Source: Seiridium cupressi
Lineage: Eukaryota > Ascomycota > Sordariomycetes > Amphisphaeriales > Sporocadaceae
Length of the DNA: 64,000 nucleotides
Direction of reading: 5' to 3'
NCBI GenBank assembly: GCA_036674765.1
Contig: JARVKI010000041.1
Span: 248,001 to 312,000 of the forward strand
Positions 1 to 64,000 of this stretch are shown here, piece after piece. The translations under genes and the position numbers were made by a program. The notes beneath the pieces are model-generated. The model was not told the DNA's origin, ran no database searches, and saw only the letters and a program-made list of their open reading frames with translations. How positions within the stretch are numbered: the stretch's first letter is position 1; every line of letters starts with the position of its first letter.

Positions 1-588
1 AGCCCTCTTGTTTCTCGAACTATAGGAGCCATATGAGTGGCTGTGGAAGGCAGGCTCGAGGTCTAGGTACGGGAGTGTAGCGTTGATCATTTGATGGCGA
101 CCTCGGGAGGCTCGTGGATCGGCGCTAAACAGCAAGACAAATAGCAGTGGCCAGATAGCGACTCGAGATTTTCGATGGCCCGTTATTGCCCGCCCGCTGC
201 CGTCCATGGGCCCTGCAAGATCAGACGCGGGCGCTTCGCAGAAGCTAGTACAGCCTGGACTGGGGCGGGACGGGGCTTGGAGACCTGTAAGGCTCCACCG
301 CTAGCACTAGGTACTGAGCAAGGTCAGCTCGGCAGCGTTGGACAAAGACAGTCTTTTGCTGGGCTCTCCAGCCGCCCAGAAAATCGTTATCACCCCCAAT
401 GCCATACTGCGTCTCTCATGTTTTCACGCCGTCCGTCGACACCCATACGCACGTACGTCTTGTGCAAGCACAGATCTCGATACCATGGAACCCCGGCCAG
501 GATAGATTGCGCGATGGCAGGCGCTTTTACCGGATTCGAGGATCTTGCAGTCCCCTCGCCTACTGGTAAGTTGCTGCGTGCATATGTG

Positions 589-617
589 TGCTGCTGCTGC
601 TGCCGCCGCCGCCGTCG
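589..617. repeat. CTG/CCG trinucleotide microsatellite
   Basis: Four to five CTG units run directly into CCG units and a final TCG. The tract lies in sequence with no recognised gene, so it is treated as a simple repeat and not as a coding homopolymer. Confidence 0.7.
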
Positions 618-1117
618 CTTGAGCATGAACACATTACGACTCCGTACAGATGCAGGGTAACGTAGGTAGGTATTTGTCGTACGTACGTGACCGCTAGGGA
701 ACTGTATGTATTTTAGTCTCATAGTGTGCAATAAGCTAAATTGCAGCCGCCAGCCAACAAGATAACACAAATACTGCTTACTGCTCAGTATAATGTAGTT
801 AGTAGCTCAACAATGATCAAGCCCGATCCATCCCAACGATCGTTCTCCACAATCGACACTTTCGGAATCACAACTGCAGAGTACCTGTGTATGTCTACTT
901 GTTGTTCAGCATCGGCGCATATCACAAGACTTGCTCGTCCATTAGACGGCTAGATGGGCAACCAGCGTCCTAAGCTCGGCTACGCTCGCTGGCTAGTAAA
1001 GCCCCCGTGTCGAAGTACCGTCGAGGTACAGCACCGTTCTGCAAACTACTTTAGGTAGTTTCTCGCCTATGAGCCGGGGCGTCGACACATGTGGCAGCAG
1101 TCAAAGCAGCGCGCCTT

Positions 1118-1130
1118 CCCCCCCCCCCCC
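1118..1130. repeat. Poly-C tract (13 C)
   Basis: An uninterrupted run of 13 cytosines inside a pyrimidine-rich stretch. Its exact length is prone to sequencing error. Confidence 0.7.
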
Positions 1131-2456
1131 TCCCTCATCCTCTCCCTCGCCCGCTTGCGCCCATTCCCTGCCCTGTCTGTCCACTTTACGCCGCTTCATT
1201 TAGTAGGGCCCTTGTAGGTGCAGGTCACCCCACCACACCCCTCCCAGCCAGGGTAGGCATCGTAGCCAGGGTCTTTATGCAGTCTAGGTAACCTACTGTG
1301 AGGAGGGGGCAGCAGGGGCCACCGATTCAACTACCACCCATCCAAATTTGTTCACGAATCTCGAACGAGGTTTTCCGGACCGTTGCTCAGAACGCAGCAT
1401 TCTGCTTCAAAAGTACCCGGCGAGCCAACTACCTGCTTGAATGTGCCCCAACCCGGGCCGCCGCACTTCGTCATGGGTATAGCTCGACCGTTGCAGTTGG
1501 AGACTTGTACTTACTCGTTCGAGCATTGGTTCGGTGCGGCCTAAATGCTAGTCGACCATGGGCCGATATCCACCAAAGTACCTGCCCCGGCCTGCCTCTC
1601 TCTCTCTCTACGTCCATAGTGCTGCTACTTGCACTTCCCATACACACTTCTTCTCCAAAGTACAATCCGCCAGCCGATGAGCTCTATTTTAGCAATCCCC
1701 ATGCTAGCTAGGCCGTATCCGTTTCCGTGCGTTTACCCATCGTTTACGTTATTGCCCGTTGCTGGAGTGGTTCCATCTCGCCTTGCATTGGTCTATATAT
1801 CCTGATGTTTCCCTCCGGGTCTAGCTCTGGTCCATCTCCTCCCCTCCACCTTATCCTCTTAAGAACTCCTTCTTTCTCGTTTCCTGTTCTTCGAAGCCCC
1901 TTGTCCTTTGCAATGGCTTCTTTTCTTTAAGGATTACATCTTCCTGTCCTGTGTACAGTATTGGTTCGCGGCGGTATCGGTCCATCTTGACAACAGCCTC
2001 ACCTGGGCACGTGTGCGAGTCTGATAGCAGTGAGAACCACTCGTTTACCGGTTTCCACCTGGTTTTTTCCCCATAGTCGACATATCAGCTTGAAGACATC
2101 ACGGTTTCCCAATCAAGGCGCAACGCTGAAGCAACAGTTGCCGCCACCAGCTCGCTCTTAGCGACCACCCAGCCCTTGATCACAGGAGACTGTGTTCATG
2201 CGACTGCTCTCTGCAGCCTCGACTAGAATCAACTCCATACCAGTCCTGCGCGGCGCTACCTCCCCCGATTGCTTGTGCTCATCGGAAATTAAGTTCTAGT
2301 TTGACCTGCCAGCTTGTTCTCCATCCCAGCAGCATCCCAGCAGTTCAGGTCGGAAAGCTAGACTTGACCCCCACAAAACCTCCCGCTACTCTTCCCCTCC
2401 GCCAGACATCGTCTTGACTCGGATCCGCGGATCTGTCTGAGGAACAAGAGAGGAAA

Positions 2457-4195
2457 ATGGAGAACACAATGCTCGCCAACCTGTTGGAGGTTGTTTCTGG
2501 CTGGTTTTGGTTTCTGGAGTCAACGAATTTCTGGTCCTGCATCGCAGTCATCCTCTGGTGAGTTGGACCACTTATATCCCTTCGTTTACCCCTCGCTAGT
2601 CGCGAGACTTTGGCAGGGGAGATACACCAAAAGTCGAGGGCCTAGTTCTAACCATCCAATAGGATCCACCGCTACCTACGCTTGATTGTTCATTGCTTTA
2701 GTCATTGGACATACAAATCAAAGCCGATCCCTGAGAAACCAGAGTACACGGCCGACGATGTGACTGTGGTCATCCCGACCATCCACAACTGCTTTGAAGA
2801 GTTGCGGGCATCTCTGGAGAGTATTCTTGCCTGCAAGCCTCGTGAACTCATTTTAGTGACTACGTTCGACAAGGAGGCAAGCTTGAAGAAGCTCGCTAGC
2901 ACCCTATCGTCGCGCAGCATTCGGGTCTTGTGTAGCAGCATCGCCAACAAACGACTCCAGGTCTGTGAAGCACTCCCCCAGGTGAAAACTCGCATTATCA
3001 TCATGGCAGACGATGACGTCACGTGGCCATCGACTTTGATGCCTTGGATTTTGGCTCCCTTTGAGGATCCCAAGATCGGTGGAGTCGGTACCTGCCAGCG
3101 TGTACGGAGAGATCGAAGCGGATCATGGATCGCCCAGAGCTGGAATTGGTTGGGCAGCGCATATATCGAGCGACGCAACTTTGAGATTTCTGCCACTCAC
3201 AACATGGATGGCGGAACTTCCTGCATGTCCGGCCGGACGGGCGCTTACAAGGCCGAGATTCTTCAAAGCCAAGCTTTCCTCGATGGATTCAAGAATGAAA
3301 GATGGCAGAACTACACTCTCAATGCTGACGACGACAACTTTGTGACACGATGGCTTGTGAGCCACCAGTGGAAGACTTGGATTCAGTACAATGACGAGTG
3401 TGAGATCGAGACCACCCTCGAAGTCGGCACCAAGTTCCTCTACCAGTGCTCGAGGTGGGCCCGAAGCAATTGGAGAAGCAACTACACCAGTCTGTTCAAG
3501 GAGCGCTATGTGATCTGGTACGTCACAACCCCGTCCAAACCAGCTGTATTATCGTCAAAACTAATCTTCGACGCTTGTAGGCAACAGCCGTGGTGCACAT
3601 ATGCTCTCCACCTTGCAACCTTCACCTCGTTAGCCTTCGTTTTCGATGTCTTGATCCCCTTGTCCATGTGGTGGGGTACTGGGGGGTGGGAACATGATAC
3701 GCGCGTCAGCATCTTGGTTGCTCAGCTCGTATGGATGTTCGGCTTCACTAAATGGGTCAAACTACTGGGCTTGTTCAGACGCCACCCAAGCGATCTCGTG
3801 TTTCTTCCAGTCTCCATCCTCTTTGGGTACTATCACGGCTTTATCAAGCTGTATGCCCTTTCCACACTGAACCAGGTTAGTGATTTACAGCTTGCCGTGA
3901 AGAAAAAAAAAAAAAAAAAGTTAACGAATATGTTCAGACTTCTTGGGGCAGCCGACCAGATGGTGATCTCAATGATGCCTTGCGCATGTCCCCGCGGCCG
4001 GTGCCGAACGAAAGCATCATTACCCCCACGGCACGCCCGGACGATCTCGACCATTTATACCGACGACCTGCCAAGTCTCCCCGGGCTATGGCAGAGAAAG
4101 CGATGCTTGCAGCCTATGGCCACGAACTTCCTCCCATCACCGTGGTTGCTGCATCGTCACCTGGCTCTCCTTTCAGTAAACCTTCCGGGTCGTAA
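2457..4195 (+). CDS. Processive GT2 polysaccharide synthase (Cps1/hyaluronan-synthase-like)
   Basis: Membrane glycosyltransferase of family GT2 that would polymerise a sugar from a nucleotide-sugar donor at the plasma membrane; the sugar is not evident. Four exons: 2457-2557, 2663-3517, 3581-3875, 3938-4195; 502 residues. The second intron is 63 bases with no stop, so an unspliced reading stays open. The third holds a 17-A run. Visible features: N-terminal membrane helix (about 22-45), VVIPT start of the GT-A fold, DDD in ADDDVTW (about 148), the acceptor-site region with DGGTSCMSGRTGA, NADDDNF (about 253), the processive motif QCSRW (about 294), then at least three membrane helices (about 325-420). 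The last exon begins TSWGSR, as expected for this family, which supports the third splice site. The start is the ATG that gives a helix directly before the catalytic domain. Class I chitin synthase is excluded by size and motif spacing. Confidence 0.88.
3903..3919 (+). repeat. Poly-A tract inside intron 3 of the GT2 gene
   Basis: Seventeen consecutive A within the 62-base intron at 3876-3937. Read through, it would encode poly-lysine and shift the frame away from the conserved TSWGSR segment, so it must be intronic. Confidence 0.7.
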
Positions 4196-4610
4196 TATTT
4201 TTCACTGATTGGGAGGTGTCTTATGATCATGATCTCATGACTTATGAGATTTGTTTGATGATTACTACGAGCGTTGGTTACGGGATGAGGTCAACGGCAC
4301 TCTCCCAGGTTTCTTCTTTTCGTTGGATATCACAGCACGCCCCCAAAAAATCCGCAGTCTGGTGGCTAATCCTGGATGGAATTCCTACGACCCAGACTTG
4401 GTTTCTTCGTACCTCGATTGTGGCAATTAATTTATCACAGCCAAAAAAGTTGATCACGGAAAATGGTAGATTATCTGGTCAGGGGGGGAAAACGGCGCCG
4501 AGTACCACACGGTTATGTGGAATTGCCCGGCTGGTTGGCGGTCTGATTCTTCGCGCGCATTTCTCTTTTTTGCATAGCATATAATGCCCTGGCGTGCAGC
4601 ATTTTGTCGG

Positions 4611-4620
4611 CTATATAAAA
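4611..4620 (+). promoter_or_regulatory. TATA-box candidate (ctatataaaa)
   Basis: A strong TATATAAAA lies about 110 bases before the ATG at 4725, followed by a CT-rich stretch. The spacing resembles fungal core promoters. It is the best promoter signal in this gene-poor region, but the gene it would serve is unproven. Confidence 0.35.
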
Positions 4621-4724
4621 GGGTGCGTTTCGGGACTAGGGGACAAGAAGGCGCATACAGCGGTGCTTCGTTCTGTTCTACTTCGTATTCGACTCGACTA
4701 GATAAGATTGACCTATAAACGACG

Positions 4725-5079
4725 ATGGCGTGTTCGCCTAGGTATCTTCAAACCAGACACAAGACGAGACTCGTGGTTGTCTGTGAGCCTCGTTCCCAAT
4801 TCGTCTATACAGAACACAAGAGGATGTTCATCATTCATCACCCAGTAATCAGAAGATCCGGAAGTAGACCCGGTGAACACCCGTTCGGGAGGCCAGACAT
4901 GCTCGGCGCCGGGGTAAGTGGGTAGCACAGCAGCTTCTGACATCAGCTTTGAACAGGTATCCCTCGCGATTCGCTGCTACGTATGTAATTGGAGAACCCC
5001 AGAAATGGCCCAGCATCACCCCTGTATGACATCCTGGGTCATTGACGAGGCTCTTCTGCGGGCGGCACCTGATAGGTAG
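4725..5079 (+). CDS. Candidate orphan small protein, two exons
   Basis: Unrecognised. An ATG 110 bases after a good TATA box opens a frame (4725-4913) that meets a consensus GTAAGT donor at 4914. The acceptor GAACAG at 4956 joins it in frame to 4957-5079, giving 103 residues. The product is basic and Cys-containing, with no signal peptide or domain that I recognise. The opposite strand also has an open frame (4713-4943, 76 codons) with more protein-like composition, so the region could equally be a remnant read on the minus strand. Only the arrangement of TATA, ATG and splice sites supports this call. Confidence 0.2.
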
Positions 5080-6692
5080 ATCATTACGAATCCGGAGAAT
5101 CTTGAACTTAACCTAGCTATTTCCGCGAACGGGTTTAGGATCAAGGATGATGCAAAAAGGACGTGGTCATTCTGCCGCGCTCCCGATGCGGTCGTTCGGT
5201 TAATGAAGCGGACATGCTAGGACATGCTGATAGGAGTGACCAACCAGTGTTCCTGTCATTCCTGTCCACATACAAAATTTATACGAGAAACACCACAATC
5301 TCGCTGCCAGAGGACAGCGAAAGAGCCTAATCGCCGAAGCGGTTCAAACTCTAAAGTTCTATCGAGAGCGCAATGACCCCGACCCCGGGCTTCCTAGCAG
5401 GACCCTTCGATCTGTGTAGGGTAGCGCCATCTCCGTCCGACTAAATTATCTTGGCCTCGAAATCCAAGGTGGTATGGTAAACTAATAGTAAGTTGATGTG
5501 CCTCTAGGTAAGCACGGACATGTGAGTAACCCCGCAGGCATCAAGTGGAGGCTGCGAAATAAAGGCGTTAGCTCTGGTCCGTTTTTATGTACAATTCACC
5601 TAACCGCTGCGCGATGGGTAGGCAGTACATGTAGGTGGATCACAGGATGGGAAAACGCTCGTCGACGCCTCTACGTAATTACGCAGGTACTCGGGGGCCC
5701 AACTCGCCAGCCATCCGGTCAGTCACAAGAGCAAGATCTAGAGCGTCAGACCGAACCTGGGGTCGAGGCTTCGCAGTGTACCTCGAGAGTACCAGGTCTC
5801 GGTAGCGCATCAAGGTATATACTAACTCAACCTTAGGATCTTGCACTAACTGGCAGCCAAGATCTTGATGCTGATTCGCGCTATCGATTCCTCGTCCCTC
5901 CAACGGCGTGCCACCTCGATGGAAACCGACCAAGCCCTTAGTGCTAGTCGTCAATGGGGACTGCCTGGGCAGAGACCGTGGAGTGGGTTTCTACATGGAC
6001 GATGGCATGCAAAGGCAAAATTACTCGCATGAAGATGGTGTGGACTCGCCGCGACTGAGCAAGATTCCTCCACTAGTCGTCTACATGGTAGAATTTGCTG
6101 CTGCATGTTACCCCTCTCACAGGCGGGCGGAACGACATCATTCATGCTCAATCAGCCTTCCAATACGTTCAATCTGCAACCCGCTGTCCCATGTTGCGGC
6201 GGACTGTACAGCCTTCTGTGCTCTGACTCAGCAGATCCTGCCCTAACCAGTTCCGCCCTCGAGCCAATATCTCGTCAGCAACTATAGCCTCTCTCGCATG
6301 TCTCAGCCAGTAGTAGGGCTGCATCACAAATATTCAGCCAGCCTGGCCGGAAGCTCGAGCTCGGGTTTTCCCTGATGTGCGTAATAGTTTATGCTCTTGT
6401 CACCAGCTAGTCGAGATCGCGTGGCCACCTTTTGCCTGCCCGGATGGCTGCCTCGAGGTGAGCTCACCTATCACACGACATCTGGGCTGCTTTATCGAAA
6501 ATAGCCGTGATCGACGCTATCGTTCAACCATTCAAACGGCTGCGTTAGTCCCACGATCTTTCCCACTGCGAGGGACTCTGATCATGGATGGCAGCACACC
6601 ATCACGTCCCAAGCCGGAGTGGCATGGAGGGTCCATCACTACAAGGTCTGCTTCTATGGAGAACCCGGCTCACAAATGACCTGAATGAGTGC

Positions 6693-6707
6693 GTGTGTGT
6701 GTGTGTG
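6693..6707. repeat. GT dinucleotide microsatellite
   Basis: About seven GT units in noncoding sequence. Confidence 0.7.
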
Positions 6708-9700
6708 GAGCCGCATCCCACGCTTAGGGACAAGCGCTCGCGCGCTTTTGGATCTTGAGGGACTTTGGAGGGTTGCAGCGCACCACTTAGCCTCGCAGCT
6801 CGCGCTTAACCATATCCTCTCGGACCTGCGTCTGCGAGATGCAACCGACTGATTGCTTCACGAACTAGCCTGCAGCTTTCCCTGCTCCCTTGCCAGACCT
6901 GACGGTCACCGCACCAATAAGCAGCCTCTGGAGTCGAAATGGAGTGTTCACTGCACAGTCGGGTGGCATATGCGGGCGTCATGAACCCGGCACACCCAGA
7001 CTTTTCCCTGCATAGCATGGTTCTGGATTCGTGAATGATGACGATTGTTGACATATGTCAAAATCGACTCGATAATTCCTGGGATGCCGATGCTGAAGGC
7101 ACCTGCTATCATTTGGCATCCTCTTCGGCCTGACTAGACGACTAGACCATTACCGCCATGAGAACAATAAGCGCTTGCACGCATGAAGCTGTGGTCACGT
7201 TTGGTACGCCGACTAGATAGAGGCGCCGCGGAGTGTGAGGTCACTCCCAATCAGCCGAAGCCTGCTCGAGTGTATATATGTACAGGTGAACGGTGTCCGG
7301 GACCCAAATTCAATGCTCCGGCACAATGTTGATACTGACTGAGTACATGCAACAGCCACTGTCCAGGCCTCAAGTCCAAGGGCAAGGGCAAAACCGGGGC
7401 TTCTGATGAGCTCGAACGGACGTTATTGGGCAAAGGCTTAATATGCTTTCCGGATTGGTTGCGCGCACCGCAACGAAAATGATGCTATCGTGTCATAGCC
7501 AACTGGAATTAAAATGTATGACATTTGGGACCCGATGGCGTATTGGCTCGAGAGCACACTGGTCCCATGGATGGACGGGGCCGATTTGATTGACCCGCAG
7601 AATCGGTGGGGCAGTTAAGCGGGGCGTCACCGGGGCGAAGTGCAACGCTCGTTGGCTCAGCCGATCATACGGCATCGAGACAGGTTATCACCAGCATGTG
7701 TACCCGCAACTTGGTAATGCTGGGTTTCGAGAAATATGCTTTCAGTTCATCTCCCTGAGCAAGGATTGAGTTACATTTAACTAAGACTAGCAATCATGTC
7801 AACGGCGAGCATCTGCTAGGCAAGGATTCGCCAAGGATTGTGATTCAAACTCACAGATGCCGTCAACCGACTATGTTGCTGCATTAGGAAAGTCCTCGAT
7901 AGGCTTAACCCTCCCAGGCGACACACAATTGCTCAGCTTCGTCTTCCCCACGGGCCAGTATGTTCTAAGCCAAACTGTACAACATCAGATCTGCGTTACA
8001 TCTACGCTCAGTATATGCGACCAAAAAGTTGGAGGCGTCAAAGAGAGCATGAAAAATAAGACAGCACCTTTGCAGCGAAGCTCAGCACGGGTTATGACGC
8101 CCAACTCCCTAGAGCCTGGTGCTTGAGACTACTGCGAGACCAGAATTGCGCGGACCCATTCTGAAGCCTAGCCCGTATCTACGCCGATGCAGATGCCTGC
8201 AACAAGTTTTTAGCTCGTCATGCCCGTCATTTATTGATTCCCTGCAGGAATTTCCCGCTTCCTGGCAACCTGTCCATCGACGACCAAGCCAAACTGCATA
8301 ACGGTGGCAGGTGATAGCGATCAATGAGCGTTGGAGGCATGACTAGGGTCGATGATGGGATGAATCTGCGTTTCGGCACTTGTTAATTCCTGAAATTTGA
8401 GGCTCCTGCGTAGAGTCCTTCATGACCACAACGCAATCGAATTGCAGGCAACTTCATCTCGTACTATCCCCTCGCTGACTGGTCGGTTTATCATGCGTAA
8501 AATAGAGGAGCAGCCAACCCGGGAAATTCGCAAGCTCAACACCGGATGCCCTTTGCCACCGGGCTACGGCACCGGTGCTCCACGGACGTAAGCCCGATGG
8601 GTGTCAATTGCATGGCATGCAAAAGCCGGTCCGAAGTGACTGCACAGGATCACTATCCGCCCGAGTTACTCGCAACTCCTTCCTCCTTGGACACGAAGGT
8701 CTTCTGCACCTCACTCGATATCGTGTCACAATCAGACCTCAACATCACACCATCACAAGAGAGCAGCTCATGGCGAATTGAAGCCCACATCCCCAGATGA
8801 AGAGCCACATATTGGACCACGAACTGCCGCCACGGCATCGGAGGTCCTGCCACAGTGGATCGGCGGCCTAACGCACGTCGCCGAAAGCAGTGAGGTGGGG
8901 GATGGCGGTTGAAACCCCCAAGCCGCAAGACCCATGAATCATGTCAAACAGCGCTGCAGCCCATGGGTTGCAAAAATGAACTCCTACTCCCTTTAGTTTC
9001 GCGACGTCTGCGCCTGTGTGGGTGGGTTGCATGAGAGCCGGCAGCGACCCCTTCGGCGCGACAAGCCCCATTGACTCGCCTCTGCATCAGACATAATATT
9101 GCAGTTATTTCCTGCATGACGCACCTTGATTACTTAACAGACAAAGTACATGGTAAGTCATGGCCCGCAATGCCACGCAGGTAGAACCATTATGATGCAT
9201 TTGAAAAAAGTTTTTGTCCCTTTGCAGAGAAGATGAACCACGACACCTTCATTTCCAATTGTCCGAACTAACAGGTTTTATTTCAGTCTTACGTGCATGC
9301 ATACCTAAGTGCGATCACGAAACCAAAGAAAGGCCAAAATAAAAATTTGCATCATCTCTATAGTGCACGGATGCAGTACATGTTGACCTTGTTGGATACC
9401 TTGGACATGGATAATAGGGTCAGCAGAGAACCCCTCACCTTCACTCCACTACATTGATGGAGCATGGCGTGTGAGCAGAGTAATCCGGAACGGGCTCCAT
9501 CTTGATTTGTCCGCTACAAAACCACCCTCCGCAAATGCGAGATCCCGCACCAAGAGATGTGGAAGTACTTCGAGGGCCAAGGATAAACAAAGTCGCATAT
9601 ATCCTTGGTCATAATCTACACCCTGTACGGAACGCAATCTTCGGTGATCTTCGCACCGGGCGCTTGAGGGTCATAAAGGGGAAACTCATATTAAATTCTA

Positions 9701-11219
9701 CCGTCGCCGGAGGAAGGCCTTGTACCCAATATTTATTTCAATCATTATTTTACATGTATATGGACAGATAAGGGCGGACTAGCCTTTTGAGGTACGATGT
9801 AAGGAGGTGGCGCCAAGAGCTGACCACCAACCCGTCCCGGCACCGCGGACCCGGCGTAGACGCACACCTTGACGCCAAATCTAGCGAGGTGCTCGAGCAG
9901 CCGGTGGCGGTGATACGCGGTGACGGTGATACGCTGTGACGCCATGACGCTTGCAAGGTCTTGGATCGTGACCCTTGGTGAAAATGACGGAACCTAAAAA
10001 AAAAAAGTTCGATGTCATGCCATGCTCGCCATGACCTGACAAGTCATGCTGTGCGACCCCCGGGTAATTCTGCAGATGTGCCGCATAAACGGCGAACCGG
10101 CCGGCCTAGACTCCGGCACGTGGGCAAGTAAGTGATCGATAGTTTCCGCATGAATACGAGGTGAGCCGCTTACGTTATGTGACATTGATCACAATGGATA
10201 AGGCTGGCTGGGCTACGGGCCGGGGGGCCCGGGTTGTCGTTGACGAGTGGCTTGCCCCGGATTGGCGAATGAGGACACAGAGCCCGAGTATGGTATATCA
10301 CAGTGGCTTAAGAAGGAAGGCATGCCGCCTTTAACCAAAATGTCCGCTCACCTTGCACGACTTCCATACCACATCTAGGATATTGGCCCTGCCTAGGTAG
10401 GTCGACCTCAAGTACTCAATTGTTCATGATACAAGGACCACGCGACCCACGCAACAACAGCACTTGACTGTCAGCAGTTTGAGGACCATCAAATATGTTC
10501 CTCAGCCTGGGAAGAAGAACCGCGAGGAGAGGAAAGGTTTCCTAGCATGGGATCAGTATCCAGTAGACCGGGACTTCCGACAGGCCAATTCGTGTAAAAG
10601 TAGAGTCCTCAATACCTTCCCTCCATCCACGGCCGCTACATTCGAGTTGTGTCTGCCATCTGGCCTACCATCCCAATCTCAATCCCAATCCCGAGTTTCC
10701 CAGATGCAGAGGCGGATTCAAGTATGCGTCAAAGCACTGGCACTGTTTGCGCTTCTGGGCGTATAGTGGTATCAGCACTGAATCGGCCAAATTATAGCAA
10801 CGGCAGGCCATCTTGGCTCATGTGTTGTACGGAACTATCGCCTCAAGGCAGTCAAACTTCACAATCATGATACGTACCGATTTGGTGATAGCATTTTGTA
10901 TACAATGGTAAAAATTGTTGTGGACAACTATGTCTAAAGTCCATGCATGACGAGCTAAGGCGTGCAGTTTGATGGGTTCCATCTTCCACAGCCTAACCCA
11001 CAGCACGAGCGGATCCGGACATAATGAGAGAAAAATAAGATGTGGTAGGTATGACGCGTAATGTAAAGGGGCCACACTGGAATCTCATGCCCCTGGAACT
11101 AGAGTCTTGTGCCACAGTGATATTTTATATCTATTAATCCTAGTTGTCTAAGGATTGTACAGATCAACAAGCGCGTCTTGAGAGAAACGCTGTGCCTAGG
11201 ACTATAAAGTAGATGGGTA

Positions 11220-14078
11220 TCATTGAGGCGGATTCATGCTATTGTAGGGGAACTCTTCCTGAAAGGGCCAGTTCCACGAGTTTGCGGCCAGGTCTGTGAT
11301 CATGCCGTTACGTTCTGACCATTCCTCAGGCGGCTGGACCATATCCCACTGAATCTGAGCTTGCTGAAGCGCCTGCATGCCGTCCACACTGTTCGCATCC
11401 AAAACTCCGGAGTATATGTAGTCCATGACGTTTGAAGTCATAGCCGTGGTCATGGCTAGGGACATTGTGGGCTCAAGTGAGGCCGGGATTTGTTGGAACC
11501 CCTGTGGCTGCTGATCGATTGAGCTTATGCCGGAGGGTGCTCCTGTACCATCAAATAGTGGCGCGCTTGCGAGGGACATATTCAAAGACGAGTCACGAAC
11601 ATCCTTCATGTTGTCTGCGACCTTGTTCATGTCCTGACCCATATTCCCCCCAAAAAGCGACGACATTGGGTTTCCATCAACAGCTCCCACGGCTTTGGCA
11701 AACTCGGAAGAAATCAGTTCGCATTTGGCACTGAATCCGGACATTGGAATCGTTTTGAGTAGATCGTGAATCTCGCGGATGGCATCGGTGAGTTGCGCAG
11801 CGCTATGATTTTCGACGAGATCCCCCTGGGCAATAAGCGTGTCCACTTCGGACTCTACCTCTGAACGCGGCTGCGACGCGCCCGAACCTGCTCGAGGTTC
11901 TAGCGGGTGAAATTTCCACGCATCTGCTCGCCCATCCCCATCCTGCTCGGGAGGCATCGGCTGGCTGGGCTCCAGCAATCGAAGACATATTTGAGTACTG
12001 CACAAGTAGGCATAGTACGTATCTAGCGATGTGACACCATTGAACTGGCCAACCCGCCAGAGATCGACGAGTAGTCTAACACAACGCATGGCTGAAGTGA
12101 CACAAACCTTGCCCAGCTTGACAATGATGAAGGTCTCTTCCCCCAATCCTTCACCTTGGTCAATAGATTCAACTTCCTTCAACAGAAAGCGGCGCGTTAG
12201 CAGATTTATGATCTTCTGATATTGGATATGCAAAGAAATGATTCTTCGCCACCTGCGTGGGTCTCGGCGGGCTTGGTCAGGCGCAGTTGGAAGCAGCTCC
12301 TGCGGAAGCTCACGTCTCCATGCGCCAAGTCGACGAAGGAGCTTTACCGCTTGGGGCACAACGCTTGCAGCGGTTGAGCTAGGCGCATGCACTTCTCTCC
12401 GGATCGCCGCTTGCAGTCTGCTGAGGCGAACCCAGCAGTCTACATGCTGCTTGGGAAAACTGGGAATACACTGTAACATTTGCTCATCAGGAACACCGAC
12501 ATTGACCTCTATATCATCGATCGCGCTCGGCCGTCCCAACGAGCAACAGAGGTGCTGCTCGTAATCATAGAGAGTCCACCAGACACGCTTTCGAATTTCC
12601 TGGACGAGCGGCGACATCCCCTCATTTGCGCAGTCTCGATGCATCCCCAGGGCAATAGCAAGTCGACATGCTGCACCAAGATAGAACCAGGACTTCCTCC
12701 GGTCATTTGTGCCTTGAAAGTACAGGGAGAGCAGCATCGACGCGCAGACGTTCGGAAGGGTCGAGGCGGTGAGCAGCGAGGCCAGTTCGTTTACAGAGTC
12801 GTACCATGTACGCTGGAAGTCTAGGGACTTCGGAGTTTGAGGTTGCGCCCTGGATCCCAGAATGAAGATCAAGTACAGGCAACAGAGCCAGCCTACCGAG
12901 ACGTGTGTCTCCTTTTGTGCCGAAAGGAATGGAACGCTGGGCCGCCGCGACGAGGATTTCCAGATCTCTTCGTAATGCTGCTGAAACATGGGCCGATGGA
13001 TTAGCATGAAATCGGGGTGGACGCGGTCGAAGAAGGTATTCACGCAAGCATCTGCTAGCCCCTTCGTGGGGAGCTTGATTTTGGAAACCGGCACCAATGA
13101 CCCGGAATCGCTAGTGCTAATGGTATCGCTGCGCCCTCTTTCTATTTTCCCCAAGGACATATTAATAGCCTCCGCAGGGGCAGACGGAGCTGGTGGCATT
13201 ACGCGCACCGACGTTTCGTCAAAGGAACCGGCGATGGTGTCCGTCACGGACTTGGATGAGAGATGTTGACCACGGCGGGAGGCGTCTGGATCTGCTGAAG
13301 CATTCAACCGCCTTGCAATCAAATCACGTATTCTCGCAAAGCTGGCAAGGCTGCCAGCTGGGCCGATATAGTACGATCGCCCACTCGTGTCCTTGAGGAA
13401 GAGGGCATTGTTTGTGTCGGAGTCAGGAGCGCCATCGACGATCCGCTGCTCAGCGGTGACCATTGTTTCTGCCGGGGACTTTGATGCTTCAGAACCGGGA
13501 CCGAGATCGGGCATAGCGAGGCCGCGCTGCCTCCCAAACTCTACCAACTCATCGGCCGTAGCGTCCGGGGGCAAGTCGGCGAAGAGGCCAGATACAAGGG
13601 CATCAAGTGCGCGATACCGGCGATCAAGCTGCTCGACGCTGCCATATATCCTCTGTTTTCGGGGCAGTGTTGTCACGCACTCGATACCGGCGTCGAGACA
13701 GTTCTTACAAGAGGCCAAACTGCCGGCATCTTGGGCGTCATCAGTGTCGGGACTTGGACCAGTGCGAAGGCACTTGCATCTCTTCGCTTTGCAGGCATCG
13801 CAGCTAAGCTTTGTGCGCTTCCTTTGCGAGCTTGGAACCCGCCTCCTCGCCTTGGCATTCTCTCTGCGCTGGGCTGCAGTCTGAATCTGAGAAGCGACAG
13901 GAGTTGGAGTTGCGCTTTGTGCGTCGATAATTGGCAAAGGCCTCCTGTCTATCAAGCCAGGCGGTCCCGGCGAGGGATTATATGGGATCGAGGAGAAAGT
14001 AAAAAGATCGCCTTGAATCTGGCCCGAGCCTAGCTCAGGCTTGAGAACATGATTTGGGTTGTTGTAAGGACCCGACAT
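11220..14078 (-). CDS. Zn2Cys6 transcription factor with fungal-specific middle homology domain
   Basis: Nuclear DNA-binding regulator, 952 residues in one uninterrupted frame. The zinc cluster is C93-X2-C96-X6-C103-X20-C124-X2-C127-X6-C134 after a basic stretch (RRRVPSSQRKRTK). The 20-residue loop between the third and fourth Cys is longer than usual, and an extra Cys sits at 101. A linker helix (about 146-168) follows. The Fungal_trans region (about 360-620) carries the expected HRPMFQQHY, the helix around RKSWFYLGAACRLAIALGMH and the RKRVWWTLYDYE...LGRPSAI signature. The C-terminal third is low in complexity and Met/Gln/Asn-rich, a likely activation region. Architecture resembles XlnR-type regulators, but the target genes cannot be inferred. 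The long open frames on the opposite strand inside it are shadows. Confidence 0.92.
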   Translation of the reverse strand: MSGPYNNPNHVLKPELGSGQIQGDLFTFSSIPYNPSPGPPGLIDRRPLPIIDAQSATPTPVASQIQTAAQRRENAKARRRVPSSQRKRTKLSCDACKAKRCKCLRTGPSPDTDDAQDAGSLASCKNCLDAGIECVTTLPRKQRIYGSVEQLDRRYRALDALVSGLFADLPPDATADELVEFGRQRGLAMPDLGPGSEASKSPAETMVTAEQRIVDGAPDSDTNNALFLKDTSGRSYYIGPAGSLASFARIRDLIARRLNASADPDASRRGQHLSSKSVTDTIAGSFDETSVRVMPPAPSAPAEAINMSLGKIERGRSDTISTSDSGSLVPVSKIKLPTKGLADACVNTFFDRVHPDFMLIHRPMFQQHYEEIWKSSSRRPSVPFLSAQKETHVSVGWLCCLYLIFILGSRAQPQTPKSLDFQRTWYDSVNELASLLTASTLPNVCASMLLSLYFQGTNDRRKSWFYLGAACRLAIALGMHRDCANEGMSPLVQEIRKRVWWTLYDYEQHLCCSLGRPSAIDDIEVNVGVPDEQMLQCIPSFPKQHVDCWVRLSRLQAAIRREVHAPSSTAASVVPQAVKLLRRLGAWRRELPQELLPTAPDQARRDPRRWRRIISLHIQYQKIINLLTRRFLLKEVESIDQGEGLGEETFIIVKLGKVCVTSAMRCVRLLVDLWRVGQFNGVTSLDTYYAYLCSTQICLRLLEPSQPMPPEQDGDGRADAWKFHPLEPRAGSGASQPRSEVESEVDTLIAQGDLVENHSAAQLTDAIREIHDLLKTIPMSGFSAKCELISSEFAKAVGAVDGNPMSSLFGGNMGQDMNKVADNMKDVRDSSLNMSLASAPLFDGTGAPSGISSIDQQPQGFQQIPASLEPTMSLAMTTAMTSNVMDYIYSGVLDANSVDGMQALQQAQIQWDMVQPPEEWSERNGMITDLAANSWNWPFQEEFPYNSMNPPQ

Positions 14079-16487
14079 GATGATGGCTAATGTTGTCGCC
14101 GATCCTGCACCTTTGCGTCAGGGACTCTCTCTCTCTTTCCCCAGGCGCATAGAAGCACAATCGAGGTGTCTAGGGATATGGGTGCGCGATAGGATACCTA
14201 TCTTGTCCCACGCGGTCTGCGCCTGTACCGGCTGTATGCTTCAGGTTGCGCCGTGACATGCGACCGGCCACGGCTCGTGTCTTTCTTCTTCTTAGGGCCG
14301 AGTTAGGGGCAGCGCAAACTCGGAATGAAGCCGCTGTACATGTAGTCATCCAAGTCCGAGGCTGTTTATAGAGCGCGCCAATGACGATTACTTGGTCAGT
14401 AACAGGTGGGTTGGTAAGGGGTTTTACATGGGAGACAACCAATCAACGGGGTCGGAGGCCACGCGGGAGGTGATCTTCGGGGAAGAGCCTACCAAGCACG
14501 GCTAGTACTTAGTCTAGAGCGCCTGATTTGCATGGGCCCGGGAGAGTTGGTCCGGTTGCGCGGTTGCGTCCAGTACTGTCTCGCGTTAATTGTACGTATG
14601 TTGACAAGAAGAAATACGTCCAACGTCCGAACTTTTAAGACATCAGGTATAGACAGGGGAAAAACAACCGGCCAGCGGCGGTGTCTGGGCTGTGTGGTGC
14701 TGCCCTTTACATTGGGCTGGCACAGTATTCGGCCAGTACTGGGTAACAGTGACGTTAAATGTTCGTCACTAAAACTACAGCCAGGCACGACTTGCCGCCA
14801 AAACTCCAAATTGAGACAGAACCACCCTTTTACACCAGAAGGAAACCCCAATTGCCAAGGAACTCCTGTTCTACCCACGCCTTCCCCTGATTTGTGGTGT
14901 TAACGGTCCTCGCGGGAAACATCATGCCATCTGCAACGCAACTCTGACCACCATTTTTAACCATTTTATCGTCATTCACCAAGAAGAATCCCGAGTGATT
15001 GTCCACTTTGACTGGATGTTCGACTAGGTCATTATTCCGCGCTGCAGGGAAATTCAGCCATGGCAACTTCTTCCAGCCCGTGACCGAACCTACGACATTC
15101 CAGATTCCAGTTGCCACCCAAATCGATGCAAGGAACACGTTGTCATGCGAGCTGATCATTGAATTCAAGAGCCACGACAACGCCGGTTTTCAGTATGGGA
15201 AGCAGTGCATATCCCGTTTTGGGACCGACCCTATGACTAGAACCCCGAGCATGGAAGTCCAAGTCCTCGGTCACGGCGCGTCCTATCAACATCTGCTTGA
15301 GTTAAGCCCACGCCCGAATGAATAACTTGAAGCACCGAACGCTTACGATTTGAGTTACTTTGAATTACTTGCCTACTCACCATGAGTAGCGGCACACCGA
15401 GGCAACCAATTGGTCCGCGCACCTGAGCATGCAGTCTGCTTTACTTGGCTTGTGGTTTGGATGTAAAATACAGGATTCTGTCATTGTACAGGGCACCAGC
15501 AACGTCATCGTGAGTGATGCTCAAGGTTCGGTTTGAGAGCTGCCCAGGCCGTGGTTTGTATCACGCACCCAGTGCCAAAGCGTGCTCGATCCACACCGTC
15601 TAGGCAAAGGCTGGGGAGAGGAATGCTTGGATGTAGTACTGAACTGGTCTCTTCGCTGTACCCTCCATGAAATAATGCTATATTCCGCGGCGTGTCGAAG
15701 ACAGCGGCATGTATAGCTTTTAAGGTTTATCAAGGCCGCTGGGAGTATAGTTGCGCGAACGTTCAGCGCAAGTCCTTCTTTATGGGGGCACGTGAGGGCT
15801 CTTCCATCAGATTCCCGGTGGCAATGAGAGCATCAGTATCACCCGGAAGACCACGTACTTTCAGCAATGAATTGGCACAACACCTGCGAGAGTGCTCAAA
15901 GTCAACCGACACCGCCAGGAAATTGACCCCGCCGATGCTGGAAACCCGCCCGTAAGGAAAACAGCATCCAGATCCGCGTTTGGGTACATCCAAGTAGCCT
16001 CAGGCTGTTTTGTTCCCTCCCGATCCGCACCTGGTTCTTCCATGGAGGGAGACGAAGTTACCAGATGTATAGAGTTTGATATTTGACAGTCCCATTACAC
16101 ATCATGCTTGAAGTCACAATACCGCTGAGGAGGAACCGTCGACTCAGCCAAGGTCATGTGATCCAAGATTAACTAGACCTCTTTTGACGTGATTGTTGCC
16201 AGTGCAGTAGTGCCCGCGGTCGTGGGGATGCAGATTCGTCCCAGTGCATATACAATATCATGGGCAGTGCTGTAAATAGCAGGTGCGGGGGACTCGGCTG
16301 GCTGAGCGGAATCCAAACTTTGTACAGAAGACGAGCAAGAACGCCAAGGCTTAGTTAGTTAGACCCTGTTTCTGCGCTTGTGGTCAGTTTCGATCCCCAG
16401 GTCCATGCGGCTCAGCATCACACTTCCTTCCTTCATCCGACCGTGGCCATCAGCGCACCAGAGAGTCCAAGGACACCGGACGATGCA
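14079..16487. other. Intergenic region without recognised gene
   Basis: This contains the promoter of the minus-strand Zn2Cys6 gene (a CT repeat near 14130 lies in its leader) and the 5' flank of the Clr5 gene. Several frames of 100-130 codons exist on both strands between 14489 and 15325, and short protein-like patches occur on the minus strand at about 15900-16040. None matches a family I know. Confidence 0.45.
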
Positions 16488-18784
16488 ATGGTGTACAATT
16501 GGGATCTGCACGAACCGAAATGTTACCGCTTGTATATCGATGAGAAGAAGTCCTTGGAGGAGATCATGGACATAATGCGCTCCGAGGATAACTTCACCCC
16601 AAGGTATGCTTGCCTCGCCGTACCCCGCGGGACGTTGGTGTGAGCCCGAGTGGGCTTTATCGGCAGCTGAGCTATGTACCCACTCGTATTGGTCTCACCG
16701 CCATATCGCATTGTAGACCGATTTATGTATCACTGTTCTCCCGCTTCCGACATTCCCGTTCGTGGACTGTTCCGCAGTCGTGGTGCTGACAATGTACTCA
16801 TGGCAGCAAACGAGCCTACCAGACGCAGTTCCGGCGATGGAACTTTCCATCCAAGCAGAACCCCGCCCACAAGGACGACCGCCTCGTCGCCCGGGTGAAG
16901 GAGCTATGGGAGAGGAACATGTCGCAGAAAGAAATGTTGCGCGTGCTAACCGAAGAGGACGGCTTCCATATCAAGCACCGGGAGCTTATGCGTGTGCGTA
17001 CCCGCAATCGCTGGTTGCTCCGCACGCCGAACCCCGACAGACTGTCGACGAGCGAAGCGACGCCGGATGTTACTAGTGACTTTGAATACCGAGACAGCGA
17101 TGAGCTGCAAATTGACAGAGTGCCTCGCCCTCAACCCGCGCAGTCGCGGCAGATCGAAAGTCCCCCGGATCGTCCAAGTGCCGAGGTCACGGTGAAACGC
17201 AGAGACTGGCAACAAGAGCCGGAGATGCAGCCTGTAGAACAATGGGATCATCGTAAGAGGCGGCGATGTACACGCGTAGCCCCGGGGCAGCTTGCAGGCA
17301 CGCCAGGACAGCCCCGATTCCCATCCGAAACCACCATCGACGAAAGTCGGGTCATCCTTGAACTGGACACGAAACTCTACCAGGAAGTGCGTGCCTATTT
17401 TGCCCGGATATGTGACGAAGAAGGCCTAAGCAAGAAGACTGCTGCAGGTCCCGACAAATGGGAAGGCGCCAAGGGCCGCTTGATTCAAGAAATTCCACAT
17501 CTGCAGTCTGTCGTTTGGGTGAACAAGGAGAATGTCGAACGGAAGAAGTTGGCTCTTGACGTGATATGCACAGATATTACCAAGCGCATGCGGAGTTTAG
17601 AGCACAAACTGACGATTTCCGATGCGAAAAATATCTTGGGCATCAACCCGGAAGAGTATAGAATCATACGTCAAGATTTTGCGAACGTCCTAAAACGAGA
17701 TCATGCCACGAGCAAGACCGAGGCCGGCCTGGAGCATTGGGGAGAAATGAAAGAGATGTGGCAAGCAAGCTCTGCCGTCCTGCAGAGGATCTTGACGACA
17801 GGGGAGACAGATCCGATACACACTGAGAAACTGCGAGCGGCTGATATTGTGGCCAGGGACGTCATGAAGAGGCTAAGAGATGGCCAGAGCAAGCAGCAGC
17901 AGCCTCACAAGAAGCAGACCTTGCTTGCGCCCAAGCCGTCTGTTCTCCGTTCCGATGCTGAAAGTCGTTTGAAAGGTGATGATCTTGATATACAGGCCGC
18001 CAACACGGCGGACGACGACGATCAGCAAACACCCACCAACAACGGATTTGTACCGTCGCCGCCAATGCAATATCCTCGCGCCTCAACTCCGATCGTAGTC
18101 AATTCGCACCATGCTTCAAGCAGGCAGCTAGATCATGGCACTCCCCATATCCAACGACAGGACCACCTGCAGCCACTACGACAGACTTTGCAGCACCATC
18201 AAGCTCTTCGGAATGCATTACCGGACGACTCGGTCTTGCCACATGACCCATCCCACCACCAGCAGCCTTCGCTTTTACCTGACAGCGTTCTGGGTAGTGG
18301 CCTCGCCATAGACCCGCAGATCGACGGCACAATTCCTATCATTCTAGACGGCCACGGACAGCCCCTGGATACGCAGCATGCACACTCTCCATTCCCCCTT
18401 TCTCAAGATCTCTCACCGAACATAACCCAGTCTTCTCATTCTTATGTGCAACATCCCTACGGGTCCCAGACATCCCCTCGTCCACCGGTAGCGGTATACT
18501 TGCGATTGCATCCGTCATCGGCGATGACCATGGCTCCCTCGATCTGGATTGCCACTTTGGCAGCCAGGACGCTGGAAGAGCTACAGCAGGTGGCGGTAAA
18601 AGACTTCGCCGGGTCCGTATGCGGTCGTGTTGAAGGCATTTTGGGCGAGGGCATGACGATCGAGGTGAGTAGGGATGATGAACTAACAGCATACCTCGCA
18701 GTTTTAGAGGGCAGAAACTCGGCAGGGATACCGGGGCCGCCGTGCTTTTATGTCCAAATTCTACCCGCTGGATGGAAAACATGA
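16488..18784 (+). CDS. Clr5-domain protein with an internal duplicated helical repeat
   Basis: Probable nuclear, DNA-associated protein of 697 residues. Exon 1 is 16488-16603; an intron of 203 bases is followed by exon 2, 16807-18784. The first ATG gives the start of a Clr5 domain (residues 1 to about 75): WDLHEPKCYRLYIDEKKSLE, then across the splice FTPSKRAYQTQFRRWNFPSK, which matches the family and fixes the junction. A second similar helical unit follows (KELWERNMSQKEMLRVL...RNRWLLR). The central part has two tandem related units (about 193-265 and 285-370), each with a Phe/Trp-rich helix and a closing D-I/V-x-K-R-M/L-R motif. After this comes a Gln/His/Pro-rich disordered segment and a conserved-looking C-terminal domain (about 570-697). 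The Clr5 family is named after a fission-yeast silencing factor; the role here is unknown. Confidence 0.82.
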
Positions 18785-19389
18785 TAGGCTGAGACCGAGA
18801 ATACGAGCACAACGATGATGGTGAGGCCATCTGTCTAATATATCACTCATAAGACACATGCATTGTCGTGACTAGGAAAAGGAAAGCATCTGTGTAGAGG
18901 GTAGTCGTTGTCTATGTGCTTCGCTCCTCTTAGTGCTCATCCTGCACATGTAATTATCTGCTTATCCGGCAGGCTGCCAGTGCTCCACCGCGATGTGTAG
19001 CATATCGAGGCTGTTACTCGATGAAGACAATGAAGACTGAAAACCTCAAGCCCCGTATACTACACGTGACATCTATGCATTAAAGGATGAGCGCATCGGA
19101 CTTTGAGCGGCGACTAACTTAAATACAGTATGTACACGGATGTCAAAGACGCAATGATGACCCACTATTGCGATTGGCGAGCGCCCCGCCGCGGGCCGGC
19201 GAAAAGTGGGAACCTCCAACTCCGAAAGCTCGAAGCTCAGTAGCTCTGCAAAGCAACATTACTAAAAGACCCGGCCGGATGGACAGTCCATTGCATAACG
19301 CCCGATCTTGCACTCCTGCCGCGGCCATGCCGGTGAATAGTCACTACCAATAACTCTGTCGAAATTGTCCACTGTTTAGTATCCTCGGA
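18785..19389. other. Intergenic: 3' flank of Clr5 gene and promoter of D-lactate dehydrogenase
   Basis: Nothing recognised beyond flanking regulatory sequence. A GC-rich patch near 19180-19202 and the sequence up to the ATG at 19390 form the presumed promoter. Confidence 0.5.
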
Positions 19390-21511
19390 ATGTCACGCCT
19401 CCTGTCGAGGCAGGGTCAAGCTACCCTTCGAGGCTTGGAAGGGCTACACTGTCGCCCGTCAGCTCGAGCTGCAACAAGGAGCGGAACCGCCTCGTGGCAG
19501 AGTGTAAGATGCTACGCCAGCGAGAAACAGGATGGAGGGCCGAGCTTCAAGGGGCAGATGCTTGAGAGCATATCGTCCCGTATCGCGCGCGAGAAGCAGG
19601 AGCGTGCTAAATTCGCGGCGCAACGACAGAATTCTGCCGGCTCCAGGGCATGGGGCATTACATTTAGTACGGCTAACCTCCCTCTGCCTCGCCATGTAGT
19701 GATGTGCTAATGGCGTTCCCGTTGTAGTGTTCGTTGCTGGCGCTCTTGGCTCCTACTATTTGGGCACCTTGAGTCCCCGTGAACTCGGCTCGAATTCAAC
19801 AGTACCTCTCTCGCAGTCCCGCGCACCTCAACACAACCTTGGCAAAGCCAACCTCGAAGCCGCCTGGGCCGACCTCGCTTCCATTGTTGGCAAGGAGAAC
19901 GTCAGCACACTTGACTCTGACCTAAGTACACATTCGACTTCCGGCTGGTCATCCTACCACGCCCGGCATGATGAGCGGCCTTTCTGCGTCGTATTCCCCG
20001 GGACGACCGAGCAGGTATCTGAAGTCATGAAGATCTGTCACTCGCGAAGAATACCTGTTGTAGGCTATAGCGGTGGCACAAGTCTGGAGGGACATTTCAC
20101 ACCGACATCAGGGAGCATCAGCATCGATTTCGGGCGTATGAACAAGGTTCTCAAGCTACATAAGGATGACCTGGACGTTGTTGTCCAACCCGCCGTCGGT
20201 TGGGAATCGCTAAATGAGCTCTTATCCCAAGATAACCTTTTCTTTCCCCCTGATCCGGGTCCAGGAGCCATGATCGGCGGCATGATCGGCACAGGCTGCA
20301 GTGGAACGAATGCGTATCGCTATGGCACAATGCGTGAGTGGGTTCTCTCGCTCACCGTTGTTCTTGCGGATGGTACTATAATCAAGACCCGACAGCGCCC
20401 GCGCAAGTCGTCCGCGGGCTACGATCTTACCAAACTTTTCATCGGGAGCGAGGGCACCTTGGGCCTCGTTACGGAAGCGACCTTAAAAGTCACAGTCAAA
20501 CCGCAGAGCACTAGTGTCGCTGTTTGTGCCTTCGACACGATCCGGCAAGCCGCGGACTGCGTCGGCAAAGTTGTCGGTGACGGGGTGCCCGTGGCTGCTG
20601 TCGAGATCCTAGACGAGGAGCAGATGAAGTGCATCAATGCAGCTGGCATGACTTCGAAGACCTGGAAAGAGGCCCCAACGCTATTTTTCAAGTTCAGCGG
20701 CACTGAGCTTGGCGTCAAGGAGCAGATTCAGATCGTCAAGAATATGGCCAAGTTGACTGGCTCTAGGAGCTTCGAGTTTGCCAAGAGTGAGCAGGAGAAG
20801 GCTGAGCTATGGAGTGCACGGAAAGAGGCATTGTGGAGTACACAAGCGATGGCCAAGGAGGGCGACCATGTCTGGACTGGCGATGTAGCAGTCCCCATTA
20901 GTAGATTGCCCGACTTGATTGAGTTGACGAAGCATGACATCAAGAAGAGTGGCCTGTATGCCACCATTGTGGGCCATGTTGGTGATGGAAACTTTCACGT
21001 TATTCTGCTTTCGAACGATCAACAAAGACCCGAGGCTGAGGAGCTCGTACATACCATGGTCAAGCGGGCGGTGGAGATGGAAGGTACGGTGACGGTAAGT
21101 TTGTGACTTGCATGGCTCGAAGGGCACAGTTTTCTGCTGGATCGAATCTCGCTGACTGTTTGGTGTAATAGGGCGAACATGGCGTTGGCTTGGTCAAGCG
21201 AGACTACTTGCCACACGAACTTGGTGAGAGCACAGTAGATACCATGAGAAAGGTAGGCCGACTTTTTCTATCCCCTACATCCCAGCTTCTTCGGCCCTCC
21301 TCCTTAGTGGGATAAAGTCCCCTGGAATGCACCCAAACACATGTTCGTCAATCTGTGATATAATTCGAAAACCGAGTTCAAATTTCCTTCGACTCGCGCT
21401 AACAGAAGCAAAATCCAGCTCAAGCAGGCCCTCGACCCTCTCTGTCTACTGAATCCCGATAAGGTCATCAGGACCAGGAAGCCGCGATCTGGTGAGATTG
21501 CTGAGTGGTGA
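19390..21511 (+). CDS. DLD1: D-lactate dehydrogenase (cytochrome), mitochondrial
   Basis: FAD enzyme that oxidises D-lactate to pyruvate and passes electrons to cytochrome c at the inner mitochondrial membrane. Four exons: 19390-19666, 19728-21094, 21172-21252, 21419-21511; 605 residues, close to family length. The N-terminus is Arg/Ser-rich without acidic residues (mitochondrial targeting), followed by a membrane segment (around FVAGALGSYYLG). The PCMH-type FAD domain (about 175-355) shows VVGYSGGTSLEGH, FPPDPGP, GGMIGTGCSGTNAYRYG and the GSEGTLGLVTEATL block. The C-terminal FAD-oxidase domain has GHVGDGNFHV (about 507) and GEHGVG across the third junction, giving the metal and substrate ligands. 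The end is NPDKV...GEIAEW. Glycolate or 2-hydroxyglutarate oxidases are relatives, but the membrane anchor favours DLD. Confidence 0.93.
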
Positions 21512-22735
21512 TGAACCAAGCTCTACATTCACCTACTTCATTTTGCCATAAATTGTATATAGACCCATGAACTTCTTTGCAATCAAGTCTGATAATATAC
21601 AATAATTGCTCGCTCCTTCCCCGTGCAAATACATGCAATTTAACAATTCAGACAAGGGCCCCGTACCACCCAAGCCATACCATATCGGATTTCTTTTTAA
21701 TCCGGCTATGAAAATTCCAGGTCACGTAAACACGGTCAGTACAAGCCGAAAATCGTTTCAACGAGAAACAGCAATGATGGTCGGGAAGGGCTGTCTATTT
21801 TCCTATCTTGCTTAACTATGCCCACTGGTTTTATACTCCGTATCTCGACTCCCCCCTATCTCTCAGTCCAGCTATATCTCCAATCCTTATACCGAGATTG
21901 GAGATTGAATATCACAAGATTTCAAAATTACGGATGCTTTCCGAATGTGCGCCATTGCTTCCAATGGTTGCCTACGATGATGAGCTGATTATGGCTCAAA
22001 TTCGGCAAATCCAAGTAATGGCTAAACTTTCCGTTTTGAAACATAAAATGGTCGCCCACCAAATCAGCTCAATTAATGACTCGACAAACGGAATGCTCTG
22101 CTGACGTATAACAGTATCATCCACGCAGCACGAACCTTCGTATTGACTCAAGATGGGAGTCAGTAGGGGCTAATGATGCAGTGTGAGTAATGTTCATTGA
22201 ATCCCATAGTCGCTATAGCCGCATCCATGGCCGACAGAACAATCACATTCAAGACTTTGTGGCTACATCGATCTTGTCATTACCTTCTCACGAAATTGTC
22301 TCTCTATTTTATTCCTTCTACCTAGCTCTCTAAATAGACCAAATACATGTAGATATACCTCAATCGCCGTACGGGAAACCCTTGTGAGCAGCCAACATTA
22401 CGTTCTCATATTATCGCAGTACACTTTCTCCAGAATCACGATCACTTCAATACGAAGAAAAAGTCAAACCGACTGCTTGATTGCAGCATACAGGAAGACA
22501 CCCTTTCCCGGCACAGTAACATTGAGGTAGAAATACGGAGCCGACCTTCACGACCCTACTTCCGTCCAGCTACTCCACTCCGTTTGGGACGCACCCATTA
22601 CTCCCGATCTCAAGCTACCTTTTCTTCATGTTCACAGCCTTCCAGGTTTGCCGTATCGGCGGTCCAGCGAACCAGTAGTTCCGCAAGTACCGCTGCATCC
22701 ACCTTGCCTTATCGTGTAGACTCCCTGTCTATAGT
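21512..22735. other. Intergenic, AT-rich, no recognised gene
   Basis: The region is relatively AT-rich, with short open frames only (longest about 98 codons at 21808-22104, unrecognised). It should hold the terminator of the D-lactate dehydrogenase gene and the promoter of the F-box gene. Confidence 0.45.
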
Positions 22736-24376
22736 ATGACTAAGGAGTTCCTCAAAGCCAAGAAGGCTTCTTGGACGGCCAAGGGTCGAGCTGGAATCGA
22801 AGCCAAGCACATCCGATGGACGTATGGCAACGACACCAGCCGGGATGACAATGGCTCCAAAGTGATAGTCAGTCGTACGCGACTCGGAGCTCGGATTGCC
22901 ACAAAGCCGATAGAGAAAGTCAGAGCAGTGAAAGAAAGTCAAGCGGCGAGGAGACGACGAAAGAAAGCTGCTAGGTTGGAAGCCAAGTATACCATTGCCT
23001 CGACTGCCATCTTGGATCGCGGGAAGCATCCACGAGCAATCGGCACGGATATTACCTTGGAGATTTTCGGGGGGGAAAGGAAATACAGAAGGAGGAAGAA
23101 TTCGTTCACACGAGCATTACACCCAACCTCAAAGATCGAGAGACTCCCGACAGAAACTCTTCTACAGATACAGAATAACTTGCAAGCGGCCGACCGGCTG
23201 TGTCTTGCCATGAGCTCTCGGATGATGCTGTTGAAACTCAGCTTAACCAAGAGAGAGGATCTTTCGAACAAGCAGAAGAAACTGTTCGCTCGTCGACTCG
23301 AGCAGGATATGGTCGTTATTCCACAACTTGTTGCATGTACATGATGCATGAAACTGCACAGACCATTCCTATCAATACAGAATGAAAGCGTGAGACGGCG
23401 TCAAGAGAGACCCCAGCTTCCATGTACGACCGTCCGGCCCCATCCATACACCACTTTTCATAAAAGGCTTCATTTCAATTTGGTCTCTTACATCATGAGA
23501 AGGCACCGCAACGGTTTTGACAGTGGTGAGCTTCTCAGGCAGGTTCAGCATACGCAAACAACACAATGCATAATCTGGAAGAAGGAATTCTATCTTCAGA
23601 AGACGAAAAAGAGCCGGATAATCGACGGGCTCTTCTTCACGAAGGCTCAGACTGCCATCTTCCCAGCGTGCGGATCATGGGATGACTGTGAACTTATTGA
23701 TAGTCTGATCCACCTACTGAAGAGTACGGAAGATAAGATTTGTCCTCATCGAGGGTGGAAAAATGACATACGGCGGAACTTGATTCCACGATGGGATGAA
23801 GATGGAAAGACGAAGGGTGATTTTGCCAGACAGGCCGGCGGACCGCTCGGCTACCCTCAAATAGGTGCGGAGCTACGATGCCTCTTGGTTCACGGGCGGA
23901 CATGCGATTATCACTGCCAGGGAGGCTCGGTCGAAAAACGGGAAATCGGCTGTCCGGGAAGCTGTTCACTCTGCTACACAGACTTTTCTCTCAACGTCAT
24001 CAACATCCCAGGACTAAGTGCTCGATTACTGGTCCTGACGACTTGGAAAAACCTTGGCATATGCGAGAAGCGGTGCGAAGAGCAATGGCAATCTTTCGAG
24101 AAACCTAGGAGGGATGAAGCCGGAAACCCGCCAAGAGCCTACCGGGCCACAATGCGGCAAGGGCGTCAAGCGATCTTTCGGCCTTATGAGGAGGCTGACG
24201 ACTCTGGCTTCAGCTATGGTGGTCCGAACCACGTCCACAGACCACGTTTGAAGCCACTCGATGTGATGCGCTTGGTTGAATTCCCACAAAGGTTGCAGTA
24301 CGAGACGGCAGATTGCGGTCTACCACATCGACCTACCCCAGAAGGTGCCGTCTACTATCCAGACCCTCTCGATTAA
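22736..24376 (+). pseudogene. F-box protein gene interrupted by one in-frame TGA
   Basis: One reading frame of 547 codons is broken only by a TGA at 23342-23344. The N-terminal part (202 codons) is basic and ends in an F-box-like helix pair (IERLPTETLLQIQNNLQAAD, then a Leu/Met-rich helix) that would bind Skp1 in an SCF ubiquitin ligase. The part after the stop starts with CMKLHRPF. Fungal F-box proteins commonly have a Cys-rich segment ending in KLH just after the F-box, so the stop lies inside a conserved motif. The rest has CPGSCSLCYTDFS and a LLVLTTWKNLG segment, both usual in these proteins. The intron options I tested around the stop are too short or shift the frame. It may be a nonsense-mutated pseudogene, a readthrough gene or a sequencing error. 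An upstream ATG exon is not needed. Confidence 0.7.
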
Positions 24377-25909
24377 TTCGACTGGTGGTAGGGGTCAGCT
24401 CTCAGTTACAGAGTACTATGCAAATGTACTGGGCACGCTTGTGAGCATAAGTGCATTCGAAATTATTATGCTATAGCTATTACAGTTTAATTTGGTGCGG
24501 TTATATATATTTTTTGGAAAAATTGTAATATCAATCTGACAAAATAATGCACACGATCGGTCTCCCAGATGGAATTGGTGGGCCCACACATCATCCAACC
24601 GATCTAGAAATAATCAGGTTCATTCTCAAATAAGAAGATACGTTTTCGGACGACAAATGAAAAAAACGGGACTGTATTCGTACCGTAACTCAGCTACCTC
24701 GCCGTATCTGGGTGCTAGTCCAAATTCGCTGGATATCTAAAGCTCACAGATGAAGCGTGAATCAGGACAAAATGATCTTTGTTCTCCCTGGCTCTAGTCG
24801 TCTGGGATATCGAGACTGAGTATATCGCCCCAACTGTCAACACACCTCTCTGCATCACTCTCGGCCGAATCAAAATATCTTCCTCCACTCCACGTACAGC
24901 ACGCTTGAATAGCGTATCAGTATCAACCCTGCGGGTGTGGGTGCCTAAAGTGCTACCTAGTAGATATGATCGAACTCGAGTCATAGCCACCGGCAGGGTA
25001 GGTACCTTTGATCTGGGGCAGCACAGTTGTTCAACATGGCCGGCTCTCCGTAGCTGTAACCGTCCAGTCGGATGGCCGTCGTATAATGTGCTCCGCGACG
25101 AATTCAATGATCTTCAAGCCGGGATAGTATATATAGGTAGTTCTAATAAGCGAGGGCAAGCTTACGCGCTGATCGCCAAGCAATTTTACGACGTTTGAGA
25201 TCACAGCGAGTAACAAGCTCAAATATAATTAAAACTTGTGCTAGAGCTGGTATGAGACGTACGCACATCTTAAAAAAATAAGTATACTGGGCATCGGAAT
25301 AGGATTCTCAGCAACTTGTCTTCTTCGCAGTCCTGGGTCAAGCCAGAAAGTGCAATGAAGGGAAGGGGTCGCGACAATCGAAGGTAGTGTAAGATCGATG
25401 TCACTGTGGAATGCAGTCAATGAGCAAGCTCAGAAGGCAGCTTCCCGAAGTACAAAAATAAGACTGGAAAAGTGAGATAAATCAAGTTTTCACGCTTGAT
25501 AGAACAGGTACTACACGTTGATCTTAGCCAATGAGGCAAGAAGAGCGATGAGGAGGGAAGGGAGGGAAGAGGGTTGGGAGAGCGGCTTTTTATAGTAGGG
25601 AGACTAATCCTTGCACAAGTTTGACCCGCTGCAGCCTGGAGGAATGGTGGGTTCTGCTGCCTAGAATCAGGCTGCTCTGCCTGGCAGTGCCTGTTCCCAT
25701 TAAATGCACAAGTTCTATTCAGGAATTCGATATAAAGTAAATTATTCATCTATCTCAACTTAAAGATCAATAGAGGCGCAAATATACGTAGCATAATAGA
25801 ACGTCTCCTTAGGTGATATTGGCGAGCGACCTGGAGGATTAGGTCTAGCCATGCTTCGTAACAACTTTTGTGTGTATCGTTTCTTGACATGCCGTTAGTT
25901 CTACATTAT
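24377..25909. other. Intergenic, no recognised gene
   Basis: Overlapping short frames on both strands (up to 139 codons at 24779-25198) do not resemble known proteins. AT-rich patches occur around 24470-24680. The right end is the 3' flank of the opsin-related gene. Confidence 0.45.
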
Positions 25910-26840
25910 TCACACACTTGTTTCTGCAACACCGATACTAGCAGGCTGTTCTTCCTTGTCCAGTGATAAGCTGCCAGTTGAACCGTTTCGGGGCTCGCTG
26001 AAAGCCAGATTCAGCTTCTGGTAATTCCACTTGCGGCCCAAGACCACAAAGGCGAAGGCCGATAGCGGCAGCAGCAAAACATCCAGTACGCCGAAGATTA
26101 TAAAACTCCCGGTAATGCCGATGCGGTTACCGCCATCGCTCAGGCCGAACGCAACAGGATATATGAGCCACACTAGATTGATCCAGCCGGCTAAGATCAT
26201 GTAGTCACGCACAATGCCCAGGCGGCCTGCCGACTCGCGGCTCTCGTTGAGAGTACTCAAGGCAAGTATAAGCCAGGCAAATGTGCCGAAAGCGAAGAAA
26301 CCCAATTTGTAGTCGGTGGTGGTGCATGCGGCCGCTAGATAGGTAAGGACCCAAAACCAAGAGATGAAGAGATTGGTCATGATAGTCGTCCATGAAACAC
26401 CCGATAAGAGACCGAGAGCGAGGCTACACGATGGAAATGCGACAGCCCAGTTGATGTATTTCGTGTAGAAGATCTGGCGTGAAAGGCCTTGACCGAGCTG
26501 ATCCGCCTGGGCGACGGAGATCCAGCCCAGGCCAGAAGCCTCGGCAAAATGCGTTACGGACCCGACAAGTAGAGCACAAGTGAACAGATAGTGAAAGACT
26601 CTGTCACTCTCGGGAGCGCCGAAGCAAAATATCAAGAGACCGATCTGTCATGAGAGGGATAATGAGTCCTCTGTCAAGGATACAATAACGCAACCCGAAA
26701 GGCAATCTTACAAAAGAAGTTATGCAGATGGCTGTGACGGCCCAAAGCCAGTCGGCGCCAGGTTGAGAGAGGACCTCGTCAACGCCATTTGGTGTACCCA
26801 ACTGGAGCGTGTTGGTATCTCGCGGTAGAAAGAAATCCAT
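25910..26840 (-). CDS. Opsin-related seven-helix protein (YRO2/MRH1/HSP30-like), no retinal lysine
   Basis: Integral membrane protein of the microbial-rhodopsin fold, 287 residues. Exon 1 is 26712-26840 and exon 2 is 25910-26644; the 67-base intron splits the first helix and splicing restores ITSF-IGLLIF. Seven hydrophobic helices are evident. The helix C motif reads KYINW, where light-driven pumps have RYxDW. In helix G the VLDV motif (Asp231) is present, but the position four residues further (235), where rhodopsins bind retinal through Lys, is Leu. The proton-donor Asp of helix C is also replaced, by Ala. The protein therefore should not bind retinal by a Schiff base and belongs with the fungal ORP/YRO2/HSP30 group, which are stress-induced plasma-membrane proteins. 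A TATA candidate lies about 150 bases upstream. Confidence 0.9.
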
Positions 26841-27412
26841 GACTCTGCTGAGTGGCTCTACTCGTGGTGAGCAGTGTTCGAATAACGAATGATGAGAATA
26901 TGCTTAATTGCTTCGTATGAGTAATGTTTTGAATAACAAAGTGGTCATCCAACAACCAGACCAGAGACTGAGTAGAAGAGAAACCATTTATACTTATGAG
27001 CGCAACTACTTTACACTATAGAATCTTGGTCGGAGTTAAAAAACGAGTATGGCAGCACCGATATGTCAGATTTGCCTCCGACATGAGCGTATCACTATTT
27101 TTGATACCCTATTTGCGCTGGACGAGTACAGTGTGATGCGAACTGGGCGGAAGCAAATGCGCCCCGACGATTGGTTCCACTGATGGAGACAATGTCGCCT
27201 TTACCGAATCGGGATTCATCGCAAGCAAATGCTTATATATTGAGTGCTGATGTGTCAGCAAGGTGGTTTCGACCCCGGCTAAGCGTCGTTTCTCATTATG
27301 AGAGTCTGCTTTCGATAACCACGTCAACAAGGTCCAACGGCACATGCCTGTATCTCGGTAATGGTACCTTGCTACCTCTGCGACTACCTTCTTCCCTCAC
27401 GGATTCCTCGGA
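26841..27412. other. Divergent promoter region between opsin-related and Zn2Cys6 genes
   Basis: The two flanking genes are transcribed away from each other, so this 570-base stretch must contain both promoters. I see one TATA candidate (26986-26992, minus strand) and no other gene. Confidence 0.5.
26986..26992 (-). promoter_or_regulatory. TATA-box candidate of the opsin-related gene
   Basis: TATAAAT on the minus strand, about 150 bases before the ATG at 26840. Confidence 0.4.
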
Positions 27413-28582
27413 ATGATCATGGGAAACACAAAGACAGCGAACAATGACACAACGAATTTTGGTAAAGTCTCTATAGTGAGTATTTCGTACTAATTGGAAT
27501 AATGTTTTGACGTTACTTAGGCGTGCTCGGCCTGCAAGTCTCGAAAGAAACGATGTGGTGGCGGCACACCAAAGTGCGGCAGTTGCGCCTCACGTAACGC
27601 AGAATGCAGCTATGCGGATGCACGGGTCTATCGAGGACCCAGGAAAAGGTAAAACTCAATAGTAATCGAACATAAAATCCGGCTTGCTGACTTGTATATA
27701 AGGAACTATCCGAAGGGCGACATATCAAAGTGCTCTCTATTGTCTTCCACCCAATATTCTCCTGGGATATTCAACCAGGGCACAACCAGTAGCTCTTTGA
27801 CGCAGTCAACATCATTGGAACAAGATGCTGGTTGTGTACATTCACACGATGGAGTCCCTGAAGATAATACAACTTCCCTGCAGCTACTCAACTCCGAGCA
27901 TCTATCTCAACAACGAGCGACAGCCATCACGAAACCGGTTCCAATCATGGCAGATTTCCTGTTTCCCGACGTGTTCAACAATGATTTCAAGTTGTTGAAG
28001 CAGATTACAAGCCGAGACGTCCTCGCTCGCAAGTTTACACCCCTTATGCCGTTACATATAACGAAACGCCTTATCAAGAACAGCTTTGCTGAGGCTTTTG
28101 GGGGCGATCAACCGATGGAGCTTCTCCAATTATTGACACTCCTTGATGCCCAATTCGCAGATAGTTTTATCGAGCCTGGCAGCGATCCTGCTAGATGGTC
28201 TCTTGTCAATTCCGTTACAGCGCTTGCGCTGCGGTTTAAGACGGCCCCGGGCTCAGAGGCCGATATGTCTGTCATCTCGGGTGCGTTCTACCAGAATGCC
28301 ACCAGGGTAATACCTGACCTGATTCTGCAAACATCGAGCTTGCTGTCCATGCAAGCGCTCGTGTCGATAGCGATGTTCGCTAAGGGGATCCCGGATACTA
28401 CAGCCTTGTCTGCTCTGGCAACGAATGTTTCACTACAGCTGGAACTTCTCAGCCAAAAACGACCGTCGGCTGATGAACTGAATGACACGGAACGTGAGGC
28501 GGAGCGTCTAGCATTATGCGACATTTCAGTCATAATGAGAAGGTTGGCTACGCAAGTTAGTTTATGGAGCCCAGAAATATAA
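27413..28582 (+). CDS. Short Zn2Cys6 transcription factor
   Basis: Putative nuclear regulator, 356 residues. Exons 27413-27475, 27521-27648, 27703-28582. The first donor is a consensus GTGAGT with a TACTAAT branch site in a 45-base intron. The zinc cluster is C23-X2-C26-X6-C33-X6-C40-X2-C43-X6-C50, a canonical spacing, followed by a basic linker. The remainder (about 155-356) is helical, with FKLLKQITSRDVLARKF and other Leu-rich helices that resemble the beginning of a fungal middle homology region, but the usual RxRVFW-type signature is missing and the frame ends about where it would be expected. The protein is thus short for a full regulator and may be truncated. It is divergent from the opsin-related gene; no regulatory link is shown. 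Confidence 0.75.
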
Positions 28583-28744
28583 CAAAACTGAACATGCGTT
28601 AGTTGGGATTGGACGTTTTATTAGTCGGGATGGAATGCTAAATGTCAAGAAGATAGCTTATTGGGGTACGCCCATCAGATATATGAGGTCTTCACCCACT
28701 TTTGTATTATAATTGGAATAATTTTCATGGGGTATGCTTTCTAA

Positions 28745-29567
28745 TCAGTGTGCTTGTACAATGCTATCAGCTTTCCTCGACCGCCATATCATTCCCCATA
28801 TTACAATACCTTCTCCTCCAGCTTTAGCTCGACCGCTTGCTCCCACTTCGCCTTCACCCATACGAATTTCTTCCACAATTTCGAACCCATATTTCAAGTA
28901 CAGTTGCCTTGATTCTGGCGTGGTAGCTTCCAGCCAAATTGGATGGCCATCGTCTTGGGCACGCGATTGTATATCCCCGAGCAATGCCCCGGCAAGCCCT
29001 TCCCGTCGCCTCTTAGATGACGTTCCCATTATTAACACGTACCAGAAACCATTATGTCTTTCTTCTTCAGTCATGCCTTTAGACTTTGTTTTTCCAGCGG
29101 CTTTAGAGTAGTCTACGAGAACGCGCTGTGCGATATCGTTAGCACGCGTATCCATATCACCAGCATACAAGTGCCTACTTTGCAGGGCGAGTAGCCCAAT
29201 TTGACCATGGCAGGCACCAAGCCGGCCCTGAGGATAGTGAGCGCGCCGTCCGGTTCGCAAAGAGGCGGGCAGAAAGCCGCGCTGGACCCCCAGTCCCCAG
29301 CTTCAACGATATGCCCGCCCGCAACAGTCGTTGCCTTCACCATGGCTTGTATCATGGATAGAAGACTGCGTTCGCGCTGCGCATCCGGCACATTGCATAA
29401 GAACCAATTGTACACTGGATCATCATCAAAAACTGAGGCCATAAGTTTGGCGCATTCGTTGACCCGGTCTATCATCATTAGCATTTAGCAGTTGGCTCAG
29501 CACAGCGACGGTGTATTTACGAACCTTTACTGCCATTAGTTACCTTAGGGCTTTGAGCTTGAGCCAT
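28745..29567 (-). CDS. GNAT-family N-acetyltransferase
   Basis: Acetyl-CoA-dependent transferase of unknown substrate, 237 residues in my model. Exons (minus strand): 29525-29567, 29179-29468, 28745-29125. The second intron (29126-29178) has a GTAGGC donor, GCTAAC branch site and CACAG acceptor and joins the two frames cleanly. The first exon is less certain: its donor is GTTCGT, and an alternative start without it is the ATG at 29484. Visible features are the N-terminal DRVNECAKLMASVFDDDP, typical of fungal GNATs, the WYVLIMGTS strand, the acetyl-CoA loop SKRRREGLAGALL, WLEATTPESRQLYLKYGFE as motif B, and a basic tail. No neighbour suggests a pathway. Confidence 0.82.
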
Positions 29568-31041
29568 GTCGAATGTATCGGCGTGGCACGAGGTGCTGGT
29601 CTTTACTTCTCACGCGATCTATGTAAGTTGAGATTATATACATATGATTCGAGATCCTGGGGTAGTGCTTACATGTATGTAAGGGGTAATTGAGACCGAC
29701 GGAACGCGCGGCGCCCGAAAAAACACTAGCCTATGGTGGACAATAGGACATTCTTGTCAACGTAATCTTGGCAAGTTGGCACTACTTTTCAACATTCATG
29801 TCAACAATATAGCCCGATTAAGAGTTGAATGATACAATTGGCTGAAAGAAGGATATTTGCATATACACAACAGGTGATGAGCTTGTACATGCGTCACTAA
29901 GCTATCCTAAATATCTCAAAAGCGGTCTTGGCGTCTGGGATCTTGATAGCACACCATGTCTGTTTCTACTTGACTTCGAAAGGGGAGATATCTCCATTTT
30001 ATTAGACATGGCTGTAGTTACTCCAATACATAGTCTAAATGGAGCGCTCTCTGCTTTGGTCGCAAACTCGAATACTTCTGGAATGCAGGTCGGAATGTAT
30101 ATAGGCTGCTACGAGATATACGAGCAATCTAACCATGTAATTCCTGCAAACTAAGGAGACATGACTACTCTGTTGGTCTGACCGCGCGTGACTCCCGATC
30201 ACCTTGAAATACGGGAAAACCAGAGGGACATTACCGTTGACTTCAGAAACCTGATATGGCCTGAATATCTTACAAGTTTCAAGCTGGAATCAACACAGGC
30301 GTTCGAAACTTGAACAAATTTTTGGGCATCTGAATCCTTCAACACTCCCATGATCATCGATCTGAGGATACATGATGTTGAAATTATTTTTGCGTTTATG
30401 TTTAGAGACACTGACTTGTTCATTTTTGGCATTAGATACTTGACCATTGCAATCTCGATGCCCGCCTACTGGCGAACCGGAATATATAATTTCACTCCAT
30501 GTCTTTTTGGAAACGTCGAGCGCCTAGGCACGATAAGGCGTGCAACTGCTATCAATAGTGGCTGCTGGACGGGTGGACTTTTAAATGAGAAAACATAGCG
30601 GCCTGGTTCCTCCATATAGCAACCTTCGCGGGTCTTCTGAGGTGGTTCCCCTCAACGGTAAACAAGTATATATTGAGGTGTATCTTCAGAAACTAAAGAC
30701 AGCTGAGAGAAACGACAAGTGAGACAGCAGACAGGTAAAAATGAGTGAGTTACAGGTATGATCGTTGTTATACACCTTGAAGTGGGGATTCTGATGATTG
30801 ATATAGTGCATTCGAGGAATGGAAGTAGAAAGGGCGGGTCATACTCCCACAAGTAAATTGGCATCGCGGTATGGATGATATTAGAGCTGACTTAAGAATG
30901 CAATTCTGAAAATCAATAGAAAGGGTAGTGCTATGTGTGTGGTTTGAATTATGTTTCAGACGGGCTATCCCGAAAGTCGTAACAGTGCTCAAAGCCAGCC
31001 CACATTTGATGGTATTGCAATTGCTCCAACATAGTAGGCCC
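29568..31041. other. Intergenic, AT-rich, no recognised gene
   Basis: Only short open frames (under 85 codons) on both strands and AT-rich sequence. Nothing recognised. Confidence 0.45.
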
Positions 31042-31258
31042 TCACCATGGTGGCATTAAATCGCGTTGACCGTCTAGAAAATCGATGGCGGCAACGCGTA
31101 GTGCCCGCCCCACGCTATCATGCACAATACCCCACCATGTCAAGGCGTCGATAATCTGAAGCTCCAAAATCAGTAGACGCGAAGTCTACCAATCGCAAGT
31201 TCGATAAGGCTCACCTGAAGTCTGTTGTGCACATCACTAGGAATACTCTCTAACTGTT
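31042..31258 (-). CDS. Small unknown gene or gene 3' fragment, two visible exons
   Basis: Unrecognised, but protein-like. The exon at 31215-31258 encodes a segment like EQLESIPSDVHNRLQ and ends at a GTGAGC donor; the acceptor CTTCAG joins it in frame to 31042-31155, which encodes IIDALTWWGIVHDSVGRALR and ends at a TGA after a short acidic/Trp tail. A stop precedes the first visible exon, which begins after a good acceptor (GTCAG), so a further 5' exon would have to lie across the nicotinamidase start, on the opposite strand. It could be a small gene with an overlapping promoter or a leftover 3' fragment of a larger gene. Confidence 0.35.
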
Positions 31259-31332
31259 CTGACAAGCATCATCGTTGAGGACCGGAGCTGCGGCAATTCT
31301 TTGACTCGTAAGCCACGAGCAGCAAGGAGACG

Positions 31333-32093
31333 ATGACCCAAACGGTAAAATTCCGACCGGCACTGATAGTTGTGGATTTCCAAGAGGATTTCTGCCCTCC
31401 TGTAAGTCGAATACACGCTTATTATGTAAAACTTAAGCTCACGATTGCAAGAATGGATCACTCGCTGTTCAGGATGGCAGAGACATCACACCTACAGTAA
31501 ACACACTGTTGGCGCTTCCATTTGCTTTGAAGATTGCGACCAAGGACTGGCATCCGCAATCGCATGTCTCGTTCGCATCAAACCATAAGGGTAAGCAGCC
31601 CTTCACGGACTACGTCACCATCGTCAACCCCGCGAACCCGGAGGAGACAAACAAGACCCGTGTTTGGCCAGTGCACTGTGTACAAGGCACTCCCGGCGCC
31701 GAATTAGTGGAGGAGCTCGACATCAGCAAGGTAGACACGATCATCGAGAAGGGCCAAGATGATAGGGTCGAGATGTACAGTCCCTTCTTTGACCCTTTCG
31801 AAAAGCCGAGGGGTTGTGATAGTGGACTCGCCAGGATCTTGAGAGACAAGGGAATCACTGATGTATATGTGGTTGGGCTGGCGGCCGATTACTGTGTGTT
31901 GAATTGTGCGAAGGATGCATTTAAGGAGGGCTTCCGTACCTTCATCGTGGAGGAGGGGACGAGAGCCGTTGACCCGGAGGGGTGGCCAAGGGTGCGACAG
32001 GGGCTCGAGGAAGAGGGGGTAAGAATTGTGAACATGGAAGGTGATGAGGTTCGAAGACTTGTGTCTTTTCCTGCTTCTTCTTCTTCTTCTTGA
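31333..32093 (+). CDS. PNC1: Nicotinamidase (NAD salvage)
   Basis: Isochorismatase-fold hydrolase that converts nicotinamide to nicotinate plus ammonia in NAD+ salvage; cytosolic, nuclear or peroxisomal. Exons 31333-31401 and 31452-32093, 50-base intron; 236 residues. The catalytic triad of the family is visible: Asp15 in VVDFQEDF, Lys123 in IIEKG and Cys171 in GLAADYCV. The metal ligands are Asp55 and His57 in KDWHP, and His98 in PVHCVQGT. The C-terminus ends in a run of Ser from a TTC/TCT microsatellite. In yeast, Pnc1 activity relieves nicotinamide inhibition of sirtuins. The start is the first ATG and places Asp15 at the usual distance. Confidence 0.93.
32073..32090 (+). repeat. TTC/TCT microsatellite at the 3' end of PNC1
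   Basis: Tandem trinucleotides encode the terminal Ser run of nicotinamidase. Its length could vary without affecting the catalytic core. Confidence 0.6.
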
Positions 32094-33865
32094 GGCCGGT
32101 GTTTGAAGCAGGGGCAAGTGTGATTCTAGCAGGAGAGTATGAAGCGATTGGCCTTTCCAGCCAATAGTTCACTTGAAAGCGGCTATCATCTTGCAGCAGA
32201 GGGCAATGGATGACAGGGGCGTGAGTAGTTCACCACATGTAGCCTTGAGGTTGGTTGGAACAGCCATTCTGCCATCAGCCATATTGTTGGAATTTGCGGG
32301 TAACACCGGATGCACCAGGCACCACTGGTCCGAAAGAGAAGAAACCCTGCAAATTACGGAGTCGTTAGATAAGCTTGACAGTTGCGATAGAGCAATGCAA
32401 AGGCCGCGAAGTGGACCTATCTGCTATGGGTATTATTGTCGACTGACAAACCTAACTACATTTGTCGCGCCATCCCAATGATCATCATGAAGCCCACCCC
32501 TGACCATGGCAGGTTTGGGCACTCGAGCAGGCTATGGAAAACCACGCCTGGGAGTCAATCTGAGCCCAGTCGTTCGTATGTGCGACTCAACAAGAATGCG
32601 ATCGCAAATCGACTCCGCTCTGCTGGTGAGGCTGACTTGTTTCAACAAGATTATTGAGCTCAGTTTCCGTCATCGCCTGGGTCTCTTGACGTAAAAGACG
32701 CCAACAGCGCTAACTCAACGGCTGGAAATCAGCAAAAAAAGCAAGGGTCTCAGCAGGACGCGGGCTGGCGGAGTTCGTGGGGTCGGATCAGCAGCGATTG
32801 CCCGTGCTCATTCGGAGGGAAATCGTACTATTCGCCTCACCGCTTACTGTTCCAGGCCGTCCTCGCCAGGCTAGAGCTGCAGCATCAACGTGGTTCGGCT
32901 GGGAACCGGTGATTATTGGGGGGTTCTAGCGATACCATGGGAAATTTCTCTTCACCGATCCCACTCCCCAACCCTTGCCGTGTCGTTTTTAGTGTGCCCA
33001 CGCCAGCCATGTTATCCTAGTTCGTGCCTTGCGCCGCCTGAGATGGGATTCATCGATCCAGCAGTCATGGTCGAGATAATTGAAAAAGCATCGAGCTCGG
33101 AGCGGACTGCCCTCCCTGTTAACTACGTAGGTAAAGAAGGCATTGAACTGAAGGCTCAGAGCTGCAGTTAGATTAGGCCTTACCTAATCCAGACGGCGTT
33201 TTCCCCAAAGTAGAAAGGTCAGAAATGGTAACCAAAGTCCTCCTCCACAGAGGGGCCCAGCCGGTGTTTTGCCCAAAGTAGAAACGCTCTCGAATTGCGC
33301 ATACTCAAGTAGTAAAAAAAAGTCAGGGCTTCTAGAGAGGCACTAGCCGCCCCTTTGCACCTCTCCCATGCTGACGTTGCGTGCTCCTATATCCTCCCTC
33401 GGTGCGTGAGGTGCCCAATTGCCCTATCGCGACTTTCTTTCTCTCCAGCTACTGGTGCTTAGAGACCGAGAAGACCCGCCAGGACGCCGTCCAGCCCTTG
33501 ACGTGTGCGGCATCGGGCTATCAACACCCTCTCAGCACACTCTCGCCCCTGATAGAGTTCCTCCGCGACTTCAGACCGACGCCCTCGAGAAACCCAGAGC
33601 CCGCCCCGCGACTTGCCACTTCAACACGGCACGCGGCAGTATCGACATCTGTTCCGGGATATCTCAGGAAAACTCATTGGTGAGCCATTCCTCCCTTCTT
33701 GTGTGGTGTGGAGGCGCAGTCCGCCACGCAATCGCCATGTGGTGATGCCTCGCCACGCGCTGCCCTCAAAGTCCTACCCTAGGAACCCATTGTCTTACAT
33801 AGCTCACACAACCCAGGTACGCAGCCCTCCCGAGTTGAAGCAGATGCATCTGTGGTAGCTCCAAC
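32094..33865. other. Intergenic region upstream of HMG-CoA reductase
   Basis: No gene recognised; several overlapping frames of 80-108 codons between 33381 and 33858 look like shadows in a pyrimidine-rich leader. A 19-base near-perfect direct repeat (33198-33216 and 33266-33284) lies about 600 bases before the HMG-CoA reductase start and is listed separately. Confidence 0.5.
33198..33284. repeat. Pair of 19-base direct repeats upstream of HMG-CoA reductase
   Basis: gttttccccaaagtagaaa at 33198-33216 recurs at 33266-33284 with one mismatch (68-base spacing). The flanks also share similarity. A role as a repeated regulator-binding site in the HMG1 promoter is only an inference. Confidence 0.55.
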
Positions 33866-36800
33866 ATGATCGCCTCCTCTCTGCTCCCCTTCCGCTTCCG
33901 CGGCGAGCAACAGAACGGTCAACCGAATCCGCCCTCGAAATTGAACAAGAAAGTCACGCCATTCCTCCAATTCGTCTCCAAGATCGCCTGCCTCCACCCG
34001 ATTTACACCATATGCGTCATTGCGATATTGGCAAGTACCACCTACGTCGGTGTAGTGAAGGAGAGCCTCGTCGATGCGACTCGGAGTGTTGAGCGCGCAG
34101 AATGGGACTTGGCGGAAGGCAGCCGAAGTCTGATCGCCGGTCCGGAGACATCTTGGAAATGGCAAAGCTTCGATGCACATGTTCCCAAAGACGCCGATCA
34201 TCTGGCCCTAGTCACCCTGGTTTTTCCCGAGTCCTCCCCAGAGGCTCCTCAGACCGCCCCCTCACCACATGTTGTCCCTCTACCGAATAACCTCTCCGTG
34301 ACACATCTCCCTTCGACCTCCAACACGCTCTCGACATATGCCCAAGACAGTGGCCTCGCTTTCTCTGTGAAATACAGTCAAGCTGCAGAATTTCTGACCG
34401 CTGCCCAAGAGATCCCCAACGATGTGCCCGGCCAGGAGTCTCGTGAGACGGAGAATGGCAGCAAAGAGAAGAAAATGTGGATAATCAAGGCTGCCAAAGG
34501 CCAGACGAGAAATAGTTTGGTGCGATGGGCTCGTAATGCCTGGACCGATTTCATGGACTTGCTGAAGAATGCCGAGGCTCTCGACATCATTATCATGGTT
34601 CTAGGATATATGTCTATGCACTTGACATTCGTCTCTCTTTTCCTGAGCATGAGGAAGCTAGGCTCGAATGTCTGGCTTGCGACTAGCGTCCTTCTCTCTT
34701 CGACATTCGCTTTTCTATTTGGTCTCAATGTGACCACGAGACTTGGAGTTCCCATCTCGGTGGTACTGCTCTCGGAGGGTCTCCCATTCCTAGTCGTGAC
34801 GATTGGATTTGAGAAGAACATTGTTCTGACTAAGGCTGTCCTGTCGCACGCTTTGGATCATAGGCGACCGGAGGAGAAGTCGAATGGTGGCAAGAAGAAG
34901 AGATCTCCCAGCCCCCCCGAGAGCTTAATCCAGTATGCCGTCCACAAAGCCATCAAAGATACCGGATATGAGATTGTCCGGGATTACATCCTGGAGATCT
35001 TGATCCTCGTTGCGGGCGCAGCCTCTGGAGTACAGGGTGGATTACAGCAATTCTGCTTCTTGGCGGCCTGGATCTTGTTCTTCGATTGCCTACTGCTGTT
35101 CACTTTCTACACCGCCATTCTGTGCATCAAGCTTGAAATCAACCGCATCAAGCGGCACGTCGAGCTGCGCAAGGCTTTGGAAGACGACGGCCTAAGCCGC
35201 CGTGTTGCAGAGAATGTCGCAGCCAATAACGACGATAATGATGGAAAGAATGCCCCACTGTTCGGTCAGGACTTTCAAAGCAGCAGCGTCCCCAGGTTCA
35301 AGTTCTGGATGATTGCTGGGTTCTTTGCTATCAATATTGTCAACCTTTGCACCATTCCCTTCCGAACGCCGGGGACATTTTCTACCATCTCTTCGTGGAC
35401 TGGTGGCCTGGGAGGTGTTGTGACGGCACCTCCTGTGGACCCTTTCAAGGTCGCGTCCAACGGGCTCGATGAAATTTTATTCCTGGCTCGGGGCCACGGA
35501 CGGACTACCGTGGTAACGGTTCTGACACCTATCAAATACGAGCTGGAATTCCCGTCAATCCACTATGCCGTGTCACCCAAGGATGGACAAACAGGGGATG
35601 ATGACTTCTCCCAGCTTGTTGGCTATGCTGTAGGAGGACGGATGGTTGGAAGTCTTCTTACAAGCTTAGAAGACCCCATCCTTTCCAAGTGGATCGTGGT
35701 TGCCCTTGCAATGAGTGTGGCATTGAACGGATATCTTTTCAATGTTGCGCGATCCGGTATCAAGGACCCTAACGTCCCCAGTCATCCCGTTGACCCAGAA
35801 GAGCTGGCTGTCGCTGAGAAGTTCAACGAGACGCAAAGCTCTACGCCGTCAATTGGTCAAACTCACAAGGTGCCTGCACTTAAGTCCCTTACACCAGCCA
35901 CACCGGCGTCTACCGATGACGAGTCCGATCATTTGCTCATGAAATCGAAACCAACCGTCTCGGATACACCAACCTTGAGGGCGCCTGTTCCTTCCCGGAG
36001 TCAGGCGGATCTGGACAAGTTATTGGTAGAGAAGCGGATTTTTGATATGACGGATGAGGAAATCGTTGCGCTATCACTGAAAGGCAAGATCCCCGGCTAC
36101 GCCTTGGAGAAGAGCCTCAAGGACTGCACAAGGGCTGTCAAGGTCCGTCGGTCTATCATCTCGAGGACCAGGGCGACCACGGAGCTCACGAGCTCCCTCG
36201 AGCGCTCCAAGCTGCCGTACGAGAGATACAACTGGGATCTTGTTCTGGGTGCTTGCTGCGAGAACGTCATCGGCTACTTGCCTCTTCCTGTTGGCGTTGC
36301 TGGTCCCCTCGTGATTGATGGTCAGAGTTACTTCATTCCCATGGCCACCACCGAAGGTGTCCTGGTTGCCAGTGCCAGTCGTGGTTGCAAGGCCATCAAC
36401 GCTGGTGGCGGTGCTGTCACTGTTCTTACCGGCGACGGAATGACACGTGGACCTTGCCTCAGCTTTGAGACTCTCGAACGTGCCGGTGCCGCCAAGCATT
36501 GGCTTGACTCGACCGCTGGTCAGGACATGATGAAGAAGGCTTTCGATTCTACAAGCCGATTTGCACGGCTGCAGACCATGAAGACTGCACTGGCAGGAAC
36601 CAATCTCTATGTCCGATTCAAGACGACCACTGGTGATGCAATGGGTATGAACATGATATCCAAAGGTGTTGAACATGCTCTCAACGTCATGGCAACCGAA
36701 GGTGGTTTTGAGGACATGTCGATCGTCTCTGTTTCGGGCAACTACTGTATTGATAAGAAGCCTGCTGCACTCAACTGGATCGACGGCCGTGGGAAGGGAA

Positions 36801-37471
36801 TAGTTGCCGAGGCCATCATTCCCGGGGACGTCGTGAAATCGGTTCTGAAGAGTGACGTCGACAGCTTAGTCGAGCTGAACATCTCCAAGAACTTGATTGG
36901 ATCTGCGATGGCTGCTTCTGTTGGTGGTTTCAACGCACACGCGGCCAACATTGTGGCTGCCATTTTCCTTGCCACAGGTCAAGATCCGGCACAGGTCGTC
37001 GAGAGCGCCAACTGTATCACAATCATGAAGAAGTAAGTTGAAAGCTCGGCCGTTCTAGGTCTCCTTGCTAACATAATCAGTCTTCGTGGTTCCCTCCAGA
37101 TCTCAGTATCCATGCCTTCCATCGAGGTTGGAACGCTAGGCGGTGGAACAATCCTAGAACCGCAGAGTGCCATGCTGGAAATGCTTGGAGTCCGTGGTGC
37201 CCATCCTACCACCCCGGGCGACAATGCAAGGAGATTGGCGCGCATCATCGGCGCTTCTGTGCTAGCTGGAGAACTGTCGCTCTGCTCTGCACTTGCTGCT
37301 GGTCATTTGGTCAAAGCCCACATGGCACACAATCGATCCGCGCCGCCCACTAGGAGTACTACGCCCGCTCCCAGTGGTACTATGACTCCCGTTGGCCTCA
37401 CCATGACCAGCGCAGCAGAGAAATCTGTAGGCAGCATGAATAGTGCTGCTACTCAGCGATCGAAGCGCTGA
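33866..37471 (+). CDS. HMG1: 3-hydroxy-3-methylglutaryl-CoA reductase
   Basis: Reduces HMG-CoA to mevalonate with two NADPH in the ER membrane, the main control step for sterols and isoprenoids. Exons 33866-37032 and 37081-37471, 48-base intron; 1185 residues. The N-terminus has a first membrane helix (about 45-65) and a lumenal loop; a sterol-sensing-type membrane block spans about 235-335, and further helices follow to about 630. After a Ser/Thr/Pro-rich linker the catalytic domain (about 725-1150) shows [27 protein letters not shown] with the catalytic Glu, [12 protein letters not shown] with the cofactor site, the [14 protein letters not shown] segment with the catalytic Lys, and GHLVKAH with the C-terminal catalytic His (about 1130). 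The intron junction restores [20 protein letters not shown]. No truncation. Many long antisense frames inside it are shadows. Confidence 0.97.
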
Positions 37472-38274
37472 GACAGCCGGGTACTCGGGGGTTTTTTTCG
37501 TTGAAGTAACCTGCATTGCATATGGAGCGCCCATTTCCATTTCACGTTGGAGCTCGGCTTTGAGCGGGCATATTTTATGCCAAGTATTTACATCGGAACC
37601 TTCGAGGGAGTGGGAGGAAACCACAGGCCAGGCGTCCTAACTGCTGGGCTATTAGGGTTGCAGGTATATTGGATCAAAGAGTAGATGGCTTTTTAAGTTT
37701 AAGCCCTACTTTGATGGATCGGGTGGTGCATGCCCATTGCCCACCACTGGCCTGGTGCACTAGGCGGCTAAGAAAAATAAGAGATCATATACTATAAGAC
37801 ACTGCTACAAGAAACATAATCAATACAAATAACAACCGTCGTAATGCGGCGTTCTCACATTACCATTTCTGCCCTCCATGTCGCAAAGCCCCTGTGCCGA
37901 GTCCTGGTATTGTTGTGATTTCCCCCGGCCCTCTGTTGACACTTGACTAATTCCATGTCAGCTCCATGTATAGATTTCGAGCCACTACTATGAAGACTGG
38001 AGGTCCAGAAATCTATTGGAAGATGAGATACTGTCATGATTGATTTGTGGTTGCATACCTTGGTGCATCGTTCAATTTGGGGTTGCCATGAACCGATGCA
38101 GCGTTCCACCCACGATTCATGGACAGTGTCATACTGGATTAGGAAACAACAGTGGAGTCAAAATCACGAAGCCTTTCGGTTGAGTTTTGGTCCTTATTCT
38201 GACTAATCCATAATATTCAACGATTGTATATTTCACCGAACCAAGTGCTTTTAACCCTCACTATCTTCCAATTT
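37472..38274. other. Convergent 3' flanks of HMG1 and the beta-propeller gene
   Basis: The two genes point at each other, so this stretch should contain both polyadenylation regions. AT-rich patches (about 37680-37840) fit this. No gene seen. Confidence 0.5.
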
Positions 38275-39303
38275 CTACCTAAAACTAGTCGTATCGATGG
38301 CAACAATCTTCCCAGCTTCGACAGGAGTCTTGACATTAAACCCGCTGGTAGTCACGTACAATATCCCGCTATCCTTCTCGGTCCTTCCAAAAGCTGCAGC
38401 TGTATCGCCGAGGACGGTTGTCTGATTAGACGCCCCAGCCACAACAAGGCTGTCGCCCGTCTGAACATTCACCTTAAGCACCGTGCTCCCATGGTTAGAG
38501 GCGATCCAGATAGAACCATCAGCACCAAAAGTAAAGTCATCCAGGAAGGTCTCTCCGGGGACTCTGGCAACAGTCTCCACACTGGCTCCCGCAGCGGCGA
38601 AACCGGACGACGTGATCTTGATCCGGTACAGGGCCGCCGCATAGCTGTTGTCGAAATACAAGTACTCATCCCGGATCTTAATACCATTGATACCCACGGG
38701 ACTGCTCGCGTTTGCTATGGGCGCCATCTCGGAAACTTGGACCGCGGTCTCAACAGCGCCAGTCTTGGTGTCTACGCGGAACACTAGGCCACCTGCCGAG
38801 TCTGCAATGAGCACGGCAGAAGGCGAGGAACCGCCACAGCCAGGAACAGCCGTCGCGCCGTTGAGGACGAGAGCGTTTGGAATGTCGGCGACTTTATGGG
38901 TCGTGACATTACCGTCGTCAGCAAATGCGACCTCCCAGGCCGCGGCCACGCCAGCGGTGGAGAAGTTTTGGCCTGCCAGGACAAAAGTGTCGGCTGCTGT
39001 TTCTGCGATACCAACGAGGCCGCTCATGTTGGGAAAGGTGTAGACAAGTTCAGCTGAGGGCGCGTCTGAATAGGGGCTGGCTATCTGCCATAGTTGAGGG
39101 GATGGAGAGAGCAGGGTGACGAGGAGGTTTCCATTCCGGCGCACGGCGATATTCTCAGCCCAGTACCCAACAGTGGGAAACTGGTAGACGGTCTTGGAGG
39201 GCAAAGGGAGACTTGTCGACTCCCTGATTTCGAGGGGCTTTGCTTCGGCCATGAAGGCTATTGCGCTGTAAGCGAAGAAACGCTTAAAAGTTGAAAGACG
39301 CAT
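38275..39303 (-). CDS. Secreted SMP-30/gluconolactonase-like beta-propeller protein
   Basis: Secreted protein of 342 residues in one exon. The N-terminus has a signal peptide (MRLSTFKRFFAYSAIAFMAEA). The rest is a series of propeller blades with repeating G-x-I-W/V-F-R-V-D type strands, for example AENIAVRRNGNLLVTLL, AVLIADSAGGLVFRVD and FGADGSIWIASNHGSTVLKV, as in calcium-dependent lactonases of the SMP-30/strictosidine-synthase-like fold. Several N-glycosylation sites are present. The conserved Glu and Asp metal ligands cannot be assigned with certainty. Homologues are often found near fungal secondary-metabolism genes, but nothing adjacent supports that here. A TATA candidate is 130 bases upstream. 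Confidence 0.8.
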   Translation of the reverse strand: MRLSTFKRFFAYSAIAFMAEAKPLEIRESTSLPLPSKTVYQFPTVGYWAENIAVRRNGNLLVTLLSPSPQLWQIASPYSDAPSAELVYTFPNMSGLVGIAETAADTFVLAGQNFSTAGVAAAWEVAFADDGNVTTHKVADIPNALVLNGATAVPGCGGSSPSAVLIADSAGGLVFRVDTKTGAVETAVQVSEMAPIANASSPVGINGIKIRDEYLYFDNSYAAALYRIKITSSGFAAAGASVETVARVPGETFLDDFTFGADGSIWIASNHGSTVLKVNVQTGDSLVVAGASNQTTVLGDTAAAFGRTEKDSGILYVTTSGFNVKTPVEAGKIVAIDTTSFR

Positions 39304-41037
39304 GTAAGGCTGGAGATTCTTGGTTCCGTCGTTCTGGTTGTTCTACTTTCTGAAGACAATGTATATGATTGCACCAAGCTGGGATGCAGATTGAATTTGT
39401 TTTCCAGACGTGACTTTGTTCTTGAACATTGCTCTTATATAGAGTCTTGGCCCATTCGCAGGATTCAACAACCATGTCACTATACACAACGATTATGCGC
39501 TAATGAAGGGCCAATCCCCCACTCGACTCACCGGGCACGGCGAATGATTGGCTTGACAGCACCGCCGCTAAGGCCTCCGCCTGGAGCCATACCACATTTG
39601 GTTCGGCGAGAGCCAGCTTCTGGGCCTCGAAAACCGGGCAACAGGTTCATGTTGCACAATACCAGCTTCATTCCTTCGGCGAGCTCAAAAGGAAATCAAC
39701 CCTCTTGGATGGAACACATCCATGTAAGCAATCGCAAGTAACAAATCCATCTCTCAGGGACAGAAGAAATGATATCTTAGCCTTCTAGGGCTGCCTCGAA
39801 TGTATGATCTAAAAATAACGTCGCTGGTCGCTCCGGTCAGCTCTATTAGCTCATTTATGTGAACGGCGAGTGAATCACCGCGTTGGGGTCGAATCATGGC
39901 GCTGAATTATATACATAGAGAAATAAACAAACAAGCAAAGCCCTGGCCACGAGCATTTCCAAAGGCACCCTCACGCCCACGTAGCAGCCGTAGTCGTGAT
40001 ATGCAGGAAAAAAGAGCTGGCTAACACCGTAACCATAGTCTGCCCTGTGTCACTAGAGCGCAGCCCTGGTGGCGACAGCAAATCGCAGAGTAGATGTGCC
40101 GACGACATAAACCGAATAACTAAGGAGCGCATCATATTTGATTACTAGGCGCGATGTTTTTTCGTCCTTCCATTTAAGTCCGATCCCATGTGCCGACGAC
40201 CGAGCAATTCACGCGCCGCCAAGTCTCTTGACGGCCTCAGATGGGCCATCTGAAGTCGATCCGAAACGGTGGGCCACCCGACAACCCACGAGCTCTGCCA
40301 GCGTCGAGGGTTGAGAAGACATCGGCTCCACACACTCTATCTGCTTCGTCTCCCACGATGTCTTGGGTTGTCAAGTCGGAAACATCGACTTACGCATGCA
40401 CTGTGGATCTGCGCGGCCGTGAAGATCCAATGATCATAGATCGTCCGGTTAAACGGGCGGTCCCCACTATCGCCAGGGTGCTTGGCAGGGCTTCATCGTC
40501 ATGTATTGGGAATACCTCCAAACTCCATGGCCCGTCCAACGGCTAACACATCTGGCAGATCCACTGAAGGGGTACCTCAACAACAGGTGAGATGACGATA
40601 GGAGGCTCGGGTCCTTTGATATATCCGACGACGACTCCTGGCCTGCCGGGCATTGATGAGGATCTCGCGCTTACACGGATGTTGGTGTATCAACGACGTA
40701 GTCCTATCAAGGCAGCCCTTGCAGGTATGGGGGCCCGACGCGGCGGTGCAATAGATACAGTATCACTTGGGGAGTGGATATCACTGCTCGAACGATCTAT
40801 TGACCCGTGGGGAGGCAATATATTCAAGCTCCAGCCAATCCACCACCCTAAATCAAGCTTATTTCTCTTATCCGCCCTTCACTTTTTCGTCAGTCTCTTT
40901 TATGACCCTTCCTCCAGGAGAGAGCCAGCCTGTAGACCAGCGCATATGATAATCATTCTCTATAATCTAGTCCGTTGATCGAGCCACGAAAACCACTGTC
41001 ATTTCCACTTGCGAGACCCAAAACACATTCACTCAAG
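39304..41037. other. Intergenic between divergent beta-propeller and cupredoxin genes
   Basis: It contains both promoters. Frames of up to 128 codons (40592-40978) are not recognised. Confidence 0.45.
39434..39441 (-). promoter_or_regulatory. TATA-box candidate of the beta-propeller gene
   Basis: TATATAAG on the minus strand, about 130 bases before the ATG at 39303. Confidence 0.45.
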
Positions 41038-42054
41038 ATGCAGAACCTGATGAGATTTGCTTTTCTTCTGGCAGCCGTTGCCAACGCTTTGCCCCAGCCT
41101 ATACCACAGAACCTGGCAGCAACTTCTCCAGCTGTGCTCAGTCCCGAGGAAGCAGCTGCGCAAGCTCGGGCGGCTTTTAAGCCAGATGGGTTCACGGGTT
41201 CGTCATGATTTTCAATAGCCAGTCCTTCGGCTTCGTGAAGCTGACACATAACAGCCCAGGCCAACCAGATCATTCCTGTCGTCGTCGGTGGTACTCAAGA
41301 CACATTCGTACCAAACGTCGTGACAGCAGCCGTCGGCGATGTTGTAAGTTTCTGATTTTACTAGAAGAGCAGAAAGTTCAGGCTATGTTTATGAACTGTT
41401 AACTAACAGAGTTTGTGATTGTTTATAGGTACAGTTCCAATTCAGCAACGGAAACCATACCGTTACTCAATCCGCCCAGGATGTTGCTTGTCAGCCGTTG
41501 CAGGCTACAGTCGCCACGGCCATCCACTCCGGCCATATCCCATTCGTTGATGGCCAGACTACAGTTGGCACCTTCAACATGCCTGTCCTTAGTACCGACC
41601 CAATGTTCTTGTACTGTGCGACTGGACCGCACTGTCAGGAAGGGCAGGTACTCATCGTAAACCCGTCGGTGACCCTTCCCTTTCACAGCCTCCAATATTT
41701 GACAGCTGCTGACACGAATACAACAGTGCAACCACCCAGCAGATCGTCGATTATGCCAAATTATCAGCAGCTTCTGGTCAAAGTGGAGATGGCACAACAG
41801 TCGTCGGAGGCACTGTGGCCCAAATCCCCCTTGACCTTGCCGCCTTTACCCCCGCTGTTCCCCAAGCTGCAGCGCCGCCTGCCGCAGCTGCTCCCGCCGA
41901 CCCAGCAGGCGCACCAAGCTCGGCAGCCGCTGCTGTACCGGTCAGCGCCATCACATTGACGTTGCCTCCTGTAGCCCCAGTAGCTACCGACGCCGCTGCT
42001 GCAGGCAGTAGTACGACGACTATCACGGTAACGGTGCCACCAGCTGCTCCGTGA
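41038..42054 (+). CDS. Secreted cupredoxin-domain protein
   Basis: Extracellular or cell-wall protein with a plastocyanin-like fold, 270 residues. Exons 41038-41197, 41255-41343, 41429-41664, 41727-42054. A signal peptide (residues 1-17) is followed by a short propeptide-like segment. The cupredoxin domain (about 58-160) shows IIPVVVGGTQDTFVPNVV, VGDVVQFQF, NHTVTQS with the N-terminal His ligand, and MFLYCATGPHCQEGQV with the Cys-x-x-x-x-His site. It lacks a clear C-terminal axial Met (Gln or Val at that place). The rest is Ala/Pro/Ser-rich and ends TTTITVTVPPAAP, without a hydrophobic GPI tail. The first donor (GTTCGT) and third donor (GTCGGT) are non-consensus, but only these keep the frame; the third junction is the least certain. 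Fungal relatives are called extracellular serine-rich proteins. Confidence 0.82.
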
Positions 42055-45000
42055 TGTAGACGAAAGAATAATACTCCTGCAAGGTGACTATGAAGAACCG
42101 TGATTCAATAGCAGGCAGATAATGGCACGTTGTCTTGTATATTATAAGCGTTGTGGACATAATGATACCCTCGCCGCTGTGGATCGCGCACTTAAACGGA
42201 GCGAAGGTTTCAAGGTCAAGCCTGTATCATTATCGGGACAGTGTTATATTCTGTTCAACTGGTTCTGTTTTGCTTGATTGTGGCTCAGCAAAACCATCAA
42301 CTACGTAGAGCTTATAGATTTTCATCATTCAACAAGTGAATCCTCCAATGTCCAGACCTCCATAACTCCTACAACTCGAAGAGGATAGGTAACACAAAGT
42401 TTTCTTGCGATTGGAGTCTCTTTATGAAAATGTTCCATAATGGTGTAACATGCATATGGCCGCACGGCATCGCAAGCTCAAACGCCCTAGCCAGCTGGGG
42501 GCAGCCCGACCCTGACGCGATCTTAAATATTAATATCATTCTAATGCTTATCTATTAGATTATACTCCCGTGACATGAAATCACTGGGCATAATCTCCCC
42601 AGAAATATCGTTACGACGCATTCGGGGCTCGTCCGAAGAGATTACGATCGTCTCAGAATCCTGTGAGCATGTCGATGTCCGTTTGAAACTGGTTTTAATT
42701 GTGAACAGACCTATGGAAAGTCTGATGTGATAGTGGCCATGTATTTGGAACTGTAAAACCAACTCGTGCCACAATGTGAAGTCGTACCTGATTATTGATA
42801 TCTTGGCCGGCGAGTGCTTGAGCAGTGTAACATTGACCTATGCTTTTAGCACCAAGCTTCTTGGTAGCATTGGCATCTACTTTGTTGCGTCTTCTTCCAA
42901 AATATCACAGGATTTTCGTTGCTTTCACTTGCAACCACACCGCACAGCTCCTGACCAACCACTCATCCAACGGGCCCAATTTAGCGTCGTCCAGATTTTT
43001 GGAAGAGCCAGCTCTTGGGCATGGGTGGCAGGAAGCGCACTAACAATATAGGTGCGGGTTGGCTCCGCGGTCGCTCTATAGTCCTGGTCAGAAAGACCTG
43101 CATAGCGAAAATAGGTCTAAGGGTATTGCTAAATTGTCGGGGAGTAAATATTGGGTGCTATGCTGGCTACACTGGATATGATATTCATAACGAGCATCAT
43201 ATCTGAAGATACGGCCTGAGCTTCGTAGCAAAAGAATGTGCCAGTAGAATACACTTGATCTCAGGCCCTGTTGCTGGATCCGTGGCAGCTTCGTAGTAGC
43301 CTGGTGCACTCAACACAGCTCTGAGTATAATCTTGAAGAAGCCTTAGGTCCGTTTCTAGAATCACTGCAACGCTGTCTGTAGCTTCATTATTGGGGTTCA
43401 TAGTAAAACAACAGTCGAATTGGTGTCAGGAAGGGCCGCGGCTAAGGAGTCCGCCAGCAGGTCGACGTGGTTATAGTTCTACCTGGCGCGCATATTCGAT
43501 GATAGTACCGACGACCACAATCAGCCCCGAGAGAGCACTTCCAGCGGAGACTATTATGGTGACAACCAGCAGGCCCGGGTTCGAAAAGCCGGGCTGCCAT
43601 GGTCTTTGCCTGCGACATGAAAAAGGACGCTACCCTCCTGCTCCGTTAGGTCAAATCGCGCGGCAATGGAATCCAGAAGCCTACCAATCATACTCTTCGC
43701 CGTCGGTGGCACCCTCAACGTATCTGCCCCAAGAGGGCACAGTAGTCGTCTGCATATTGCAGCACATACTACGGCTGTCTGGTTTCTTACCCAGAGTTCA
43801 TCCTCGCGTAAACCGCCGACTGCTCATTAGTTCGACGTGGGCTTGTGTTATTGGCGTCGGGCTGTCGAGATACACGAAGGGAACCATCGTTCTCTGTCAT
43901 CAAACCAAGAAGTTGAGTAGTTTTGAAAGTACAGTACTACACTAGTAATCGTGTTGGTACAGCATATATTTACTCACGGGATTGTGAAATGTAAAGCTCA
44001 ACCGGCCGATGTCAGTTATTTTGTATATTCTCCCTTAGTTGGAAGATACGGCAATGACATATCCTGAAACAACATTCCTCGTCAGCATTCTAAATGTGCA
44101 AGATGGCGTTTTCAAGCGTCAGACTCGCGGAGAGGGATTTCGGGGTTACAGCATGTGACAACCTCATCTCTAACCGGGGCTCTATCAGGCCGAAAGGGAA
44201 AACCGCGCATGGTCAGCAAAATGAGCGAGCGATTATCAAGAGGCAGCGTCGCGCATAGCGGATTGCCGCAGCGAGGATGCTAGGGTCTCTCAGGTCGCGT
44301 GGTTGAATCGAGGAAAGTAAGAGTACTTACCAAACCCTACACTAGTCTAATGTAGACAGAACGATGCTCAGCCGAGAGATCATACAAGCGAGACACGGTT
44401 AGATCAGCGACTCCAAGACTTGGAGCACAGTTGTGCTCAGCTCCAAATCAATCAGAGGATGGCCGACGGGCTTCCCACTGCAAGAGAGCAGTCAGCCTTG
44501 ATGAGCATTAATGGCGCGTCGGTGACCGGACTGCGACCATGGTTTCCCGCCGCGCCGGCTGTATCGTAGGTAGTAGTATTGACGATCGCTGGGCTGCTGG
44601 CTGCTGCACGAAATGGCATAGCCACCACCATCTACATTTCTAGCGTCCATTAAGCGTTGCCTGCCCCGCAGCACGGACGCAGACTTGGCGATGCTTGTGT
44701 CTGCCTCGTCCCTCGACCCTGGACCGTGACTGGCCCGGTGGCTGGGCAGATTCCAAAGAGGCAAATGCGTCGAAGCTCTCACAGCCTTCGATCAACCTTC
44801 TTCATGGCTCATGTGACGTTTGTGTGGGCCGACTGCCCGGAGCGGATTGGCATTCAGCTGTGTCACCTCCGCATCCAGCATGCGCCCGGCTGTAGTGGCA
44901 AGCACCATCGATTGCATAGAAGTCGCAACCTACATTATGTACATTCGTTAACCGCCGCCGAAGGATCATTGCACAGCTCCACTAGACGATGCGCTTCAAC

Positions 45001-45305
45001 TGTGCCACTTGTTCGCTTCGTCTGACCTGAGATACCGCCAGCTATGACGCCAATGTCTTGACAATGCCACATCTTCCGTAATACAAAAACCAACTCGGGC
45101 AAGTGCTACGTTTCCCGTCAGCCACAGATAAATAATTCCTGGTGTCCGGACCGAGATTCTACTTTGACCCCGGCTTGCCTTCTATTGCCACGGTACTCTT
45201 ATTATACACCTAAGTCCACCATCTTCATGAACGTCGGCTCTAATTAATTGCCCACATAACTACCACGACTAATCCGCGTCGTGCCATTGGCATTCAGTGC
45301 CCAGC
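42055..45305. other. Three-kilobase intergenic region
   Basis: No recognised gene. The longest frame is 184 codons on the plus strand (43391-43945); its translation is Arg/Pro/Ser-rich and unrecognised, and other frames over the same stretch also look partly protein-like, so a decayed gene is possible. A frame at 44657-45025 (122 codons) is likewise unrecognised. The last 300 bases are the promoter of the GRDP-like gene. Confidence 0.4.
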
Positions 45306-48003
45306 ATGACCGTCAAAGGCAATGGTTCCGGCCCAAGCATGGCACCAAACCCCTCTGCAGGTGCCGCGCCACCAGCATACACACCCGTCGCGGGTGCACC
45401 GCCGCCAACAGGACCTCCACAGCAACTATCCGAGAAAGAGCTGGCCGAACTGAACGCAGCATTCTCTTCGCTGAAGCTGCCGGATGTCACGACCAAGGTG
45501 GACGAGGACACATGTCTTGCCCACCTCAAGTTGCTCTCGACCTTCAACAACTTGAAGGAAGATGTAGGCTACACAGATGGACTGTGGGGGCTCTTTGACT
45601 CAAGGGCTGCTCAAGAAAACGATGCTAGCCCCGATCCTGGTGCTACGCTGTCGAAATTGCGGGAGAAGCGCTGGGCCATCTATGTAGCGAGGGCTGTTGA
45701 CCGTTATGAGGCTTGGTGGAACTCCTTCAGCTCCGACCCTTTATCAATGGATGACATGAAAGCCGATTCAACAAGATATGGGGAGTTTGTCAACTCAGAA
45801 ACCTCCCTGAACTGGACCGCTCAGATGTTGCCACCACTAGGTACGTGCTCATATAGCCGAACGCTATGTGTCTACTAACAGCGATAAGATGTTCTCATGG
45901 TCTGGCACGCTCATATGCTCAACCCACGTGATTACCTCGAAGATTGTATTCGTGTAGGTAGGAGGGAGTTCTGGACGGGAGGAATTCCATGGAAGCTAGT
46001 CAACGAAGCCATCGATACAAGCTTCGACTATAAAGCCTCTATCGACTGCCCAGCTATTTGGAAAGCAGCCACCGGCCGGGAATGGGATAACGCTGAGGAT
46101 CCGCTGACAAAAAGCCTCAAGTGCCCGAGCTGCTCCAAGCCTCACGAAATCCCTTGGACTACTTGTGGCCAGCCCGAAGACTCAAAAGGGCCTCGAGCAG
46201 GTCTTGTAGGCAACGGTTACGGCGATGGCGAGTTCAGCTTCCCATGCAGCAGCTGTAACACAACTATCAATCGGGAGTACCTCGAAGTTGTCAAATTTGT
46301 CAACGATGTCAAGGCATTGCTAGCAAAGAACCAACCGATGCCAGGAACCATCCTCTATTACCGGACTGGCATGCCGGAGAAGCTTATGCTGAATCTCCAG
46401 GACAGCTTGCGGCTCGAGCAGACCTTTCCCAATCGGCTGATCCAGAACTATCTAAGAAGCGAGTTGCTCGAGTTGATTCAGCCCGGCCGTCATTTGCTAC
46501 CTATCACAATGGAGACTGTCCGAAACATGATCGAAGAAGCGATCAAAGACCAGAATGTCGTCAAGAAGGTCGACGGCGTTGCAGGAGTCGCATCGGTCAG
46601 TCGCTACAGACTTTCGAAGCGTTCGAGGGTTCCGATCAGAAAGATGATGGCCCATTATTGGGGCAATTTTAGCCCGTTTGCACTCGAGCTGGGTGGTGCC
46701 GTGCTGAGACAAGGCATATTTGTTGAGAAAATGCACAAAGTTAGTATCGACGCAACGTACTGGGAGGCCCATACTGACATGTCCCCTAGATTGATTGGCT
46801 TCACAGTCCGGCCGCTCGTGATACGATGCGGAGACTTATCGTCAAGTACCAGCGATTCGTTCAGATCATGGCTACCAATAACGACAAAGTGGTTGTTCCC
46901 ACTCTGGACGTAGACTTGGCGTGGCATACCCACCAATTGAGCCCCCGAGCCTATTTGGCCTTCACTTTCGCCAAGACACAGAAGTTTATCGACCACGATG
47001 ACAAGATTAACGAGGACAAACTTGCTGCGTCGTTCGAGTGGACTAGCAAGACGTACCAGGAAGACTTTGGCGAAGTGTACAGCGAGTGTACCTGCTGGTA
47101 TTGTGAGAGTGTGCGCGCTTCCCACGTCAGTTCCATTGGCAGGGTTCTTGGTGTTTCGAAGAACGAAAAGAGTAAGTAGCCAATAGAGCGTGATGTGTCA
47201 TAATGGTCAATCTACTGACGTTTTTAGTTGTCAACGAGTTCCACGATTCCGGCCGAGCAAATCTTTGTCCCGCAGATGCCTCAGCGCACATTTCCGCCCA
47301 TAACGCAGTCAAATACTTCGATGAAGATAGTCGACGAGCTGTTGCTTACAAAGCTATGCATGATGCTCAGCTCGCAAGAATGGAAGAGAATTACAAAAAG
47401 GCACAGAAACGGGCAGAGAAGAAGGGCCGGAAGCTCCCACCTCGAGATGAGTATTATTATTACTGGGGGTACCCTTATATGATGTATGGTCCCTGGGTTT
47501 ACCCGATATACTGGACTCCAGGCTTCTATTACTGCGACCCAGGCATGGCGGTGGCCGGGTCCGGGTATACAGGTGCTTGTGCAGCTGGAACCTGTGGCGG
47601 AGCTGCAGGGGCTGGTGCATGTGCTGGTGCTACTTCTGGTAAGTCTTTTCTTGGGTCCTTTGTTTTGGTATGATTATGTTTCGGAAGTAAACCGATCTTG
47701 GGACACGTTTCCGTGTTCATGTTTATCGTCTACAGACGTGAGTTGCTAACATTGTCTTGTCACAGGAGGATGCGGAGGCTCGGGTGGCTGCGGTGCTGGT
47801 GCTGCGGTAAGTTGTCTCTCATCTGGTTTTTTAGGTCCCTTGCTGACGAAACTGCAGTGTTCCGGAGGAGCAGCGGCGTGCGGCGGCGGTGGTGGATGCG
47901 GAGGAGGCGGCGGTGGTGGAGGTGTAAGTTCAACTTTATCTTGGTTTATGATAGTGCATAAAAGCTAACGAATGCATAGTGCGGCGGCGGTGGCGGCTGT
48001 TAA
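45306..48003 (+). CDS. GRDP-like protein (DUF1399) with Gly/Cys-rich C-terminal tail
   Basis: Glycine-rich-domain-containing protein of 769 residues, function not established. Seven exons: 45306-45840, 45889-46739, 46790-47171, 47228-47638, 47766-47806, 47858-47923, 47980-48003. After a Pro/Ala-rich N-terminus the GRDP-like core (about 120-600) has the characteristic VLMVWHAHMLNPRDY and, later, DVDLAWHTHQLSPRAY motifs (two W-H-x-H-x-L-x-P blocks). Between them lies a CPSCSKPHEIPW/CSSC zinc-ribbon-like Cys set. The third block has CTCWYC. The tail is Tyr-rich (YYYYWGYPYMMYGPW) and then almost only Gly, Ala and Cys. The last three exons are 41, 66 and 24 bases, each in frame with GTAAGT donors. 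The first ATG in frame at 45306 is taken as start; a GTG lies nine bases before. Confidence 0.88.
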
Positions 48004-48456
48004 TCGTAGAGACTGTGACGGTCTCGACTTTCAGCTGCTCATGCTGATTGCTTAAGAGGACTCTTCCTGGTGTGCATTGATCCGTGGTTCGATGGCCTGT
48101 GGCTTTCCCTTGATAGTTTTCCTAGCAATTGATTTCGAGATATCCATTGTGCTTGTCTACAATAATCTCATCTCACTGTGCAAGCTTTGGTCTGATCTCG
48201 AATACTAAGAATGATCTTATCCTATGTTATACATACCTAACCGTTTCCTCCAAGTGCCCTCTACAGTCTTCAAAGAACCGACATTTAGCTCAGACAATGA
48301 ATGTGTTTGTGTATTTCTCGGTCACGCTTCTCGCCATGTAAACTACCTTATAAGCTTTTGCCAAGTCCTCAAGCACTCTGGCGCCGAGACTATTTCCCCA
48401 CAATCTGCAGGAACGCGCCAGGTCGATGACGCATCTTCCTTGGCATTGAGAAAATC
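48004..48456. other. Intergenic between GRDP-like gene and decayed TUDOR gene
   Basis: 3' flank of the GRDP-like gene and any remnant promoter. No gene recognised. Confidence 0.5.
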
Positions 48457-49168
48457 ATGGTCGAGACAGACAAGAGTACGGGGAAGGTCGAGGAGAGCTC
48501 CCATGACATTGAAGAGAGTACGGAAGAACTGCCCGAGAATGACGAAGAGTATGGAGAAGACAGTGGCGATGATGCCGTGGCCGGAAAGGAGCATGGGGGA
48601 AGTGAGAGTGAGGGCGGGGATAAATTTGAAGCAGATGACGAGGACAAAGACGAGGAGTGAAACGACAAAACCGATGATGAAGCGCAATATGAACATGATG
48701 GAAAGGAGGAAGACGGAGGGGCCGAGGACGCTGGCAGTGACCAAGATGGCGAGGAGGAGCAGTCCAACCAGGATGAGGATGACGAGCAGAAAGGAGCCAA
48801 ACGCGAGCCCACACCAAACTCCCAGTCTGGTTCTTTGAAGAAGCAGAGGACTAGCAAGTTTTCCAATATCGATACCTCCGAGCCCAATGGTGCAGCCGCC
48901 GAGGGCAAGGTGGGCACGAAACACGATGAACCGCGGGACCCCAAGTCACGGGGCTCGGCTAATCGTCTGCCTAAGAAGGGCCAACAGGTTCACTAGAAAG
49001 CGCTGCTGGGATACGTAGATGGAAAGGTGGTCGAGATTATTGACTGGAAATCAAAAGGTTGAAGGGAAAAACGTCAAGGCTACCGCTGAGGATCCCAGTA
49101 TTGTACTGGAGAGCAACAAGAGTGGGAAGATATGCGTGCATAAGCCCGAAGCTGTATATTTTGACTAA
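48457..49168 (+). pseudogene. Decayed TUDOR-type (DUF2945/Hva1) protein gene
   Basis: A continuous acidic Asp/Glu/Lys-rich frame starts at the ATG at 48457. It is interrupted by TGA at 48658-48660 and by TAG at 48994-48996, yet stays protein-like between and after them. Just after the TAG comes KALLGYVDGKVVEII, and one frame over (a one-base shift near an A run at about 49052-49056) the end reads KVEGKNVKATAEDPSIVLE, SGKICVHKPEAVYF and a stop at 49166-49168. Known relatives carry a Trp where the TAG stands (TGG to TAG is one G-to-A change), an inner-strand V-D-G-x-V-V-E and a terminal GKxxVHKPEAVYF. So this is a nearly complete DUF2945 (Hva1 TUDOR) gene with two nonsense changes and one frameshift. 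The family probably has a chromatin- or nucleic-acid-related fold; its function is unclear. The hydrophobic frames on the opposite strand are shadows of the acidic region. Confidence 0.72.
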
Positions 49169-49874
49169 GTAGTTATATGGGAGTGTTAGCTTTGGTTGGA
49201 ACTCTTTATAATCTGGAAAAACAGTAATGATACGTGCGGTGTCGAGGATGAACATGTAATTCAATCACTGGTTCTTTTGATGGTGCGAAAACCTTGACGG
49301 AGATACCCTTGGTAAAAATGGAGATTTGGATAAGAGGCTATGAGTATCCCAGATTGTGGCTTTATCACGCGATGTGGCGCAAACAAGATAGGTTCTGCCT
49401 ATCATGTTCATGGGTTCAGAAGCACACATGTCCATGCGTAGTTGTGGTAGGAGATGACTCAGCCTTGCACGCGGACCTTGACAGATATTCGACTCTAGGG
49501 CGAGACTCGGCATGGACGCTCTTCTGAATCTGAATTAGACAAGAAGTGATAAGCTGGTGTTGAAAGATGTTATATAGCAAGGTTTTCATGTAGCGGTACT
49601 GTTTCTAATGAGAGCCAGCATCACTTGAACATTTGAAAGCCATTTAAGGAGCGAATACTATATATTATGAGTCCACTAATTGGCGATGAGCTCACAGCTC
49701 CACACATCACAGCTCCCACCAAAGTATCATCGCCAAAGAAGGAAAGAATGTAAACTCAGTCCCCGGTACACCCCAATCAATCGCTTAGGTCTAGATAGAT
49801 CTGAAGCAGCCCAAGAGAACACCTCGAGATCCTATTTCATCCTTAAAGAGAGTAGATGCCTAGTGAAAATCGCC
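49169..49874. other. Intergenic, no recognised gene
   Basis: Short frames only. The right end is the 3' flank of the precursor-peptide gene. Confidence 0.5.
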
Positions 49875-50312
49875 TCATTTCTTCTTGTCAGTGGCATCGC
49901 CTTCGCTGTCAGTAAGGAGCGTCGAAGCCCAGTAGAGTGGGGTGTCTCGTTTTTTCTCATCCTTCTCTCCGTCAGTGAGAAGGGTGGAAGCCCAGTAGAG
50001 CGGAGTATCTCGTTTCTCCTTGACAGCAGCATCATCTGCGCCATCGGTCAGAAGCGTTGAAGCCCAGTAGAGCGGAATGTCTCGTTTCTTCTTATCATCC
50101 TTGCCGTCAGCGAGAAGGGTGGAAGCCCAATAGAGCTCCGCACGCTCCTTGATAGAGGCAGGGTCGATTGAGCCCTCCGCGCCACCCTGATCCATTGTTA
50201 GCAACGGGGAAGGGGGTTCTGGTGTCAGTGAGTAGCTCACGGTAACAGGGGCAGCTATTCCAAGGGCAGAGCAAAAGCTCAAGATGACAGTGACAGCTGA
50301 CTTGGCAATCAT
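49875..50312 (-). CDS. Kex2-processed repeat precursor of a putative dikaritin-type RiPP
   Basis: Small secretory precursor, 145 residues, one exon. A signal peptide (1-21, MIAKSAVTVILSFCSALGIAA) is followed by a Pro/Ser/Gly-rich leader (22-57). Four repeats follow with the core LYWASTLL at 60-67, 81-88, 105-112 and 126-133, spaced 21, 24 and 21 residues. Each core is followed by an acidic stretch (A/T-D-G/S...) and basic sites: KKKR at 74-77, KEKR at 98-101, KKR at 120-122; the first core is preceded by KER and the last followed by KKK. Cores 2-4 begin D-I/T-P after the Lys-Arg. Kex2 cleavage would release near-identical peptides, as in UstA, PhomA and related precursors. There is no Cys in the repeats, unlike most alpha-type pheromones of filamentous ascomycetes. 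A UstYa-type gene lies 2 kb away on the same strand. The product and its activity are unknown; some members of this class are mycotoxins. Confidence 0.85.
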   Translation of the reverse strand: MIAKSAVTVILSFCSALGIAAPVTVSYSLTPEPPSPLLTMDQGGAEGSIDPASIKERAELYWASTLLADGKDDKKKRDIPLYWASTLLTDGADDAAVKEKRDTPLYWASTLLTDGEKDEKKRDTPLYWASTLLTDSEGDATDKKK

Positions 50313-52318
50313 GATAGCGATTTATGACTTGGTAGTGTCAAGAAGGCTTTAGGCAGTTAAAAAGTGGCAATTCTGATGGCAATGGCAAGTGACTAGAAAT
50401 GAGGTGCTCTGTAGTCCAAGTCAAGCACAGGAATTGATAAGATTGAGGAAGGTTTTTATAATATTCTACGGAGCATACAGAGGCTCTACATAGATGGAGT
50501 ATCGCCTGCTGAACCACGAGCCTCTGGCTGAGAGGGCTCACGGAACCGGCATACCCTCTCCTTACTCGGCGATGTGATTGTCGCTTTCCAATGTGCTCAT
50601 CAACGGTGGCTTACGCTACATTGCACGCAAGCAGGAGCAAACATCCCGTTCAGCACACCGCCGTAGATGTTGCCCCTTCACCATGCAGATACAATGGGTT
50701 GTCTTAGACTGGTCGGCTTTCTGCTTTTGACTTCTTGCATGAAGCCTAGAAGTCCAATCACAGCGCTCCTAAGCACGTATCGAGTCTCCATCACATAATC
50801 TAAGCAGCCAGAACGGACTATGTCGCCTTACAAAAATACTTTGCATTTTCTGTGGCACTAGTCAAGTCGATCACAAGATCAATGATTAATTAGCAAATAA
50901 CTAAGTCATAATCTACTGAGAAACAATGCTGTCTGTCCATCAAGCCGTAGCCTTCGAGCCCGATGTCAACGATTGCCACATAGGAATTACAATAAGGCTT
51001 AGATAGTACAACAGATCGCAGCCAGTGGAATGCAGAGATCATGAAATTTTGTGTGGAGCACGCTAAATACTTCCCGTGTTAAGAATCAGGTCATCTCTCC
51101 GTAGTTATTCTAACTAGTGTATAAGCCTATGAAACGCTAGATTATGAGACATGATTGACTCTTGATTAGTATTAAGACAGTATCATGACAATTGTGGGAA
51201 CTGTGGTCGCGTATAACGGTCCGGTGCAAGTCCACGTTGTATGGCTCCTTGAACTAATTCAACAGAAATACCTTGCAGATTGATCGCGGCCGAAATAGAG
51301 GCTTGATTTCCTGCAGGACCGGGCAACCTAGCATCGAATCCTGACGCCTCAGATTCCTATTGGCCCATGCCCGAAAGCACTTCATCACGCATATGGCCAG
51401 CCAAGCGGGCGCGTGGATAGCCTGTGCTGGCCGGCCATGAAGCGGAAGCCAGCTGGAGCTAATCGGATTTATTTTTAGAGATTTGGGGATACAGTTCGAC
51501 AACGAAGACTTCAGCTGGATTTAGCAGCTTCTACCTCTACAGATGTTGAAGGCAGTCTTCTGTTGTATGCTCTTAATGCATACGATCACTTCATATGATC
51601 GACTACTTCTTCGATCCTTTTCCAGATTTTCCGCTGATTTTCCGACGATTACGCCCAAAGCGCTGAAGTGTGGTCCACATTGTTCGGCCGTGTACTAGGT
51701 GGTGTCACTTTATTGCGCAATGTTTGCTCTGAATCAGTGAGTGGGCCGAGTATTCGGAGCTTGAAAAGCGGACCGGTGCAACTTTATACAATTCAGACCC
51801 GAAGGGGTTGAGGGTCGGGGAACTCTGGCTGACACAAGCTGATGACAGGCCCAAGCAAGTTGCTTCTTCTAAGCAAACAATCTGATTTCGGTGGACATCA
51901 GCGAGGATGTTAGTGGAGCTCATTGAGCACATCTTGCGGTGATCGAATGTCCGAGAGATGCCCTGGGCTGGAAAATGGCACGGGTACGTGGACGTCGCTG
52001 AAACCACCCGTATGCACGGTATTTCTGCAAAACCATGCTTTTCCATGCCAAGTCTTGTATCACCGTCAATTTACCGGGCATAATTGCCAACTAGTGCTAG
52101 TGCATTGAATAAGCGCTGATTGGGTACCACTAGTCTGGATATACTACGATTGGGTGTGTCAGTGTACTATGATAGCCTTGCTGGCAGAAAAGCATTGTCG
52201 TGCAAACACAATGGACATGGATGCAAGTTGCAATTTTCAATTCGTATCACAACAAAAGTTCGGACCCACTATACACATCCAAGAGGCAAAGCGCCGCATG
52301 CTAGCAAAAGGGTCTGCT
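50313..52318. other. Two-kilobase gap between precursor and UstYa genes
   Basis: Nothing recognised. Frames up to 113 codons (51705-52046, minus) do not resemble tailoring enzymes. It holds the promoter of the precursor gene and the 3' flank of the UstYa gene; a tRNA or another cluster gene is not seen. Confidence 0.45.
50454..50460 (-). promoter_or_regulatory. TATA-box candidate of the precursor-peptide gene
   Basis: TATAAAA on the minus strand, about 140 bases before the ATG at 50312. Confidence 0.45.
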
Positions 52319-53525
52319 TCACAATATGTGGTCATCATCCTGGTCACCCCCACTCAGATGATTCGGGTTCTCCTCTCCAAACAGCTCATAATACCGATCT
52401 GGAGCTGGTAACTGCGTGACCCCTTTGGGTTTAGACATGACTTTCTTGTACTTGTCCATGTCTAGTGAGACCTGCTTCCTGAACTCGGTCAGGCCGTCAA
52501 AATCGATGCACTGGCGGTTGATACTCATATCTGGCCAGGGCAGGTCCTGCGTTTCTACCCCTAGTGGAAAGGGAAAGACAAATATGTTAGCTTCTTACTT
52601 CCATCGTCAAATAGTAGACTCCCGCCGCTTCCAATACAGCCAGCTTCTTCGAGTGACGCGTTGATTCCGCCGACAGAAGATACCAGAGTACTGGCTACCT
52701 TGAAAGTGCAAAGAATACTGTACTTACAATGCAAGGTCATCAGATTAACGTTGCCACTGCATTGGATAGCCTGGAAGAGAATGTCTGCGCAGTGGTTGAT
52801 ATGCATTTCGCGCAACTTGAGTGTATGCGCTCGACCTTGGGAGACGTTGTAGTAGTTACCATAGGCGATCTTGCGAAGGCTGTTTAGACAGTGAAGCTGG
52901 TGGTAAACATCAAAAACTGCACCGTATGCGTTGTCACCCAGGCCCCAAATATGGTCTTCGAGCTTGATGGCGGTATCGGGATCTTTTCCAAGCTTTACGA
53001 TAGTCTCTTTGGTGACTGGCATGACACGGAGTAGCTCGTATTCCCACCAGAGCTCATCGGCCTCGTCATTCGGCTGGTGGCGCGCGATTGAGGGACTTCT
53101 GGGTGGGAACAGCGTGCCGTTAATCGTCGCTACATGCGGCTGCAAATCAACCATATCGTGTATAGGAGCTGTTGTTTTACATCAGTGGATGATCGGGGGA
53201 TGGTGCTGTTGGCCTGGTCGTTTTATGGCGACTTGAGTTTTCGGAAGGACTTACACCAAGAAGATGTTCGTCTCAGATCAGGGTTCAGGGTTTTGGATTG
53301 ATGAGAGGGACCAACAGATATTGTTAAGAAAATAAGCGAAGTGACGAGAATGAGACAGTTGATGGCCGTGAGTATGAAATACCACCGAACGGATCTTGGT
53401 GTGCGCTCATCTGACTGCGTCGGTAACAAGGTCTCCGTTTCGATGTCAGGTTCGGTGCCAGGGAGCGTCGACGTCTCCATGGACCCCCTGATGAGCGAGT
53501 ACTTGGACTCAGATACGTGATCCAT
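52319..53525 (-). CDS. UstYa-family (DUF3328) oxidase, putative RiPP cyclase
   Basis: Membrane-anchored protein of 317 residues. Exons (minus strand): 53255-53525, 52728-53168, 52319-52560; introns of 86 and 167 bases with GTAAGT donors. An N-terminal cytosolic tail leads to one membrane helix (about 48-70) and a lumenal domain. The two HxxHC motifs that define the family are present: HQLHC at 180-184 and HINHC at 213-217, 28 residues apart. The end carries LMTLHW across the last junction and PWPDMSINRQCIDFDGLTEF, also usual for UstYa proteins. In the ustiloxin, asperipin and related pathways such proteins oxidatively link side chains of Kex2-released peptides; acting on the precursor at 49875-50312 is an inference from proximity. 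N-glycosylation sites (NGT, NVS) lie in the lumenal part. Confidence 0.9.
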
Positions 53526-54282
53526 GACGTTTGCAAGAATGGAACGTAGGCAAAGAACTGAGAGTATCTGAATGACTTGCGGAAGATGATAGTTGAGATG
53601 TTCTGAGTAGGAAATCTGTTCTTGGAGACTGACAAGGAGAGTTGATCCATAGCCATAATGCGTTGTGCCCAATCAGGATCAGAACCATCAAAGTCGGGGC
53701 TATGAACCAGAACGGTATTAGTTACACCGCCAGATTCATCACCTGGTGGCTGAAAATCGGTGTTGAACCATAAAATACATACCGTTCGCTACACACCTTA
53801 ATGACAAGTCAGTTAGTGCCGATCGGGGCCACTCGGGCATGCTACAAGCCGGGCATACCCTTGCGCATGTGCTGCTGCATGATGTGGTTGAGGCCGCGGA
53901 GTGAGTAAACATGATCCCTGCAACATGAGATGTCTAGACAACAGATATTTTGTGGCGCTGATAAAAGACCATGTGTCTGAAGCGAGGCCGTCATTCTTGA
54001 TTTCCCCTCTCCGAATCACTTAAGATCCCCGTAGTAGCACGCAGACACATGACTCGATTTCTGTGCCACTGGGATCAACCAATTAAGTGACTGTCCATTC
54101 TTGGCTCAAAGTGAGCCTGCTAGTGCTAGGTATAACCTCAAGCCTAAACGATATCATAGCTTAGATAGCGAGTAATTTTGCTGGTACTAACGAAGAAATA
54201 ACGTTGTCTTAGTATGTAGTGGTGAAGAAAGAGGAAGGAAGACTCGAGGATATTCTCATTTACAATCTTCCCTTGCTTCATG
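53526..54282. other. Intergenic, no recognised gene
   Basis: Promoter of the UstYa gene and 3' flank of the monooxygenase. No gene recognised. Confidence 0.5.
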
Positions 54283-55729
54283 CTAAGCAAAAAACCTGTT
54301 TCCTGGCCGTCTGAGTCCCAAATGATCCCTGAGTGTCTGGCCATCATAATCCTTCCTGAAAATGCCCCTCTTCTGCAACTCGGGAACTAGCCGTTCAGCT
54401 ACATCATCTAACCCCTGGGGTAGATAGGGAAAGACGACATTGAAGCCGTCCGAGCCCTCCTCCATGAGCCACCTTTCCATCTCATCTGCGACGGTCTCGA
54501 CCGTTCCCACGAAAGCAAGACCAGAATATCCTCCGTAGCGCTGAGCCAACTGTCGCACCGTCAACCCCTCTGCTGCTGCAAGTTTCAGCACACCCTCTCG
54601 AACTGACTTGCTTGCGTTTGTCTCGGGGATGTCCGTCGGTAAAGGAGCGTCTGGGTCGAACTTCGATGCATCTGTGCCTAGCGAGATCGACAGAGACGCG
54701 ATGGAGCTATCGTAACTGACTAGACTATCTAGTTTCAACCTTTTCGCCTGTGCGTCTTCTGCAGTATCCCCAATGACTACGAACGCTGCGGGGAGCAATT
54801 TGATCTGCCCGGGATCTCTGCCCGCGGCTTTCGCTCTGGACTTGACGTCGGCGTAGAACGCCTTGCCTGCCTCCAGATCCTTGGGCGCACAAAACACAAC
54901 CTCAGAGGTTTCCGCCGCCAGTTGTCTTCCGGGCTCTGACTGCCCAGCCTGAACAATTACGGGCCAGCCCTCTGTGTCAAATTGGGATTAGTCATTGCTA
55001 TTACGGCAAATCATCCCGGTCCTGCAACGGGGTATATTGCAAGAACAAGCCAGACGATGTACGACAGGTGCCAAGAAATTACCCACGCGGCGGTCGTGCG
55101 ATATTCAACGGACCTCTAACCTGAAGGTCAGGGCCTTTATGGTCTAGCACGTGTATCCGCTCAGGATCAACGTATATGCCACTCTCTAGGTCCCGGATGA
55201 ATGCATCATCTGCGAAGCTATCCCACAGCCCCGTGACGACATCGTAGAACTCACGGGCGCGAGCGTATCGCTCCCCATGCTCCGCATGCTCATCGAGACC
55301 AAAGTTCCGCGCCGCATCTGGGTTGGCCGTAGTGACAATGTTCCAGCCTGCCCTGCCACCGGAGATGTGATCCAGGCTAGCAAATCTTCTAGCAATATGG
55401 TATGGTTGATCATATGTTGTGGAAGCAGTGGCGACCAACCCGATCTTACTTGTCACGGCTGCCAGTGCAGAGAGCAGCGTGAACGGCTCGAAGGATGTCA
55501 CGGTGTGGCTGCGCTTAAGTGCCTCTACTGGCATGTTGAGAACTGCCAGGTGGTCCGCCATGAAGAAGGCGTCGAATTTGGCGGCTTCTAGTTTCTGTGC
55601 GAACGAGACTATGTGGCCGAAGTTGAAGTTGGCATCCGGGTATGAGCCTGGATATCGCCAAGCGCCCGTGTGCAGGCTCACAGGCCGCATGAAAGCGCCG
55701 AGGTGGAGCTGTTTCTTCTTTTCAGCCAT
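54283..55729 (-). CDS. Luciferase-like flavin-dependent monooxygenase (NtaA/SnaA/DszA type)
   Basis: FMNH2-dependent monooxygenase with a TIM-barrel luciferase-like fold, 443 residues. Exons (minus strand): 55087-55729 and 54283-54971; 115-base intron with a GTGGGT donor. The junction restores RPPQGWPVIVQAGQSEPGR, a conserved segment of the family. The start at 55729 gives the typical beginning MAEKKKQLHLGAFMRP; a further in-frame ATG at 55840 would add 37 residues. Visible motifs: FDAFFMADHLA, TSKIGLVATASTTYDQPYHIARRFASLDH, SGGRAGWNIVTT and the C-terminal GTVETVADEMERW...GFNVVFPYLP. Bacterial and fungal relatives oxidise nitrilotriacetate, sulfur heterocycles or alkanesulfonates with a separate reductase. 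It is next to the UstYa gene on the same strand, but the class is common in catabolic settings, so membership in the RiPP locus is open. Confidence 0.88.
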
Positions 55730-58635
55730 GGTGAATATAGGCCCACGTTGACCGGGACTACCGTTGGTTAGCGACCTGTGATATAACAGAGCTATAGGAT
55801 TGTAAGGACCCTTAATAGTTGATGCCGGAGGAGTCGGCATGGCTTATACACATTAGGGATGACGCGATTGGCGCGGATAATGGCGTATGCTCCGGATTAC
55901 AAATCCGTGGTGGGGCCTGCATTCAGCCGGAGCAACAAGATCTACTATGTAGACGCCGGGTTTCAATGGAATTCTGAGCCTCTATAATTGCATCAACGCT
56001 AAAGTCGGAAGAGCTTGCTATGAAGTCAAGGGCGTTCAACGGCGAGGAGTATTATCCAGAAGAACGCTACAACTCGGTATCGCGTAGGATGAATGAGATT
56101 GTACTTAGTGAGTATATACCCCAACTGTAAAACGACCAGGTACCGAGTTTATCACAGGATTAAGAATACATGGCAAACTTTGATCTTGTCCATCTGCAGG
56201 TGCCTGTCGTGGATACTATAATAATGTACGTAAAATGCGAAATACTGAGTCGGCAGCTTCTTGAAAAGACCTCATAAGTGCCGAAACATCAGTGACTTCC
56301 AATGCGATTATACGTAGTCGAGAAAATTTCATTTTCTCTTCACGGCCCGATCAAAGCAAACTCGCTGTACGTCACAAAAGACAGAATTAAGTACCCTACC
56401 TGCCTGTAGATGCTATTAGAATGCTGCTTCAAAATTAACCACGCGCTCAGATGTGTTCTATGGTCACACAGCCTCACATAGACTGGCCTACTGTATGCCA
56501 CATAATCTAAGACCCGTGAAGAATTCGATAATATATTTCTCGGACTGAAAGTTGCTGTCACCAGTTAGATCCAGTGTAGCAAGTCTCTGCTGTGTGAGAT
56601 ATACAATATTGGTTCATGATTCACGATGTAATATTCACGAAATTATGGAATGACCCGACTCTTTAATACTGGATTTGGAGACTTCTCGATATTATCATAC
56701 AATGATTTAAGTTTGTAAAGTTATGACTTGCCTCGTTACGGTGTCGGCAATAGCTGGTTCAAAGATGACAGACCTTACATTCTGTCAAGATGTAAATGCT
56801 CTTCCACCATGAGATGAGTCCAACAGGACACGACCTTCCTGTCTAATCGTAGTGATAGGTTGCTGTGAATCGAGAGCCTAACCTCTTTCTAATTGAAATT
56901 TGACATTTGAGTTTGTACCTCTTCTTCTACTTGGAAGCAGCGACAAGGACACTAAAGGTATCAATACCACGACACAGAATGTCTGTCCACTTCAGGATCT
57001 GGTGGTCGCAGCAGAGGTGAACCCCCTCGGCGGCGACGCGACAAGCCTTAGCGAAAAGAACTTCACAATCTGTATAACGCCGAGGATCTCCAGGAGGAAG
57101 GATTTCCGCCTTCTTTCTTAGGCTGAACATGCTGCGGACGCGCGAGAGTGTGCGGCTTCTGTTGTATGCATCGGCCCCAAGGACGAGATTTGTCACGGGG
57201 TGCGATCAGAAGGATGAGGGGCTATATACTCATGGATACTACACCAGTCAAAATTACACGATTGATAGAAAGAACAAATTGGATTCCCAAGTGGCTAGGA
57301 GAGAAAAGCTGTGAAAAGTTGTATAACACAGAATTTGAAGCAGAATATTTTCTAAATGACACCGGCACAGCTAGTCAGCAATTAAATAAATGGGTGATTT
57401 TATCCGTAGACCTCGTAGAGCGGCTCATGGACCGAAACATCCAGGAACTAGGCCATAGCAATACAGTATCGCTCCAGTCCTTGATTGACCATTCCGTTGA
57501 TATCTGTTCGCAATCATGATGTGACCGTAGGCAATCTGCGTACGTCGTTGGCATGGGCATCTGTGAGGAAACCTCTTACGCTATAGGTAGTCCGCCAAAG
57601 TGGGAACAAGACTCAAAGGACATGATTCGGCATGCCGAGTGCCGAGTTGGTTCTGTATGCGTGCGGGCTGTGCAAACGCACAGGTCCGCCAATAATGACG
57701 ACGACGACGACGATGATGGAGCAGTTCGTACAAGCGAGGGCAGCGTCCAGTGAAGCTTCTGTGGGCCTAAGGTACGTCGCGCAGTGTACTGTTCACCGCT
57801 AGTGGGAGTTAGCAGCACTATGTGGCCTGTGCGTTTTCTTATCAAATGCCGCCAAATTTTTTCCAGGCCGCACGACTTGACATGTGCATTCCATACCACG
57901 AAGAAACTGAGGAACAGGATCCGAAGGCGTCGAAGGCCCAGCGGTCAGATACGTGCTCAATACCACGGTAAGAGGGACCATGGGGTCTATTTCCTTTCTC
58001 TTTCTCTTTGTCATGTCTTTTACGGTTACGCAGTAACTTGACTCCGGCTACTCGCCTTTCTACGAGTCCTCCTCTGGAGGGTCTTGGAGCCGCTTCGCGT
58101 CTTGTGTTGTGGTGACAAGTTGGCATGGCTAGAGCTGCTGGCGGTGCTTTCGCATTGCCAGCCGAAACGCTGCAAGAACAAAACATTACTGGGCCATCAT
58201 AGTCCACGCTCGTCATCTTTTATTGCTACACTTGAGCGTGGCTCCCAGCGCTCCAACATTTATTTTGACCGAGAAGCACGGCGCTTCCCAGCTAGAATGC
58301 ACATGTACATACGCTACATTGGCTAGCAGGTCTACGGTACACCACATTAGTGAAGCTTGATGCTCAGTCAGCCTTTGGGAAGCTTGCTGTCCCGCCGGTG
58401 CCCGCCAAACCCATCAAACCCCCCACAATGCTCATCCGTCGAATCGGTCCATTTGCTCCTCAGTGCCCGTACTTGTTTGGCAACAACGACGTCACACATG
58501 CAAGTCCAGCAAGCTAGCTTGGTCCTCTGTTCTGTGCTTGTACGCTGCCAAGAAGTTTCCTAGCCATGACTGGTAGTATAGAATATAAATCTTCAATGTG
58601 TTAGACTATTTCACCTCGTACACTCGAGCAATTAC
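55730..58635. other. Three-kilobase intergenic region before malic enzyme
   Basis: No recognised gene. Frames of 100-124 codons between 57148 and 58216 are not family members I know; an open frame on the minus strand at 56927-57196 is protein-like but unrecognised. A GAC/GAT microsatellite is at about 57697-57720. The right end is the malic enzyme promoter. Confidence 0.45.
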
Positions 58636-60744
58636 ATGTCTTTGAATCGCACTCTGCTACGTCGCCCTGCATTTTCTCTGCTGTCTTGTGCCCGGTTTCA
58701 CAGCTCTTCCAAGATGGCATCCGAATCCAAGTCAAGGTGGTCGCATCTCCCGCTCAGCACCAGCGGTCCCGTGGACTGCGCCGTGAGCGGTACCGTGCTG
58801 CTCAATGCTCCTTATTTCAACCACGGATCCGCACACAGCATTCAAGAGAGACGCGAGTTCGACTTGACTGGACTTCTTCCAGCGAGCGTCCAGACCTTGG
58901 ACCAACAGGCCAAGCGAGCCTACCAGCAGTACTCTTCGAAGCCTGACGATCTAGCTAAGAACACCTTCTTGACCTCCCTGAAGGAGCAGAACCTCGTTCT
59001 ATACTACAGAGTGAGACATTCGTTACTACTCTGCACTCGATACGAGAGTCGTTACTAATCAGCCAGTAGCTGTTACAAGATCACATGCAGGAGATGTTCA
59101 GCGTCGTCTACACCCCAACCGAAGGAGACGCCATCGAGAACTTTTCACGCATATTCCGGAGGCCTGAGGGCTGTTTTCTCAACATTCACGACGTAGACCG
59201 AGTTGAGCATGACTTGTCGCAATGGGGTACTGCAGAGGAAATTGACTACATCGTCGTGAGTGGTAAGTCGAATCACCATGCCAGGCTTTCTGGCGTCAAG
59301 ACTAACTGTAACGGCCAGATGGCGAAGAGATCCTTGGTATTGGAGACCAAGGAGTCGGCGGTATTCTCATCTCCAGCGCCAAGCTGACGCTGACTACACT
59401 GTGCGCCGGTATCCACCCAGACCGGACGTTACCAGTGGTTTTAGATTGTGGTACAGACAATGAGAAGCTACTGGACGATGAACTTTACCTTGGGCTTAAG
59501 GAGAAGCGCGTTCGCGGTGAGAAGTATGACAAATTTGTCGACGCCTTCGTCACTGCTGCTCGCAAGCTATACCCGAAAGCGTACATTCACTTTGAGGACT
59601 TCGGCCTCACAAATGGTAAGCTACGACGCCCAGCTTGTTTTTTGGCCGGATCTAATATAGCCCAGCTCGACGGATCCTCGAGAATTACAGACCCGACATC
59701 CCCTGCTTTAACGATGACGTCCAAGGTACTGGGTGCGTAACGCTGGCAGCTATCATGGCTGGTCTTCATGTCAGTAAGCAAAAGTTGGACGACCTCAAGC
59801 TTGTCGTCTTCGGCGCTGGGACCGCTGGTGTTGGAATCGCAGACCAAGTGAGAGACGCCATAGTCACATACAAGAACTGCAGCAAGGAAGATGCTGCCAA
59901 GCAAATTTGGTATGTCCTTCAGTTTCAATGTTACTTAAAAGAAGAATGAAGCTAAGTGCATCATAGGTTGGTTGATAAGCCTGGCTTGCTTACTACCAAG
60001 ACCGACAACCTTTCGCATGCTCAGCAAGCCTATGCAAAGGAAGATCCTGGATTCGCCGGCAAGGGAAGCGATCTTCATGAAGCTATAAAGCACGTCAAGC
60101 CGAACGTGTTGATTGGCACTTCCACGAAGCCAAAGGCTTTCACCGAGGAGATCGTCAAAGAGATGGCCAAGCACACTGAACGACCCATCATTCTCCCCTT
60201 GTCCAACCCTACAAGGCTTCACGAGGCTGTCCCGGAGGATATATTGAAGTGGACTAATGGCAAGGCTCTCGTTGCCACCGGTTCACCCTTCAAGCCAGTC
60301 AAAGGGCCATGGGGCGAGAATGGCAAAGATATTGAGATCGAGGCCGCTGAATGCAACAATTCCGTAGTCTTCCCCGGTATTGGTTTAGGCTCCGTCCTCT
60401 GCCGTGCTTCCAAGGTTACGGATAAGATGTTGGTCGCCGCGGTCACGGGAGTCTCGGACATGAGCCCAGCGCTCAAGGATCCCACCGCGCCACTTGTACC
60501 TGGTGTCGACATCGTCAGAGCAGTGAGCGTCAGGATAGCCCGCAAGGTCATTCAGGCTGCCGTAAAGGAAGGCGTTGCTACTGAGAAGGACATTCCAACT
60601 GACGAGAAAGAGTTGGACGAGTGGATCAAGGAGCAAATGTGGGATCCTATTTACCGCCCTTTGAAGCGTGTTGCACCTCACGGCGCAAGCCGCAAGGCCA
60701 AGGCGGAGCTGAAGGTGGTCGGCAGTCTCGAGAAGGGCTCCTAA
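58636..60744 (+). CDS. MAE1: Malic enzyme, probably mitochondrial
   Basis: Oxidative decarboxylation of malate to pyruvate with NAD(P)+. Five exons: 58636-59010, 59070-59262, 59319-59615, 59666-59909, 59967-60744; 628 residues. The first 26 residues are Arg/Ser-rich without acids (mitochondrial presequence), and a second ATG at residue 27 (KMASESKSRW) could start a cytosolic form. Visible motifs: VVYTPTEG with the catalytic Tyr (about 139), VLDCGTDNE, the divalent-metal HFEDFGL and CFNDDVQGTG, the dinucleotide fold VFGAGTAGVGIA (about 337), and LPLSNPT. Whether NAD or NADP is used is not decided. All four introns join cleanly in frame. Confidence 0.95.
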
Positions 60745-61638
60745 GGGTATCATGACTAAGTTCACAAGACATCTTATCAGTTTAGTTTACACCGAGACCA
60801 CGTAGTTAGACTTGATTAGGTTGGTGGTATTTGCAGCTCATATATATCTAAGATCAGTGACCTTTATACTAATTTGTGTCCATCACGCTATTCGGTGCAG
60901 AGACTCGTGTACGTTAGCACACCGCAGCGGAATCTCCAGCAAGTGTTATTTGTCTTAGCATCCCAACCAAACAGTATAAATAAAATCCTTGGCTCAATCA
61001 CGATCTTGCACTTAGCGGTTACTGTTTCAACCACTTTAACATTCATTTTGATATCGTTTACCAAAGATGCACTTGCGTCTCCAAGGGAGTTCCTGAACTC
61101 AAGCTAAAATGTCTCACTTTCGTAGTAGTCCGTTCTGATTAATGGTTACTTGCGTGAACAGAGTTATGCTTTTCATCTATTTGGTGGTCATTCATCTTAG
61201 AACTCGACTAACACCATTCATTGCACAATCCACCCAAGATAATGTACGTGAGTCACAAACAGAAAGCACATGCGAGATGATAATCACGAGCATCGTGACT
61301 TGCTTCATCGCACCTGCTCTCGGAGATAGATAGACCATCTATTATAAGGTGGGAAGCCCCACCCATGGGCCAAGGTCCGTCCTGCCTTCTTCTTTACTCC
61401 CTCGTCATCAAAGGCAACACAGTCATCTACCATTTCCGCTTTTCAACCAGCTACTAGTGAATTGCACTCAATCCGTTTGTGCACAACTTACCTTGGACTG
61501 AAACAATTACTGCGAGATCAGTGACGCATATTCATATCTTGCATTCTTGCTTTCCTGGCCTGCGAATTGGGAGTTCTAATTTTTCCCCATATCAACAGCC
61601 ATCATCGTTGCATCACCTTTACCGCTTCGCTGGAGAAA
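60745..61638. other. Intergenic between malic enzyme and unknown protein gene
   Basis: 3' flank of malic enzyme and promoter of the next gene. A TATA-like TATTATAAG lies around 61339-61347, about 290 bases before the next ATG. No gene recognised. Confidence 0.5.
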
Positions 61639-62331
61639 ATGGCGGTTCTGAGTGGAAACCCATACGCGATTTTACGCGATCTGGAGTCCGACACGCAGTC
61701 CAACAGAGAACCCGAATCTATCAGCTCAAGTCCCAGCAGTTCGCCGACGACCTCGACTGCAACTATACCTTCTCCCCGAGAGCCTGTGCATTTGTTCCAC
61801 AATGGCTGCGAAGAGGTCCTTGATGATCTACTTCAGGGAATCGAGCATGAACTATCCAGAGAGGCAGGCGGCATTCTCAGCGGAACGGACATCTGCCTGA
61901 AGTCTATGAGGGTGACTACGAAGGCTGACATCCCCGAGAGAAAGCTTCACTCAAGTGAGCGCAATCAAACAAGCCCGGCGTCTATTGGAATTGGGCCTAC
62001 TCACAGAACTGACATTGAGACACCCGATCCTCCCAAAGCAGAGCTTGTACGGGCTGCCCTGGAAGAGCTTATCCACATTGAGAAGGATTCCATGGCGGAC
62101 TACAGTTCGCTCTTGGCAGACAACCTAGGAGACGTCCACTTGGCCAGCGTGAGTCCTAGCGACTCTGTCTCTTCTGATTCGGAAGAGGATTGTGAGTTCG
62201 GCCCATCCCCAGAAAAACCAACGTGTTCAATCCAGACACTCTGCGACCTCCGCAACAGCATTATACAAGATATCTACACCAATCTGACGGCACTCATCAC
62301 AAACGAGCTTCCGTCCACGGATCACATGTAA
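61639..62331 (+). CDS. Unknown Ser-rich, acidic protein
   Basis: Not recognised. The ATG at 61639 opens a single-exon frame of 230 residues; the in-frame extension upstream has no ATG. The N-terminus reads NPYAILRDLESD, then a Ser/Thr/Pro-rich disordered stretch (about 20-50). A likely helical part (HNGCEEVLDDLLQGIEHELS) follows, then a linker and a second helical part (KAELVRAALEELIHIEKDSM). The C-terminal region has a Ser/Asp/Glu cluster (SDSVSSDSEEDCE), a likely casein-kinase-type phosphorylation site, and a final helix. No signal peptide or membrane segment. It may be a nuclear or cytosolic regulatory protein. Confidence 0.6.
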   Translation: MAVLSGNPYAILRDLESDTQSNREPESISSSPSSSPTTSTATIPSPREPVHLFHNGCEEVLDDLLQGIEHELSREAGGILSGTDICLKSMRVTTKADIPERKLHSSERNQTSPASIGIGPTHRTDIETPDPPKAELVRAALEELIHIEKDSMADYSSLLADNLGDVHLASVSPSDSVSSDSEEDCEFGPSPEKPTCSIQTLCDLRNSIIQDIYTNLTALITNELPSTDHM

Positions 62332-62985
62332 GGGGAAACATCTGGATGTGGAATAGTCGAGTCTGAGCCTCAAGGTTCGAAGAAACATGCTTTCTTATTA
62401 ACAACAATCCCGACAACAAGGAAGAAACCGAAGAGCCAAAGTGTTTGGATGGAGCTTTGAGTTATACTAGTGGACACAGCCGCGGTTACATTTGGTTCCG
62501 AAGGAAGATGGCGAATCAAAACCATCGAAGCTGAGACAGCTTCCAGGCCGTCAAAGCTCGGTATAGCTATCTAATTCGATAGCCAATATGGAAATGAGCA
62601 TTGGACAGCCTCAGGAATGGCCTAAAATGAAAGAAGAAGAAAGGCGAAAACAAGGATAGCGGGTCAAATGAGCAAGGATTCTTGTTTGAAACTGAATGCG
62701 GTTGGGTGCTTTTGGGCCAGGCTATCGGAAGATGCTAAATAGCGTAACACGTTAAGGTTTTTACAAAGTAAATAAGTGAGGAAGCCGTAAAAAGATGTTC
62801 TTTTAATAACTGGAAGTTTTATTAATAAAATGTTCCAAGACGTCGTCCTACTATCTTTAAAACACCAGACGGTGTAGACAACAGCACTCCACTGTCCGCT
62901 GTACGGATTCAACTCCTTCGGACTTCGTGTCATGGGCGATGCGCATCAAGGGACGGTAAAGACATTAGAACCTAGAACCTGTTGG
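62332..62985. other. Intergenic, AT-rich, no recognised gene
   Basis: Short frames only. It holds the 3' flank of the unknown gene and, on the minus strand, the 3' flank of the decayed gene at 63018-63772. Confidence 0.45.
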
Positions 62986-63017
62986 ACCAGTTGGGTAGTT
63001 GGATAGCGCTGAGTTCT

Positions 63018-63772
63018 AGACCTTATCCATTGCCTCGTCCGCAAGATTCTCGTTCTTCTCATCAGTGAAAGCGATGCCATTCATTTTGTATTGTACGAGT
63101 GCTTCGTCTCTGATATCCTAAATTAACTCATCTCGGGCTTCAGCCAAGACCTCATCCTGTTTCTCCTGCTTTCTCTCTTCAGCCATAATGCGCATGCGTT
63201 TTACGGCCTTCCTTATCCAGATTTGCACCAAATCGTCTCTACTATGCTAACGAACAGGGTTGATATCTTACCAATTATCTAGAGTAAAAGGCCTAGGGTT
63301 CGCAAAAGAGAATGTTGTGGTAGGTGGTGGTTGCGATCAGATTCGCAGACTATACCAGTATCATTAAATGTTCGCTCACGGGGAAACTCAACTCCTAGAC
63401 GTGTGCGACCAGGCGGAGTGAAAATGTTCTCTGAAACAGAACTAACAGGTGTTGGTGTATTAGCCGCGGCGGGAGTCTACGTAGCAGAAGGCTTTGCATT
63501 ATTAGCTCGCTAAGCTACAATTTTATGTGAAGTCTGAGCAGTACCTAGTAGCAACCCCTGTAGTTATTGTAACAATTTGAACAGCGATTGGGCCAGGCCT
63601 TCTTGGTGATAGTCGCAGGCCGGCATCATTGAGGGTACGCGCAAAGGCATCTGGATCCTTTGCTTTATCGCCCAGGCCTCACTCACACAATCGTCGGCAA
63701 ACGAGCTACCAAATTCCCCGGATGTTGAGGCTGCTGACAACCTGTTCCATCATCCGAGTGTGACTCAGCCAT
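63018..63772 (-). pseudogene. Probable decayed protein gene at the right edge
   Basis: On the minus strand, several protein-like stretches follow one another without a continuous frame. The 3' stretch (about 63018-63330) contains FSFANPRPFTLDNW, then, in the same frame past TAA and TAG, a charged helix RKAVKRMRIMAEERKQEKQD, a further TAG, and NGIAFTDEKNENLADEAMDK before a stop. Upstream, in another frame, lies FTPPGRTRLGVEFPRERTFN and further upstream DPDAFARTLNDAGLRLSPRR, with an ATG at 63772 (MAESHSDDGTG). Each in-frame stop in the 3' stretch could come from CAA or CAG by one C-to-T change. An intron may explain part of the upstream frame change. I do not recognise the family, and exact ends are uncertain; some gaps could instead be real introns of an intact gene. 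Confidence 0.35.
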
Positions 63773-64000
63773 TTTTGGTACTTAGGTGAAGCAAGTCGGT
63801 GGTACTCGGAAGGTGTTTATGACGAAAATTTGGTGGTGAAATGTGCTTTCCTTCCCCGAGTACGGTGGTAGCAACCGATCAGGTCTAAGGAGCGCCGCAA
63901 AAGTGAATGAATGAAACCGAGGGAAAATAAAGCTATCTAGTAGCAAGAAAACTAGAGCTTCTGCATAATGCGTCCGTGAGATAAAGTGAAGAAGAAGCTT
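63773..64000. other. Right-edge sequence, nothing recognised
   Basis: It may contain the promoter or 5' exons of the decayed gene on the minus strand. The window ends here. Confidence 0.4.

Follow-up and report, generated by a model that had tools for sequence, protein, structure and literature searches.

The closest described relatives of the locus reported here are fungal repeat precursors processed by Kex2 (KEPs), in particular those encoded near a gene of the UstYa (DUF3328) family. In the Umemura 2020 survey, a DUF3328 gene accompanies 1758 of the 7878 KEPs (22%) no more than 15 genes away, and on average 3.09 genes away, and the average number of KEPs per Ascomycota strain is 5.25 (PMC7329392). 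Tyr is found in the repeats of 65.6% of the DUF3328-linked KEPs versus 38.2% of the others, and Trp in 20.5% versus 24.5% (PMC7329392). The survey counted proteins with a SignalP-4.1 signal peptide and three or more tandem repeats, each 8 aa or longer, set between KR, KK, RK, or RR, none of them over 100 aa. Le Marquer 2019 required that in silico cutting at KR or RR split a protein into four or more fragments.

The ustiloxin and phomopsin systems combine such a precursor with UstYa proteins from 2 or 5 genes (PMC7329392), a tyrosinase (UstQ or PhomQ), an S41 peptidase, a methyltransferase, and a PhomR-like zinc-finger regulator, and their core has the form E-D-Y-x-I (PMC6339444). Asperipin-2a is made from the repeat precursor AprA, with the core FYYTGY, in a cluster described with a reductase and a transporter and with no tyrosinase. 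The pathway cannot do without its sole UstYa homologue, AprY, the proposed ring maker (PMC6514808). UstYa-family proteins can act by ether linking, hydroxylation, or chlorination, and some are found in non-RiPP pathways (PMC12048977). Further sources on such systems are PMC9233826 and PMC7099791.

We analyzed a 64,000-nucleotide stretch of Seiridium cupressi DNA (the window). It contains a precursor gene with four copies of the octapeptide LYWASTLL and, 2.0 kb from it and in the same orientation, a UstYa gene with both HxxHC motifs, the marker of the ust-RiPS type. By eye, copies 2, 3, and 4 lie between KKKR, KR, KKR, and a terminal KKK, which makes three repeats as the Umemura 2020 survey counts them, and the three KR sites yield four fragments by the rule of Le Marquer 2019. 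We regard the gene as a sound candidate for a RiPP precursor with an undescribed core, and as one more member of a well-populated, known kind. LYWASTLL is new as a core sequence, not as a kind of system.

Like the DUF3328-linked KEPs, the precursor has a signal-peptide-like start, at least three repeats of at least 8 aa, a UstYa gene nearby, and Tyr in the repeat (PMC7329392). It differs from them in its core; within the length limits of two protein-database searches, LYWASTLL was found in no other protein, though it may be listed among the supplementary KEPs of the survey. With asperipin-2a it shares a repeat precursor, a single UstYa-type enzyme, and the lack of a tyrosinase, but an NtaA/DmoA-type FMN monooxygenase stands here in place of the reductase, and there was no transporter among the 20 ORFs scanned. 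The precursor architecture and the UstYa protein are common to ustiloxin and phomopsin as well. However, the window has one UstYa gene, neither a tyrosinase nor an S41 peptidase was matched on the contig, and the D-I/T-P-LYWASTLL-T-D repeats lack E-D-Y-x-I. The epichloecyclin precursor GigA likewise has four repeats with KR sites and Tyr in the core. Its core is a different one.

As read from its sequence, the locus is not a strict dikaritin locus and resembles the minimal asperipin layout. A preliminary description of this DNA had taken the Kex2-repeat layout as defining the dikaritins. That layout is present, but it is not dikaritin specific: the survey found 7878 such proteins, 22% of them DUF3328 linked (PMC7329392).

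The LYWASTLL precursor and selection on its core

The precursor gene is a single exon of 145 aa on the minus strand (49875..50312), recognized from the ORF list, Tandem Repeats Finder, and repeat analysis. The preliminary description had placed a four-repeat ORF exactly there, with no strand given, and all four core copies are exact. They begin at aa 60 (50112..50135), aa 81 (50049..50072), aa 105 (49977..50000), and aa 126 (49914..49937), with a spacing of 21, 24, and 21 aa. Tandem Repeats Finder independently found the array at 49903-50136, with a period of 63 and a score of 212. Kex2-type sites separate the copies: KKKR between the first and second (aa 74-77, 50082..50093), KR between the second and third (aa 100-101, 50010..50015), and KKR between the third and fourth (aa 120-122, 49947..49955). 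The protein ends in KKK just before the stop (aa 143-145, 49878..49886). A TATAAA on the same strand (50455..50460), 148 bases ahead of the precursor's start codon, is a possible promoter element by its match to the consensus.

Averaged over 13 residues, Kyte-Doolittle hydropathy has its maximum of 2.27 from residue 9 and is at most 0.60 in all averages starting past residue 25. This lone strong hydrophobic stretch suggests that aa 1-20 (50253..50312, minus strand) serve as a signal peptide, probably cleaved near LGIA/APV. Of the signal peptide named in the preliminary description, the sequence shows the hydrophobic N-terminal stretch; the signal peptide itself and its cleavage place are predicted.

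Copy 1 differs from the others in its surroundings. It is preceded by KER-AE, which is not dibasic, and its tail is ADG instead of TDG. Ahead of the core, D-I-P is found in one copy and D-T-P in two copies. Because there is no dibasic site in front of copy 1, Kex2 would leave that copy on the leader and free copies 2 to 4. Lys-Arg sites between the copies and a predicted release of D-I/T-P-LYWASTLL-T-D had both been claimed earlier. The claims hold for the three sites and for the repeats of copies 2 to 4, but not for copy 1, which has no KR in front and ends in ADG. The computed [M+H]+ values of possible products are 1495.7315 (linear), 1493.7158 (-2H), and 1491.7002 (-4H) for DTPLYWASTLLTD; 1279.6569, 1277.6412, and 1275.6256, in the same order, for PLYWASTLLTD; and 966.5295, 964.5138, and 962.4982 for LYWASTLL.

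The spacers between the cores vary in length and sequence, unlike the octapeptide. Over the eight core codons, summed over the 6 copy pairs, there are 20 synonymous and 0 non-synonymous differences (pS 0.52, pN 0). Among them, 8 codons deviate from the commonest one; random re-drawing of these 8 made all of them synonymous in about 5e-5 of trials, and in 8.5e-5 with a transition bias of 3. A stretch widened to positions -1 to +10 gave 31.5 synonymous and 12.5 non-synonymous differences. Because the core codon differences are all synonymous, we conclude that LYWASTLL is under selection: the silent sites have diverged among the copies, and the octapeptide is the part kept by selection.

The adjoining UstYa gene and its surroundings

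The UstYa gene (52319..53525, minus strand; PF11807/DUF3328, profile match 1e-28) encodes 317 aa in three exons (53525-53255, 53168-52728, and 52560-52319), with GT-AG splice sites picked by eye. The gene model is supported by a Seiridium cardinale protein (P0002) that has the same length and exon junctions and is 96% identical. Identity to an S. cupressi protein that seemingly retains the second intron is 87% by BLAST and 98% over the multiple alignment. The UstYa protein has one N-terminal hydrophobic (membrane) stretch, and both HxxHC motifs are intact, HQLHC at aa 180 and HINHC at aa 213. Across 45 aligned homologues, H180, H183, C184, H216, and C217 never vary, and at least 90% keep H213. 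A protein-database search gave 150 homologues, many of them, among the matches listed, from named fungi. Orthologues in Pestalotiopsis fici, Neopestalotiopsis clavispora, and Neoarthrinium moseri are 66 to 68% identical. For the fold predicted for the S. cardinale orthologue (pLDDT 84.7), Foldseek gave no significant match to a solved structure, and the protein has no sequence relative in the PDB.

Precursor and UstYa gene are co-directional; 2,006 bases separate the start codon of the precursor from the stop codon of UstYa, and this is the one UstYa gene in the 64-kb window. In the genome assembly (45.4 Mb in 228 contigs), 42 exon-level matches were grouped by hand into 30 UstYa loci; with that grouping, the chance that some UstYa locus falls 2,007 bases or less from a given place is p ~0.003.

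The next gene upstream of UstYa, on the same strand (54283..55729, exons 55729-55087 and 54971-54283), encodes a luciferase-like FMN-dependent monooxygenase of 443 aa of the NtaA/DmoA family (TIGR03860, 8.6e-165). Its position makes it a possible but unproven candidate tailoring enzyme. On the far side of the precursor from UstYa lies a GRDP-like gene. The upstream regions of all three genes share no common word of 8 to 10 bases. Among the 20 window ORFs scanned, a subset from which intron-split genes may escape, there was no methyltransferase. Contig C41, of which the window spans 248001-312000, has no tyrosinase or S41 peptidase match; genome-wide there are 51 exon-level tyrosinase matches among the best candidates scored and 3 S41 matches. 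A Kex2-type P-domain has one match in the genome, on C53. Elsewhere in the window are a piece of a fungal, bacteriorhodopsin-like opsin gene (PF01036; 25910-26647, minus strand) and, at 48457-48996 on the plus strand, very acidic, low-complexity ORFs with runs of D and E.

Relatives of the precursor and readings of the locus

The precursor was searched against about 5.8 billion proteins at E values up to 10. The first search, which admitted proteins of about 80 to 254 aa, yielded, from 373 scored candidates, nothing beyond the cluster of the precursor itself, with 2 sequences on 2 contigs. A lengthened query, which admitted proteins of about 156 to 495 aa, found no relative among the 7998 candidates sharing most words; that search could not return the 145-aa precursor itself and had no built-in positive control. 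Within the length limits of both searches, no other database protein contains LYWASTLL, and the precursor matched only itself in its own genome. The database comparison called for in the preliminary description thus gave no relative beyond the precursor's own cluster, and the core is undescribed. Fungal proteins are well represented in the database, since the UstYa search returned many from named fungi. However, short precursors are often unannotated, and the lack of database relatives is therefore not proof of absence. The protein database yielded no precursor relative to go with the UstYa orthologues of Pestalotiopsis, Neopestalotiopsis, and Neoarthrinium, so the pairing is perhaps not conserved, or the precursors are unannotated or fast evolving.

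In a literature text search that lay outside supplementary KEP tables, LYWASTLL and YWASTLL were absent among the matches listed. Matches to the shorter strings LYWAS and YWAST, judged by their titles, nearly all look like chance letter runs. There was no RiPP report for Seiridium among the matches listed, and no Trp-linked UstYa peptide among those judged by titles and abstract starts.

We think it likely that the gene encodes a precursor from which a small ribosomal peptide of the UstYa (DUF3328) kind, probably modified, is made. The precursor would enter the secretory pathway by its signal peptide, and Kex2 would cut after KKKR, KR, and KKR, to give three repeats, each of them D-I/T-P-LYWASTLL-T-D with an acidic tail. 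The membrane-bound UstYa protein from the adjoining gene may then oxidize the core Tyr, Trp, or both, most likely with ring formation, before peptidases trim the acidic flanks. The FMN monooxygenase might conceivably add a further oxidation, as its position hints. Action of UstYa on this peptide, by oxidative chemistry at Tyr or Trp, is predicted. In favor of this overall reading are the repeat layout with its dibasic sites, the selection on the core, the nearby co-directional UstYa gene with both motifs and the low odds of such proximity by chance, the other KEPs beside UstYa genes in this genome, the Kex2-type P-domain, and the core Tyr, the residue enriched in DUF3328-linked KEPs. The core Trp gives no support, because Trp is no commoner in those KEPs. 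One UstYa protein can be enough, since AprY alone serves asperipin-2a. Counted against the modified-peptide reading are the related genera with a UstYa orthologue and no detected precursor, the lack of a tyrosinase or S41 peptidase match on the contig, the lack of a common promoter word, and the service of UstYa proteins in non-RiPP pathways as well (PMC12048977).

It is somewhat unlikely that the product is instead a linear, unmodified secreted peptide, a signal or effector-like KEP cut by Kex2 alone, with the UstYa gene serving something else. KEPs without a DUF3328 gene among their 15 closest genes are common (6120 of 7878; PMC7329392), UstYa proteins act in non-RiPP pathways too (PMC12048977), and the UstYa orthologue occurs in related genera where a precursor was not detected. 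Yet chance would bring one of the 30 UstYa loci this near in only about 0.3% of cases, further KEPs in the genome adjoin UstYa genes, and Tyr, present in this core, is the residue enriched in DUF3328-linked KEPs (PMC7329392). A secreted surface-active or structural repeat protein, with the repeats as its material, is very improbable; Kex2 is known to cut the repeats of one protein of that sort, Ustilago maydis Rep1 (PMC7329392), but here there are just four short copies in 145 aa, the octapeptide is strictly conserved amid looser spacers, and a UstYa gene adjoins the precursor.

An alpha-type mating pheromone precursor was already disfavored and is hardly credible. The core of ascomycete alpha-pheromones has the pattern W-C-x3-G-Q-x-C, which the repeats lack, as they lack any Cys, and neither MF_alpha nor another Pfam family matched the precursor above the cut-off. 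The homology to an alpha-pheromone that the preliminary description had set against its own proposal was accordingly not seen. Pheromone precursors also have a signal peptide, repeats, and Kex2 sites, but KR is followed here by DI or DT rather than by the XA or XP dipeptides of Ste13 (PMC6339444), and nearly all pheromone-annotated KEPs in the survey have no DUF3328 neighbor (PMC7329392). The genome's true pheromone gene was not found; a pattern search gave 3 places, none of which, on inspection, holds a secreted, pheromone-like ORF with repeats.

With the UstYa-modified peptide as the preferred reading, the reactions known for the family (ether links, hydroxylation, and chlorination) are varied, so that the exact chemistry is not readable from the sequence. 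A more specific proposal, that the single UstYa protein with FMN monooxygenase tailoring builds a new ring in LYWASTLL, between the adjacent Tyr and Trp or from Trp to a Leu, Ser, or Thr side chain, is rather doubtful. If it were true, the product would be a tryptophan-linked UstYa peptide scaffold from a cypress-canker genus. Should the locus yield a product at all, its core with adjacent Tyr and Trp would join the few UstYa-type peptides of known chemistry, and the small two- or three-gene system would suit study of the UstYa reaction, which is poorly understood. Seiridium, the genus of cypress canker (PMC8217882), would thereby gain a peptide product.

Other repeat precursors beside UstYa genes

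As a class, the locus is ordinary, with several like it in the same genome. We examined 12 of the 30 UstYa loci, namely, this one and 11 others in 200 kb, the latter mostly high-ranking matches rather than a random sample. At least 3 of the 12, and perhaps 5, have an adjoining KEP, 0.8 to 2.4 kb from the nearest UstYa exon match. A strict scan for at least three copies separated by dibasic sites, over 328,663 bases in 41 partly overlapping stretches, gave three KEPs (this one and those on C19 and C14) and one false positive, a transcription-factor-like ORF of 965 aa in the window. In the 200 kb, a permissive two-copy scan also flagged candidates on C67 and C10, along with a match antisense to the C67 candidate that is an echo of its repeats. 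The permissive scan gave 0 matches in the window outside the locus and 0 in 33 kb of other loci. On the reversed letters of the 200 kb it gave 5 matches, two of them echoes of the C14 and C19 repeats; therefore, the C67 and C10 candidates rest on inspection as well as on the scan. Synonymous to non-synonymous differences between copies are 11:4 for C19, 24:0 for C14, 5:2 for C67, and 6:4 for C10, ratios that are no fair test of selection because these copies were chosen by matching peptide strings.

The C19 KEP (G000:C19:126572-127054, plus strand) has a signal-peptide-like start and three copies ending in IIIKS(S/T)DTY-KR, and it lies 1.2 kb from a UstYa match. The C14 KEP (G000:C14:580890-581126, plus strand) has three PGAWNAVVITSSAE copies split by KR, 1.9 kb from a UstYa match; by eye, there is an apparent signal-peptide-like exon upstream, across an intron. 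The compact C67 candidate (G000:C67:226909-227226, minus strand) has a signal-peptide-like start and two GFLGEEEIWNSGKYVDSK copies with KKR between them. The stretch around it has four UstYa matches, and it lies 0.8 kb from one of them. The C10 candidate (G000:C10:651361-651498, minus strand), with two copies SPDEVDF/NPDEVDF..VGDTY and KR between them, sits between two UstYa matches, 1.0 kb from one of them, and by eye a decayed extra copy seems to follow its stop.
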